A DNA stretch of 53,060 nucleotides from an uncultured Bacteroidales bacterium. Its GTDB lineage: Bacteria > Bacteroidota > Bacteroidia > Bacteroidales > Bacteroidaceae. Position 1 is the first letter of the stretch; each line of letters opens with the position of its first letter. The notes beneath the pieces were generated by a model. That model saw nothing but the letters and a program-made list of their open reading frames with translations. It did no database searches and was not told the origin of the DNA. Shown one piece after another: positions 1 to 53,060 of the stretch. Location of the stretch: contig CACZUX010000023.1 of NCBI GenBank assembly GCA_902784475.1, positions 1 to 53,060 on the forward strand, read 5' to 3'. A program made the position numbers and the translations under genes.

Positions 1-654
1 GGCGGAGAAGGCGCTGGCGGTGGCGGCAATTCTGGCGGTGGTGGTTCTGCCGGAGGTGGTGGGGGTGCTGGCAGCGGTGATTCTGCCGGAAGCGGTGGCG
101 GCAATTCTGGCGGTGGGGGGTCTGCCGGAGGTGGTGGGGGTGCTGGCAGTGGTGGTTCCACAGGAGGCGGTGGTAGCTCTGCTAGTGGAGGAACACAAGG
201 AAATATAATCACCATTACAGGTAAAACGACAGGAATATCACCTTACACATATAACAAATTAAAAAATCTTTCAGGTTATTCTGGAGAAATACATATAACG
301 TCAGTTGCACGGACGCCAGAAGAACAGGCACGTGCAATGTTAAATAACATCAAAAGGACCGGCGTTCAAAAACAACTAAAAATATATGCCTTACCTGGTG
401 AAAAAGTAATCGGAGTTTACAATGAGAATCTTTGTGACTCTGAAAATATTCGAAACATGATAGCAAAAATATACGAGGTCGGTCCATCAAAAGTGTCAAA
501 ACACTGTGCAGACCCAAGCGTACTGAATGTTCTTGATGTATCCAGGAAACGTCTCTCCAATGTAGATGCCTTTATAAAAGCATTGAGAACACTCAAATTT
601 TACGTTATTGATGAACCCTCTAACAACTGTGTGCATATTGAGATCCCACAATGA
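1..654 (+). CDS. Gly-rich protein with C-terminal M15-type (D,D-peptidase fold) domain, 5' partial
   Basis: The frame is open from base 1, so the N-terminus lies outside the window. The first ~67 visible residues are almost only Gly, Ser and Ala with a 25-residue repeat. They are followed by a folded domain of about 145 residues. It carries an ARTPEEQ segment like the RSPEEQ stretch of M15 peptidases, then SKH, then LNVLDVS, and ends in CVHIEIPQ. The His, Asp and final His fit the zinc ligands of the hedgehog/D,D-peptidase fold, although the His-to-Asp spacing is longer than the classical SxHxxGxAxD. The inferred role is a zinc peptidase on peptidoglycan or another cell-surface substrate, displayed on a flexible linker. 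The region is more AT-rich than the rest of the window, which suggests transfer. The next gene encodes a small exported protein. The family call is moderately sure; the substrate is unknown. Confidence 0.6.
   Translation, partial: GGEGAGGGGNSGGGGSAGGGGGAGSGDSAGSGGGNSGGGGSAGGGGGAGSGGSTGGGGSSASGGTQGNIITITGKTTGISPYTYNKLKNLSGYSGEIHITSVARTPEEQARAMLNNIKRTGVQKQLKIYALPGEKVIGVYNENLCDSENIRNMIAKIYEVGPSKVSKHCADPSVLNVLDVSRKRLSNVDAFIKALRTLKFYVIDEPSNNCVHIEIPQ
19..171 (+). repeat. 75-bp coding repeat encoding Gly/Ser/Ala linker
   Basis: Within the partial gene at the left edge, a block encoding GGGNSGGGGSAGGGGGAGSG occurs twice, 25 codons apart (Asn at visible residues 10 and 35), followed by a degenerate third stretch. 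The two copies are nearly identical in DNA. This is expected to give an unstructured, length-variable linker before the peptidase domain. Confidence 0.7.
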
Positions 655-679
655 TGATATAGCGAACCCTTCTACAAAG

Positions 680-1354
680 ATGACCCCATCAAAAGAAAGA
701 AAATTGATTTGCGTGATTACTGCATTGTCTGTCGCGCTCTCATTATGTGTAGATACGAGGGCACAATCTTCTGCGCAGAATCTTCAGGAATGCATCGGTA
801 TAGACAGTATATGCTACTATTATTATGATGATCCGTGGGATGACAAGAGACATGATGATGACAACATCATAGAATTGAAATTTAAAAACGGAGATGTCTG
901 CGATGGTTATTTCTGGGGTACCAGCGACGAATTTGTTACAGCAAGAGAAGGATATTATGCGGGGCATTTTGTGTTGAGGATGCAGCAGGTCAATGTACAG
1001 GGAGGCTCCCTTTGCTTTGTGCTTGATTCCAGAGGAATGCAATACCTCAGCGCACCGGTGGATGTGGCATTTCACTCGGCTGACGAGGCATTGGCTCATG
1101 GAGCTTATCTCTGGATGCAGGAGTCGGAATACTTTCAGGACAGCATCCCCTACAAGGCAGAGTTTGTCGATGACATTCTGATATTAACAAACTTGAGTCA
1201 ACGCTCCTGTTCCCCCCAAAAACGCAATTTCGTAAGAATGAGTCTGGAGGATATTCAGATGATTAACCGTAAAGTGCTTTGGGAGGAAGAGAATAGTGTG
1301 TTGCTTTATGAGCGCGATTCTTTAATCCACAGATACGACAGGAACAATTTCTAA
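680..1354 (+). CDS. Exported protein of unknown function
   Basis: This 224-residue protein starts at an ATG 25 bases after the stop of the M15-type gene. That start gives a basic N-terminus, a hydrophobic stretch (LICVITALSVALSLCVDT) and a likely signal peptidase site around TRAQ. An in-frame start at 608 would add 24 non-hydrophobic residues before the signal, so I prefer 680. The mature part has an acidic Tyr/Asp-rich segment (YYYYDDPWDD, then KRHDDDN) and no motif I recognise. It shares the AT-rich composition of its upstream neighbour and is probably co-transcribed with it. One speculation is that it is a periplasmic partner or protector against the peptidase domain next door; nothing in the sequence proves that. 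Confidence 0.6.
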   Translation: MTPSKERKLICVITALSVALSLCVDTRAQSSAQNLQECIGIDSICYYYYDDPWDDKRHDDDNIIELKFKNGDVCDGYFWGTSDEFVTAREGYYAGHFVLRMQQVNVQGGSLCFVLDSRGMQYLSAPVDVAFHSADEALAHGAYLWMQESEYFQDSIPYKAEFVDDILILTNLSQRSCSPQKRNFVRMSLEDIQMINRKVLWEEENSVLLYERDSLIHRYDRNNF

Positions 1355-1434
1355 GCAGTGCCGGGAAAACGTCATCTGCCATTGTGTCTGGCATCGCCCT
1401 ATATTACATTAAGGCGGGGTCTGCTAATGGCCGT

Positions 1435-1539
1435 TTAATCATTTATCTGATTTCCATCCTTAACATAGCGCATCATCCAATCCTTGGCAGTGGCATCGGA
1501 ATTTTTTTCATCAATATGCAGATGGAATGGCACAATTCA
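1435..1539 (-). pseudogene. Possible gene remnant (C-terminal fragment)
   Basis: On the minus strand an open stretch of about 33 codons with protein-like composition (FHLHIDEKNSD, then DWMMRYVKDG) ends at a stop at 1435-1437. It is closed upstream by stop codons and has no start. It may be the tail of a decayed gene. I do not recognise the family. The rest of the 1355-1590 gap shows nothing I can name. Confidence 0.2.
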
Positions 1540-1590
1540 GTATGAGGCATCCCGGTTTTAATTATCAGAGCGCAGATGTGCTGGCCGTTT

Positions 1591-2760
1591 TCAGAAGCGG
1601 ACGTAGAGCTGCGTCCAGAACTGGTGGTAGTCCGTAACGGCTTCGGTGAGATCGTGGTGGTAGTTGTACTGCAGCTGTAGCATGAGGTTCTTGTGGGGCT
1701 GTAGCATGAGGGCCGCGCTGTAGATGGAGTGCTCGGTGTCCCAGCTGGCATCGTCGCGATAGACGTCCCACTTGAGGCTGCCCTTGATCCAGCGCCACAG
1801 GGGCGCGCCGACCATGATGTACCAGGCGTCGGCCTTGTTGCCGGCGGCGGTGTTGATGAAATAAGCGCCGTCAGCGCCCTGGCTGAACTTGTAGCCGTAG
1901 CTTTGGGCATACTCGGCGCGGAAGGAGACGCGGCCCCAGAAGTCGCCGGCCTGATAGTTCGTGCCCTCGTACCCGACACTGGCGGCCCAGCGGTGGCGGT
2001 CGACGCTGCCTACGTTCTTCATCACGTAGTTGCCCCACCAGCCGAAGACGGCCAGGCGGAGATTCTTGACGGGAGAATATTGCAGCGTGCCGATCCAGTC
2101 CTTCTTGCCGTCAAGGTCCTTCTGGTTGATGCCCTGGCCGTTGTAGACGCCAAACTGGTAGCGGAACCGGTAGTGACCGTCGCGCTTCGACTTAAAGAGG
2201 TCGCCCGCCACCTGCGCGCCCAGATCGCGTCCGCCCATGGAGGACTCGCCCACACGGTCGCCGAAGCCGGCAAACTTCTTTGAAAGGTGGGAATAGTCGC
2301 CGGAGCAGATGTCCCAGGGGTTCATGGGATTCTCAAGGGTGAAGCAGCGCTTGAATTCACCGACTTTCACCGTGACGAACTTGTAGCGCGCCCACTCCAG
2401 ATAAGCGTCCAGCACGCGGGGCGAACCGGCGAAGTCCACCTGCACGCGGTAGTTGAAGTCGCGCAAGATGCTGCCGTCCACATAGACGCGGGCAAAGCGC
2501 AGGCCGAAGCCCTCATTGCGGTCGTCGTCGGCGCTGTCGTATTTGTAGGAACCGACGATGTAACCGCCGAATTTGGGCACCGTGACCCATTCGGCGCGCT
2601 TCCAGCGCGGCGCCACGCTGTCGTTGTTGTCCTTGTGGCCGCTGACGGCCTTGGTGACGGCGTCCTGAAGGCTCCAGGCGTCACCCTGGATAAACGCTTC
2701 GTCTTCAGCAAAAGCCGAGAGCGAACAAGAGAGAAAAAGAAGTGTGAAGAAATGTTTCAT
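1591..2760 (-). CDS. Porin, phosphate-selective OprO/OprP family
   Basis: A 389-residue outer-membrane barrel. The ATG at 2760 gives MKHFFTLLFLSCSLSAFA, a clear signal peptide; an upstream in-frame start at 2781 would add MQQNKPL and falls inside the promoter element. The mature protein is rich in alternating aromatic and polar residues (for example GLRFARVYVDGS, then DFNYRVQVDF) and ends in LYVRF with the terminal Phe expected of a barrel protein. Segments such as VKVGEFKRCFTLENP and RDLGAQVAGDLF fit the Porin_O_P family, whose members carry phosphate or polyphosphate in Pseudomonas; in Bacteroidota the substrate is rarely known. It stands alone and is divergent from the DUF4954 gene. Confidence 0.8.
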   Translation of the reverse strand: MKHFFTLLFLSCSLSAFAEDEAFIQGDAWSLQDAVTKAVSGHKDNNDSVAPRWKRAEWVTVPKFGGYIVGSYKYDSADDDRNEGFGLRFARVYVDGSILRDFNYRVQVDFAGSPRVLDAYLEWARYKFVTVKVGEFKRCFTLENPMNPWDICSGDYSHLSKKFAGFGDRVGESSMGGRDLGAQVAGDLFKSKRDGHYRFRYQFGVYNGQGINQKDLDGKKDWIGTLQYSPVKNLRLAVFGWWGNYVMKNVGSVDRHRWAASVGYEGTNYQAGDFWGRVSFRAEYAQSYGYKFSQGADGAYFINTAAGNKADAWYIMVGAPLWRWIKGSLKWDVYRDDASWDTEHSIYSAALMLQPHKNLMLQLQYNYHHDLTEAVTDYHQFWTQLYVRF

Positions 2761-2778
2761 AAGAGGCTTGTTTTGTTG

Positions 2779-2786
2779 CAAAAATA
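2779..2786 (-). promoter_or_regulatory. -7 promoter element of the porin gene
   Basis: Reads TATTTTTG on the minus strand, matching the Bacteroidota -7 consensus TAnnTTTG, about 19 bases before the chosen porin start. Confidence 0.55.
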
Positions 2787-2850
2787 CTAAAAATTCCCAT
2801 CATAAAGCAGTCTGCGGCGGGAGATTTTATGGTTTTTGCAAAAAAATGTA

Positions 2851-2858
2851 TAACTTTG
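2851..2858 (+). promoter_or_regulatory. -7 promoter element of the DUF4954 gene
   Basis: TAACTTTG matches the Bacteroidota -7 consensus and lies 29 bases before the DUF4954 start codon. It probably drives the DUF4954-GH51-coaX group. Confidence 0.6.
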
Positions 2859-2886
2859 TCCGCGCAATACGTTAATAAAAAACAGT

Positions 2887-4419
2887 ATGAAAACACTTTC
2901 CCCCGCAGAAATCGGGCAATTGGAGCGACAGGGATGTCGCGCCCGTGACTGGAATACCGTACGCATTGACGAAAAGACCGACCTCGGCGCCATCTGGGAT
3001 GTGCGCTTTGCCGGCAGCATCGACATCGGTAGCGGAGTGCGCCTTGAGAACAGCCGCCTGGAGCAGACGGGCACGTCAAGTTACGGCGTCGGCACACGTG
3101 TGAGCGTGCTCAACGAGGCCGGGGGCAAAGACATCCTGCTCAGCGAGACGCTGTCGGCCCAAGAGGCTTGGATAGAAGCCGTGTACAGCGAACGCGAGCG
3201 TCTCGTCGGCGTGCTGCACGGCGTCGTGGAGAAGACGGCGGAGCTGCTCAAGGGCCAGCCCATGAAAATAGGCAGCGGCGCCGTCATCATCGACTGCGGT
3301 TTGCTGCGCGACGTGAATGTGGGCGAAGGCGCCCGTCTGGAGGGTGTGACCCTGATGGAAGACGCCACCGTGAGGAGCAGCCGTGAAGTGCCGACAGAGG
3401 TGGGGCGCGGCGTGCAGGCCCGTCATCTCATCATGCAGCGCGGCGCCCGCTTGGAAAGTGCGGCGCTTGTGGAGCGCGTGTATATCGGCGAATCCACGGT
3501 AATCGGCCACGGATATTCAGCCTCGGACAGCGTCTTCTTTGCCAATTGTCAGGGCGAGAACGGAGAGGCCTGTGCCGTGTTCGGCGGCCCCTACACCGTG
3601 ACGCATCACAAGTCCACGCTGCTCATCGGCGGCATGTTCTCATTCTTCAACGCCGGATCGGGCACCAATCAAAGCAACCACATGTATAAGAGCGGCCCGG
3701 TGCATTGGGGCGTGTTGGAGCGCGGCAGCAAGACCGCCAGCGGCTCCCACATCCTCTGGCCCGCACGCATCGGCACCTTCTCCATGGTGATGGGCAAGTT
3801 GGACAGCCACCCCGACCTTACATCGCTGCCCTTCAGCTACATCATCAACAAGAACGGCGTGACGCATGTCTCTCCCGGTGCCAATTTAGGCACTCTGGGC
3901 ACGAAGCGCGACACGGAGAAATGGCCCAAGCGCGACAAGCGTCCCGATGACGGCAAGCGCATCGACCTGATTCATTTCCATTGGCTCAACCCGCTGACGG
4001 CAGCCGAGATGCGTCGCGGTATGGAGTTGCTGGAGACCTTCCACAAGGTGAATCCCAAGAGTGACACCATCTACGAGGGCTGTGTGCTCTCGGCCCACGC
4101 CGTGAAGCGTGGCATCCATCTTTACAATCTGGGTCTGGCGCTCTATGAGAGCCTGTGGGGCCAAACTCCGGATGAGCCTTGGGTGGATATGGCCGGTCTG
4201 CTGGCGCCCAAGAAGGACGTGGAGGCGCTGTTGCAGCGCATAGAAGAGACGGGCGACGCCGCGTTGCTTCGTCCGGCTCTGGAAGAGTTCTACCGTCGCG
4301 GCCAGGGCCTCGGGCAGGGCGCCGCAGAGGGTGAGGCTTGGGAAGAGTTGACCCGCCTGGTGGAAATCGACCGCGAGAAGGAAACCGTGATGCTGGCGTT
4401 CCACGACGGCAAGAATTAA
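2887..4419 (+). CDS. DUF4954 family protein (left-handed beta-helix hexapeptide-repeat type)
   Basis: A 510-residue protein opening with LSPAEIGQLERQGCRARDW, which resembles the N-terminus of Bacteroidota DUF4954 proteins. The middle shows short Ile/Val-Gly steps typical of a left-handed beta-helix (IGSGAVI, then VGEGARLEGVTL) and family blocks such as HGYSASDS and THHKSTLLIGGMFSF, then GSGTNQSNHMYK and GSHILWPARIG. Related proteins resemble nucleotidyltransferase or acyltransferase beta-helices, but the reaction is not established. From memory, relatives run to about 650 residues; this one looks shorter both after the first 50 residues and before the C-terminal WVDMAGL segment. It is followed after 23 bases by the GH51 gene, so co-transcription is likely. 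Confidence 0.75.
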   Translation: MKTLSPAEIGQLERQGCRARDWNTVRIDEKTDLGAIWDVRFAGSIDIGSGVRLENSRLEQTGTSSYGVGTRVSVLNEAGGKDILLSETLSAQEAWIEAVYSERERLVGVLHGVVEKTAELLKGQPMKIGSGAVIIDCGLLRDVNVGEGARLEGVTLMEDATVRSSREVPTEVGRGVQARHLIMQRGARLESAALVERVYIGESTVIGHGYSASDSVFFANCQGENGEACAVFGGPYTVTHHKSTLLIGGMFSFFNAGSGTNQSNHMYKSGPVHWGVLERGSKTASGSHILWPARIGTFSMVMGKLDSHPDLTSLPFSYIINKNGVTHVSPGANLGTLGTKRDTEKWPKRDKRPDDGKRIDLIHFHWLNPLTAAEMRRGMELLETFHKVNPKSDTIYEGCVLSAHAVKRGIHLYNLGLALYESLWGQTPDEPWVDMAGLLAPKKDVEALLQRIEETGDAALLRPALEEFYRRGQGLGQGAAEGEAWEELTRLVEIDREKETVMLAFHDGKN

Positions 4420-4442
4420 CTGGAAAAAACACAAACAGAATA

Positions 4443-6902
4443 ATGATACGTAAACTGACGATGGCAGCGGCGCTGCTGGCAGCCGGTCTCTTCGGAGCAA
4501 CAGAGAGTGTGAACGCCTCGACTTTGGGGCAGGGTAACCATCCCGATTCCGTGTGGGTGAGAGCCCGCAACCAAAAGCCCACAGACGGCATGTATCTGGA
4601 ATATTCCGTGGACGGGCGCACCTGGAACAAGGTGTGTCAGGGCTACAAAGTGCTCTCTTCGGATTTCGGTGAATGGGGCGCGCAGAAGAAAATGTATTAC
4701 CCCGTGCTGAGCGTGGGGAACGGCAAGGTGCGCTGTGAGTTTGTCGTCAGCCCAAAGATCCATCAGATTGCCCGGACGGAGACGGAAGACCTCTGGCTCT
4801 GGAAACCTCAGGACTATCCCGTGTTGTCGCAGGAAGCCTTTGCTGCCAAGATGGCGCAGCTGAAAGCCGACTCGCTGAAGGCCGTGCGTGTGGCTTACAG
4901 CGTGCTCGACAATCTGGAAAAGAAGATGGAAGCCCATCGCTATCGTGCCCGTCAGGAGAGAGACAACATGAGGGGCGACGACGCCAAGTTCAAAGACCTG
5001 GACAGCGTGCGGTATGAAGTGACGGTGGATATGACGCAGAAAAAGGCGATTTCACCCATGCTCTTTGGCATATTCTTTGAAGACATCAACTATGCCGCCG
5101 ACGGCGGACTGTATGCCGAGCTGGTGCAGAACCGCGACTTCGAATACAGCAAGGCAGACTGGTCGAACCGCAATGATGCGTGGTCGGCCAAGACGGCCTG
5201 GAGCCTGCACGGCGATGGCACCGAGTGGACTTTGCTCACCGAAAACCCGCTCCACGAGAACAATCGCCACTATAGCCGTCTGGAAGTGAGCCGCAAGGGC
5301 GCACGCCTGGAAAACGAGGGCTGGGACGGTATCGCCTTGGAGCACGGAAAGGAATATCGCCTGTTGCTCTTCCTGAGGGGTAAGGGCAGTGTGACGGTAC
5401 GCCTCGTGGACAAATCGGGTTCGACGCTGGCCAAGACGTCCTTCAAAGCCACTCCTGCCTGGACACAGCAGAAGACCGTGCTGAAGCCTTCGGGCTCCAC
5501 CACGCACGGCCGTCTGGTGATTGAGCCGCAGGAGGCCGGACAGTATGACCTCGACATGGTGAGCCTCTTCCCCGTGGACACCTACAAGGGTCGTGAAAAC
5601 GGTCTGCGCAAGGATTTGGCCGAGAAGCTGGCGGACCTGCGTCCGCAGTTCGTGCGCTTTCCCGGCGGCTGCATGAGCCATGGCAACGGCATCGACAACA
5701 TCTACCACTGGCAGGCCACCGTGGGCGAGCTGTGGGAGCGTCAGCCGGACTTCAACATCTGGCACTACCACCAGACACGCGGTCTGGGCTTCTACGAATA
5801 TTTCCAGTTCTGTGAGGACATCGGTGCAGAGCCTCTGCCCGTGCTTTCGGCCGGCGTGCCCTGTCAGAACAGCAGTCGGGGCGGACACGGACAGCAGGGC
5901 GGCATTCCCTGGGAAGCCGGCCGTTACACCTATAACGGAAAGCCTCTGACGATGGCCTCCTATCTGCAGGAGTTGCTCGATCTCATCGAGTGGGCCAACG
6001 GCGATGCCGCCACCAGCAAGCTGGCCGCCTTGCGTGCCAAGGCCGGACACCCGAAACCCTTCAATCTGAAGTATCTGGGCATCGGCAACGAGGATCTGTT
6101 GGGCGATGTGTTTAACGAGCGTTTCGACTACCTCAACGAGGGTGTGAAGAAGGCGCATCCCGAGATTACCGTAGTGGGCACTGTGGGTCCCTTCTGGGAA
6201 GGCAGCGACTACGAATATGGTTGGCAGCATGCCGCCGAGAAGAATCTCAGCATCGTGGACGAGCACTACTACAACCCCGTGGGATGGTATCTCCACAATC
6301 AGGACTTCTACGACAAATACAAGCGTGAAGGCACCAAAGTCTATCTCGGCGAGTGGGCCAGCAAGGGCAATCTGCTGGAGAACGCTCTGGCTGAGGCGCT
6401 GCACATCAACGGGCTGGAGCGCAACGGCGACGTGGTGTGCATGAGCAGCTACGCTCCGCTTCTGGCCAAAGAGGGTCACACGCAGTGGAATCCGGACATG
6501 ATCTACTTCAACAACACCGAGGTGAAGCCCACGCCCAACTATTACGTGCAGATGATGGCCGGACAGAATGCCGGTGACGAATATGTCTATGCCGAAAGCA
6601 AGTTTACGGCGAAGGGACGTGAAACGGCCGATGCGGCGTTGCGCGTGTCCCACTCCGTGACGCTCGACAAGGAGACGGGCGATCTCATCATCAAGCTGGT
6701 GAACGCTTTGCCCCAATCCACTGTGATGCCTCTGATCATCAACGGCGGCGGCGCCTGGACGCGTGCCACCGTGACGACGCTGACGGGCCACAGCGCAACG
6801 GCCAGAGAGGTTGAGGCTCCCGTGACGGAGGAGATGAGCGGCGTGCCCGCTTCCGTCGTCCTTCCGCCCTATTCCTACCGGGTGCTGCGTCTGAAGCGAT
6901 GA
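4443..6902 (+). CDS. Alpha-L-arabinofuranosidase, GH51 family, secreted
   Basis: An 819-residue enzyme expected to release terminal arabinofuranose from plant arabinan or arabinoxylan. The ATG at 4443 gives MIRKLTMAAALLAAGLFGA, a signal peptide; longer in-frame starts lie inside the previous gene. About 190 N-terminal residues precede the canonical start of the domain (ISPMLFGIFFEDINYAADGG). An inserted carbohydrate-binding-like beta domain follows, then the catalytic barrel with RFPGGC. The acid/base Glu is in GIGNE (about residue 550) and the nucleophile Glu in YLGEW (about residue 637); both are present. The C-terminus is the usual beta-sandwich ending YSYRVLRLKR. Its stop overlaps the coaX start by 4 bases (ATGA). 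It is not in an obvious SusCD polysaccharide locus. Confidence 0.92.
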   Translation: MIRKLTMAAALLAAGLFGATESVNASTLGQGNHPDSVWVRARNQKPTDGMYLEYSVDGRTWNKVCQGYKVLSSDFGEWGAQKKMYYPVLSVGNGKVRCEFVVSPKIHQIARTETEDLWLWKPQDYPVLSQEAFAAKMAQLKADSLKAVRVAYSVLDNLEKKMEAHRYRARQERDNMRGDDAKFKDLDSVRYEVTVDMTQKKAISPMLFGIFFEDINYAADGGLYAELVQNRDFEYSKADWSNRNDAWSAKTAWSLHGDGTEWTLLTENPLHENNRHYSRLEVSRKGARLENEGWDGIALEHGKEYRLLLFLRGKGSVTVRLVDKSGSTLAKTSFKATPAWTQQKTVLKPSGSTTHGRLVIEPQEAGQYDLDMVSLFPVDTYKGRENGLRKDLAEKLADLRPQFVRFPGGCMSHGNGIDNIYHWQATVGELWERQPDFNIWHYHQTRGLGFYEYFQFCEDIGAEPLPVLSAGVPCQNSSRGGHGQQGGIPWEAGRYTYNGKPLTMASYLQELLDLIEWANGDAATSKLAALRAKAGHPKPFNLKYLGIGNEDLLGDVFNERFDYLNEGVKKAHPEITVVGTVGPFWEGSDYEYGWQHAAEKNLSIVDEHYYNPVGWYLHNQDFYDKYKREGTKVYLGEWASKGNLLENALAEALHINGLERNGDVVCMSSYAPLLAKEGHTQWNPDMIYFNNTEVKPTPNYYVQMMAGQNAGDEYVYAESKFTAKGRETADAALRVSHSVTLDKETGDLIIKLVNALPQSTVMPLIINGGGAWTRATVTTLTGHSATAREVEAPVTEEMSGVPASVVLPPYSYRVLRLKR

Positions 6903-7567
6903 TACTGCTGGCGGACATAGGCAACACCTGTGTGAAGCTGGCGCGCTCGGAAGGCAATGTCTTCGGCGAGGTGGAGCGCAGGAGTTACGACGAAGCGGAT
7001 TGGGCCCGGTGGCTCGACGGGGCGGACGAAGTGCACCTTTCGTGTGTAGGTCCGCAGCCGGATGCCTTGTTCCGTCTGGCAGCAGAGCGGAATATTAAGG
7101 TAAGGCGCGTGCGCGAGTTGGCTTCGCATCCGACGCTGTTTCCCGAAGGTCTGGGCGAAGACCGCTGCGCTGCCATTTTGGGTGCGCGCAGAAGAGCGCC
7201 CGGGCGCGATGTGCTCATCGTGGATTGCGGCACCTGTCTCACCACGGACCTCGTCAGCAGCGACGGAAAGCATCTCGGCGGCATCATCTCGCCGGGGCTG
7301 AGGCTGCGCCTGGAGAGTATGCACGAACACACGGCTGCGCTGCCGCAGGTATCCTGTGAGGGTGAGGCGCCTCTGTGGGCGTTCACTACGGATGAGGCCA
7401 TGCGGGGCGGCGCGATGAACGGACTTCGCTTCGAGATAGAGGGTTATATCCGCGAGGCCCGAAGGAAGAGAAGCGGGGTGAAGGTGTTCTACACCGGAGG
7501 ACTGCCGCTCAAACTTGAGGGCGAGGTCGAGCTGTGCCCGAACCTCGTGCTGGAGGGATTATTATAA
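6899..7567 (+). CDS. coaX: Type III pantothenate kinase
   Basis: A 222-residue enzyme that phosphorylates pantothenate in the first step of coenzyme A synthesis. It belongs to the ASKHA fold: the phosphate-binding motif is LLADIGNTCVKLA at the N-terminus, the second motif is LIVDCGTCLTTD, followed by GGIISPGLRLR, which holds the catalytic and substrate loop, and FYTGG near the end. Length is slightly short but normal for Bacteroidota CoaX. The ATG overlaps the GH51 stop by 4 bases, so translation is probably coupled although the pathways are unrelated. It converges on the small Cys-rich gene at 7587. Confidence 0.9.
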   Translation: MILLADIGNTCVKLARSEGNVFGEVERRSYDEADWARWLDGADEVHLSCVGPQPDALFRLAAERNIKVRRVRELASHPTLFPEGLGEDRCAAILGARRRAPGRDVLIVDCGTCLTTDLVSSDGKHLGGIISPGLRLRLESMHEHTAALPQVSCEGEAPLWAFTTDEAMRGGAMNGLRFEIEGYIREARRKRSGVKVFYTGGLPLKLEGEVELCPNLVLEGLL

Positions 7568-7586
7568 GGTATAAGAGCGCGTCGGC

Positions 7587-7733
7587 TCAAAGGCCGCAGT
7601 GCTCGCAATCGTTGCATCCGCAGGAGCATCCGCCGCAGCCTTTGTTGCGGCGTTGCTTTTTCATGTAGAAGCGGAAAACGGCGACGAAAAGCGCCACTAC
7701 CGCCAGGAGCACAATCCAACTCTGTATGTTCAT
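7587..7733 (-). CDS. FeoB-associated Cys-rich membrane protein
   Basis: A 48-residue peptide with one transmembrane helix (IVLLAVVALFVAVFRFYM), a short basic stretch and a Cys cluster at the C-terminus (CGGCSCGCNDCEHCGL). This is the architecture of the small FeoB-associated Cys-rich proteins found beside feoB in Bacteroidota. The ATG at 7733 overlaps the feoB stop by 4 bases, which fixes both the start and the coupling to FeoB. The Cys cluster could bind iron or sit next to the FeoB pore; its exact role is not known. Confidence 0.85.
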   Translation of the reverse strand: MNIQSWIVLLAVVALFVAVFRFYMKKQRRNKGCGGCSCGCNDCEHCGL

Positions 7734-10096
7734 AGCATCGTGGAAACGAGCCAGGCTACCAGCCAGGCCACCAGACATTGGGTGATGACGATGATGAGCG
7801 CCCAACGGCTGCCCAACTCGCGACGCACGGTGGCGATGGCGGCAACGCAGGGGGTGTAGAGCAGGCAGAAGACCATCAGCGTGTAGCAGGTGGTGGCCGT
7901 CAGGGTGGCCTGCAGGGTCTCGGGCGTGAAGAGTCCGCCCAGGGTGCTCACGACGCTCTCCTTGGCCAGGAAGCCGCAGATGAGGGCGGTGACGATGCGC
8001 CAGTCGCCGAGTCCGAGGGGCTCGAAGAGTACGGCAACGGGTGCGGCAATCTGAGCCAGCATGCTGTCGTGGTTGCTCGTCACGGTGTCGAGGCGGAAGT
8101 CAAAAGTCTGGAACACCCAGATGACGATGCTTGCCATAAAGATGACGGTGAAGGCGCGCTCTAGGAAGTCTTTGGCCTTGTCCCACAGCAGATGGCCCAC
8201 ATTGCGGGCAACGGGCATGCGGTAGTTGGGAAGCTCCATGACGAAAGGTACGGCTTCTCCGCGGAAGGCGGTGTGCTTGAGGACGATGGCCACAAGGATG
8301 CCCGTGAGGATGCCGATGAGATACATCGAGGTCATCACCCACGCGCCGTTGCCGGGGAAGAAGGCCGCCACGAAGAAGGCGTAGATGGGAATCTTGGCGG
8401 TGCACGACATGAAGGGCGTGAGCAGGATGGTCATCTTGCGGTCGCGCTCACTGGGCAGCGTGCGTGAAGCCATGATGCTGGGCACGGAGCAGCCGAAGCC
8501 CATCAGCAGCGGCACGATGCTGCGTCCCGACAGGCCCAGGCGGCGCAACGGACGGTCCATCACGAAGGCGATGCGGGCCATGTAGCCGCTGTCTTCCAGC
8601 ATGGAGAGGCAGAAGAAGAGGCAGACGATGACGGGCAGGAAAGAGAGCACGGAGCCCACGCCGGCGAGAATGCCGTCGGTGACGAGCGAGTGCACCGTCG
8701 GGGCGATGTCCCACGAAGAGAGCAGGTCGTCGATCCACGCGGTGGAGGCGTCGATGCCTTCTTCGAAGAGCTCCTGAAACCAAGCCCCCACGCTGTTGAA
8801 GGTGAACCAGAAGACGAGCGCCATGATGCCGATGAAGGCGGGCAGGGCGGTCCAGCGTCCGGTCAGAATGTTGTCGATGCGATGGCTGCGCCGGTGTTCG
8901 CGGCTCTCTTTGGGGTGCACCACCGTGCGGGCCGTGACGTTCAGGATGAAGGCGTAGCGCATATCGGCCATAGCGGCCTGACGGTCGAGTCCGCGCTCCT
9001 CTTCCATCTGGGCGAGCAGGTGTTCTACCGTTTCACGCTCGTTCTGCGAGAGGTCGAGTGCGTCACGTGTGAGCGTGTCGCCCTCAATGAGTTTGTTGGC
9101 GGCAAATCGTAGGGGGATGCCGGCTCTCTCGGCGTGATCCTCAACGAGGTGCATGATGGCGTGGAGCGAACGGTGGACGGCAGAGCGGATGCCCGAAGAG
9201 GGGCAGAAGTCCTGTCGGGCCGGTCCTTCCTGATAGCGCGCCACGTGGAGCACGTGGTCGATGAGCTCGTCCACACCCTCTCCGTCGACGGCGCGAATGG
9301 GCACCACGGGGATGCCGAGCAGATGCTCCAGCTCGTTGACGCGTACGGCGCCGCCCTGACTCTCCAGTTCGTCGATGAAGTTAAGGGCCAGCACCATCGG
9401 GCGTCCCAGTTCCATAAGCTGCATGGTGAGGTAGAGGCTGCGCTCGATGCAGGTGGTGTCGATGATGTTGATGATGGCGTCGGGCTTCTGCTCCAGCACG
9501 AAGCGGCGTGAGACCACTTCCTCGTTCGTGTAGGGCGAGAGGGAGTAGATGCCCGGCAGATCGGTGATGGTCACTTCGGGGTGGCCCTTCACGGTGCCGT
9601 CCTTGCGCTCCACGGTGACGCCGGGAAAATTGCCCACGTGCTGATTGCTGCCCGTGAGGGTGTTGAAGAGAGTGGTCTTGCCGCAGTTCTGATTGCCCAC
9701 CAGCGCCAGATGTACGGGAGATCCGGGAGCAGCGCCTTGAGGCTTCGAGGGCAGAAGGGCACTCTGTTCTTCGTGGTAGCGTCCGCCTTCACCCAAACCG
9801 GGATGGGGAATCTCCTGAGTGTTGGCGACGTAGGCCTTCTCGTCGGGATCCTCCTCCGGTGCGGAGCGCTTCAGATCGGTGTCGATGGTGATTTTGGCAG
9901 CATCCGCCTTGCGCATGGTCAGTTCGTAGCCGTGGATGCGCACCTCGATGGGATCGCCCATAGGGGCGTGCTTGACGAGCGTGACACGCACGCCGGGTAT
10001 GACGCCCATATCCAAAAGATGTTGCCGCAAGGCACCGTCGCCGCCGACAGCGACGATGCGGGCGGATTGTGCTAAAGAGAGTTCGGAAAGATTCAC
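7730..10096 (-). CDS. feoB: Ferrous iron transporter, FeoA-FeoB fusion
   Basis: A 788-residue inner-membrane Fe(II) importer. Residues 1-75 are a FeoA-type SH3-like domain (LDMGVIPGVRV, then YELTMRKADA). A linker to about residue 125 follows, then the FeoB G domain with P-loop GNQNCGKTT (about 134-142), G2/G3 region VGNFPGVTVE and DLPGIYSL, and NFIDE as the G4-like segment. The C-terminal half has the two Gate blocks, including GFGCSVPSIMASRT and MSCTAKIPIYAFF, whose Cys residues line the pore, and further membrane helices. Translation starts at GTG overlapping the upstream TGA (GTGA), so expression is coupled to the RsbW-like gene. FeoA fused to FeoB is common in Bacteroidota. Confidence 0.95.
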   Translation of the reverse strand: MNLSELSLAQSARIVAVGGDGALRQHLLDMGVIPGVRVTLVKHAPMGDPIEVRIHGYELTMRKADAAKITIDTDLKRSAPEEDPDEKAYVANTQEIPHPGLGEGGRYHEEQSALLPSKPQGAAPGSPVHLALVGNQNCGKTTLFNTLTGSNQHVGNFPGVTVERKDGTVKGHPEVTITDLPGIYSLSPYTNEEVVSRRFVLEQKPDAIINIIDTTCIERSLYLTMQLMELGRPMVLALNFIDELESQGGAVRVNELEHLLGIPVVPIRAVDGEGVDELIDHVLHVARYQEGPARQDFCPSSGIRSAVHRSLHAIMHLVEDHAERAGIPLRFAANKLIEGDTLTRDALDLSQNERETVEHLLAQMEEERGLDRQAAMADMRYAFILNVTARTVVHPKESREHRRSHRIDNILTGRWTALPAFIGIMALVFWFTFNSVGAWFQELFEEGIDASTAWIDDLLSSWDIAPTVHSLVTDGILAGVGSVLSFLPVIVCLFFCLSMLEDSGYMARIAFVMDRPLRRLGLSGRSIVPLLMGFGCSVPSIMASRTLPSERDRKMTILLTPFMSCTAKIPIYAFFVAAFFPGNGAWVMTSMYLIGILTGILVAIVLKHTAFRGEAVPFVMELPNYRMPVARNVGHLLWDKAKDFLERAFTVIFMASIVIWVFQTFDFRLDTVTSNHDSMLAQIAAPVAVLFEPLGLGDWRIVTALICGFLAKESVVSTLGGLFTPETLQATLTATTCYTLMVFCLLYTPCVAAIATVRRELGSRWALIIVITQCLVAWLVAWLVSTML

Positions 10097-10509
10097 TGTG
10101 TTCGGGAATAAGTCATGGTGAGGATGTTGCAGCCTTCACGGCGCTCGTAGTTGACATCGCTCATGCATTGTTTGATTAGGAAGATGCCGAGGCCGCCGAT
10201 TTCGCGGTCTTCGGCCGACAGCGTGATGTCCACTTCGGGTGCATTTTCCAGCGGGTTGAAGGGAATGCCCTCATCGGTGAGAATGAATTGTATCTGATGC
10301 TCGTCGGCGACGACGTCGAGACGGAACTCCTTGCCTGTCTCTCCGGGATAAGCGTAGCGGATGACGTTGGAGCAGGCTTCTTCGAGGGCCAAATGCAGAT
10401 TGAATCCTGCTGCCGGATCCAGACTTTCTGCTTCGGCAAGAGTCTCCATGAACTCGGCCAGGCGGTCGATTTCGGAGAGGTCATCGTGGAGAACGAGCTG
10501 GTATTTCAT
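10093..10509 (-). CDS. RsbW-like ATP-binding protein (GHKL/HATPase_c, anti-sigma type)
   Basis: A 138-residue single-domain GHKL ATPase like RsbW/SpoIIAB. The N box is EEACSNVIRYAYPG, the G1-like motif is LTDEGIPFNP and the G2 box is GGLGIFLIKQCM. Such proteins are serine kinases that hold a sigma factor or phosphorylate a STAS-domain antagonist. No sigma factor or STAS partner is next to it here. The ATG at 10509 (MKYQLVLHDDL) is preferred; longer in-frame starts run into the peptidase gene upstream. It lies 29 bases after the M16 stop and its own stop overlaps the FeoAB start. Its position in an iron-uptake operon is unexplained. Confidence 0.8.
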   Translation of the reverse strand: MKYQLVLHDDLSEIDRLAEFMETLAEAESLDPAAGFNLHLALEEACSNVIRYAYPGETGKEFRLDVVADEHQIQFILTDEGIPFNPLENAPEVDITLSAEDREIGGLGIFLIKQCMSDVNYERREGCNILTMTYSRTQ

Positions 10510-10538
10510 AGCGTTTCGTGTTGTTGGCTGATTCGGGG

Positions 10539-11664
10539 TTAACGGTAGATGAGTGTGGTGAGATTCTCGGGCATCATCACCTCGAGGGCCACTTCGTAGA
10601 GCTCTTGGGCGGTGAGACGGTCGATGGCGCTGATGAGTTCTTCGGGGGTGCGGTAGTGCCCGTAGTGGAGCATGCGTTTGCCCATGCCGAGCGCCACCTC
10701 TTCGCGGTTTTCGTAGGAGAGCATCACCTGTCCCTTCAGCTGCCTTTTGGCGGCATTGAGGGCGCGCTCGCTCAGAGGTGCGGCAGTGAGTCGTTCCAAC
10801 TCCTTGGTTACCAGGCGGCGACAGCGCTTCACGTCCTTCTGGTCGCAGCCGAAGTAGATGCTCCACACGCCGGTGTCGGTGTAGGTCGTCAGGGAGCTCT
10901 GCACGGTGTAGACCAGTCCGGCCTTTTCGCGGAGCGCCATGTTCAGGCGGCTCGACATTGCCGGTCCGCCCAGGATGTTGTTGAGCAGTACGAGGGCCAG
11001 ATGCCTGCGGTCTTTGCCGCCGTAGGCCGCATGTCCCATCATCACGTGGGCCTGGTGGGTGTGCTTCTCTATGATGACTTCACGCGCCATAAACGAACAT
11101 CAGGCTGTTTTCGGGTTTATACATCCGGCGGGCGAAGGCTTTTACGTCGTCGCTGCGGTAGCCTTTCAGCGCTTCTGCCTTGCCCAGAATGCTGCGTCCG
11201 AGGGGTTGTCCCTCGAAGATCAGGGCTTCGAAGTCGTCGTAGATAAGCTCTGCGGGCGAGTCGTTGTAGCTCTCGATTTCGTCGAGCACCACCTCCACCT
11301 CGTGGCGCATCTCCTCTTCGGGATAGGTGCTGTGGAAGACGATGTCGAGCAGCAGTTCTGCGGCGCGCCCCACGTATTGGGCTTCGCAGGCGCAGTAGAA
11401 CACGGTCTCCTCCTTTCCCGTGAAGGCGTTGAGCTCGCCGCCGACGCTCTCCATGCGGCGGATGATGGCGGTGGCGTTGCGGCGTTCGGTACCTTTGAAG
11501 GAGAGGTGCTCCAGGAAGTGGGCCATGCCGCTTTCGCTGTCCAGTTCGTCGCGCGTGCCGGCCTTCACGGCGATGCCCACATAGACCACCCGCGAGGGCG
11601 TTCCGGCGCTCACGAATCTCATGCCTTCGGGCAGTTTGGCCTTTATGGAGGAGATGTTTACCAC
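10539..11664 (-). pseudogene. M16 (insulinase-family) zinc peptidase, split by an out-of-frame junction
   Basis: Two overlapping reading frames make one M16 protein. The first (11664 to 11080, 194 residues, GTG start) has the inverted zinc motif HFLEH (residues 49-53), the third ligand Glu in VVLDEIE (about 129), and stops right after ENSLMFVYGA. The second (11090 to 10539, 183 residues) starts at an ATG 8 bases upstream of that stop and supplies the second domain (HQAHVMMG, NNILGGPAMSSRLN, LVYTVQSS). In related proteins about 35-40 residues lie between these blocks; they are absent here. An internal deletion that also shifted the frame explains this best. The overlap could permit coupled translation of two half-proteins, so loss of function is likely but not certain. 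It is the first gene of the feo group. Confidence 0.8.
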
Positions 11665-11687
11665 CTAATTATTATAATAATTCCCTG

Positions 11688-11695
11688 CAAAGATA
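11688..11695 (-). promoter_or_regulatory. -7 promoter element of the M16-HATPase-feoAB group
   Basis: TATCTTTG on the minus strand, 24 bases before the GTG start of the M16 gene. No other minus-strand promoter is evident before feoB, so this may drive the whole group. Confidence 0.6.
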
Positions 11696-11830
11696 CGAAA
11701 AAGCTTTCAAAAAACAAAGTTTCGGTTCGCTTTTTCTTTCCGTTTAGCCTCCATTTCTCTTTTTTCGCTGTTCCCGAACGTTTAGGGAAAATAACTGTGT
11801 CAAAATGAATGGAAATTCAATCTTTTTTCA

Positions 11831-11838
11831 TATCTTTG
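11831..11838 (+). promoter_or_regulatory. -7 promoter element of the Sel1 lipoprotein gene
   Basis: TATCTTTG located 26 bases before the ATG at 11864, matching the Bacteroidota consensus. Confidence 0.6.
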
Positions 11839-11863
11839 CCCCATATCATTAACGAAATCAGTC

Positions 11864-12832
11864 ATGAAAAACTTTAAAATCATCACCGTTTCCGCTTTTA
11901 GCCTCATACTTTCTGCCTGTGGCGGCAAGTCTGTTGATATCGTCATTCCCGACAACAATTGCCCCAACGACAAGACACTGGTGACGAAAGCTTTGAACGG
12001 CGACGAAGAGGCCGGATTGCAAATCGCCCACATGTACTATAACGGCGAGGGAGTGATACAGGACTACACTGAAGCCATCAAATGGTACAGATACTGGGCG
12101 GAGAGAGGTAATCCCTATGCTCAATATTATATGGGCATCTGCCATGATGAGGGTCGTGGCCTTGAAGCCAGTCTCACCAAGGCGATGGACTACTACAAGC
12201 AGAGCTTTTTGGAGTTCAAATCCCGTGCAGAAAAGGGGGACAAGGATGCCATGCTCTATTTGGGCAAGTTGTATTCCCAGGGTAAATATGTCACGAAGGA
12301 CCTGTCTGCTGCAGTGAAATGGTACCGCGAAGCGGCGGAGCAGGGTGATGCGAAGGCCCAGTACACGCTGGGTTCATGCTACGATGAGGGTCGCGGCGTG
12401 GCAAGAAACAGTGAGGAGGCCGTGAAGTGGTACCGTCAGGCGGCCGATCAGGGCAATGCCGAAGCGCAATGTGCATTAGGTGCCTGCTTCGAGGAAGGAC
12501 GCGGCGTGGAGAAGTCAGACACAGAAGCCGTGAAGTGGTATCGCCTTTCGGCCGAGCAGGGCAATGCCGATGCACAGTGTAATCTGGGCTACTGCTACGA
12601 CGAGGGTATCGGTGTGGAGCAATCGGCCGGAGAGGCCGTCAACTGGTATCGGCTTTCAGCCGAGCAGGGTAATGCCACCGCGCAGAACAATCTCGGCTAC
12701 TGCTACGAGACCGGAACCGGAGTAGAGGCATCGTTGAATGAAGCCATCAAATGGTATAAACTCAGTGCCAAACAGGGCAACGAGAGCTCCATCGCTAATC
12801 TGCGGTCCAAGGGCATTACAGACTACGATTAA
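11864..12832 (+). CDS. Sel1-repeat lipoprotein
   Basis: A 322-residue protein with a lipoprotein signal (ITVSAFSLILSACGGK, lipobox LSAC) followed by a tandem array of about seven to eight Sel1-like repeats. Each repeat is around 36 residues and shows the pattern A...LG.CY.EGRGV......A.KWYR.AAEQGNA, for example AQYTLGSCYDEGRGV and AQCNLGYCYDEGIGV. Sel1 repeats form a superhelical alpha-solenoid used for protein-protein contacts, so this is probably a scaffold in the periplasm or on the outer-membrane lipid layer. The partner cannot be told from sequence. It has its own promoter; the AraC regulator gene follows 42 bases downstream. Confidence 0.88.
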   Translation: MKNFKIITVSAFSLILSACGGKSVDIVIPDNNCPNDKTLVTKALNGDEEAGLQIAHMYYNGEGVIQDYTEAIKWYRYWAERGNPYAQYYMGICHDEGRGLEASLTKAMDYYKQSFLEFKSRAEKGDKDAMLYLGKLYSQGKYVTKDLSAAVKWYREAAEQGDAKAQYTLGSCYDEGRGVARNSEEAVKWYRQAADQGNAEAQCALGACFEEGRGVEKSDTEAVKWYRLSAEQGNADAQCNLGYCYDEGIGVEQSAGEAVNWYRLSAEQGNATAQNNLGYCYETGTGVEASLNEAIKWYKLSAKQGNESSIANLRSKGITDYD

Positions 12833-12874
12833 CCGGGAACCGCCATTTGCGGAAACTTCACGGCTTGCGCATCG

Positions 12875-14059
12875 ATGACACAGCTCCTCACTTCGCTGCC
12901 CATGCTGGTTTGCCTGTTCTGGTTTGCCACGTTGACAAGCGACGTCGTGTTGGCCCGAATGCGCATGGAGGCGACAACGACAGTTCAGGGATGGATGCGC
13001 CCGCGATGTTACCTGCTGTTATTTCTGATTGTTACAGCCGGACTCTATTTGGGCCACTATATCTACTTCAACCACCAGACATCCCTGCTGCCATCGTCCG
13101 ATTCGTTCTATGCGGCTGCCAATCTGGCTGTCTACCCCCTCTACTATCTCTACATCTGTACGCTCACACAGCGCGACGGCATCCGGCGGTGGCAAATGGC
13201 GCTGCTGTTGCCGGCTCTTGTGGGCGGTACGACAGTCGCTTTGCTCTACGGGCAGATGAACGCGGATGAGGCGACGCTTTTCATCGAACAGTATCTCTAT
13301 CGGGGCGAACATCCGGAGGCGAGCCTGTTGGTTACATGCCAAATGTATGTTCACGATGTGTGCAAGGCGGTGTTTGGCGTGTTGGTTATTACGGTGTTCT
13401 TGTTGGGCAATCGCAGTATCGCGCAGTATGAGTATTTGCTCAACAACAGTTATGCCAGCACCGAAAACAAATCACTCGTCTCGCTCCACCACATGCTGAT
13501 GGCCTTCGTAGTCACATCGGCAGCATCTTTCGTGTGCAACCTTGTGGGGCGCCACCGTTTTGTGGACTCCCAATGGCTGCTCAGTTTCCCCTCCGCAGCT
13601 TTTTCTGTGTTGCTCTTCGCTATAGGTTACATCGGAAGCCGCACGCAGTTCAACATATGGCACATAGAGCAGGATGAACGGGAAGACTGTTCTTCCGAGA
13701 ATTCTGCAGTCGCTACGGAGTCGGATTTCCTGCTTTTACGCCAGCGCATAGAGTGCCTTATGAGTGAAGAGCAGCTTTATCTGCAGCCTAATCTGAAGAT
13801 TGCAGACCTTTCGGCTCGTTTGGCCACCAACCGCAACTACATCTATCAGGCCATCAACCGGGAGATGAAGATGTCGTTCTCCGAATATATCAACCGCATG
13901 CGTGTTGCGTACGCTCAGGCATTGATTGATGAGAACCCCAGAATGCCGTTGGCGGAAGTGGCGGAAAGGTCGGGATTCAACAGCGGAACGTCCTTCTACC
14001 GTAACTTCAAACTGTACGTGCACATCAGCCCCAAGAAGTATCAGGAGGGGAAACACTAG
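12875..14059 (+). CDS. Membrane-anchored AraC-family transcriptional regulator
   Basis: A 394-residue protein. The N-terminal two thirds hold about six or seven hydrophobic helices (for example CYLLLFLIVTAGLYLGHYIYF, MALLLPALVGGTTVALLY and AFSVLLFAIGYIG). The last ~100 residues are an AraC-type double helix-turn-helix: LKIADLSARLATNRNYIYQAIN, then the family signature AEVAERSGFNSGTSFYRNFKLYVHISPKKYQE. This architecture is common in Bacteroidetes, where the membrane part may sense a signal or simply tether the regulator. Targets are unknown; the flanking Sel1 and barrel genes are candidates. An imperfect 16-bp inverted repeat lies 24 bases after the stop. Confidence 0.88.
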   Translation: MTQLLTSLPMLVCLFWFATLTSDVVLARMRMEATTTVQGWMRPRCYLLLFLIVTAGLYLGHYIYFNHQTSLLPSSDSFYAAANLAVYPLYYLYICTLTQRDGIRRWQMALLLPALVGGTTVALLYGQMNADEATLFIEQYLYRGEHPEASLLVTCQMYVHDVCKAVFGVLVITVFLLGNRSIAQYEYLLNNSYASTENKSLVSLHHMLMAFVVTSAASFVCNLVGRHRFVDSQWLLSFPSAAFSVLLFAIGYIGSRTQFNIWHIEQDEREDCSSENSAVATESDFLLLRQRIECLMSEEQLYLQPNLKIADLSARLATNRNYIYQAINREMKMSFSEYINRMRVAYAQALIDENPRMPLAEVAERSGFNSGTSFYRNFKLYVHISPKKYQEGKH

Positions 14060-14082
14060 ATCCTGACGTTTTTTTAGATTTC

Positions 14083-14132
14083 ACCGAAAAATCCCATGGC
14101 GTAGTGAAAAAACGGTCATGGGAATTTTCGGT
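14083..14132. repeat. Imperfect 16-bp inverted repeat
   Basis: ACCGAAAAATCCCATG (14083-14098) and CATGGGAATTTTCGGT (14117-14132) pair with one mismatch across an 18-base loop. A T run precedes it and none follows on the plus strand, so it is an atypical terminator for the araC-type gene. It could instead be an operator or a minus-strand terminator. Confidence 0.6.
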
Positions 14133-14203
14133 AATTAATCGTCCAATTGCGAATATGAATGCTTTTTCTGTGAAAATGAAAGGAATTAAACAACGAATTT
14201 TAA

Positions 14204-14211
14204 TACATTTG
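14204..14211 (+). promoter_or_regulatory. -7 promoter element of the barrel protein gene
   Basis: TACATTTG fits the -7 consensus and lies 48 bases before the ATG at 14260, leaving an AT-rich leader of about 40 bases. Confidence 0.5.
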
Positions 14212-14259
14212 CAAAAAAATTTAAAAATCATAATATTGTTTAATCTAAAACCTACGATT

Positions 14260-15045
14260 ATGAACAATCTGAAGTTATTTGTAACAGTATTCGCAATGGC
14301 TATTGCCATGAATGCAGGTGCACAGTCTAAGACAACGGCCAAGTCCAAGTCGGTCACCACTACTACGGCAGCTCCTGCCAAGAAGACCACTACAGCGGCT
14401 CCTGTCAAGAAGACGACCACAACCACAAGAGCCACAACCACTGCGGCTCCTGCCAAGAAGAAGTCTTCCAGTGTCAGCAACAGCGGTTATGATCCCAAGT
14501 TGCATTTTATGATTGAAACCAAGCTCGGTTCCGGTTTTGGTGGAAACTTTGTTTTGGAGAAGGAATACCACAAGTATGTAGCTGTTGACTTCTTCAGCAT
14601 CGGTTACACCAGCGATGACTGGCATGTCAACAACCACAGAATCAGTGTCAAAGTTGGTGCCCGCGGTTACTCTCCCAGCTGGTGGGGTGGCAGAATGCGT
14701 GCATACACCGACCTCGCTCTGGGTTATGAGTGCAACATTTTCCCAGGTGGCTCCTATGTTTATGGATATGATTATGACTATGATCTTTCCGATTATGCTG
14801 ACATCTTAAGCGATTATGGTTATGGTGAGTATGCTTCCTACCTCGGAGACTATAGTTCCTATGTCGGAAGTTCTAGTTCCGGAGTGTACGAAACCTCGAC
14901 CCAGACATATCACGGCTTCGGCCTTTCGTGGGGTGTCGGTATTCACATGTTTAAGCACTTCTACATTGGCTACAGCTTGGATTTCACCACAGCTGCTTAT
15001 GCTAGCTACACGACCCACTTTGCCAAGTTCGGTTTCAGATTCTAA
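14260..15045 (+). CDS. Outer-membrane beta-barrel protein with Thr/Ala/Lys-rich N-terminal segment
   Basis: A 261-residue protein. The ATG at 14260 gives MNNLKLFVTVFAMAIAMNAGAQ, a signal peptide; an upstream in-frame start at 14104 adds 52 residues before it and lies upstream of the promoter. Residues ~23-75 are low complexity with repeats of the type TTTAAPAKK. Alternating amphipathic strands follow, with a Tyr/Asp/Ser-rich region (YVYGYDYDYDLSDY, then YSSYVGSSSS), ending FAKFGFRF with a C-terminal Phe as in barrel proteins. The function is unknown. DNA here is clearly more AT-rich than in flanking genes. A good intrinsic terminator follows. Confidence 0.75.
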   Translation: MNNLKLFVTVFAMAIAMNAGAQSKTTAKSKSVTTTTAAPAKKTTTAAPVKKTTTTTRATTTAAPAKKKSSSVSNSGYDPKLHFMIETKLGSGFGGNFVLEKEYHKYVAVDFFSIGYTSDDWHVNNHRISVKVGARGYSPSWWGGRMRAYTDLALGYECNIFPGGSYVYGYDYDYDLSDYADILSDYGYGEYASYLGDYSSYVGSSSSGVYETSTQTYHGFGLSWGVGIHMFKHFYIGYSLDFTTAAYASYTTHFAKFGFRF

Positions 15046-15063
15046 ACCGTTTTCAAGTTAATA

Positions 15064-15098
15064 CAAAAAGGCGCTTCCAAGTTGGGGCGCCTTTTTTG
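15064..15098. terminator. Intrinsic terminator, bidirectional
   Basis: AAAAAGGCGC and GCGCCTTTTTT form a strong stem around a 10-base loop with a T run on the plus strand and, because the left arm is A-rich, also on the minus strand. It ends the barrel gene and could also end a minus-strand transcript started near 15205. Confidence 0.85.
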
Positions 15099-15205
15099 TT
15101 GGAAGGCTCAATAACAGTAAGTCAAAGAACGCTTGGACGTTGTCCGGGCTTTCTCCCGCGCTCGCGTTGGTGCACTGCAGAGTCTGCGCAGGGGGACGCT
15201 TTCGA
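15064..15205 (-). ncRNA. Candidate small RNA between repeat-borne promoter and terminator
   Basis: The minus strand has a good -7 element (TATCTTTG, 15218-15211) and, about 140 bases downstream, the bidirectional terminator at 15098-15064, with no credible protein gene between. The intervening sequence contains GC-rich self-complementary stretches. This is the layout of a small RNA gene, but no known family is recognised. Confidence 0.25.
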
Positions 15206-15206
15206 C

Positions 15207-15270
15207 GGTGCAAAGATACGGCAGCGCCATTGCGGTCTAAAATATTTTCGCAACTATTTTCGAAAAAATC
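15207..15270 (-). repeat. Intergenic repeat, copy A, carrying a -7 promoter element
   Basis: About 60 bases beginning GGTGCAAAGATACGGCAGCG are closely matched at 39285-39348. The shared core contains CATTGCGGTCTAAAAT followed by an A/T-rich tail. On the minus strand it contains TATCTTTG (15218-15211). The rest of the 15046-15424 gap holds short direct repeats of TGTGATTTTGTGAC type just to the right (15275-15302). Confidence 0.75.
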
Positions 15271-15424
15271 GCGCTGTGATTTTGTGACTTGTGATTTTGT
15301 GACAATAAGCACCTCCCACATTGCTGGGCATCTGTATTATAGTGGTTATAATTATTATAAAATTCTACTCTGACTGTTTCTCCTGTTGGTCCACCACCTT
15401 AATGTCACAGAGTCACATGTCACA

Positions 15425-15568
15425 ATGTCCCAATACATGCACAACGTGGTCAAGGCGCTGGGGTATGCCGACCAGCAGAAAGCTATCAAGATGCATGTTG
15501 ATAATGAAGACAAGCTGACCCGACAAATTGTCGTATCAGGTCAGAAGCGAAACGTTATCTTCATTTAA
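15425..15568 (+). pseudogene. BRO-N phage antirepressor domain remnant
   Basis: A 47-codon open frame contains VVKALGYADQQKAIKMHV followed by DNEDKL and SGQKRNVIFI. This matches the middle of BRO-N domains, in which an ALGY..P..AI..HV..EDK pattern is followed by a G..R.V.FI strand. The start of the domain and everything after its first half are missing, so this is a fragment of a phage or mobile-element antirepressor gene. It sits next to an intergenic repeat and short direct repeats, consistent with a scar of past integration. Confidence 0.55.
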
Positions 15569-15580
15569 AAATTAAAAGTT

Positions 15581-15613
15581 AAGGCCACGGAGCGCAATCT
15601 CGATGGCCTTTTT
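15581..15613 (+). terminator. Intrinsic terminator
   Basis: AAGGCCA (15581-15587) pairs with TGGCCTT (15604-15610) and a T run follows. Inner bases GGAG and CTC extend the stem. It would isolate the BRO-N remnant from the flavodiiron gene. Confidence 0.55.
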
Positions 15614-15637
15614 CTTGGTTATTTCGAAATCATTTCG

Positions 15638-15645
15638 TATCTTTG
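15638..15645 (+). promoter_or_regulatory. -7 promoter element of the flavodiiron gene
   Basis: TATCTTTG. Transcription from it would begin near 15652, only about 7 bases before the ATG at 15659 but 28 before the ATG at 15680, which favours the latter start. Confidence 0.6.
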
Positions 15646-15679
15646 CCCCGTATCTTTAATGAAAGTTGTCACGAAACTA

Positions 15680-16873
15680 ATGACAAAAATGGAAATATCA
15701 AGCAGCATTCGCTATATCGGTGCCGACGATCTCGACATCGACCTCTTCGAGAGCCAGTATGTGGTGCCCGAAGGCATGAGTTACAACAGCTACGTCATCC
15801 TCGACGACAAGATCGCCATGATGGATACGGCCGACGCCAGAGTGGCAGCGCAGTGGAAGCGTCAGCTTTCCGAGACCCTCGCAGGCCGTCAGCCCGACTA
15901 TCTCGTCTGTCACCACATGGAGCCCGATCATGCCGGACTCATCGGTGAGGTGATGGGCCTTTATCCCCAGATGACGCTCGTGTGCTCCGCCGCAGCCGCC
16001 AAGATGCTGCCCAACTTCTTCGACGGCGCCGGTTTTGAGGGCCGTCTGCTTCTGGTGAAAGAGGGTGATACTCTGGAGCTTGGTCACCACACGCTGCATT
16101 TCGTGGCAGCACCGATGGTGCATTGGCCCGAGGTGATGATGAGCTACGAAAGTGAGGAGCGCGTGCTCTTCGCCGCCGACGGATTCGGCAAATTCGGCGC
16201 CATCTGCAAGGAGGAATATAACGCCGACGGCACTCTGGCCGATTGGGCCTGCGAGGCGCGTCGCTACTATTTCAACATCTGCGGTAAATACGGCGTGCAG
16301 GTGCAGAATGTGCTCAAGAAGGCTGCGCCGCTGCAGATTGACACCATCTGCCCGCTGCACGGTCCGGTGCTCTGGGGCAAGGATTTGGCCGAAGCCCTGC
16401 GTCTGTACGACATCTGGTCGCGCTACGAGGCTGAGAACGAGGGTGTTTTGGTGGCTTATGCCAGCATTCACGGCGGCACGAAGGCTGCGGCCGAGAAGGT
16501 GGCCGAAGTGCTCCGCTCACAAGGTGCGCCCAAGGTGGTTGTCTGCGACCTCTCTCGCGACGATTTGGCCGAAGTCATCGAGGATGCGTTCCGTTATCCG
16601 CGCCTCGTGTGCTGCGCTGCCAGCTACGACGCCAACGTCTTCCCGCCCATGTACGACTTCCTCCACCATCTGCTCATCAAGGGCTTCCAGAAGCGTCGTG
16701 TGGCGCTCCTGGAGAACGGTTCTTGGGCGCCTTCCGCCGGCAAGACGATGCGCGGCCTGCTGGAGCAGATGAAGGACATCACCATAGTGGATCCGATGGT
16801 GACGATCCGTTCCCGCATGAAGGAGAGCGATCTCCCCGCCATTGAGGCCATGTGCAGCGCTCTCTTAGCCTGA
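15680..16873 (+). CDS. fprA: Flavodiiron protein (FprA / rubredoxin:oxygen oxidoreductase type)
   Basis: A 397-residue cytoplasmic enzyme expected to reduce O2 to water, or NO, in an anaerobe. The N-terminal metallo-beta-lactamase-like domain binds the diiron site: HHMEPDHAG gives the HxExD(H) cluster, with further ligands in VHWPE, FAADGFGKFGA and CPLHGPVL. The C-terminal ~140 residues are a flavodoxin domain that binds FMN (YASIHGGTKAAAEKV, then ENGSWAP). There is no fused rubredoxin or flavin reductase domain, so an external electron donor is needed. In-frame ATGs at 15659, 15680 and 15689 are possible; promoter spacing favours 15680. The gene is monocistronic and converges on lpxB. Confidence 0.9.
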   Translation: MTKMEISSSIRYIGADDLDIDLFESQYVVPEGMSYNSYVILDDKIAMMDTADARVAAQWKRQLSETLAGRQPDYLVCHHMEPDHAGLIGEVMGLYPQMTLVCSAAAAKMLPNFFDGAGFEGRLLLVKEGDTLELGHHTLHFVAAPMVHWPEVMMSYESEERVLFAADGFGKFGAICKEEYNADGTLADWACEARRYYFNICGKYGVQVQNVLKKAAPLQIDTICPLHGPVLWGKDLAEALRLYDIWSRYEAENEGVLVAYASIHGGTKAAAEKVAEVLRSQGAPKVVVCDLSRDDLAEVIEDAFRYPRLVCCAASYDANVFPPMYDFLHHLLIKGFQKRRVALLENGSWAPSAGKTMRGLLEQMKDITIVDPMVTIRSRMKESDLPAIEAMCSALLA

Positions 16874-17011
16874 CGATATCTTGACAAAAAATACCCCAAT
16901 CAGCGCCTCTGGTCGGTCTCTGCGCGGTCTCTGAGAAGCCTCTGAGCGGGTGCTTCGCGAACAAGTCGATATTGATTTTCAGACAGTTATGCGTTTCGGA
17001 GGAGGCGCCTT

Positions 17012-18130
17012 TCAAGCCAAATCAGAATCCGATTTTTTGACAAAATCGAGGATGAGTGCGGCGGCGTGACGGGGTGCACCGACGGCGCCCAGACGGCGAC
17101 GCACGTCGCGATAGCCCTCCAGCATCTTCTCGCGGTCGGAGCCTCCGGGCAGGATGCTTCGCAAAGCGTCCAAAACTTTCTCGGGCGTCATGTCGGGACC
17201 GACGAGTTCCGTCACCACCTCGCGACCTGCCACCAGGTTGACCAGCGAAATGAACGGCACCTTGAGGAAGAGACGGCGCACGAGTCGCAACGCCCATCCG
17301 CCCCGAATGTAGTAGCAGACCACTTGAGGCACGCCGAAAAGCGCCGTTTCTAGTGTGGCCGTTCCGCTGGTGACGAGTGCGGCTGTGGCGCCTTGAAGCA
17401 GCCGGAAGCTGGATTCTGTGGACACTTGGGCCCCGTGACGGACGGCATCCGAGAAGAGCGACTCGGGCAGATGGGGCGCACGCGAGACGACGACGTCGTA
17501 GCCGCTCACCTTCGACACGGCGGCGAGCATGCGGGGCAGATTGTCCGCAATCTCTGCGCGACGGCTTCCGGGCAGCAGCAGCAGGGTGGGTTTGCGTTTT
17601 GGCGCCGGGTTTTTGGCGATGAAACCGTCCACTTCATCGAGACTCGGATTGCCCACATAGTCCACCCGATAGCGGTGGCGGCGATAGAAATCCACCTCGA
17701 AGGGCAGGATGCAGTAGAGGCGGTCCACATAGGCTTTGATGAGGCGGATGCGCCCTTCCTTCCAGGCCCAGATCTTAGGCGCGATGTAGTAGAGGACGGG
17801 TATGTCGGAGTGCTGTTTGACCCATTGGGCGATTTTGAGGTTGAAGCCCGGATAGTCCACCAGAATGAGGCTGTCGGGCCGCCACGAAGCGATGTCGCTC
17901 CGGCATTGGCGCATGCCGCCCAGAATCGTGGGCAAATGACGAATGACCTGCACCAGTCCCATATAAGCGAGCGTCTTGTAGTGGCGCACAAGGGTGCCGC
18001 CGACACGCTGCATGGCGTCGCCGCCGAAGTAGCGAAATTCGGCCTGGGGGTCGCGCTCCAGGAGCGCCTGCATCAGACGGCTGGCGTGAAGGTCGCCGCT
18101 GGCTTCGCCGGCAATGAGATAGTATTTCAT
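17012..18130 (-). CDS. lpxB: Lipid-A-disaccharide synthase
   Basis: A 372-residue GT19 glycosyltransferase that joins UDP-2,3-diacylglucosamine and lipid X to make lipid A disaccharide at the inner membrane. The ATG at 18130 gives MKYYLIAGEASGDLHASRLM, the family N-terminus with the GEASGD motif. Later blocks include LVDYPGFNLKIA, YYIAPKIWAWKEGR, LLLPGSRRAEI and TSGTATLETALFGVPQVVCY, which matches the donor-binding region. In-frame codons upstream to 18211 would overlap the promoter and are rejected. It is divergent from parA, with separate promoters. Length is normal. Confidence 0.93.
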   Translation of the reverse strand: MKYYLIAGEASGDLHASRLMQALLERDPQAEFRYFGGDAMQRVGGTLVRHYKTLAYMGLVQVIRHLPTILGGMRQCRSDIASWRPDSLILVDYPGFNLKIAQWVKQHSDIPVLYYIAPKIWAWKEGRIRLIKAYVDRLYCILPFEVDFYRRHRYRVDYVGNPSLDEVDGFIAKNPAPKRKPTLLLLPGSRRAEIADNLPRMLAAVSKVSGYDVVVSRAPHLPESLFSDAVRHGAQVSTESSFRLLQGATAALVTSGTATLETALFGVPQVVCYYIRGGWALRLVRRLFLKVPFISLVNLVAGREVVTELVGPDMTPEKVLDALRSILPGGSDREKMLEGYRDVRRRLGAVGAPRHAAALILDFVKKSDSDLA

Positions 18131-18155
18131 GGGACCGAGATGCTTGTTTTTCCTG

Positions 18156-18163
18156 CAAAAGTA
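18156..18163 (-). promoter_or_regulatory. -7 promoter element of lpxB
   Basis: TACTTTTG on the minus strand, 26 bases before the lpxB ATG. Confidence 0.5.
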
Positions 18164-18226
18164 GAAAAAAAACCTTAAAAAACGAAATAATTGGCTCCGG
18201 AGCAGACACATTAGGCAAATATTTTG

Positions 18227-18234
18227 TATCTTTG
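18227..18234 (+). promoter_or_regulatory. -7 promoter element of the parA-parB operon
   Basis: TATCTTTG lies 54 bases before the parA ATG and is the likely start of transcription for the five-gene cluster to relA/spoT. Confidence 0.6.
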
Positions 18235-18287
18235 CCGCATAATAGGGAGCATAATAACGTGTATCCTGAACGAAAAACTACATTCCT

Positions 18288-19052
18288 ATGGGAAAGATCA
18301 TAGCAGTGGCCAATCAGAAGGGCGGTGTGGGGAAAACCACAACGTCGATGAACCTGGCCGCCTCTCTGGCAGCGCTGGAGAAGAAAGTGCTGCTGGTGGA
18401 CGCCGATCCGCAGGCTAACGCCTCCAGCGGATTGGGCGTGGACTCCTCACAGCTCGACTGCAGCATCTACGAGGTGCTTGTGGGCAAAGCCGACATCCGT
18501 GAGGCCGTTTACACCACCGACTTCGAGAATCTCGACATCCTGCCCAGCCACATCAATCTGGTGGGTGCCGAGATCGAGCTGCTCAACATGCAGCAGCGCG
18601 AACGGGTGATGGCCAAGATGTTCGCCGAAATCCGCGGCGACTACGACTTCATCATCATCGACTGCAGTCCCTCGCTGGGCATCATCACGGTGAACGCCCT
18701 CACGGCGGCCGACAGCGTCATCATTCCCGTGCAGTGTGAATACTTCGCGCTGGAGGGCATCAGCAAACTGCTCAACACCATCCGCCTGGTGAAGAACCGC
18801 CTCAATCCCGCGCTCATGATCGAGGGCTTCCTGCTGACGATGTACGACGGCCGTCTGCGTCTGTCCAACCAGATCTACGCCGAGGTGAAGAAGCACTTCA
18901 ACGAGCTGGTCTTCGACACCATCATCCAGCGCAACGTGCGTCTGGCCGAATCGCCCAGTCACGGACTGCCCGCCATTCAGTACGACGCCGACTCCATGGG
19001 CGCCAAAAACCATCTGGAGCTGGCGGAAGAAATCATCAGGAAAGCATCTTAA
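18288..19052 (+). CDS. parA: Chromosome-partitioning ATPase ParA (Soj)
   Basis: A 254-residue ATPase that binds nucleoid DNA as an ATP dimer and moves ParB-parS complexes. The deviant Walker A motif is QKGGVGKTTT near the N-terminus (about residues 10-19), Walker A' is VLLVDADPQAN and Walker B is FIIIDCSPSLG. The absence of an N-terminal helix-turn-helix marks the chromosomal Soj type rather than a plasmid ParA. The stop is followed after 3 bases by parB. No palindromic parS site resembling TGTTTCACGTGAAACA was seen nearby. Confidence 0.95.
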   Translation: MGKIIAVANQKGGVGKTTTSMNLAASLAALEKKVLLVDADPQANASSGLGVDSSQLDCSIYEVLVGKADIREAVYTTDFENLDILPSHINLVGAEIELLNMQQRERVMAKMFAEIRGDYDFIIIDCSPSLGIITVNALTAADSVIIPVQCEYFALEGISKLLNTIRLVKNRLNPALMIEGFLLTMYDGRLRLSNQIYAEVKKHFNELVFDTIIQRNVRLAESPSHGLPAIQYDADSMGAKNHLELAEEIIRKAS

Positions 19053-19055
19053 AGT

Positions 19056-19955
19056 ATGGCCATCAAGAAGAAATACAACACTTTGGGCCGGGGCCTCGAC
19101 GTGCTCATCAGCACCGAGCCCGTGATGACCGCCGGCAGCGGCAGCATCAGCGAAGTGCCCGTGGACCTCATCAAGCCCAATCCCGATCAGCCCCGTCACG
19201 AGTTCGACGAAACGGCGTTGGCTGAGCTGGCGGCGAGCATCGCCGAAATCGGCATCGTGCAGCCCATCACCGTGCGCGATATGGGCGACGGCAGCTACAT
19301 CCTCATCGCCGGCGAGCGTCGCTGGAGGGCTTCGCAAATCGCCGGTCTCACCACCGTTCCCGCCTACATCCGCACCGTCGACGACGAGCAGATGATGGAG
19401 ATGGCCCTCATCGAGAACATCCAGCGTGAAGACCTGAACGCTCTGGAAATCGCGCTGGCCTATCAGAACCTCATGGAGCGCTACTCGATGACGCAGGAGC
19501 GCCTCTCGGCCCGTGTGGGCAAAAACCGAGCTTCGGTGGCCAACTACCTCAGACTCCTGAAGTTGCCCGCCGCCATACAGATGGCGCTCAAGAACGGCGA
19601 CATCGACATGGGACATGCGCGCGCCATCCTCAGCGTGGGCGATGCCAAGATGCAGCTGAAGCTCTTCGAAGCCATCCGCAAGGAAGGCGGCATGAGCGTG
19701 AGGCGCGTGGAGGAGTTGGCTAAAGAGCTGGCTCAGGGCGGCAGCATCAAGACGGCACAGGGACGTCTGCAGGCCCGTCAGTCGCAGAAGCACCGCGAGG
19801 AGTATGAGATGCTGAAAGACAGCCTCTCGCGCTACTTCGGCGTCAAGGTGGAGCTGACCTGCAGCGAGACCGGACGCGGGAAAATCGTGATTCCGTTTGC
19901 CAACGACGGCGAGATGGAGCGCATCATCGAAACACTCGACCGCATCAAGGATTGA
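19056..19955 (+). CDS. parB: Chromosome-partitioning protein ParB (Spo0J)
   Basis: A 299-residue DNA-binding protein and CTPase that loads at parS and spreads along DNA. The N-terminal nuclease-like domain has NPDQPRHEFDE, then the GERRWRAS motif (residues ~87-94) and ENIQREDLN, both typical of the CTP-binding fold. The helix-turn-helix region follows (TQERLSARVGKNRASVANYLRLL). A C-terminal dimerisation domain ends at RIKD. It overlaps the next gene by 4 bases (TTGA), so the downstream protein is translationally coupled. Confidence 0.95.
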   Translation: MAIKKKYNTLGRGLDVLISTEPVMTAGSGSISEVPVDLIKPNPDQPRHEFDETALAELAASIAEIGIVQPITVRDMGDGSYILIAGERRWRASQIAGLTTVPAYIRTVDDEQMMEMALIENIQREDLNALEIALAYQNLMERYSMTQERLSARVGKNRASVANYLRLLKLPAAIQMALKNGDIDMGHARAILSVGDAKMQLKLFEAIRKEGGMSVRRVEELAKELAQGGSIKTAQGRLQARQSQKHREEYEMLKDSLSRYFGVKVELTCSETGRGKIVIPFANDGEMERIIETLDRIKD

Positions 19956-20731
19956 GACACGCGCTGACCATCCTGTTGCTCCTGGGGCTGATGCAGACCA
20001 AAGCCCAGACGACCGGCGGAGAAGCGCCGGCGGACTCTCTGGAGGTGTTGCTCAAAGCCGACGGAGGGGCGACGGATGTGTTGGAAGCGGAGATTTCGCC
20101 CGATCATGCTCTGGCGGTGGATACTGCGGCGGTGAAAGCCGTGAGCGACAGCATTTCGCGCAGCGTGATGGTCGACAGCCTCTCGCAGGTGGTGGTCGAC
20201 GAGCGGGAGCTCTACGACAAGAAAGCCTTCTGGAAGCCCGACCCCATTCGTGCCATGTGGCTGGGTTTGGTGGTTCCTGGTCTGGGGCAAATCTACAACC
20301 GCAAATACTGGAAGCTACCCATCTTTTACGGCGGTTTTCTCGGTTGTATCTACGCTCTCACGTGGAACGCCCAGATGCTGGCAGACTACAATCAGGCCTA
20401 TCTCGACATCATGGACTCCAACCCCAATACGAAGAGTTATGAGAGGATGCTCCCCATCGGCTACGACATCACGGGTAAGGAGGACCGCTTCAAGGAGATC
20501 TTCAAAAACAGAAAGAACACCTACCGACGTTATCGCGATCTCTCCATCTTCGTGATGCTGGCCATCTACGCCCTCAGTGTGGTGGATGCTTATATCGATG
20601 CCGAGCTATCAACTTTCGACATCAGTCGCGATCTTACGTTGCGCGTCGTGCCCGCCACCATCAACAGCCGGCTGCTGGAAGGCAACCGCTGGAGCAGCAG
20701 TCACGGAATAGGATGTCAACTGGAATTTTGA
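19952..20731 (+). CDS. DUF5683 membrane/exported protein
   Basis: A 259-residue protein of the DUF5683 family found in Bacteroidota next to parAB. It probably starts at TTG overlapping the parB stop; this gives a hydrophobic leader (ALTILLLLGLMQTKAQ). An ATG at 19988 would cut the signal in half. A variable acidic linker precedes the conserved core from about residue 90: FWKPDPIRAMWLGLVVPGLGQIYNRKYWKLPIFYGGF, with hydrophobic segments and a second near residue 195 (LSIFVMLAIYALSVVDAYIDA). The core Gly-Gln-Tyr-Asn-Arg segment resembles small TM2-like motifs. The function is unknown; conserved linkage to partition and cell-wall genes suggests an envelope role. Confidence 0.85.
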   Translation: MRHALTILLLLGLMQTKAQTTGGEAPADSLEVLLKADGGATDVLEAEISPDHALAVDTAAVKAVSDSISRSVMVDSLSQVVVDERELYDKKAFWKPDPIRAMWLGLVVPGLGQIYNRKYWKLPIFYGGFLGCIYALTWNAQMLADYNQAYLDIMDSNPNTKSYERMLPIGYDITGKEDRFKEIFKNRKNTYRRYRDLSIFVMLAIYALSVVDAYIDAELSTFDISRDLTLRVVPATINSRLLEGNRWSSSHGIGCQLEF

Positions 20732-20744
20732 ACCATAGAAAAGC

Positions 20745-21737
20745 ATGGCCATGAACATAAAGAAATATTTGTTGTTGCTGTTGATGCACGCAGTCGGCCT
20801 GACACTCAGTGCACAGCCCGATGTGGTGACGGCACGGCTGGATCGTCTGCCCACCATCATCGAGATGCCCTATAGCGAAGCGGTGCAGGGATGCATTGAC
20901 CGATACACCCAGGAGCCCCTGAAGAGCAGGGTGGGTGTGATGCTTGGTCTGATGAACAGTTATATGTCGTATTTTGAAGAAGCGCTTGAGGCCAATAATT
21001 TGCCTTTGGAGCTGCGCTATCTGCCTGTTGTGCTGAGCCGTCTGGATGCCGGGAAGAAGACCGGCGACGCCGCAGGTCTCTGGCAGATCGGCGTTCGCGA
21101 GGCTCAGATTAACGGCTTGGAAGTGAACAGCCTGGTGGACGAGCGTCTTGACCCCGTACGCTCTACAGAAATGGCGGCAGAGCGCCTCAGAAAGCTCTAT
21201 ACATCGTTGGGCGACTGGTCGCTGACTCTGGCTGCTTACAAAGGAGGAGAGAGCACGGTGCAGAAAGCCGTTGCACGAGCCGGTAATCAACGTGACTTCT
21301 GGCGAATCTATGCCTATCTGCCGGCGGAGACACGTGCCATTGTGCCGGAGTTCATCGCCGCCAACTACATCATGACCTACTATTGTGAATACGGCATATT
21401 TCCTTCCGACGGAACACTGCCCCGAGAGACTGATACGGTGCGCGTGAAACAACGGGTGGCTTTGGAGCAGGTGGAGGCTGTGTGTGAGGTTCCGCTAGCC
21501 ACGCTCAAGGAACTCAACCCCCAATACCGCACAGGTCTCGTGCCTGGAGGTTATGCTCTCCGTTTGCCGGAAGGCAAGGTTGTCAACTTTATTCGCAACG
21601 AAGCCGATGTGTATGCCTTCCAGGCCGACAAGTATCTGACGCAGCGTACGACGGTTGTAGTTCCCAAGACGCAGGCGGCGGTAAAACGTCGCACGCCGGT
21701 ACGCCGCAAGTCGAGAGGAAGACGTCGTCGCCGTTGA
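20745..21737 (+). CDS. Lytic-transglycosylase-like (MltD/SLT) protein lacking the catalytic Glu
   Basis: A 330-residue exported protein (signal KKYLLLLLMHAVGLTLSAQ). The SLT domain aligns well by eye with MltD relatives: LELRYLPVV, AAGLWQIG, GLEVNSLVDERLDP, GDWSLTLAAYKGG and YLPAETRAIVPEFIAANYIM. In active enzymes the motif is ELxYLPxxES, with Glu as the catalytic acid; here residue 97 is Leu (PVVLSRLD). The later AAYN motif is also altered to AAYK. A weak single LysM-like segment follows (RVALEQVEAVCEVPLATLKELNP), and the tail is very basic (RRKSRGRRRRR). It therefore probably binds glycan strands without cutting them, or is degenerate. It is the fourth gene of the parAB cluster. The start may be the ATG at 20751. 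Confidence 0.85.
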   Translation: MAMNIKKYLLLLLMHAVGLTLSAQPDVVTARLDRLPTIIEMPYSEAVQGCIDRYTQEPLKSRVGVMLGLMNSYMSYFEEALEANNLPLELRYLPVVLSRLDAGKKTGDAAGLWQIGVREAQINGLEVNSLVDERLDPVRSTEMAAERLRKLYTSLGDWSLTLAAYKGGESTVQKAVARAGNQRDFWRIYAYLPAETRAIVPEFIAANYIMTYYCEYGIFPSDGTLPRETDTVRVKQRVALEQVEAVCEVPLATLKELNPQYRTGLVPGGYALRLPEGKVVNFIRNEADVYAFQADKYLTQRTTVVVPKTQAAVKRRTPVRRKSRGRRRRR

Positions 21738-21782
21738 TTCATCCGAAAGCCCCAATCTGATAACACGCAAAACACAAGAGAG

Positions 21783-23656
21783 ATGACGGAAGAGGAACGT
21801 ATCAGTGTCGCCTATCAGCGCCTCATCAAGACTTATCTGGCATCGCCCCACCGCAAGAAGGTGGACCTGATTGACCGGGCCTACAAGTTTGCCCGTCAGG
21901 CTCATGAAGGCGTGCGACGTATTTCCGGCGAGCCCTACATCATGCATCCGTTGGCGGTGGCACAAATCGTGTCGGAAGAGCTCGGACTGGGCAGCACCAG
22001 CATTTGTGCCGCGCTGCTCCACGATGTGGTGGAAGATACGGAATACACGATGGAGGACATCGGCAATATCTTCGGTCCGAAAATTGCCGAAATCGTGGAC
22101 GGCGTGACGAAAATTTCCGGCGGCATCTTCGGCGATCAAGCCTCTGTGCAGGCGGAAAATTTCAAGAAGTTGCTCCTGACGATGAGCAACGACATCCGGG
22201 TGATTCTGGTGAAAATAGCCGATCGCCTGCAGGGCATGCGCACTCTGGGCAGTCAGTTGCCGGCCAAGCAGTATAAGATTGCGGGTGAGACGCTCTATAT
22301 TTATGCACCCTTGGCCAACCGTCTCGGTCTGAACAAGATTAAAGAGGAGTTGGAGGACCTGGCCTTCCGCTACGAGCAGCCTGCAGCCTACACCCAGATA
22401 CAGACCCGACTCGGGGAGCAGAAGCAGGATCTCATCGGCATCTTTGACGAGTTCACGGCGCCCATTCGCGAGAAACTTGATGCAGCAGGACTTCACTACG
22501 ATATCAAGGCGCGCATCAAGTCGCCCTACAGCATCTGGTGCAAGATGCAGAATAAGAAGGTGTCCTTCGAGGAGGTGTACGACCTCCTGGCCGTGCGCAT
22601 CGTCTTCGACACGCCCCGACAGGAGGACGAAGTGGAGGAATGCTGGCGCATCTACGCCATTGCCTCGTCCATCTACCGCCCGCACCCGGAGCGTCTGCGC
22701 GATTGGCTCTCACATCCGAAGGCCAACGGCTATCAGGCTCTGCAGACGACGCTCATGTCGAAGCGCGGCCGCTGGATAGAGTTGCAGATTCGTTCGCGCC
22801 GTATGGACGAAATTGCAGAGCAGGGTTTTGCGGCCCATTGGAAGTATAAGGAAGGAGGCAAGGGAACCGAAGACAGCGAGAACGAGCTCAACCGCTGGCT
22901 CTCTACCATCAAGGAGATATTGGACGATCCTCAGCCCAATGCGGTGGATTTTCTCAACACCATCAAGCTGAACCTCTATGCCAGCTCAACACCATCAAGC
23001 TGAACCTCTATGCCAGCGAGATATTCGTCGTGACCCCCAAGGGCGACTTCAAGACAATGCCGGCGGGCAGCACCGTGCTCGACTTCGCCTTCTCCATCCA
23101 CACCTTCCTCGGCACCCATTGCATCGGCGCCAAGGTCAATCACAAACTGGAGGGTTTGGGTTATCATCTCGAAAGCGGCGACCAGGTGGAAATCCTCACC
23201 GGTAAGCAGAACCGCGTGTCCAAGGAGTGGCTCGACTACGCCACCACCGCCAAAGCCCGCAGCAAAATCACTTCGATGCTCAAACGCAACGACCGCGAGT
23301 TGCAGCGTGTGGGCAAAGAACGTCTGGCGGCGCTGTTTGAGGAGTTGGACATTGAGCGCAACAGCTACTTGGAGGACCGGCTTTGCGAGTTGCACGGCGT
23401 GCGCTTGAGAGAGGAACTTTATCAGGCCATTGGGAGCGGCAGCATCGTGCTTGACAAGAACGACCGCAATATCATACTGGGAAAGAAGCACCGCAATTGG
23501 CTGCGTCACCTGCCGCTCATCGGGCGCAAGAAAAAGGGTATAGGGCAAACAGCACAAACGGTAGTGCTCCAAGTGGAGGTGCAGGCCGACGATGCCGACG
23601 ATGTTGTGCGCGAATTGGAAAAGATGGGCTTAAAGGCCGTTAAGAAGTTTACGTAG
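21783..23656 (+). pseudogene. relA: RelA/SpoT (p)ppGpp synthetase/hydrolase, frameshifted by a 32-bp duplication
   Basis: Two frames make one RSH protein. The first (21783-23003, 406 residues) holds the HD hydrolase domain (GEPYIMHPLAVA, LLHDVVEDTEYT, then IADRLQGMRTL) and the synthetase domain (RIKSPYSIWCKM, VYDLLAVRIVF, then HPKANGYQALQTTL and EIQIRS-like ELQIRSRRMDEIAEQGFAAHWKYK). It then runs off frame into SSTPSS and a stop. The second (23030-23656) continues with the TGS domain (TPKGDFKTMPAGSTVLDFAFSIHTF). A perfect tandem 32-bp duplication (22953-23016) lies exactly at the break; removing one copy restores NLYASEIFVVTPKGD in a single frame of about 614 residues. The C-terminal part is also short: relatives run to about 730 residues with zinc-finger-like and ACT domains. 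Both catalytic domains could still be made as the truncated first frame. Confidence 0.92.
22953..23016 (+). repeat. Perfect 32-bp tandem duplication inside relA/spoT
   Basis: Two adjacent identical 32-base units, 22953-22984 and 22985-23016, each beginning CTCAACACCATCAAGC and ending TATGCCAG. As 32 is not a multiple of three, the duplication shifts the reading frame and truncates the protein just before its TGS domain. Confidence 0.97.
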
Positions 23657-23974
23657 CTCCACAAGCTCGTTGCGCACTTGCTGCAACTGCTCCAGAACCT
23701 GTGTGGTGTCCTGCACGGCGCCGCGTTTGGTGGCGAGCGTCTTTTGGGCGACGGACAACTTCATGCCACGCACCTTCACCAAATTGTAGATGAGGCGAAT
23801 CTCCTCAATGTTCTCTTTGGTGTACATCCTGACGCCCCTGCCGTTCTTCTTCGGGGCGATGCTGGGAAACTCGGATTCCCAGAAACGCAAAAGCGACTCG
23901 TTGACCCCGAATTCCTGGGCCACTTCTCCGATGGAGTAGTACAGTTTGAGGTCTTTGTTGGGATTCAGTGCCAT
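23630..23974 (-). CDS. MerR-family transcriptional regulator
   Basis: A 114-residue protein. The winged-helix DNA-binding domain occupies residues ~12-80: YYSIGEVAQEFGVNESLLRFWESEFPSI, then MYTKENIEEIRLIYNLVKVRGM. A short coiled coil follows (TQVLEQLQQVRNELVELRKLL), the usual MerR dimerisation helix, with no separate ligand-binding domain and no Cys ligands. Small MerR proteins of this type are common in Bacteroidota, often near alaS, and their targets are unknown. The ATG at 23974 lies after a minus-strand promoter; in-frame codons upstream to 24766 run opposite alaS and are rejected. Its 3' end overlaps the relA/spoT end by 27 bases, tail to tail. Confidence 0.88.
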   Translation of the reverse strand: MALNPNKDLKLYYSIGEVAQEFGVNESLLRFWESEFPSIAPKKNGRGVRMYTKENIEEIRLIYNLVKVRGMKLSVAQKTLATKRGAVQDTTQVLEQLQQVRNELVELRKLLNGL

Positions 23975-23996
23975 GATTTCGTGTGATAACTCGTTG

Positions 23997-24004
23997 CAAA
24001 AGTA
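23997..24004 (-). promoter_or_regulatory. -7 promoter element of the MerR gene
   Basis: TACTTTTG on the minus strand, 23 bases before the MerR ATG. Confidence 0.55.
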
Positions 24005-24067
24005 CAAAAAATAGTTGATAGATAAAAGCAGATGAGGGACAGTTTTTCTCTTTTTGATATTTTTTTG

Positions 24068-24075
24068 TAATTTTG
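24068..24075 (+). promoter_or_regulatory. -7 promoter element of alaS
   Basis: TAATTTTG, 23 bases before the alaS ATG. Confidence 0.55.
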
Positions 24076-24097
24076 CACCCGAAAAAAACATTCTATT

Positions 24098-26713
24098 ATG
24101 ACTGCAAACGAAATACGAGAGTCTTTCAAGAAATTCTTTGAATCCAAAGGACACCTTATAGTGCCCTCTGCCCCCATGGTCATCAAGGACGATCCAACAC
24201 TGATGTTCACCAATGCCGGCATGAACCAGTTTAAGGACATCATTCTGGGCAACGCCACCCCCAAGAGCCGCCGTCAGGCCGACACACAGAAGTGTCTGCG
24301 TGTGAGTGGCAAGCACAACGACTTGGAGGAGGTGGGTCACGACACCTACCACCATACCATGTTCGAGATGCTGGGCAACTGGAGTTTCGGCGACTATTTC
24401 AAGAAGGAGGCCATCTCCTGGGCTTGGGAATATCTGGTGGATGTGCTCAAGCTCGACCCCAAGGATCTGTATGCCACCGTCTTTGAGGGCAGCAAGGAAG
24501 AGGGCCTCGAGCGCGATGAGGAAGCCGCCAGGATTTGGGAGCAGTATCTGCCGAAGGACCACATCATCAACGGTAACAAGCACGATAATTTCTGGGAAAT
24601 GGGCGACACGGGTCCCTGCGGCCCCTGCTCCGAGATACACATCGACAGCCGCTCCGAGGAGGAGAAGCAGAAGGTGCCCGGTGCACAGATGGTGAACAAG
24701 GATCATCCCCAGGTTATCGAAATCTGGAACCTGGTCTTCATGCAGTACAACCGCAAGGCCGACCACTCCCTGGAGCCTCTGCCCGCCAAGGTGATCGACA
24801 CGGGTATGGGCTTCGAGCGTCTAGTGCGCACGATGCAGGGCAAGACGAGCAATTACGATACCGACGTCTTCCAGCCGCTTATTCGCGTGATGGCCGAGAA
24901 GGCCGGAACGCACTACGGTGAGAACGAAGAGAAGGACATTGCCATGCGTGTCATTGTGGACCATCTGCGTGCCATCGCTTTCTCCATCGCCGACGGCCAA
25001 CTGCCTTCCAACGCCAAAGCCGGCTACGTGATCCGACGTATCCTGCGCCGCGCTGTGCGTTACGGTTACACTTTCCTCGGCCAGAAGCAGGCCTTCATGT
25101 ACTCTCTGGTGCCTTGTCTGGTAGAAGAGATGGGTGCGGCATTCCCCGAAATCGCGGCCCAGAAGGAGCTCATCATGAAGGTGATGAAGGAGGAAGAAGA
25201 TTCTTTCCTGCGCACTCTGGAGACGGGCATTCGCCTGTTGGATAAGCAGGTCGAGGAAACCAAGGCCGTCGGCAGCAACATGCTTTCCGGTGAGAGAGCC
25301 TTCACGCTGTTCGACACCTACGGATTCCCTCTGGATCTCACCCAGCTGATTTGCCGCGAGAAAGGACTTGCGGTGGACGAGGATGGATTCCGTGCTGAAA
25401 TGGAGAAGCAGAAGGCTCGCGCCCGCAACGCAGCTCAGGTGGAGATGGGCGACTGGCATGTGTTGCGCGAGGGTGAAAGCCGTTTCGTGGGCTATGACTT
25501 TACGGAATACACCTGTCACATCCTCAAATACCGTGAGGTGAAGCAGAAGAAAGGCATGGTCTATGAGGCCATTCTTGATGAGACGCCTTTCTACGGCGAA
25601 ATGGGCGGTGAAGTCGGTGATTCCGGCGAGCTGGTCAATGGTGAAGAAACCATTCAGGTGTTGGACACCAAAAAGGAAAACGGCGTGTCCGTGCACATCC
25701 TCAACAAGATACCTCAAAATCCCGATTCTGAGTTCATGGCCTGCGTCGATGTGGACCGTCGCCGCGCCATTGAGGCCAACCACACTTGCACGCATCTTCT
25801 CGATGAAGCGCTGCGCACGGTGCTCGGCGCTCATGTGGAGCAGAAGGGCTCGTTGGTGAGCGCAGAGGGTTTGCGCTTCGACTTCTCCCACTTTGAGAAG
25901 GTCAGCGCAGAGCAGTTGCGTGAAGTGGAGCATTTGGTGAACGAAAAAATACGCGAGAATCTTCCTCTGCAGGAATACCGTGACACGCCGATAGAAGAAG
26001 CCAAGAAGTTGGGTGCCATCGCCCTCTTCGGCGAGAAATACGGCGACCGGGTGCGCGTGGTGCAGTTCGGCACGAGTGTGGAGTTCTGTGGCGGATGTCA
26101 CGCTTCTTCCACCGGTTGTCTCGGCATGATGCGCATCGTCTCCGAGAGCAGCGTGGCTGCCGGTGTGCGCCGTATAGAAGCCATCACGGGCAAGGCTGTG
26201 GAGGATTTGCTTGACCGTCTGCAGGACAGCATGGCGGATCTCCGTGCGCTGTTCAACAATGCGCCCGACCTGATGTCCACTGTCAAGAAGGCCATCAACG
26301 ATAACGCCGAGCTCAAGAAGCAGGTGGACAGCTTCAAGGCGGAGGCTGCGCTGAAATATAAGGAGAGTCTCATTGCCAAGGCGCGTGAGGTGAACGGCGT
26401 GCGCGTTATTTCCGGTGTTCTTCCGATTGAGGCGCAGACGGCCAAGGATATGGCTTTCCAGCTGCGCGGTGCTTTCACCGAGCAGACGCTCGTGGTCATC
26501 GGCGGTTTCTCAGAAGGAAAGCCTTCGCTCACGGTGTCGCTTTCTGAGGATCTCACCAAGGAAGGCAAGAATGCGGGCCAGATGGTGCGCGAAGCCGGCC
26601 GTCTCATTCAGGGCGGCGGTGGCGGTCAGCCTCATTTTGCACAGGCTGGCGGTAAGGATACCGACGGCTTGAAGGCCGCGGTGGACAAGGTCGTGGAAAT
26701 GGCTACGGCGTAA
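24098..26713 (+). CDS. alaS: Alanine--tRNA ligase
   Basis: An 871-residue class II synthetase of normal length that charges tRNA-Ala. The N-terminal catalytic core has the family opening ([20 protein letters not shown]), motif 1/2 region NAGMNQFKD and [33 protein letters not shown], and GMGFERL as motif 3. The editing domain has [12 protein letters not shown] and the zinc-site segment [11 protein letters not shown], where many homologues read CGGTH; the Cys and His ligands remain. A C-terminal oligomerisation and C-Ala domain ends [16 protein letters not shown]. It has its own promoter, divergent from the MerR gene, and converges with the helicase gene 8 bases away. Confidence 0.96.
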
Positions 26714-26721
26714 GTCGCCGC

Positions 26722-28170
26722 TCAGTCGTCCCCTTCCGCCGTCTCCTGCTGTTGGCGGGGCCAGTTGATGAGGAACACCTTCTCCGTGGCGCGCGTCAGT
26801 GCAGTGTAGAGCCAGCGGAAGTAGTCTTCGGAAAGCATGTCTTCCGACACGTATCCCTGATCGATATAGACATGGGCCCATTGTCCGCCCTGTGCTTTGT
26901 GACAGGTGACGGCATAGGCGTATTTGATTTGCAGGGCGTTCAGATGGACGTCCTGCTTCATTTTCTCCATACGCTCTTTCTTGCCGGGGGTGTCATCATA
27001 GTCGTTCCAGACGGCATCCCAAAGGGCTTTCTGCTGTTCGGCCGTGAGGGCGGGGCTCTCGCTCTGAAGCGTGTTCATCATGATGGTGGCGTCAATCTCC
27101 ATGCGGTTGTAGTCGGGCAGTTCTATGGTGGCGTCGGCAAAGCGCAGGCCGTAGAGCTCGCGCTCGTTGCTGTAGCGGCGTACAACGGCCATATCGCCGT
27201 TAGCCAGGAAGGAAGATATCTGATTTTCTTTGGCAGTAGGGGCTGGCATCCACCGGTAATTGTTCTTCACAATCATGATGCGGTCGCCCGAGCACAGTTC
27301 CTCGGCGTGATCCAAGATACGGGCGCGTATGCCTTGATTGAAGAGGGCCGCACGCTTGTTGCTGCGTGTCACCACGATGGTTTCGTCTTCTCCCACGCGG
27401 TAGTAGCTCTCTTCCATGGCCTCCAATAGTTCATTGCCGTTCACGGCCCGGATGTCGGCAAATCCCTGCAGCCGCAATCGTGGGAAATCAAAGACTTCTC
27501 CTTCGGTGAGCAGGGTGCGCAGCATGGTGGCGTTCCACAGGATGCCGGAGGCCTCGGTTTGGCGCACCACTTGTCGCAGGGTGAACTCCGTTACGGAGAG
27601 TCCGTAGCCTTCCAGGTTGTCGCTGTTCAGCGCGGGGCTCTCTGTCTCTCCCACGGGCGGCAGCTGCGCTTCGTCACCGATGAGCATCAGGCGGCAGTCG
27701 CGTCCGGTGTAAACGAATCGGATGAGATCATCGAGCAGTTGTCCTTCGCCGAAGAGCCCTCCGCTGATACCGTAGTTTTGTATCATGGAGGCTTCGTCCA
27801 CCAAAAACAGGGTGCCGGGCACCAGATTTGGCATGGCGGTGAAATGTTCGTCGTCGCCGAAGCTCTTGCGCCGATAGATGAATTTGTGGATGGTGAAGGC
27901 AGGGAGTCCGGAGTAGTCGCTCATAACTTTCGCGGCCCGTCCTGTAGGTGCCAGGAGCGCCACTCTTTGCTGCAGGGAAATCCATGTTTTCACCAGGGCG
28001 GCAATGAGGCTCGTTTTGCCGGTTCCGGCATATCCTTTAAGCACGAAAATCCGGTCTGCCTCACGGCTCAGCAGGAAGTCTTCCCACAGGTGCACCACTT
28101 GAAGTTGTTCCGGAGTGGCCTGATGTGGAAAATTTTCCAATATCTTTGCTGCTAAATTCCCGTTATGCAT
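26722..28170 (-). CDS. RecD-like ATP-dependent DNA helicase (superfamily 1)
   Basis: A 482-residue helicase of the type often annotated RecD or AAA family ATPase with a UvrD_C_2 domain. Motif I is GYAGTGKTS (about residues 46-54), motif Ia is LLAPTGRAAKV, motif II is LFLVDEASMI, motif III is LIGDEAQLPPVG, and the C-terminal motifs V/VI are TCHKAQGGQW and YTALTRATEKV. It lacks RecBC partners nearby, so it likely acts alone in repair or replication restart. The ATG at 28170 is preferred; an alternative TTG at 28203 adds 11 residues. It is convergent with alaS. Confidence 0.88.
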   Translation of the reverse strand: MHNGNLAAKILENFPHQATPEQLQVVHLWEDFLLSREADRIFVLKGYAGTGKTSLIAALVKTWISLQQRVALLAPTGRAAKVMSDYSGLPAFTIHKFIYRRKSFGDDEHFTAMPNLVPGTLFLVDEASMIQNYGISGGLFGEGQLLDDLIRFVYTGRDCRLMLIGDEAQLPPVGETESPALNSDNLEGYGLSVTEFTLRQVVRQTEASGILWNATMLRTLLTEGEVFDFPRLRLQGFADIRAVNGNELLEAMEESYYRVGEDETIVVTRSNKRAALFNQGIRARILDHAEELCSGDRIMIVKNNYRWMPAPTAKENQISSFLANGDMAVVRRYSNERELYGLRFADATIELPDYNRMEIDATIMMNTLQSESPALTAEQQKALWDAVWNDYDDTPGKKERMEKMKQDVHLNALQIKYAYAVTCHKAQGGQWAHVYIDQGYVSEDMLSEDYFRWLYTALTRATEKVFLINWPRQQQETAEGDD

Positions 28171-28243
28171 GCTCTCGTGTGGAAAAATCTCTGTTTTTAT
28201 CAAAAAAAGTGCCCGTTTTGGGGGTAGTTATCGTTAAATTTCG

Positions 28244-28251
28244 TACATTTG
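28244..28251 (+). promoter_or_regulatory. -7 promoter element of the 28287 gene
   Basis: TACATTTG, 35 bases before the ATG. It probably also serves the downstream DUF3822 gene and rsmD. Confidence 0.55.
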
Positions 28252-28286
28252 TGATGCGAATATACGAAAAAAAATGAAATAAAACC

Positions 28287-28979
28287 ATGAAAAAAGTAAT
28301 TAACTTAGTTTTGGGCATCTGTGCCGTGGCACTTTTGTTCATTTGTTGGCGCAGCATCGCCGACGATCAGGACTTCAATGCCGAGGTGGCTGCGCGTGAG
28401 GCTGTGGTCAAAGCTCGTCTGCTTGAGATTCGTGATGCCGAAGAGGCGTTCAAGAACCAGCATCCTGACGGAGAATATTGCGCCGATTGGGATGTACTGA
28501 TTGCTTTTGTCAAGAGTGGTAAGTTGCCCATTGTCATGAAGCAGGGCACGCTCTCCGATGAGCAGATGGACAAAGGCCTGACCGAGCGCAAGGCAGCCGA
28601 TATTGTAAACAGCGGCGACCAGGCTGCCATCATTGCCAACGGCTTGCAGGATTTCCGTCGTGACACCGTTTGGGTGAGCCTTCAAGACTCTCTCTACAAG
28701 AAGGACGGCTTCGTGGCCGACTCTCTGCGCTACATCCCCTTCTCCGGCGGCGACACCTTCGAGATCATCGCTTGCCCCAACACGACCAAGTCCGGCGCCA
28801 TCATTCAGGTGATGGAGTGCAACGCCCCCTATGATAGCTACCTCAAGGGTATGGGTAAGCGCGGTGCCCGTTTGATTTACAACAATAAGGAAGCTGCAGA
28901 AGCCAAGGGTGCTTATCCCGGCCTGAAGATTGGTGATGCAGGTAATGGTTGGAACAACAATGCCGGCAACTGGGAATAA
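28287..28979 (+). CDS. Conserved single-pass membrane protein, unknown function
   Basis: A 230-residue protein with one N-terminal hydrophobic helix (VINLVLGICAVALLFICW) followed by a charged helix (EVAAREAVVKARLLEIRDAEEAF). The outer part has aromatic-Gly segments (PFSGGDTFEIIACP, then YDSYLKGMG) and ends in a Gly/Asn-rich tail. The long N-terminal helix continuing from the membrane segment resembles pilin or type II pseudopilin packing, but there is no prepilin cleavage motif. I recognise it only as a protein seen in Bacteroidales upstream of DUF3822 and rsmD. The stop is 7 bases before the DUF3822 start, so the genes are probably one unit. Confidence 0.75.
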   Translation: MKKVINLVLGICAVALLFICWRSIADDQDFNAEVAAREAVVKARLLEIRDAEEAFKNQHPDGEYCADWDVLIAFVKSGKLPIVMKQGTLSDEQMDKGLTERKAADIVNSGDQAAIIANGLQDFRRDTVWVSLQDSLYKKDGFVADSLRYIPFSGGDTFEIIACPNTTKSGAIIQVMECNAPYDSYLKGMGKRGARLIYNNKEAAEAKGAYPGLKIGDAGNGWNNNAGNWE

Positions 28980-28986
28980 TTCCCTG

Positions 28987-29739
28987 ATGAGCTACAGTCT
29001 ATCCATCCGCACTTGTGCGGGTGGATTTTCTTTTCTCGTCCACAGTGTAGCTTCCGGGCAGCTGGTCATCGAAGATACGGTGCCGGCGAAGGAAGGTGAG
29101 TCGGAGGCGGACAACTTTGCCCGACTGCTCACACATCCCCGTTTGTTGGGGCGCGACTACGAGCGCGTGCGTTTCCTGTCCAATGCGCCCACTACGCAGA
29201 TTCCTCTCGACGACTTTCGCCGCGAGGACATCGTGGCCATCTACCGTCAGGTGTTTTCCGAGAGCACGGCGCGTGCGGAAGATCTGGCCGTACAGATACT
29301 TCCCGGCCTAGAGGTGGTCTGCATCTACCATTTGCCCTCTGCCATAGAGCAGGCGCTCAGAGAGGTGTTCCCTCAGGCCACCATACAGAACTTCCCTGCC
29401 TGCCTGATGGCGTATGTCGCCTCCCGGGCTCAGGGTATGCGCTCGGCGGACTATGAGGGAGGACATCGCGGTGCCGTCGCTTTTCACGTTGTGGTTGAAG
29501 GCTCCAATCTTCTTGTTGTGGCCACCTCCCGCGGTCGTCTGCAGTATGCCAACTCGTTTGTTTGCGAAAACGATGCCGACCGTCTCTATTTCCTTCTGAG
29601 TGTGTGGCATCTGCTGCAGATGGATTCGCAATACGACACGTGTAACCTCTATGACGTTTCGCCCGAATTCCAGAATCGGGTGCATGAGTTCATTGCTTCG
29701 GTGAAGTCGCAGGCTCTGCCTTCTTTGGTGTATCTCTAG
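28987..29739 (+). CDS. DUF3822 family protein
   Basis: A 250-residue protein opening YSLSIRTCAGGFSFLVHS, with later EGSNLLVVATSRGRLQYANSF and a segment ending LYFLLSVWHLLQMD. This is the DUF3822 pattern of Bacteroidota, which resembles the ASKHA (actin/PilM-like) fold in layout. No catalytic motif is clear and no function is established. The ATG at 28987 is preferred; an earlier in-frame start at 28930 would overlap the previous gene by 50 bases. It lies 3 bases before rsmD, an arrangement that recurs in the phylum and suggests co-translation. Confidence 0.82.
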   Translation: MSYSLSIRTCAGGFSFLVHSVASGQLVIEDTVPAKEGESEADNFARLLTHPRLLGRDYERVRFLSNAPTTQIPLDDFRREDIVAIYRQVFSESTARAEDLAVQILPGLEVVCIYHLPSAIEQALREVFPQATIQNFPACLMAYVASRAQGMRSADYEGGHRGAVAFHVVVEGSNLLVVATSRGRLQYANSFVCENDADRLYFLLSVWHLLQMDSQYDTCNLYDVSPEFQNRVHEFIASVKSQALPSLVYL

Positions 29740-29742
29740 CCT

Positions 29743-30291
29743 ATGCGCGTCATCACGGGGAAATACAAGGGTCGTCACTTCGAGGTGCCACGTACGTTCA
29801 AGGCGCGGCCCACGACGGATTTTGCCAAGGAGAATCTCTTCAATGTGCTCAACGGCTACCTCGACTGGTCGGAAGGGCCGGTGGCTTTGGATCTTTTCAG
29901 CGGCACCGGCAGCATCACTCTGGAGTTAATCTCGCGCGGTTGTTCCCGTGTCATCAGTGTGGAGAAGGACCCGCTTCACCACCGGTTCATCAAGAGCTTC
30001 GTGGAGCAGTTGGGCGACACGGCGGCGCTTCCTTTACGCGCGGACGTGTTCCAATTTTTAAACAGGTGTCGGGAGCAGTTCGATTTCATCTTTGCCGATC
30101 CGCCTTATCAGTTGGAGAATATTGAGGAATTGCCCGACCTGGTGCTCTCACGCAGTTTGCTTCGTGAGGGCGGCCTTTTTGTTTTGGAACACGGCAAGGC
30201 TCAGGATTTCTCTTCTCATCCGGCGTTCGTTGACCATCGCGCCTACGGCAGTGTCAACTTCTCCTTCTTCAGCCTTTCTTCCCCTGCGTGA
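29743..30291 (+). CDS. rsmD: 16S rRNA (guanine(966)-N(2))-methyltransferase
   Basis: A 182-residue SAM-dependent methyltransferase that modifies G966 of 16S rRNA in the 30S subunit. The RNA-binding N-terminus is RVITGKYKGRHFEVP and ARPTTDFAKENLFNVL, the SAM site is LDLFSGTGSITLELISRG (residues ~49-66) with VEKD, and the catalytic motif is FADPPY (about 117-122). Length is normal. Its last 23 bases overlap the convergent MATE gene. Confidence 0.93.
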   Translation: MRVITGKYKGRHFEVPRTFKARPTTDFAKENLFNVLNGYLDWSEGPVALDLFSGTGSITLELISRGCSRVISVEKDPLHHRFIKSFVEQLGDTAALPLRADVFQFLNRCREQFDFIFADPPYQLENIEELPDLVLSRSLLREGGLFVLEHGKAQDFSSHPAFVDHRAYGSVNFSFFSLSSPA

Positions 30292-31576
30292 TCCAGGGCC
30301 TTTTGTAGAGTGTCTGGGTGAGTCCGCGCACAAAGAGATAAGAGAGAAAGGCCGCCCACAGTCCGTGGTTGCCGTATAGCGGGCCCCACCACCAATAGAG
30401 GACGAAGAACGTAGTCATGCCGACGGCAGTGGCCAGAAGCATGCCGCGCGTGTCGGTCTCGCCGATGAAGATGCCGTCCCAAATGAAGGTGGCGACGCTG
30501 CAGAGCGGGATGAGCAGGGTCCAGGGTTGATACACCTGCGCCGCCTGCACGACATCGGCATTGTTGGAGAGCAGCGAGAGAAACGGTCTGCCTCCGAGGC
30601 CGTAAGCCGCGGTAAAGAGTACCACCATCAGCCCTCCCCACAGGAACAGACGTCCGACGGTCATGCGATGCAGTCTCGTGTTGCCGGCCCCTACGGCGCG
30701 TCCGACAATGGCCTCTCCGGCGCAGGCAAATCCGTCCATGATGTAGCTGTAGAGGGTGAAGAGCTGCATGAGCATGGTGTTGACGGCCAGTGCGGTGTCG
30801 CCCAGCGATGCTCCTGCCGCGATGAAATAGAAGTGGATGGCGATGAGGCAGAGCGTGCGCAGAAAGAGGTCCTTGTTGAGATTGAAGAAGCTGAGCATGG
30901 CGCTCACATCCAGTGCCGTGTGCCAGGAGAGCACGGGCAGGAAGCGGCGGTAGTGCCACCACCACAACACCACGGCGGTGAGCAGTCCGGCATATTGTGC
31001 CGCCACGGTGCCCAGGGCCACGCCGCGGAGCCCCATGTCGCAGCCGAAGACAAAGACGAGGGAGAGGAGTATGTTGGAGACGTTCTGCACAACGGCCACC
31101 CACATGGGCAGACGCGAATTCTGCATCCCCACATACCAGCCGGAGAAGACAAAAAGCAGCAGGGCGGCCGGAGCGCCCCAGATGCAGATGCGGAAATAGA
31201 GGGCGGCCAGGCGGCGCACCTCTTCCGAGGGATCAATCAGATACAGAGCCAGCTGTGATACAGGCGTCTGCAGCAGCACGAGGAGCAGGGAGAGGGCCAG
31301 CGCCACCACCGTGCCGCGTGCCAGCTGGTCCATGATGTCGTGCGGACTTTGCCGGCCGTAGGCTTGTGCCGTGAGTCCGCTGGTGCCCATGCGCAGGAAG
31401 CTGAACATCCAGTAGATGATGTTGAAGAGCATGCCGCCCACGGCGATGGCGCCCAGATAGACTTTGGCGCCGAGATGTCCCGTGATGGCAACGTCCACCA
31501 GCCCCAGCAGCGGCACCGTGATGTTGGACACGATGCTGGGCAGGGCGATGCGCAGTATTTCGCGGTTCAGAGCCAT
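30269..31576 (-). CDS. MATE family efflux transporter
   Basis: A 435-residue inner-membrane protein with about 12 hydrophobic helices in two similar halves. The first helix region is ALPSIVSNITVPLLGLVDVAI, followed by GHLGAKVYLGAIAVGGMLF, both typical of the DinF-like MATE branch; the second half begins around LSFFNLNKDLFLRTLCLIAIHFYF. MATE proteins export drugs or metabolites in exchange for Na+ or H+. The substrate is unknown. The start overlaps the end of the upstream epimerase gene by 10 bases, so it is the last gene of a three-gene minus-strand unit. Confidence 0.88.
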   Translation of the reverse strand: MALNREILRIALPSIVSNITVPLLGLVDVAITGHLGAKVYLGAIAVGGMLFNIIYWMFSFLRMGTSGLTAQAYGRQSPHDIMDQLARGTVVALALSLLLVLLQTPVSQLALYLIDPSEEVRRLAALYFRICIWGAPAALLLFVFSGWYVGMQNSRLPMWVAVVQNVSNILLSLVFVFGCDMGLRGVALGTVAAQYAGLLTAVVLWWWHYRRFLPVLSWHTALDVSAMLSFFNLNKDLFLRTLCLIAIHFYFIAAGASLGDTALAVNTMLMQLFTLYSYIMDGFACAGEAIVGRAVGAGNTRLHRMTVGRLFLWGGLMVVLFTAAYGLGGRPFLSLLSNNADVVQAAQVYQPWTLLIPLCSVATFIWDGIFIGETDTRGMLLATAVGMTTFFVLYWWWGPLYGNHGLWAAFLSYLFVRGLTQTLYKRPWITQGKKG

Positions 31577-32574
31577 CCGGCTTCCTTATACCATTTGACG
31601 GTGGCGCGCACGCCGCGCTCCAGCGGCCATTCGGGAGCGAATCCCAATTCGTGCCGGGCGGGCTCGATGTCGCATTGCCAATTGCGTTGTGTCAGGATGT
31701 TGTACTTGTCGCGGTTCAGCACGATGAGGCGTTTCGTGCGCTGCATCCACCAGTCGCCGACGCTGCAGATGAGGCGCATGAGCCACAGCGGCGCCTTGAC
31801 GTGCAGCACCCAGGGGTTCCCCAGCTCCTTCTGCACCAAATCGGAGAAGGTGCGCGAACTGTAGACCGCGCCGTCGGAGAGGAAATAGGCGCGCCCCAGA
31901 GCCTGTGGCGTCGTCAGCGCGCGGAAGACGGCTTGCACCAGATCGGCCACGTAGATGAAGGTGATGTCTTGCGGCTTGAGCCCTGCGGCAAAATCTATGT
32001 GGCCCTGTATGCTTTGCACCATGACGAAGTAGTCCTTCTCCCTGGGGCCGTACACGCCGGTGGGGCGCAGTATGGTGTAGGGGAAGCGCTCCACGGGCAG
32101 GGTGCGCAGAAATTCTTCTGCAGCCCATTTGCTCTCGCCGTAAGCCGTGTTGGGTCGGGCCTCGTCATCGGGGCGTATGGGTTGATAGGGCGGCGTCTCT
32201 CGCACGGCGCCGAAGACGCTCAGGCTGCTGATGAAGACGAAGCGTTCCGGCACCAGATCCGTCTCCATGAGTGCTTCCGCCAGATGGCGGGTGCCCTCGG
32301 TGTTGGTGCGGAAGAAGTCTTCGCGGCGCAGACATTTGGTGGCGCCTGCGGCGTGGACGATGTAGTCGAAGCGGCCGCAGACTTTCAGCTGTGCTTTCAG
32401 CGATTCGGGGTCGGAGAGTTTGAGTTCGACGAAATGTATGCGCGGGTCCTGCAGATAGGCTTTGCTGCTGGTCTGGCGCATGGCGGCCCAGGTTTCGTAG
32501 CCCTGTCGAAGGGCTTCTTCTACGATAAAACTGCCGATGAAGCCGCTGGCTCCGGTTACAAGTATACGTTTCAT
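31567..32574 (-). CDS. NAD-dependent epimerase/dehydratase family protein
   Basis: A 335-residue extended short-chain dehydrogenase. The NAD-binding motif is TGASGFIG at residues 7-14, a Ser-bearing strand FISSLSVFG follows, and the catalytic YxxxK is in YGESKWAAEEF. LRPTGVYGPREKDYF is the typical substrate-side loop. The C-terminal domain is specific to this subfamily and I cannot name the substrate; sugar nucleotides or steroid-like ketones are the usual ones. It overlaps the nnrD stop by 4 bases (ATGA) and the MATE start by 10, so the three genes are co-expressed. Confidence 0.85.
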   Translation of the reverse strand: MKRILVTGASGFIGSFIVEEALRQGYETWAAMRQTSSKAYLQDPRIHFVELKLSDPESLKAQLKVCGRFDYIVHAAGATKCLRREDFFRTNTEGTRHLAEALMETDLVPERFVFISSLSVFGAVRETPPYQPIRPDDEARPNTAYGESKWAAEEFLRTLPVERFPYTILRPTGVYGPREKDYFVMVQSIQGHIDFAAGLKPQDITFIYVADLVQAVFRALTTPQALGRAYFLSDGAVYSSRTFSDLVQKELGNPWVLHVKAPLWLMRLICSVGDWWMQRTKRLIVLNRDKYNILTQRNWQCDIEPARHELGFAPEWPLERGVRATVKWYKEAGWL

Positions 32575-33398
32575 TGGGATGCGGTGTTACGTATGGTTTT
32601 GAAGGCTGCCGGGAGGAAGTTCACCAGGGCTGAGGCGGTCACGCTGTGTTCGCCCAAAGCGTCGCGGGCGGCATCTCCGGCGAGGGCGTGAAGCGAGACG
32701 CCCACGAGGGCGGCCTCCCACGGGGAGTAGCCTTGCGCTATGAGACTGACGATGATGCCGGTCAGCACGTCTCCGCTGCCGGCGGTGGCCATACCGTTGT
32801 TGCCCCAGGGGCAGACATAAGCCTCGGATTCATCGCCTCCGGGTGGCAGGATGTGTGTGGGGTGCCCCTTCTTCACGATGATGAAGCGGGAGAGATCAGC
32901 GCCAGCCTCTTTCAGCCTCTGCCATTCTCCGCCGTGCGGGGTGATGACGGTGCCGTCTGGCACGTCTTTCGTCCACTCGGGATGCCGGGCCAGGATGTTG
33001 AGCGCATCGGCGTCGAGCAGCAGTGGCTTTCCGGCGGTGAGGACACATTGGCGGTGAAGCGCCTGAGCGCTGTCGTCACGGGTGCCCAGAGCCGGCCCTG
33101 CGGCAACGGCGCTGAAAGGCGCAGGATCCACTGCCTGCGTGTAGTGTGTCTCCGAAGGGTCGTGCATGAGCACGGCTTCAGGCACAGCCACCTGCAGGAT
33201 GTCGTTGTTGCGGCGGGGCAGACAGACGCACACCTTGCCGACGCCCGTTGCCAGAGCGGCCCTTGCAGCGAGTATCGACGCTCCGCCCATGCCCCATTGT
33301 CCGGCGATGAGCAGAGCCTGCCCGAAGGTGCCTTTGTGGCCGTCGGCGGGGCGCTCTTTGAGGAGCCTGTGGAGCATTGCAAGCGTGATTGTCGTCAT
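32571..33398 (-). CDS. nnrD: ADP-dependent NAD(P)H-hydrate dehydratase (stand-alone domain)
   Basis: A 275-residue ribokinase-fold enzyme that repairs hydrated NAD(P)H using ADP. Signature segments are HKGTFGQALLIAGQWGMGGASILAARAAL at the N-terminus, LLLDADALNIL, VITPHGGEWQRL, and the nucleotide site NNGMATAGSGDVLTGII. Many bacteria, including many Bacteroidota, carry this domain fused to the NnrE epimerase (YjeF); here only the dehydratase part is present, so an epimerase would be encoded elsewhere or absent. The ATG at 33398 follows a minus-strand promoter and is preferred to in-frame codons reaching 33530, which lie inside the divergent SGNH gene. Confidence 0.88.
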   Translation of the reverse strand: MTTITLAMLHRLLKERPADGHKGTFGQALLIAGQWGMGGASILAARAALATGVGKVCVCLPRRNNDILQVAVPEAVLMHDPSETHYTQAVDPAPFSAVAAGPALGTRDDSAQALHRQCVLTAGKPLLLDADALNILARHPEWTKDVPDGTVITPHGGEWQRLKEAGADLSRFIIVKKGHPTHILPPGGDESEAYVCPWGNNGMATAGSGDVLTGIIVSLIAQGYSPWEAALVGVSLHALAGDAARDALGEHSVTASALVNFLPAAFKTIRNTASQ

Positions 33399-33406
33399 TT
33401 CTGTGA

Positions 33407-33414
33407 CAAAAGTA
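33407..33414 (-). promoter_or_regulatory. -7 promoter element of the nnrD-epimerase-MATE unit
   Basis: TACTTTTG on the minus strand, 9 bases before the nnrD ATG, giving an extremely short leader. Confidence 0.5.
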
Positions 33415-33446
33415 CGAAAAAAGTGGGATATTTGAAATATTTCTTC

Positions 33447-33454
33447 TAACTTTG
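33447..33454 (+). promoter_or_regulatory. -7 promoter element of the SGNH hydrolase gene
   Basis: TAACTTTG, 12 bases before the ATG at 33466; a short leader is expected. Confidence 0.5.
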
Positions 33455-33465
33455 CCTGCAAAAAG

Positions 33466-34119
33466 ATGAAAAAGACACTCTTCACAGCTGTTTGTCTGCT
33501 CTCCTGCCTCCTGCTCCGGGGGCGGACCATTGCGGTTTTCGGTGACTCCTATGTGGCTAACCATCGTGCTCCGAAAGAGGAGACCTGGCACGCCAAGTGG
33601 GCTGTGCGCCACGGGTATGAATATCAGAATGTAGGGCGCAACGGCGGCTGCGTTGCCTTCGATCGTACCCGGGAGCGCTTCGGACCCGCCATGACGGTGC
33701 GCTATGCGCAGCTCTCGCCCGAGGCCGACATCGTGCTCATCATCGCCGGTCACAACGATGCCGACAAGTGTGGTTGCAATAAGGATTCGCTCCGTATGTT
33801 CCGCGACTCGCTGGCTGTTGTGATTGACCGCATCCGCCTGCAGTGTCCCCGGGCTCGTGTGGGCTATGTGACGCCTTGGGCGGTGGACCGTCCGGGCTTC
33901 GAGGGCATCCACAGGGCCATACTAAAGGTGTGTCGGAAAAAGAAGGTGCCCGTCCTGGACAATTTCCGCAAAGACTGCCCCGTGCACGTGCTTGATGCGG
34001 AGTTTCGTCGCCGCTATTTCCAGGCGCCGCAGGACAAGGCGCACCTCAACGCTGCCGGCCACAATCTCTATCTGCCTTACGCCGAGCGTTGGATGGACAC
34101 TTGGGTTACGAAAGAATGA
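33466..34119 (+). CDS. Secreted SGNH/GDSL-family hydrolase
   Basis: A 217-residue esterase-type protein with a signal peptide (KKTLFTAVCLLSCLLLRG). The catalytic Ser is in the GDS block (VFGDSYV, about residue 28), block II Gly is in NVGRNGG, the oxyanion Asn is in GHND (about 97) and the Asp/His pair is DKAHLN (about 190-193). All catalytic positions are present. The likely substrates are acetyl esters on polysaccharides or related carbohydrate esters; the sequence does not tell. It is divergent from nnrD and its 3' end overlaps the PAP2-like gene by 14 bases. Confidence 0.85.
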   Translation: MKKTLFTAVCLLSCLLLRGRTIAVFGDSYVANHRAPKEETWHAKWAVRHGYEYQNVGRNGGCVAFDRTRERFGPAMTVRYAQLSPEADIVLIIAGHNDADKCGCNKDSLRMFRDSLAVVIDRIRLQCPRARVGYVTPWAVDRPGFEGIHRAILKVCRKKKVPVLDNFRKDCPVHVLDAEFRRRYFQAPQDKAHLNAAGHNLYLPYAERWMDTWVTKE

Positions 34120-34732
34120 TGCCGATGAAGCCGCAGACGATGCCGTAGGCAAATCCCGCGAGTACCTGTGCCAGCGTGTGCTGAAGCAGCACCATGCGCG
34201 AGGACATCACACAGCCCGAAAGCAAAAGCAACAGACAGAGCCACCAGACGGGGTTATAGTTGAGCAGCAGGCTGTAGGCCACCAAGGCGCCGACGGCAGC
34301 GCCGGCGGCCGCCGAATGCATGCTGATTTTCCACCAGATGTTGATAATGGTGCAGCCGCACTGCAGCATCAGTGAAGCCACGATGAGCGCGCCGGCGAAT
34401 GCGGGCATATGGACGTTTTCAATGATAGAGAAGCAGCACAGGTAGGAGACAATGTGCAGGAGGTAGGGCACGAAGCGGCGATGACGTCGGCTCAGCTCTG
34501 CGGTCGACCATCCGTGGGCCTTGCGGTAGAGCATCACACCCACCCACGGGATGAGCACAGTGAAGAGATAGACAACGGCCAGCAGCCACAGCTTGAAGCT
34601 CCAGGGCAGCAGCGAGAGATAGGTCACGGTGAGCAGCACCGCGAAAGCTACGGTAGGGTAGTAACTCGGCCGGAAGATAAGGGAGACGGTGCGGGCCAGA
34701 GTGAGAAAGTTAAAAGAGCGGGGTCGTTTCAT
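34106..34732 (-). CDS. PAP2-superfamily-like membrane protein
   Basis: A 208-residue protein with about six hydrophobic helices (for example YPTVAFAVLLTVTYLSLLPW, then LWLLAVVYLFTVLIPWVG). The central KISMHSAAAGAAVGAL and the later SSRMVLLQHTLAQVLAGF fit the second and third motifs of phosphatidic acid phosphatase type 2 proteins (a His in the middle and SR.....H at the end). The first KxxxxxxRP motif is not clear, so it may be a PAP2-related protein with altered activity. Its ATG overlaps the rpoN stop by 4 bases (ATGA), making it the third gene of the rnr-rpoN unit. Confidence 0.7.
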   Translation of the reverse strand: MKRPRSFNFLTLARTVSLIFRPSYYPTVAFAVLLTVTYLSLLPWSFKLWLLAVVYLFTVLIPWVGVMLYRKAHGWSTAELSRRHRRFVPYLLHIVSYLCCFSIIENVHMPAFAGALIVASLMLQCGCTIINIWWKISMHSAAAGAAVGALVAYSLLLNYNPVWWLCLLLLLSGCVMSSRMVLLQHTLAQVLAGFAYGIVCGFIGIILS

Positions 34733-36018
34733 TTTCTGTATCGTGCGGGTGGATATCCGAGTTGTTCGCGGTATTTGGCCACGGTGCGCCGGGCGATGTC
34801 GTAGCCTTGTTCCCGGAGCGCCGTGCAGAGCGCCTCGTCGCTCAGGGGCGCCGTTTTGTCTTCGGCCTCGACGAGGGCTTTCAGGGCGGCCTTCACCTTG
34901 CGGGTGGACACCGCTTCACCGTCCTGCGTGCTGCTGCCCGAGAAAAACCATTTGAGGGGATAGATGCCGTAGGGCGTCTCCACGTATTTCGAGGAGGTGA
35001 CGCGCGAGACGGTGCTGAGATTCAGTCCGGTCTTTTCGGCCACATCCTCCAGTCGCATGGGGCGCAGCAGGTTCTCGTCGCCTTCGCGGAAGAAGGGCCT
35101 CTGCAGCCTGATGATGGCTTTCATCACGGCCGTCATGGTGAGGCGGCGCTGCGTCAGCGCATCGATGAACAGCTGTCCGCGTTCGCGGTATTCGCGCACG
35201 AAGGAGGCGCTCTCTTCGCTGCCGCTGTCGTCCGCCTCGGAGCTCAGACGCAGGGAGGGCACGTCGCCCTGATTGAGTGAGAGGCGCAGGGTCCCCTCGT
35301 CGTCCATTTCCACGATGAAGTCGGGCTTGATGGTCTCGGTAGCGCGCCCCACGGGGTCGCTCGGGTTGTTGCCCGGTCGGGGATTCAGATGCTGCACTTC
35401 GCGGCGCAGACGCTCCACTTCCGTGTCGGTGAGATCCATCTTGTCCTGTATGCGATCCCAGCGTTTGCCGGTGAAATCGTCCCAATGGCGTTCGAACACG
35501 GTGCGCAGCCGCTGACTGGGGTGTTGCAGCAGCAGACATTCCTTCAGATTTCTCGCACCGATGCCGGGCGGGTCAAACTGTTGCAGCACCGCGAGCATCC
35601 TCCCGACTTCCTCCTCCGAGGCCGAGAGACTGTGGTAGATTTCCAACTCGTCGGCAATCTGGCTGAGCGGCTTGGTGATGAAGCCGTTGTCGTCGAGCGA
35701 ACCGATGAGGTATTCCAGGATGTCGCGTTCGTGGTCGCTCAGGTCGTATTCGCCCATCTGTTCCGTGAGGCGGTCGTAGAAGGAGAGTGTCTCGCCCCGT
35801 TCGCCCATCTCATAGGTCAGCGGACTGCGGCGGGTGCCGCCGCCGGTGTGGCGCTTCTCCAGCCAGGGATTCTCCATGCACTCCGCCTCCACGCGCTCCC
35901 TCAGTTCGTCGAGCGAGAGCGCCGTCAGCCGGGCGGCCAGGAGCTGCTGCGGGGTGAGCTGCAGGCGTTGCTCCTGCGTCAGGGTTTGGGTCTGTGTTTG
36001 TGAGAGCGTCTGTGCCAC
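34729..36018 (-). CDS. rpoN: RNA polymerase sigma-54 factor
   Basis: A 429-residue sigma factor. Region I is the Gln/Leu-rich activator-binding helix (QTQTQTLTQEQRLQLTPQQLLAARL), a short acidic linker follows, the core-binding region includes GSLDDNGFI and QFDPPGIGARNLKECLLLQ, and the DNA-binding C-terminus has the helix-turn-helix (VAEKTGLNLSTVSRVTSSKYV) and the RpoN box ARRTVAKYR. The linker is shorter than in relatives of about 490 residues. Translation starts at GTG directly after the rnr stop codon (TAAGTG), so the two are probably coupled. No enhancer-binding activator is encoded in the window. Confidence 0.95.
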   Translation of the reverse strand: MAQTLSQTQTQTLTQEQRLQLTPQQLLAARLTALSLDELRERVEAECMENPWLEKRHTGGGTRRSPLTYEMGERGETLSFYDRLTEQMGEYDLSDHERDILEYLIGSLDDNGFITKPLSQIADELEIYHSLSASEEEVGRMLAVLQQFDPPGIGARNLKECLLLQHPSQRLRTVFERHWDDFTGKRWDRIQDKMDLTDTEVERLRREVQHLNPRPGNNPSDPVGRATETIKPDFIVEMDDEGTLRLSLNQGDVPSLRLSSEADDSGSEESASFVREYRERGQLFIDALTQRRLTMTAVMKAIIRLQRPFFREGDENLLRPMRLEDVAEKTGLNLSTVSRVTSSKYVETPYGIYPLKWFFSGSSTQDGEAVSTRKVKAALKALVEAEDKTAPLSDEALCTALREQGYDIARRTVAKYREQLGYPPARYRK

Positions 36019-38178
36019 TTAGTCGCGGATGAGTTTGTAGTCGAGCTGCTTGCGGTAGAGGTCGGCGCGCGCCACCTGTATCTTCACTTGATCGCCCAGG
36101 GTGTACTGGCGATGGGTGCGGCGTCCGCGCAGGCAGTAGTTTTTCTCGTCGAATTCGTAGTAGTCGTCGCAGAGGTCGCGCAGCGGCACCATGCCTTCGC
36201 ACTTGTTCTCGTTGACCTCCACGTAGAGTCCGTATTCCGTCACGCCGGAGATGGTGCCTTCGAACACTTCGCCCAGGCGCTCCTTCATGTATTCCACCTG
36301 CTTGTATTTGATGCTGGAGCGCTCGGCCTGTGCGGCGAGCTGTTCCATGTCGCTGGAGTGGTCGCACAGTTCCTCGTATTTCTCGCGGTTGGCGCTGCGT
36401 CCGCCCTGTGCGTAGCGTGTCAGCAGTCGGTGCACCATCAGGTCGGGATAGCGGCGTATGGGCGAGGTGAAGTGGGTGTAGTAGGGGAAGGCCAGTCCGT
36501 AGTGTCCGATGTTGTGCGTGGAGTAGCGGGCCTTCATCATGGAGCGCAGCGTGAGCAACTCGATGACGTTCTGCTCCTTCTTGCCGCGTATGTCGGCCAT
36601 GAGTCGGTTGATGCTTTGGCTGATGCCTTTCGTGTCGTGTCCGGCCTTGAATTTGTAGCCGAACTTCTGCACGAAGCCCGTGAGGTTCATCAGCTTGTCG
36701 GGGTCGGGCGTCTCGTGGATGCGGTAGACGAAGGTCTTCTGCGACTGGTTCTGCTTTTTGCCTTTTTCACGAGATACCTTGCCGATGCTCTCGGCCACCG
36801 TGCGGTTGGCCAGCAGCATGAATTCCTCGATGAGCTTGTTGGCGTCCTGGCTCTTCTTGAAATAGACGGAGAGGGGCTTGCCCTCCTCGTCGATCTCGAA
36901 GCGCACCTCCGTGCGGTCGAAGTCCACGCTGCCCGCCTCGAAGCGTTTGGCGCGCAGGACTTTGGCAAAGCGGTCCAGCTGACGCAGCTCTTCGGCGTAG
37001 TCGCCGTCCTTGCCCTCGAGGATTTCCTGCACCTCTTCGTAGCAGTAGCGGCGGTTGCTGCGCGTCACCGTGTGGGCCAGATGCCAGTCCTTCACCTCGC
37101 CTTTTTCGTTGATTTTAAACACGACGCTGTAGGTCAGCTTGTCTTCGTCGGGGCGCAGCGAGCAGATGAGGTTGCAGAGCCTTTCGGGCAGCATCGGCAC
37201 GGTGCGGTCCACCAGATAGACGCTCGTGGCGCGCTTCTGCGCCTCGCGGTCGATGATGCTCCCTTCCGTCACGTAGGCGCTCACGTCGGCGATGTGCACG
37301 CCCACTTCCCACAAGTGCTCCCCGATCTGGCGGATGGAGAGCGCGTCGTCGAAGTCCTTGGCGTCGCGCGGGTCGATGGTGAAGGTGAGCACATCGCGCA
37401 TATCCTCCCGTCGGTCGATTTCCTCCTGAGGGATCTCCAGGGGGATCTTCTCTGCGGCGGCCTCTACGGCTTTGGGGTAGGTGTAGGGCAGCCCGTATTC
37501 GGCCAGTATGGCGTGCATCTCGGCGTTGTTCTCGCCGGTGGCGCCCAAGATGTCCACCACCTTGCCGATGGGGTTCTTGGCGTCTTCGGGCCACTCCACG
37601 ATTTTCACCACCGCCTTGTCGCCGTTCTTGCCCTTCTTGAGGTTGCTGCGGGGGATGATGATGTCGGTGGCCAGCGTGCGGTCTTCGGTGAGCAGATAGG
37701 CGTATTCCTTCCTCACTTGCAGCGTGCCGACGAATTGCTTGTCGGCTCTCTCGAGGATCTCGATCACGCGGGCCTCGCGGATGTGGTTCTTGCGTCGGGC
37801 CATCATGCTGACGCGCACCCTGTCACCTTCCATGGCGCGCATCGAGTTGCGCTCGGCCACGAAGATGGGCTCTCCGCCCTCATCGGGCAGGAAGGTGTTC
37901 TTGCCGTTGGCTTTGCGGTGGAATTTGCCGTCCATCACGCCCGTGACGTCGTTCAGCTGATAGCAGTATCGGGGCGATTCGCGGATGTAGTCCTCCAAGA
38001 GCAGATCCTGAAGGATGTCGGCCACCAGCTGCCTGGCCGGCGGGGTGGTCAGTGAGAAGTTGCGGCAGATGGTGCGCTGCTCGTATGCCGTGGTGGGGTT
38101 TTGCTGAAACATCTCTTCGATGTCGCGCCTCAGGTCCTTTTTCCTGATGCGCCGAATGCCGGTTTTTTTTCTTCCCAT
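36019..38178 (-). CDS. rnr: Ribonuclease R
   Basis: A 719-residue RNB-family 3'-5' exoribonuclease of normal length that degrades structured RNA. It has an N-terminal winged-helix part, cold-shock OB domains, the RNB catalytic domain with FTIDPRDAKDFDDALSI (Asp cluster that binds Mg) and a C-terminal S1 domain (EGTISGVTEYGLYVEV). TIDRE-type blocks and MLPERLCNLICSLRPDEDKL are also family-typical. It is the first gene of the rnr-rpoN-PAP2-like unit, with a promoter just upstream. Confidence 0.95.
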   Translation of the reverse strand: MGRKKTGIRRIRKKDLRRDIEEMFQQNPTTAYEQRTICRNFSLTTPPARQLVADILQDLLLEDYIRESPRYCYQLNDVTGVMDGKFHRKANGKNTFLPDEGGEPIFVAERNSMRAMEGDRVRVSMMARRKNHIREARVIEILERADKQFVGTLQVRKEYAYLLTEDRTLATDIIIPRSNLKKGKNGDKAVVKIVEWPEDAKNPIGKVVDILGATGENNAEMHAILAEYGLPYTYPKAVEAAAEKIPLEIPQEEIDRREDMRDVLTFTIDPRDAKDFDDALSIRQIGEHLWEVGVHIADVSAYVTEGSIIDREAQKRATSVYLVDRTVPMLPERLCNLICSLRPDEDKLTYSVVFKINEKGEVKDWHLAHTVTRSNRRYCYEEVQEILEGKDGDYAEELRQLDRFAKVLRAKRFEAGSVDFDRTEVRFEIDEEGKPLSVYFKKSQDANKLIEEFMLLANRTVAESIGKVSREKGKKQNQSQKTFVYRIHETPDPDKLMNLTGFVQKFGYKFKAGHDTKGISQSINRLMADIRGKKEQNVIELLTLRSMMKARYSTHNIGHYGLAFPYYTHFTSPIRRYPDLMVHRLLTRYAQGGRSANREKYEELCDHSSDMEQLAAQAERSSIKYKQVEYMKERLGEVFEGTISGVTEYGLYVEVNENKCEGMVPLRDLCDDYYEFDEKNYCLRGRRTHRQYTLGDQVKIQVARADLYRKQLDYKLIRD

Positions 38179-38205
38179 AGCCTTGTTTGCTCGTTAATTC
38201 ACAGG

Positions 38206-38213
38206 CAAAGATA
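38206..38213 (-). promoter_or_regulatory. -7 promoter element of rnr-rpoN
   Basis: TATCTTTG on the minus strand, 28 bases before the rnr ATG. Confidence 0.6.
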
Positions 38214-38249
38214 ACAAAATATCTTCATTTCGGCGGCTTTTCCATTATT

Positions 38250-38277
38250 CTTTAAACTTTAAACTTTAAACTTTAAA
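38250..38277 (+). repeat. Four tandem copies of a 7-bp unit (CTTTAAA)
   Basis: CTTTAAA occurs four times without a break immediately upstream of the hemolysin III promoter (-7 element at 38288). Its position between -38 and -10 relative to that element could alter promoter strength if copy number changes. Confidence 0.9.
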
Positions 38278-38287
38278 CGAAAAACCG

Positions 38288-38295
38288 TACCTTTG
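38288..38295 (+). promoter_or_regulatory. -7 promoter element of the hemolysin III gene
   Basis: TACCTTTG, 10 bases before the ATG at 38305. Confidence 0.5.
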
Positions 38296-38304
38296 CCGTC
38301 GATT

Positions 38305-38870
38305 ATGCGTGGCTTACCCATCAAATCCGAGCGTGCCAACACCGTAACCCACCTGGCGGGGGCCGCTTTTGCCCTCTCGTCCATCTGGATGGTGTGGCCT
38401 GCGGTGCACCACAGCTGGCAGATGGCCTTCGGTGTCTTGTTTTTCATCGTCGGCATGTTCATCATGTTTGCCCTGAGCGCCTCCTATCATTGGGTGTATC
38501 CGGGCCGTGCGAAGCGCGTCATGCGCATCTTCGACCACATTGGCATCTACGTCATGATTGCCTGCTCCTACACGCCGCCGTCCTCGGGGGCATCTTCTAT
38601 AAGGTGTTCGCCATGGGCCGCTTCCCCCGCCTTTCGCTGGCGATTTATCTGACGATGGGATGGAGCGTCTTGCTGGTCTTCAAGCCCGTCATGGCGCAGC
38701 TCTCTCCTCTGGCCATTGCGCTGCTGGTGGCCGAGGGACTGATTTACTCTGCCGGCACGTGGTTTTTCGCCCACGACGACAAGAAGCACTTCCACGCCAT
38801 CTGGCACATCTTTGTCCTCCTGGGTTCCATGGCCCATTGGAGCGTGGTGCTCTGCCTGCTGCTGGAGTGA
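38305..38870 (+). pseudogene. Hemolysin III / YqfA (PAQR-type) membrane protein, frameshifted
   Basis: The first frame (from ATG 38305) encodes the N-terminal part: RANTVTHLAGAAFAL, then SASYHWVYP and RVMRIFDHIGIYVMIACSYTP, a canonical hemolysin III sequence with the conserved His/Asp residues. Directly after SYTP the frame changes. The other frame, ending at 38870, continues with AVLGGIFYKVFAMGRF, LTMGWSVLLVFKP and FHAIWHIFVLLGSMAHW, the family's C-terminal half. About 20 residues normally between SYTP and the next helix (a stretch of the FALVTL..GW type) are absent, so a roughly 60-70 base out-of-frame deletion is the simplest explanation. The protein would lose its last three helices and is probably non-functional. 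Confidence 0.85.
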
Positions 38871-39284
38871 AAAAGGTCCAGCGGATTTTTTAGGATTCAG
38901 GATTCAATTGGCCACGCCTTCTTACCTCATACTTTTTACCCTGAGTCTGTCGAAGGGTCTTACCTCTTACTTCTATTTTATTGGGCGCAAAAATAGGTAT
39001 TTTGACGAAAACATTATGCATTTTTCCTTGATTTTAACAAAAAACATGTTACAAAGCAGAAAATCAGCGCCTTTTGGCGCGGTGCGAACAGAAATCAGGC
39101 ACCTGAAAGTATGCCTGCCATCGGCCTTCAGCCGCCGTTTTGAACACTCTGAGAACAGTCTGACGACAGTCTGAGGAGCATTACGATTAAGCGAGTACAG
39201 AGCCAAGCTTGTTTGTGCTCTGTCGAGCGTGAGTAATGTCTGCGGCTTGCCGCGAGCCCTTGACTTTCAAATCCGGTGCAAAGA

Positions 39285-39348
39285 TACGACAGCGACATTG
39301 CGGTCTAAAATTTTTGAGCAACTTTTTTCAAAAATTTTTTTTTGAGGG
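39285..39348 (-). repeat. Intergenic repeat, copy B, carrying a -7 promoter element
   Basis: GGTGCAAAGATACGACAGCGACATTGCGG and the following A/T-rich tail match copy A at 15207-15270 with few changes. The minus strand again contains TATCTTTG (39296-39289). The surrounding 38871-39530 gap otherwise has no convincing gene; it holds small hairpins, for example GCGCC AAAA GGCGC on the minus strand near 39069-39082. Confidence 0.75.
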
Positions 39349-39533
39349 TGTGTTCGAGAACTGCCAACACTGCAACACTTTTGCCCTGCTTGATACCATT
39401 AAATTTAATTTAAAGCATTTGTACCAAGGCATCGGAAATATAAAAAAAACGCCCTACTCTCACGAGCAAGGCGGATCATGATGTATGCGTTATTTCTCCG
39501 ATGAAATCTATATTTTTGCTCCGAGTATAGGGG

Positions 39534-39632
39534 GGCGAACAGCTGCGCGCCCTGACCTCCGCCGCCCTCAACATCGGCATGCGCAATGTGAATCTCCACG
39601 CCCAAGCCAGGGCCTACAGCCTCGCCTTCTTT
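39534..39632 (+). pseudogene. Possible gene fragment of unknown family
   Basis: An open stretch reading GEQLRALTSAALNIGMRN then VNLHAQARAYSLAFF on the plus strand looks like natural protein (helical, balanced composition) but has no start and runs into the antisense of the broken lipoprotein gene. It may be a truncated gene end at a deletion or rearrangement junction. I do not recognise the family. Confidence 0.25.
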
Positions 39633-39940
39633 ACTTCAGCCAGTCGAGCAGCTCGATGGTGCCGGCATCCTGCTCGATGTCCAGCGCGGGGACGTATTCC
39701 GTCATCTTCGAACGAGCCCGTGTAGCTGCGGAAAATCACCTGAAAGGTCGAGTCGGTCTCGTCGCCCAGCGTGACATACATCAGGTCGGGATGCTCCCGG
39801 GCAGGGCTCCAGTCGTAGTTGCTGTGGCAGTAGTTGCTGACGCCCTCGCGGGCCATATCGGCCGTGATGACAGCGGTCTTGCCGCCGCAGGACGACAGCA
39901 GCAGGAGCGACAGGGCAAAGAAAAGGGCAAACGGCTTCAC
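39631..39940 (-). pseudogene. Lipoprotein gene, probably frameshifted near its 3' end
   Basis: A GTG at 39940, 14 bases after the cysS stop, opens VKPFALFFALSLLLLSSCGG, a lipoprotein signal with the lipobox Cys at about residue 18. The mature part reads ADMAREGVSNYCHSNYDW and later DETDSTFQVIFRSYTGSFE. After that the frame gives arginine- and histidine-rich, unnatural sequence to a stop at 39614. Another frame at the same place reads MTEYVPALDIEQDAGTIELLDWLK and stops at 39631, which looks like the genuine C-terminus. A short out-of-frame loss between the two is inferred. The function is unknown; it lies downstream of cysS on the same strand. Confidence 0.6.
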
Positions 39941-39954
39941 GGGGCGGGAGAGAT

Positions 39955-41454
39955 TTACTTGTTCAGCGTCCAGGAGAAGCCGTCCTTGGTGTCCTTCACC
40001 TCGAAGCCCAGCTCCGTGAGGCGGTCGCGGATGGCGTCGCTCAGAGCCCAGTTTTTCTCGGCCTTGGCCTGCTGGCGCTGCTCCAGGAGCATGTCGACCA
40101 CGGCGCCGTAAGCCGCCTCGCGCTCCTTGCTGCCCTCGCCGGCCTCGGCCTTGAGGCCCAGGATGTCGAAGGCAAAGGTCTGGAAGACGTCCTTCAGCGC
40201 GGCAGCCACCTCGGCGGTGATGCTGGTGTGACGGTCCAGGACGCTGTTGATGAGGCGACATGCCTCGAAGAGCTCGCTGATGACCAGCGGAGAGGCCATA
40301 TCGTCGTTCATCGCGTCGTAGCAGCGCTGGCGCAGCTCGTCCACCTGCTTCATCTCCACCTGGGGCTGGCCCTTGGTCTTCATGCCCTCGGAGAGGCGAC
40401 CCAAAGCCTTCCAGCCCTCCAGCAGGCGGGCAAGACCCTTCTCGGCAGCCTGCAGCGCCTCGTTGGAGAAGTCCACCGTGGAGCGGTAGTGCGCCTGAAG
40501 GATGAAGAAGCGGATGGTCATCGGCGAATAGCCGCGCTCCAGGCGCTCGTGGTCGCCGGCGAAGAACTGGGGCAGGGTGATGAAGTTGTTGTACGACTTG
40601 CCCATCTTCTTGCCGTCGATGGTGATCATGTTGTTGTGCATCCAGTAGTGCACCATCTGGCTGCCCTGAGAGGCTACGGCCTGCGCGATCTCACACTCGT
40701 GGTGGGGGAAGACCAGGTCGAGGCCGCCGCCGTGGATGTCGAAATGGTCGCCCAGATATTTGCGGCCCATCGCCGTGCACTCGCAGTGCCAGCCGGGGAA
40801 GCCTTCGCTCCAGGGCGAGGGCCAGTGCATGATGTGCTCGGGCATGGCCTTCTTCCACAGGGCGAAGTCGGCCTGATTCTTCTTCTCGCCGACGCCGGAG
40901 AGTTCGCGGCTGGCGTCCTTGATGTTCTCCAGAGAGCGGCCCGAGAGCACGCCGTACTTATGGTCCTTGTCGTATTTCTCCACATCGAAATAGACGGAGC
41001 CGTTGCTCTCGTAGGCATAGCCGTTGTCCATAATCTCGCGCACCAGCTGCTGCTGCTCGATGATGTGGCCGGTGGCGTGCGGCTCGATGGAGGGCGGCAG
41101 ACAGTTGAGGGCGTTCATCGCCTCGTGGAAGCGGTTGGTGTAGTATTGCGCCACCTCCATGGGCTCCAGGCTCTCCAGGCGGGCCTTCTTGGCAATCTTG
41201 TCCTCGCCCTCGTCGGCATCGTGCTCCAGGTGGCCCACATCGGTGATGTTGCGCACGTAGCGCACCTTGTAGCCCAGATGGCGGAGGTAGCGGAAGAGCA
41301 GGTCGAAGGTGATGGCCGGACGGGCGTGGCCCAGATGGGCGTCGCCATAGACGGTGGGGCCGCAGACATACATGCCCACACGGCCCGGAGTGAGCGGGCG
41401 GAAGAGTTCCTTCTGGCGGGTGAGCGTATTGTAGATGAGGAAATTCTGTTCCAT
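39955..41454 (-). CDS. cysS: Cysteine--tRNA ligase
   Basis: A 499-residue class I synthetase. The N-terminal zinc-bound Cys lies in [19 protein letters not shown], which also holds the HIGH-type motif HLGH (residues ~40-43). Further zinc ligands are in [10 protein letters not shown] and HHECEIAQ, and the KMSKS motif is KMGKS. The C-terminal DALR-type anticodon-binding helix bundle ends [15 protein letters not shown]. Length is normal. It starts 37 bases after the atpG stop, so it may be transcribed from the atp operon; no separate -7 element was found in that gap. Confidence 0.95.
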
Positions 41455-41491
41455 AGCGGAGAAATAATCTTTTTACCTTATGAAAAGTGTT

Positions 41492-42364
41492 TCACTGCAT
41501 AGAGCCGCCCACGATGTCGAGCAACTCGCTGGTGATGGCGGCCTGACGGCCCTTGTTGTACTGTATGCGCAGTTCGTCGAGCAGTTCGTTGGCGTTGTCC
41601 GTCGCCGTCTGCATTGCCACGGTGCGGGCGGCGTGTTCGGCCGCCTGGGCGTCGAGCATCACGGTGTACATCTTCATGGCCAGCGCGTCGGGCACGAGGG
41701 CCTGAAGCAGCGCTTCGCGTGAGGGCTCCATGATGTTGGCCGAGGCTTCTTCACCGGCTTCGCCGACATTGAGCGACAGCGGCAGCAGCGCTTCGCGGGT
41801 GAGCATCTGTGAGGCGGTGTTCTTGAAATGCATGTAGATCAGCTCCACGCCGTCGAGACGGCCCCCGAGGAAGTCGTCGGCCAGCGAGAGCGCCAGACGG
41901 GAGGCGTCGGCGTAGGCGGGCTTGTCGCCCCGCTCCACGTAGTCGCGCTCCAGGGAGAGCCAGCTCCCCTGGCCTTTGGCCCATTTGACGAGCGCCTGAT
42001 CCGGCTTGCGGCCCATGACGATGAGGCGCACGTGCAGACCCTCCTCGCGATATTGCTCCAGAGCGGCGACGGTCTGACGGATGACGCCCGCGTTGTAGCC
42101 GCCGCAGAGGCTCGTGTTGCTGGCGATGACGATGAGGGCGACGGTCTTCTTCTCCTCATGGGGTGTGCAGAGCGGATGACGGACCTCGCCGCTGACGGCC
42201 ATGCGCATGATGCCCTCCAGCTGCCGCTGATAGGGCAGGGCGCCCTCGATGGCGGACTGCGCCTTGTGCAACTTGGCCGAAGCCACCAGCTTCATGGCGG
42301 AGGTGATCTTCAGCGTGCCGCCGACGCTGGTGATACGTCCTTTGATTTCTTTAAGCGATGGCAT
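41492..42364 (-). CDS. atpG: F-type ATP synthase subunit gamma
   Basis: A 290-residue central stalk protein that rotates within the alpha3beta3 head. The N-terminal helix is [31 protein letters not shown] and the C-terminal helix is [41 protein letters not shown], both typical, with [17 protein letters not shown] in the globular part. The ATG at 42364 overlaps the end of atpA by 14 bases. It is the last gene of the atp operon. Confidence 0.95.
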
Positions 42365-43931
42365 TGCAAACGTTCTGTGCGGTTTCGCGTATGATATTCT
42401 CGATGGAATCGTCGATCTTGCCCTCGCCGAGCGGACGGATGACATCGTCCTGATGGGCGGCGCGCAAGAGTTCGAGGAAGCGCTCCTGGAAGTCGGCCAC
42501 CTGGTCCACGCGGATCTTGGCCATGAGGCCCTTGGTGCCGCAGTAGAGGATGGCAATCATCTCGCCCACGGGCATGGGGCTGTATTGGGGCTGGATGAGC
42601 AGCTGGTTGTTCTTGCGGCCGCGGTCGATGGCCATAGCGGTGACGGCGTCCATGTCGCTGGAGAACTTGGAGAAGGCCTCCAGTTCGCGATACTGGGCCT
42701 GGTCGATCTTCAGCGTGCCGGCCACCTTCTTCATGCTCTTGAGCTGGGCCGAGCCGCCTACACGGCTCACGGAGATACCCACGTTGATGGCGGGGCGGAA
42801 GCCCTGGTTGAAGAGGTCCGTCTCGAGGAAGATCTGGCCGTCGGTGATGGAAATCACGTTGGTGGGGATGTAGGCCGAGACGTCGCCGGCCTGCGTCTCG
42901 ATGATGGGCAGCGCCGTGAGCGAGCCGCCGGCCTTCACATGGCCCTTGAGGCACTCGGGCAGGTCGTTCATCTGCTCGGCCATCTCCTGCTGCTCGATGA
43001 TCTTCGCGGCGCGCTCCAACAGACGGGAGTGCAGATAGAAGACGTCGCCGGGATAAGCCTCGCGGCCCGAGGGGCGGCGCAGGATGAGCGACACCTCACG
43101 GTAGGCTACGGCCTGCTTTGAGAGGTCGTCGTAGACCACCAGGGCGTGGCGCCCGGTGTCGCGGATGTATTCGCCGAGGGCGGCGCCGGCAAAGGGGGCA
43201 AAATATTGCATCGCGGCGGGATCGGCGGCGGTGGCGGCGATGACGCAGGTGTAGGGCAGGGCGCCCTTCTGGCGCAGTGTCTCCACCAAAGCGGCTACGG
43301 TGCTGCCCTTCTGGCCGATGGCCACGTAGATGCAGTAGACGGGATCGCCCGCCTCGTAGTTGCTGCGCTGGTTGATGATGGTGTCGATGGCGATGGCTGT
43401 CTTGCCGGTCTGGCGGTCGCCGATGATCAGTTCGCGCTGTCCGCGGCCGATGGGGATCATGGCGTCCACGGACTTGAGGCCCGTCTGCAGCGGCTGCTTC
43501 ACGGGCTGGCGGAACACCACGCCCGGAGCCTTGCGCTCCAGCGGCATCTCGAAGGTCTCGCCCGTGAGCTCGCCTTTGCCGTCGAGCGGCTGGCCCAGCG
43601 GATTGATGACGCGGCCGAAGAGCGACTCGTTGACCTTGATGGAGGCAATGCGCCCGGTGCGCTTGGCAATCATGCCCTCGCTCACCTTCTCGGCACCGCC
43701 GAAAAGCACGGCGCCCACATTGTCTTCCTCCAGGTTCATGACCACAGCCATGACGCCGTTCTCAAACTCCAGCAGTTCGCTCATCTCGGCATTCCGCAGT
43801 CCGTAGAGGCGGGCCACGCCGTCGCCCACGGTCAGCACGGTGCCCACCTCCTCGAAGCGGCTGCTCGAATCGATGTCGTGCAGCTGCTGCAGGAGCACTT
43901 CACTCACTTCGCTGGCTTTGATTTTGTTCAT
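42351..43931 (-). CDS. atpA: F-type ATP synthase subunit alpha
   Basis: A 526-residue head subunit with non-catalytic nucleotide sites. The P-loop is [11 protein letters not shown], preceded by [14 protein letters not shown]. The signature [14 protein letters not shown] is the ATP synthase alpha/beta family pattern. The start overlaps the atpH stop by 4 bases (ATGA). Length is normal. Confidence 0.97.
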
Positions 43932-44497
43932 ACGATTCTCTTGTTTTTATCGATGAAATGATTCTTGATGATTTCAAACTCGTGACTCAGGGAGAGGTCC
44001 AGACGAAGGTCGTCGAGCTGGAAGATGAAACCGCCCATGATGTCGGGGTTGACCGTCTCCTCCAGAAGGACCTCCGAGGCCTCGCGGCTGTGCTCCTCCA
44101 CCATGCGCTTCACGCGGGCGGCCACCTGGCCCGAAAGCGGCGTGGCCGTGATGAGGTGCACCTGGCTCACATGCTTCTTCTCGCGGTAGAGCGTGACGTA
44201 GTTGTGGGCAATGAAGAGCATCAGGTTCTCCCGCTTGTGCTGCAGGACGAGGGCGGCGAACTTCGTCCACACCGCCCCGGCCTTCTCCTTCGGCGTCTCC
44301 ACCGTTTCGACCAGGACGCGCAACTTGTCCTCGCGGGACAAGAGCGGATTGGCCAGCACGCGACGCAGCTCCTCCGTGGCGAAATATACCCGGATGAAGC
44401 GCTGCACACGCTCATAGACCTGGGTCTCCGCCCCGTTTTCGAGGGCGAAGTCCAGCAATGCCTTGGCATAGCGTTTGGCGATGACTCCGATATACAT
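43928..44497 (-). CDS. atpH: F-type ATP synthase subunit delta
   Basis: A 189-residue peripheral stalk protein joining the b subunits to the head. The N-terminal helical domain starts [19 protein letters not shown], the family opening, and the C-terminal segment has [26 protein letters not shown], the OSCP-type signature. It follows atpF after 9 bases and overlaps atpA by 4. Confidence 0.93.
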
Positions 44498-44506
44498 GCC
44501 GACGGT

Positions 44507-45007
44507 TTAAATGCTCTCCTTTTCCTTTTCGTCCAAGAGGCGGTTGATATAGTCCATCTGGGCCTGATCCGCCCTGAGGTTCTGACGCAACACCTTCTCC
44601 GCAATCTCCACGCTGAGCAGACCCACCTGACGGCGGATGTCGCGCACGGCATCCTCCTTCTCCGCCTCAATCTGCTGACGGGCTTCGTTCATCACCTTTT
44701 GGGCGGCCGCGGTGGCGTCTTCACGCGCTTTGGCGATGATGTCCTGCCTCATGCGGGCCGCTTCGTCGAGGATCTTGCTCTGCTGCTCCTGAGCCTCCTT
44801 GAGGAGACGCCCGGTCTCCTCCTGCACCTTCTCCAGCTTCTCGCCGGCCTCCTTGGCCTTGGCGACGCCTTCGTCGATGTAGCGGGCGCGCTCGTCGAGC
44901 ATGCCGGTGATGGCGGGCCAGCCGAATTTGGTCAGCACGAAGAGCACTGCGGCAAAGGCCACGAGCATCCAGATGAAGAGTCCGCTATCGGGAATTAACA
45001 GGGACAT
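44507..45007 (-). CDS. atpF: F-type ATP synthase subunit b
   Basis: A 166-residue protein with one N-terminal membrane helix (GLFIWMLVAFAAVLFVLTKFGWPAI) and a long charged coiled coil rich in Ala, Glu, Lys and Arg (EEAGEKLEKVQEETGRLLKEAQ-like heptads) that forms the outer stalk. It lies between atpE and atpH in the expected order. Confidence 0.94.
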   Translation of the reverse strand: MSLLIPDSGLFIWMLVAFAAVLFVLTKFGWPAITGMLDERARYIDEGVAKAKEAGEKLEKVQEETGRLLKEAQEQQSKILDEAARMRQDIIAKAREDATAAAQKVMNEARQQIEAEKEDAVRDIRRQVGLLSVEIAEKVLRQNLRADQAQMDYINRLLDEKEKESI

Positions 45008-45025
45008 GTTGTGAAGGTCTTGGGT

Positions 45026-45262
45026 TTAGTTGGCCAGAAGACAAACAACAACGGCAAAGAGGCTCACGCCCTCGACCAGAGCGCCGATGATGATCATGGC
45101 GGTCTGCGTCTTGCCGATGCTCTCGGGCTGACGGGCCATGCTGTCCATGGCGGCGCTGCCGATCTTACCCAGTCCCAAACCTGCACCGATGGCTACCAGA
45201 CCGGCACCCAGTGCTGCTGCACCCTTGGTGGAGAGAATCTCCAAAAGAATCATTCCTAACAT
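45026..45262 (-). CDS. atpE: F-type ATP synthase subunit c
   Basis: A 78-residue hairpin of two membrane helices that forms the rotor ring. Helix 1 is Gly-rich (GAAALGAGLVAIGAGLGLG), the polar loop is ARQPE, and helix 2 has the ion-carrying Glu in IIIGALVEGVSLF. No Na+-binding Gln/Ser pattern is evident in helix 1, so H+ coupling is the default assumption. Confidence 0.95.
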   Translation of the reverse strand: MLGMILLEILSTKGAAALGAGLVAIGAGLGLGKIGSAAMDSMARQPESIGKTQTAMIIIGALVEGVSLFAVVVCLLAN

Positions 45263-45304
45263 AACTGTACTGTTTTTATAGGTTATTGTATTGTTTTTGT
45301 CGGT

Positions 45305-46282
45305 TTAATCGTGATGATGATGCGCCTGCGAGAGGCCGATGTAGATGCTCGAAAGCATGGTGAAGACAAAGGCCTGGATGAAGGCCACCAAGAGCTCCAG
45401 GCAGTCCAGGAAGACGGCCAGCAGCACGCTCACCACACTCATCATGCCGTTGCCGGCGCCGGGCATCGTGGTGGCGGTGATGAAGATCACGCTCAGGACG
45501 CCGATCAGGGCGCAGTGGCCCGCCAGGATGTTGGCGAAGAGACGGATGGTGAGCGAGAAGGGTTTGGTGAAGAGGCTGATGAACTCGATGACGGCCATCA
45601 GGGGACGCAGCCAGGCGGGCAGCTCGGGGTTCCAGAAGACTTCCTGCCAATAGGCTTTCGTACCGAAAACGTTGGTGATGACGAAGGTGAAGAGCGCCAG
45701 CGTCACCGTCACGGCGATGTTGCCCGTGAGGTTGGCCGAACCGGGAATGAGGCCCAGCAGATTGGTCAGGAAGATGAAGAAGAAGACCGTCAGCAGGTAA
45801 GGCGTATAGCGCGCCGTGTGCTCGGGGATGTTGGCCTTGATGATGTCTTGATAGACGAAGTTGACCATCATCTCCATCGAGCCGATGAAGCCTTTGGGCG
45901 CTGCGGCGGTGACGTCTCTCCTCTTATACCAGCGGGCCGTGCCGAGAATCATCAGGCAGAGCAGCACGCTGGCCAGAAGCAGGCCGGCCACGTTTTTGGT
46001 GACGGAGCAGTCGAATGCGGGCCGCTCGCCGGTGGCCACCTCGATGATCTTGCCGGCGTTGGGGCTCTCCTCCGGCGCGATGGCCAGACCCTCATAGGCC
46101 TCGTGGCCGTGGTGGAAACGGGCGGAAGAGAAAGCGTGCCAGCCCGTGTGCTCGCTGTAGACCAGCACGGGCAGCGGCATGGCTACAGACGTCTGGCCCA
46201 CGTCGGTCAGATGCCACCAGTAGCTGTCGCCCACGTGGTCGAAAATCATGGCGGTCACATCAAGGTCCTGTTGTCCCTTCAT
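45305..46282 (-). CDS. atpB: F-type ATP synthase subunit a
   Basis: A 325-residue membrane subunit forming the proton half-channels. The essential Arg is in the helix FSLTIRLFANILAGH. Further conserved regions are PYLLTVFFFIFLTNLLGLIPGSANLTGN and the C-terminal helices, ending with a His-rich AHHHHD tail. An N-terminal periplasmic region (FDHVGDSYWWHLTDVG) is typical of Bacteroidota. The ATG at 46282 overlaps the atpC stop (ATGA); an in-frame start at 46294 is less likely. Confidence 0.94.
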   Translation of the reverse strand: MKGQQDLDVTAMIFDHVGDSYWWHLTDVGQTSVAMPLPVLVYSEHTGWHAFSSARFHHGHEAYEGLAIAPEESPNAGKIIEVATGERPAFDCSVTKNVAGLLLASVLLCLMILGTARWYKRRDVTAAAPKGFIGSMEMMVNFVYQDIIKANIPEHTARYTPYLLTVFFFIFLTNLLGLIPGSANLTGNIAVTVTLALFTFVITNVFGTKAYWQEVFWNPELPAWLRPLMAVIEFISLFTKPFSLTIRLFANILAGHCALIGVLSVIFITATTMPGAGNGMMSVVSVLLAVFLDCLELLVAFIQAFVFTMLSSIYIGLSQAHHHHD

Positions 46283-46515
46283 ACTTTGGCGCACACGCTG
46301 ATGATGTCGTTGCTGACCTCCACATAGCCGCCGCGGATGAGGAGCTTCTCTTCTCCTGCCGCCGTCTGATAGCGGATCTCGCCCTCTGTGAGGGTGGAGA
46401 CGATGCTGTCGTGGCCGGTCAGGACGGTGAAGCGCCCCCGTCCGCCGGGCACTTCGCAGAGTGTCACCTCGCCGTCAAAGAGCGTTTTCTCCGGGCTGTA
46501 GATGGTCAGTTTCAT
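46279..46515 (-). CDS. atpC: F-type ATP synthase subunit epsilon (short form)
   Basis: A 78-residue protein containing only the N-terminal beta-sandwich (LTIYSPEKTLFDGEVTLCEVPGGRGRFTVLTGHDSIVSTL). The C-terminal helical hairpin that inhibits ATP hydrolysis in many bacteria is absent, as is usual in Bacteroidota. It lies 27 bases after atpD and overlaps atpB. Confidence 0.94.
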   Translation of the reverse strand: MKLTIYSPEKTLFDGEVTLCEVPGGRGRFTVLTGHDSIVSTLTEGEIRYQTAAGEEKLLIRGGYVEVSNDIISVCAKV

Positions 46516-46542
46516 ATTCCGTTAATGTTCTTTCGTTGGTTC

Positions 46543-48075
<1,533 letters not shown>

Positions 48076-48103
48076 TCAGTGCTGTTTCTGTCTGTTTTCT
48101 GCG

Positions 48104-48111
48104 CAAAGATA
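48104..48111 (-). promoter_or_regulatory. -7 promoter element of the atp operon
   Basis: TATCTTTG on the minus strand, 32 bases before the atpD ATG. Confidence 0.6.
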
Positions 48112-48175
48112 CGGATTTCGATTTTATCCGCCAAATTTTTTGCGCGATTTTTTTCAAATTGTTCCGTTGTTTTGG

Positions 48176-49072
48176 TCATTGTGTCAGAGCAATGCACACC
48201 CGGTCCTGGAAATCGCGCCCCGAGCGGGCTCTCACGATGCCCTGATTGATGATGGCGAAGCAGAGCTCGTGGCCCTCGCTGCTGATGCAATAGCCGGCCA
48301 GGGAGACGATGCCCTCCACGGTGCCCGTCTTGGCCCGGACGTTGTCTTCGGCCGGGGTCTCCTTCATGCGCTTCTCCAGAGTGCCGTCGACACCGGCGAT
48401 GGGGAGCGCCTGCAGGAAGGGCTCGCGGACGGTCTCCTGCTGCCAGGCGTAGCGCAACACCTTCACCAGCAGCTCCACCGTGACGTAGTCGTAGAGCGAG
48501 AGTCCGCTGCCGTCGGCGATGAGGTAGTCCTTGGGCTCCAGAGAGAGTTCGCGCATCAGGCGCTCCACTTCGGCGGCGGCTTCGCGACGTCCGGCGCCGC
48601 GCTTGCCGCTCCTGTCGGCCAGCTGCTGGAACATGCTCTCGGCCAGCAGGTTGTCGCTCTCCTTGAGCATGGGCAGCATCACCTCGTCCACGCGCTGCAG
48701 CTCCGTCTCACTGAGCAGCGGAGCGCCGGGACTTTTGGGCTGGGAGATCTTGTCGTCCCAACACCAGCCCCACCCGGCTTCCTTCACGTAGGGCCGGTAT
48801 TGGAAGTCGGCACCGAGCGCCTTAAGGGCGGTCACGGCGGTGATGATTTTCTGGCACGAGGCGGGTCGCATGCGCTGCCGGTAGCCTATGGCGTAGAGCA
48901 AAGAATCGTCGGTGAGGTCCCACACGGCCAGCGCCACCTGGGTGCTTTCGAAGAGGGAGTCCGTGAGCAGGCTGTCCAGCGCGGCTGTCGTGCGCTCCTT
49001 CCACGCGCCCTCGGCGTGCAATGCGAGGGCTATGCCGGTAAAAAAGGCAATTAAAAGTGTTTTTTTCTTCAT
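48176..49072 (-). CDS. dacB: D-alanyl-D-alanine carboxypeptidase/endopeptidase (PBP4, S13 family), shortened
   Basis: A 298-residue exported penicillin-binding protein (signal KKTLLIAFFTGIALALHAEG). All three active-site motifs are present: SxxK as SCQK (residues 72-75), SxN as SDN (139-141) and KTG (248-250), and GSGLSLYDYV and GGVDGTL-like GVDGTLEKRM are family blocks. Relatives are around 470 residues because of a large insert between the first two motifs; here only about 63 residues separate SCQK from SDN. A short remnant (WGWCWDD) survives from the insert. The catalytic core may still work but with altered substrate access. The start is the ATG at 49072; in-frame codons reaching 50281 are antisense to nadB. 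Confidence 0.88.
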   Translation of the reverse strand: MKKKTLLIAFFTGIALALHAEGAWKERTTAALDSLLTDSLFESTQVALAVWDLTDDSLLYAIGYRQRMRPASCQKIITAVTALKALGADFQYRPYVKEAGWGWCWDDKISQPKSPGAPLLSETELQRVDEVMLPMLKESDNLLAESMFQQLADRSGKRGAGRREAAAEVERLMRELSLEPKDYLIADGSGLSLYDYVTVELLVKVLRYAWQQETVREPFLQALPIAGVDGTLEKRMKETPAEDNVRAKTGTVEGIVSLAGYCISSEGHELCFAIINQGIVRARSGRDFQDRVCIALTQ

Positions 49073-49080
49073 ATCGGCGG

Positions 49081-49088
49081 CAAAGATA
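49081..49088 (-). promoter_or_regulatory. -7 promoter element of dacB
   Basis: TATCTTTG on the minus strand ends 9 bases before the dacB ATG, implying a nearly leaderless transcript. Confidence 0.5.
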
Positions 49089-49100
49089 CTAAAAAAGTTG

Positions 49101-49108
49101 TAAATTTG
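49101..49108 (+). promoter_or_regulatory. -7 promoter element of nadB
   Basis: TAAATTTG, 22 bases before the nadB ATG at 49130. It excludes the ATG at 49106 as start. Confidence 0.55.
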
Positions 49109-49129
49109 CATTTGCAAACGACGAAAAAC

Positions 49130-50713
49130 ATGATACGCAAGTTCGATTTTCTGATTATCGGCGGCGGAGTGGCCGGTATGAGCTTTGCACTCAAAGTGGC
49201 CGACGCCGGCAAGGGCCGTGTGGCGCTGGTGTGCAAGACAACGCTCGACGAGGCCAACACGGCAAAGGCTCAGGGCGGCATCGCCTCGGTCACCAATCTC
49301 AAGGTGGACAACTTCGAGAAGCACATCAAGGACACGATGATTGCCGGCGACTACATCAGCGACCCCGCTGCTGTGGAGCAGGTGGTCAAAGGCGGTCCGG
49401 ACGGCATCCGCGACCTGCTGCGTTGGGGTGTGAACTTCGACAAGAAAGAAGACGGCACGTTTGACCTCCATCGCGAGGGCGGCCACAGCGAATTCCGCAT
49501 CCTCCACCACGCCGACGACACGGGCTTCGAGATCCAACGCGGTCTGATGGAAGCGGTGCGCAGCCATCCCAACATCAAGGTGCTGGAGAACCACTATGCC
49601 GTGGAGATCATCACGCAGCACCATCTGGGCCGTGAGGTCAACCGTCACATGACCGACATCGAGTGCTACGGCGCCTACGTCCTCGATCCCGACACGGGCA
49701 AGGTGGACACCTATCTCTCGCGTGTCACCCTCATGGCCACCGGAGGCACCGGTGCCGTCTATGCCACCACCTCCAACCCCAACATCGCCACCGGCGACGG
49801 CATCGCCATGGTCTATCGCGCCAAGGGCATCGTCAAGGACATGGAGTTCGTGCAGTTTCACCCCACGGTGCTCTATAACCCGGCGGAAACGCATCCCGCC
49901 TTCCTCATCACGGAGGCCATGCGCGGCTACGGCGGCATCCTCAAGCTGCCCAACGGCGAGGAGTTCATGCAGAAATACGACAAGCGCCTCTCCCTGGCGC
50001 CCCGCGACATCGTGGCGCGCGCCATTGACCGCGAGATGAAGATCCACGGACTCAAGCACGTTTGTCTCGACGTCACTCACAAAGATCCCGAGGAGACGCG
50101 CCATCACTTCCCCAACATCTACGCCAAGTGTCTGTCCATCGGCATCGACATCACCAAGCAGATGATTCCCGTTTGCCCCTCGGCGCATTATATGTGCGGC
50201 GGCATCAAGGTGGATCTCAACGGCGAGAGCACCATCCACCGTCTCTACGCTGTGGGCGAATGCTCCTGCACGGGTTTGCACGGCGGCAACCGTTTGGCCT
50301 CCAACTCCCTTATTGAGGCGGTGGTCTATGCCAACGCCGCTTCACGTCATGCGCTCTCCGTCATCGACGGCTATGAGTTCAACACCAAGGTGCCCGAGTG
50401 GAACGACGAGGGTACGATGTCCAACGAGGAGAAGGTGCTCATCGCCCAGGATATGCAGGAAGTGGGGCAGATTATGTCCAACTATGTGGGCATCGTGCGC
50501 TCCGACCTGCGTCTCAAGCGTGCGTGGACGCGCCTGGACATCATCTATGAAGAGACCGAGGAGCTCTTTCGCCGCGTGAAGCCCACGCGAGACATCTGCG
50601 AGTTGCGCAATATGGTCAACGTGGCCTATCTCATCACGCGTCAGGCTATGGAGCGTAAGGAAAGCCGCGGCCTCCACTACACCATCGACTATCCCAAGCA
50701 CGCTTTGGACTGA
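49130..50713 (+). CDS. nadB: L-aspartate oxidase
   Basis: A 527-residue flavoprotein that oxidises aspartate to iminoaspartate in de novo NAD synthesis. The FAD-binding site is FLIIGGGVAGMSFALKVA, then ANTAKAQGGIASV; substrate and flavin regions include HREGGHSEFRILHHAD, LATGGTG-like LMATGGTGAVYATTSNP, MEFVQFHPT, HYMCGGIKVD and GECSCTGLHGGNRLASNSLIEA. These separate it from succinate dehydrogenase flavoproteins. In anaerobes the electron acceptor is probably fumarate. The chosen ATG fits the promoter. nadA and nadC are not in the window. Confidence 0.94.
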   Translation: MIRKFDFLIIGGGVAGMSFALKVADAGKGRVALVCKTTLDEANTAKAQGGIASVTNLKVDNFEKHIKDTMIAGDYISDPAAVEQVVKGGPDGIRDLLRWGVNFDKKEDGTFDLHREGGHSEFRILHHADDTGFEIQRGLMEAVRSHPNIKVLENHYAVEIITQHHLGREVNRHMTDIECYGAYVLDPDTGKVDTYLSRVTLMATGGTGAVYATTSNPNIATGDGIAMVYRAKGIVKDMEFVQFHPTVLYNPAETHPAFLITEAMRGYGGILKLPNGEEFMQKYDKRLSLAPRDIVARAIDREMKIHGLKHVCLDVTHKDPEETRHHFPNIYAKCLSIGIDITKQMIPVCPSAHYMCGGIKVDLNGESTIHRLYAVGECSCTGLHGGNRLASNSLIEAVVYANAASRHALSVIDGYEFNTKVPEWNDEGTMSNEEKVLIAQDMQEVGQIMSNYVGIVRSDLRLKRAWTRLDIIYEETEELFRRVKPTRDICELRNMVNVAYLITRQAMERKESRGLHYTIDYPKHALD

Positions 50714-50731
50714 GCCCTATAAATTTAGCCC

Positions 50732-52204
50732 TTGAAGAAGAATATCTTTGGCAATCTGATGATGATGGAGGGCCTCGCGCTGCTCTTCGCCATGTGTGTC
50801 AGCCTGTTCTACGGAGAGCCCGACTGGTGGGCCTTCCTCCTCTCGGCTTTTGTGAGCTGGACGGTGGGCGGCACGTGTCTGCTCCTGGGACGCCGTACCG
50901 CCGAGGAGCATTTCTCACGCGCCGACTCCTTCATGGTGGTGGCTCTCTCGTGGGTGGTCTTCTCGCTCATCGGCATGCTGCCCTTCATCCTCTTCATGCG
51001 CATGGACGTCGCCTCGGCCTTCTTCGAGACCATGAGCGGCTTCACGACGATGGGTGCCACCGTCATCACCGACATCGACGCAATGACCCACGCCACGCGC
51101 TTCTGGCGCGCCAACACGCAGTGGATGGGCGGTCTGGGCATCGTGGTGTTCTCCTTTGCCCTCATCCCGCTCTACGAGATGAAGAACGCCAACGTCTTTT
51201 CCGCCGAAGTCACCGGCATCGGCCTTGACCGCCTGCGCCCCAAGATCGGCTCCACGGCGCGCCGTCTGCTGCTCATCTATCTGCTGCTCACCTCGGTGTG
51301 CGCCCTTTTCTACTGGGCCGGGCCGATGAATCTCTACGATGCCGTCTGCCACGCCATGACTACAGTGGCCACCGGCGGCTTCTCCACTCACAGCGAGAGT
51401 ATCGGATACTTCCACAGCGCCTATGTGGAGTATGTGGCCTCGGTTTTCATGCTGATTTCATCGGTCAATTTCTCCCTTTTCTACTACGTCAGCATCCGAC
51501 GCGGACGGGTCATGCTGCGCAATGAGGAGCTTCACGCCTTCCTTTGGATCGTCTTTTTCCTGACGGGCATCTTTATGCTTCTCTTCCGCTATGCTCCGAT
51601 GAGTGCGGAGGCTGTTGCCGTGGCGCCGCAGGGCCTGGAGCAGACGTTCCGCACGTCGTTCTTCCATGTGGCCACCGTCATCACCACCACGGGTTTTGCC
51701 GCCGAGACCTACGACTACGTCTCCTGGGGGGCGCCTTTCTGGATGCCCACGGTGTTCATCATGGCTCTGGGCGGTTGCGCAGGCTCTACGGCTGGCGGCA
51801 TCAAAGTGATCCGTCTGCTGGTGAGTCTCAAGGCGGCCTTCAATGAGTTCCTGCTGCAGTTGCATCCGCGCGCTGTGGTGGCGGTGCGCATCTCGGGCCA
51901 TGTGTTGCCTGTGGAGCGCGTTCGCCGCACGCTCACCTTTATCTTCATCTACATCTTCCTGGCCGTGTTGAGCATTTTCCTGCTTACCTGCATGGGGTTG
52001 GATGTCGACACGTCGATAGGCGCCAGCATCTCCTCTCTGTCCAATGTCGGTCCGGGTACGGGTCTGGTGGGCCCATCGGGCACGTTTGCCGAGGTGCCCG
52101 CTCTGGGTAAATGGATACTGTCACTGCTCATGGTCATCGGCCGTTTGGAAATCTTTACGGTGCTCTTCCTTTTCTTCCCCTCTTTCTGGCAGGAGCGGAA
52201 ATGA
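50732..52204 (+). CDS. trkH: TrkH-type potassium uptake protein
   Basis: A 490-residue inner-membrane transporter with four M1-P-M2 repeats. Pore regions show the ion-selectivity pattern around Gly: MSGFTTMGATVI, MTTVATGGFSTH, ATVITTTGFAAE and SNVGPGTGL. The block GLGIVVFSFALIPLY and the segment GGCAGSTAGGIKVIRLL are also typical. It works with a TrkA regulator, which is not nearby. It probably starts at TTG 50732 (LKKNIFGNLMMMEG), 18 bases after nadB; the ATG at 50759 would remove part of helix 1. Confidence 0.9.
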   Translation: MKKNIFGNLMMMEGLALLFAMCVSLFYGEPDWWAFLLSAFVSWTVGGTCLLLGRRTAEEHFSRADSFMVVALSWVVFSLIGMLPFILFMRMDVASAFFETMSGFTTMGATVITDIDAMTHATRFWRANTQWMGGLGIVVFSFALIPLYEMKNANVFSAEVTGIGLDRLRPKIGSTARRLLLIYLLLTSVCALFYWAGPMNLYDAVCHAMTTVATGGFSTHSESIGYFHSAYVEYVASVFMLISSVNFSLFYYVSIRRGRVMLRNEELHAFLWIVFFLTGIFMLLFRYAPMSAEAVAVAPQGLEQTFRTSFFHVATVITTTGFAAETYDYVSWGAPFWMPTVFIMALGGCAGSTAGGIKVIRLLVSLKAAFNEFLLQLHPRAVVAVRISGHVLPVERVRRTLTFIFIYIFLAVLSIFLLTCMGLDVDTSIGASISSLSNVGPGTGLVGPSGTFAEVPALGKWILSLLMVIGRLEIFTVLFLFFPSFWQERK

Positions 52205-52219
52205 ATGCAAGTCGGTTTT

Positions 52220-52936
52220 ATGGACAGGATTAAAGTCTTCATCACAGCAATGTTGCTTTGCTCGCTCACGGCGGGTGCGCAGCAGGACAGTGTGCAGGTC
52301 GTTAAGGAGAAGGCCAAGCCCATCTTCGGCATCACGCTGGTCAACCAATACATCTGGCGCGGACTGGACGAAGGCAACGTGTGTGTGCAGCCTACCGTCG
52401 GCGTAAGTAACAAAGGGCTCAGTTTTTCGGCCTGGGGCAGCGTGGGCTTCCAGCGCGACGACCTCAAGGAGTTCGATCTGCTGCTCTCCTACGCCACGCA
52501 TGGATTCAACGTGGGCATCACTGACTATTGGTTCGGCCAGGGGCGTTATTTCCTCTACACCAACAACGAGACGACGCATGTCTTCGAGGCCAATGTGGGC
52601 TATGACTTCTTCGGCTATGTCTCCCTGCAGTGGTACACCAACTTCGCCGGCAACGACGGCAAAAACAATGGCGGTCACAGAGCCTACTCCAGCTATTTTG
52701 AACTTTTGGCACCCTTTCATGTGCTGACGCTCGACTGGAAGGCTGTCGTAGGTTTCGTGCCTTACGCCACATCGTTTTATAACACAAGCGGATTTGCCGT
52801 GACCAACGTGAGCCTGACGGCAACGAAGGACTTCCTCATCTGCAAGAAATACCATTTGCCTGTGTTCATCGGTTTGACGGTGAACCCCGATGCCAGCAAG
52901 GTCTATCTGATTTGCGGTGCAGGGTTTAATCTCTGA
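52220..52936 (+). CDS. Putative outer-membrane beta-barrel protein
   Basis: A 238-residue protein. The ATG at 52220 gives MDRIKVFITAMLLCSLTAGAQ, a signal peptide; an ATG at 52205 in the same frame adds five residues. The mature part is strand-rich (FGITLVNQYIWRGLDEGN, then VCVQPTVGVSNKGLSFSAWGS) with NQYIWRG, a motif seen in TorF-like and other small barrels, and ends in GAGFNL. The specific role is unknown. It follows trkH after 15 bases and is probably in the nadB-trkH unit. Confidence 0.75.
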   Translation: MDRIKVFITAMLLCSLTAGAQQDSVQVVKEKAKPIFGITLVNQYIWRGLDEGNVCVQPTVGVSNKGLSFSAWGSVGFQRDDLKEFDLLLSYATHGFNVGITDYWFGQGRYFLYTNNETTHVFEANVGYDFFGYVSLQWYTNFAGNDGKNNGGHRAYSSYFELLAPFHVLTLDWKAVVGFVPYATSFYNTSGFAVTNVSLTATKDFLICKKYHLPVFIGLTVNPDASKVYLICGAGFNL

Positions 52937-52990
52937 CCACTAAACATTAAATGTTGGCACTACCTGAATCCTGAAACTTGAATCTGGAAA

Positions 52991-53020
52991 CAAAAAAGGG
53001 TCTCCAATCGGAGGCCCTTA
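52991..53020. terminator. Intrinsic terminator of tmRNA, possibly bidirectional
   Basis: On the minus strand AAGGGCCTCC pairs with GGAGACCCTT around a 4-base loop, with one mismatch pair, and a T run follows. The mirrored sequence could also stop the barrel gene on the plus strand. Confidence 0.8.
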
Positions 53021-53026
53021 TTGTTG

Positions 53027-53060
53027 TGGAGCTGGAGGGAATCGAACCCTCGTCCAAACA
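53027..53060 (-). ncRNA. ssrA: tmRNA (ssrA), 3' end only
   Basis: The minus strand ends ...GGACGAGGGTTCGATTCCCTCCAGCTCCA. This is the T arm and acceptor half of the alanine-tRNA-like domain of tmRNA (compare the E. coli end GGACGCGGGTTCAACTCCCGCC followed by AGCTCC). CCA is not encoded after the discriminator A. The remaining molecule, with the tag peptide, lies beyond the window. A tRNA is the alternative but the acceptor sequence fits tmRNA better. Confidence 0.85.

Follow-up and report, generated by a model that had tools for sequence, protein, structure and literature searches.

In the draft genome of an uncultured Bacteroidales bacterium, a long RSH (RelA/SpoT) gene is split by a perfect 32-base tandem duplication. 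Relatives carry a single copy of the unit, and other genes of the same draft are broken by lesions about as long. The most likely explanation is therefore an assembly artefact and not a switch. The window, i.e., the whole stretch of DNA analyzed (53,060 nucleotides), is one whole contig of this draft, which consists of 84 contigs, has a size of 2.10 Mb, and is 80.9% complete.

RSH gene split by a perfect duplication

The two adjacent identical 32-base units reported at positions 22953–23016 in the initial annotation were confirmed by exact match. The first copy occupies positions 22953–22984 and the second one positions 22985–23016, both on the plus strand. The match between the copies extends 1 base beyond the unit, and such a pair of matches was found in none of 100 dinucleotide shuffles. 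The doubled unit encodes the linker located directly before the TGS domain.

The first open frame (21783–23003, plus strand) encodes 406 aa and stops within the second copy. It matched the Pfam families HD_4 (7.9e-45) and RelA_SpoT (1.8e-34), and the HD and synthetase domains of a long RSH are thus present. The TGS domain (1.8e-17), which in a long RSH belongs to the same frame, is found in a different frame in the draft. Counted from its first possible start, a GTG at 23030, this second frame (23030–23656, plus strand, 208 aa) comprises TGS and the following region, and TGS is the sole Pfam match of the short C-terminal part. The frames and the domain matches bear out two initial statements, that the frameshift lies between the synthetase and TGS domains and that HD and synthetase remain intact in the first frame. 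The GTG at 23030 could be the start of the second frame, and nothing supports its use. An internal promoter or restart was considered and rejected, the one promoter-like match (23139–23167) being at consensus level only. Long RSHs (Rel) of Bacteroidales have HD, synthetase, and TGS in the same usual order as the gene of the draft; unlike in these proteins, the frame of the draft's gene is broken and its second part has no AH/RIS or ACT match.

Purifying selection on the sequence downstream of the break is strong, as measured against G034, the genome of the nearest relative. The dN/dS ratio was 0.011 for residues 1–166 of the second part (dS 0.23) and 0.06 across all 208 residues, the excess coming mostly from the last 42. 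The value of 0.011 over 166 codons rules out an old pseudogene, and the RSH lesion is therefore either very recent or not real.

A single copy of the unit in relatives

The first (406 aa) and second (208 aa) parts of the RSH were searched separately, which yielded 114 entries comprising 113 loci and the window region. The two parts are 44 bases apart in three entries, all of which represent the window's own locus. In 110 entries, the spacing is 12 bases and both parts are in one frame; these are 29 loci of the same genus, the 80 listed loci from named genomes, and a paralogue from the draft itself. One entry, a 237-aa synthetase-domain protein, has no second part.

Comparison with close relatives had been proposed initially as a check on the duplication, and among the matches listed all 109 relatives read (29 of the same genus and 80 from named genomes, L012 and L050, at least, apparently being the same contig) have a single copy of the unit in one frame. 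Their identity to the RSH of the draft, among the matches listed, was 67%–99% for the first part and 42%–98% for the second one. Of 36 genomes of the same genus, 29 are among the loci read, six more have 29–32 fewer bases across the site, as judged by coordinates, and G009 had no match. Two copies were thus found only in this draft among the loci compared in the matches listed, as would be the case for an artefact private to one assembly. Copy-number variation among related genomes, expected for a switch, was not observed, since none of the 109 relatives among the matches listed has the second copy.

Other duplications in the draft

Exact tandem repeats were searched for in 61 stretches of the draft that together make up 1,167,931 bases, or roughly 55% of it. 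Five repeats with a unit of at least 18 bases were found. One, a 21-base repeat of low complexity, is intergenic. The remaining four consist of two copies each of a unit whose length is not divisible by three, and all are located inside genes, where they shift the frame: 32 bases in the RSH gene, 22 bases in a class I/II aminotransferase gene, 20 bases in the QueH gene, and 19 bases in a rhamnogalacturonan-lyase-like gene. The match run exceeds the unit by 1, 0, 0, and 0 bases, respectively, indicating almost no flanking homology. No clustering of the duplications at contig ends was seen, and no N runs marking joins were found in the stretches of the draft scanned. In addition, an open frame of the window contains tandem repeats of 108 bases (12419–12757; two to three copies with a similarity of about 75%), which resemble repeats of the Sel1 type.

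For comparison with other genomes, a criterion was set afterwards: 2.0–2.2 copies, an excess of no more than 3 bases, and a unit of at least 18 bases that is not a multiple of three. No repeats of this kind were found in G031 (346,345 bases), G061 (400,000 bases), and the genus loci (99,302 bases), while the 80 named loci among the matches listed contained one in 550,834 bases (L041); other repeats in these loci, e.g., in L017, L054, L079, and L114, fell outside by copy number or excess. The resulting excess, four in 1.17 Mb of the draft versus one in 1.40 Mb of controls, was not significant under this post hoc criterion (p 0.14), and exact duplications alone were therefore dropped as proof of an artefact. 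Being a patchy draft as well, G034 was not used as a control. It has three repeats of this type, namely an AT-rich one of 25 bases and two others of 22 and 28 bases. The latter two (L158 1617–1663 and L171 3065–3120) appear to break open frames.

Missing pieces and polarity of the lesions

The alignment of G034 to the draft covered 178,549 bases and contained 9,128 mismatches and 159 gaps. Relative to G034, the draft has sharp-edged losses of 37, 49, 59, 61, and 95 bases inside genes, and at another site 47 bases are missing with a further 6-base gap alongside. The G034 alleles matched an Na/H exchanger at the 49-base site, LptD at the 59-base site (PF19838, E 8.7e-162), TrhA/HlyIII at the 61-base site, and a BNR-repeat protein at the 95-base site, while the 37-base site had a match to a DUF4369/AhpC-TSA protein. 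The 61-base loss, which falls between positions 38576 and 38577 of the window in a TrhA/HlyIII-family gene on the plus strand, is a second private lesion in the window; these bases are present in G034, G031, and G030. Between positions 39709 and 39710 (no strand assigned), 35 bases are absent by alignment to G034 alone, and the corresponding G034 frame had no Pfam match. G034 has mid-size losses of its own, e.g., 43, 152, and 23 bases are missing there.

Among frames of at least 150 aa, 28 isolated frame-changing differences between the draft and G034 were found, comprising 14 of 18–200 bases, 4 of 4–17 bases, and 10 of 1–2 bases. Automatic labeling by the longest frame assigned 11 of the breaks to the draft and 13 to G034, with 4 unclear, and this label is unreliable because antisense frames compete. 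Since antisense frames muddied both the tblastn frame breaks and the longest-frame polarity, seven lesions were instead compared with third genomes by alignment or match coordinates; the 35-, 37-, and 95-base deletions and the 47-base one with its 6-base gap were left out.

All seven lesions, which range from 19 to 61 bases, proved to be private to the draft, the further relatives agreeing against it. The evidence comprised 109 relatives among the matches listed for the additional 32 bases in the RSH gene, five relatives for the additional 22 bases in the aminotransferase gene, three of five relatives matched for both the additional 20 bases in the QueH gene and the additional 19 bases in the lyase gene, three relatives for the loss of 61 bases in the TrhA gene, and three for the loss of 59 bases in lptD. 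For the 49-base loss in the exchanger gene, these were G034 and G031, with G030 matched on one side only. At the QueH and lyase sites, G031 and G030 show additional differences of 3 and 15 bases, and the G034 aminotransferase gene has its own additional 1-base deletion. Lesions like that of the RSH gene are thus present in unrelated conserved genes of the same assembly, the excess of duplications alone not being significant.

Other RSH genes and the shortened C-terminus

The broken gene had been described initially as the only visible RelA/SpoT gene, which is correct within the window; genome-wide, the draft contains four RelA_SpoT matches, including the broken gene. It is therefore not the only alarmone gene of the cell, and a role as the sole RSH is ruled out. 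A long RSH of 728 aa contains TGS, AH/RIS, and ACT, and its HD region lacks an HDxxED motif. Another long RSH, of 620 aa (L004 769–2631; G000:C18), has a strong HD match as well as TGS and ACT, while its synthetase domain is matched weakly, with 44 bits; as judged from these domains, it is perhaps a hydrolase only. The 237-aa protein (L003 1486–2199; G000:C41) has a synthetase domain without an HD match and is about 42% identical to the first part of the broken RSH.

The second part of the RSH is only 208–210 aa long in the draft (G000; gene at 21783–23656 of the window) and in G034, G031, and G030 (L006, L007, and L008). It is 320–359 aa long in 104 of the 109 relatives among the matches listed, with L044 (114 aa) and L114 (295 aa) as outliers. 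The AH/RIS (CC/RIS) and ACT domains, expected in a long RSH apart from known exceptions, had no match in the window, L007, or L008, while both were matched in L010 and L023. TGS and the helical region of the shortened RSH remain constrained, as compared with G034. The C-terminal shortening in this species and three sister species is a real side finding. According to PMC3153485, some long RSHs are known to deviate by a reduced C-terminus, e.g., RshC, Salinispora RshA, and Francisella RelA, so the shortening in the sister species is a further instance and not a new type. As described there, these proteins lack C-terminal domains, as do those of the four sister species; they come from other lineages, whereas the RSH of the sister species keeps TGS and the following helical region.

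Origin of the duplication

The homology-free duplications and the deletions of a few dozen bases, scattered across unrelated genes, would fit careless joining of contig ends. We infer that contig ends may have been joined without proper alignment; at the RSH gene, a 32-base overlap would have been written twice, and at other sites missing bases would have been closed up. A literature search found no paper describing such contig-join scars. Since many Gram-negative bacteria cannot live without LptD, a living cell with all of these lesions is unlikely; any single lesion taken separately is possible as a real mutation. Counting against an artefact, 10 of the 28 frame-changing differences are only 1–2 bases long, so not all are mid-size, and the automatic label gave G034 as many breaks as the draft. 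The same applies to the lack of N runs, the scattered location of the duplications relative to contig ends, and their nonsignificant excess. The duplication could instead be a real, recent mutation private to one strain, which would then produce a protein consisting solely of the HD and synthetase domains while other RSHs cover ribosome-dependent control. We consider this rather unlikely given the strong constraint on the C-terminal part and the other private lesions of the draft, which break unrelated conserved genes, lptD included, even though short tandem duplications do arise spontaneously and neither the position in the contig, which is unremarkable, nor N runs, which are almost absent, hint at a join. 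Since the 728-aa (TGS, AH/RIS, ACT) and 620-aa (HD, TGS, ACT) long RSHs are kept in the genome, loss of the C-terminus of the broken gene could be tolerated.

Of the options offered in the initial annotation (a reversible switch, a mutation, or an assembly error), the assembly error is thus favored, while the switch placed in its headline found no support. Under the latter, slippage between one and two copies would place the catalytic domains under C-terminal control or free them from it. Loss of one copy by slippage is in principle possible for a perfect tandem repeat of 32 bases, a length not divisible by three; the absence of the second copy from all 109 relatives read among the matches listed, the strong constraint behind the break, and the similar private lesions elsewhere in the draft make such a switch extremely improbable. 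In addition, no inverted repeats were found at the duplication and its folding is not unusual (z 0.05), and phase variation was rejected on these grounds together with the relatives. A more elaborate version, in which a lineage already without CC and ACT has one strain whose reversible duplication yields a ribosome-uncoupled enzyme of HD and synthetase, with a second long RSH sensing starvation, is very improbable. The proposed release of the catalytic domains also disagrees with the S. aureus Rel deleted for its C-terminal domain (CTD), which, according to PMC6053245, is synthetase-OFF/hydrolase-ON, the mutant mounting no starvation response; TGS is required there for activation of synthesis. 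Like the first frame, if expressed, this protein consists of HD and synthetase only; it differs in being engineered, and its outcome was not freed synthesis (PMC6053245). Activation of synthesis would thus not be an expected result of release.

If the switch were true, alarmone control would have a simple genetic toggle, and if the duplication is real in any form, the effect expected by analogy would be loss of response and not freed synthesis. With assembly error as the preferred explanation, the living cell would have an ordinary single-copy long RSH that comprises HD, synthetase, and TGS followed by a shortened C-terminus, without any switching. When a conserved gene of a draft is interrupted by a short, perfect tandem duplication, other lesions of that assembly should be examined for comparison before any function is assigned to the duplication.
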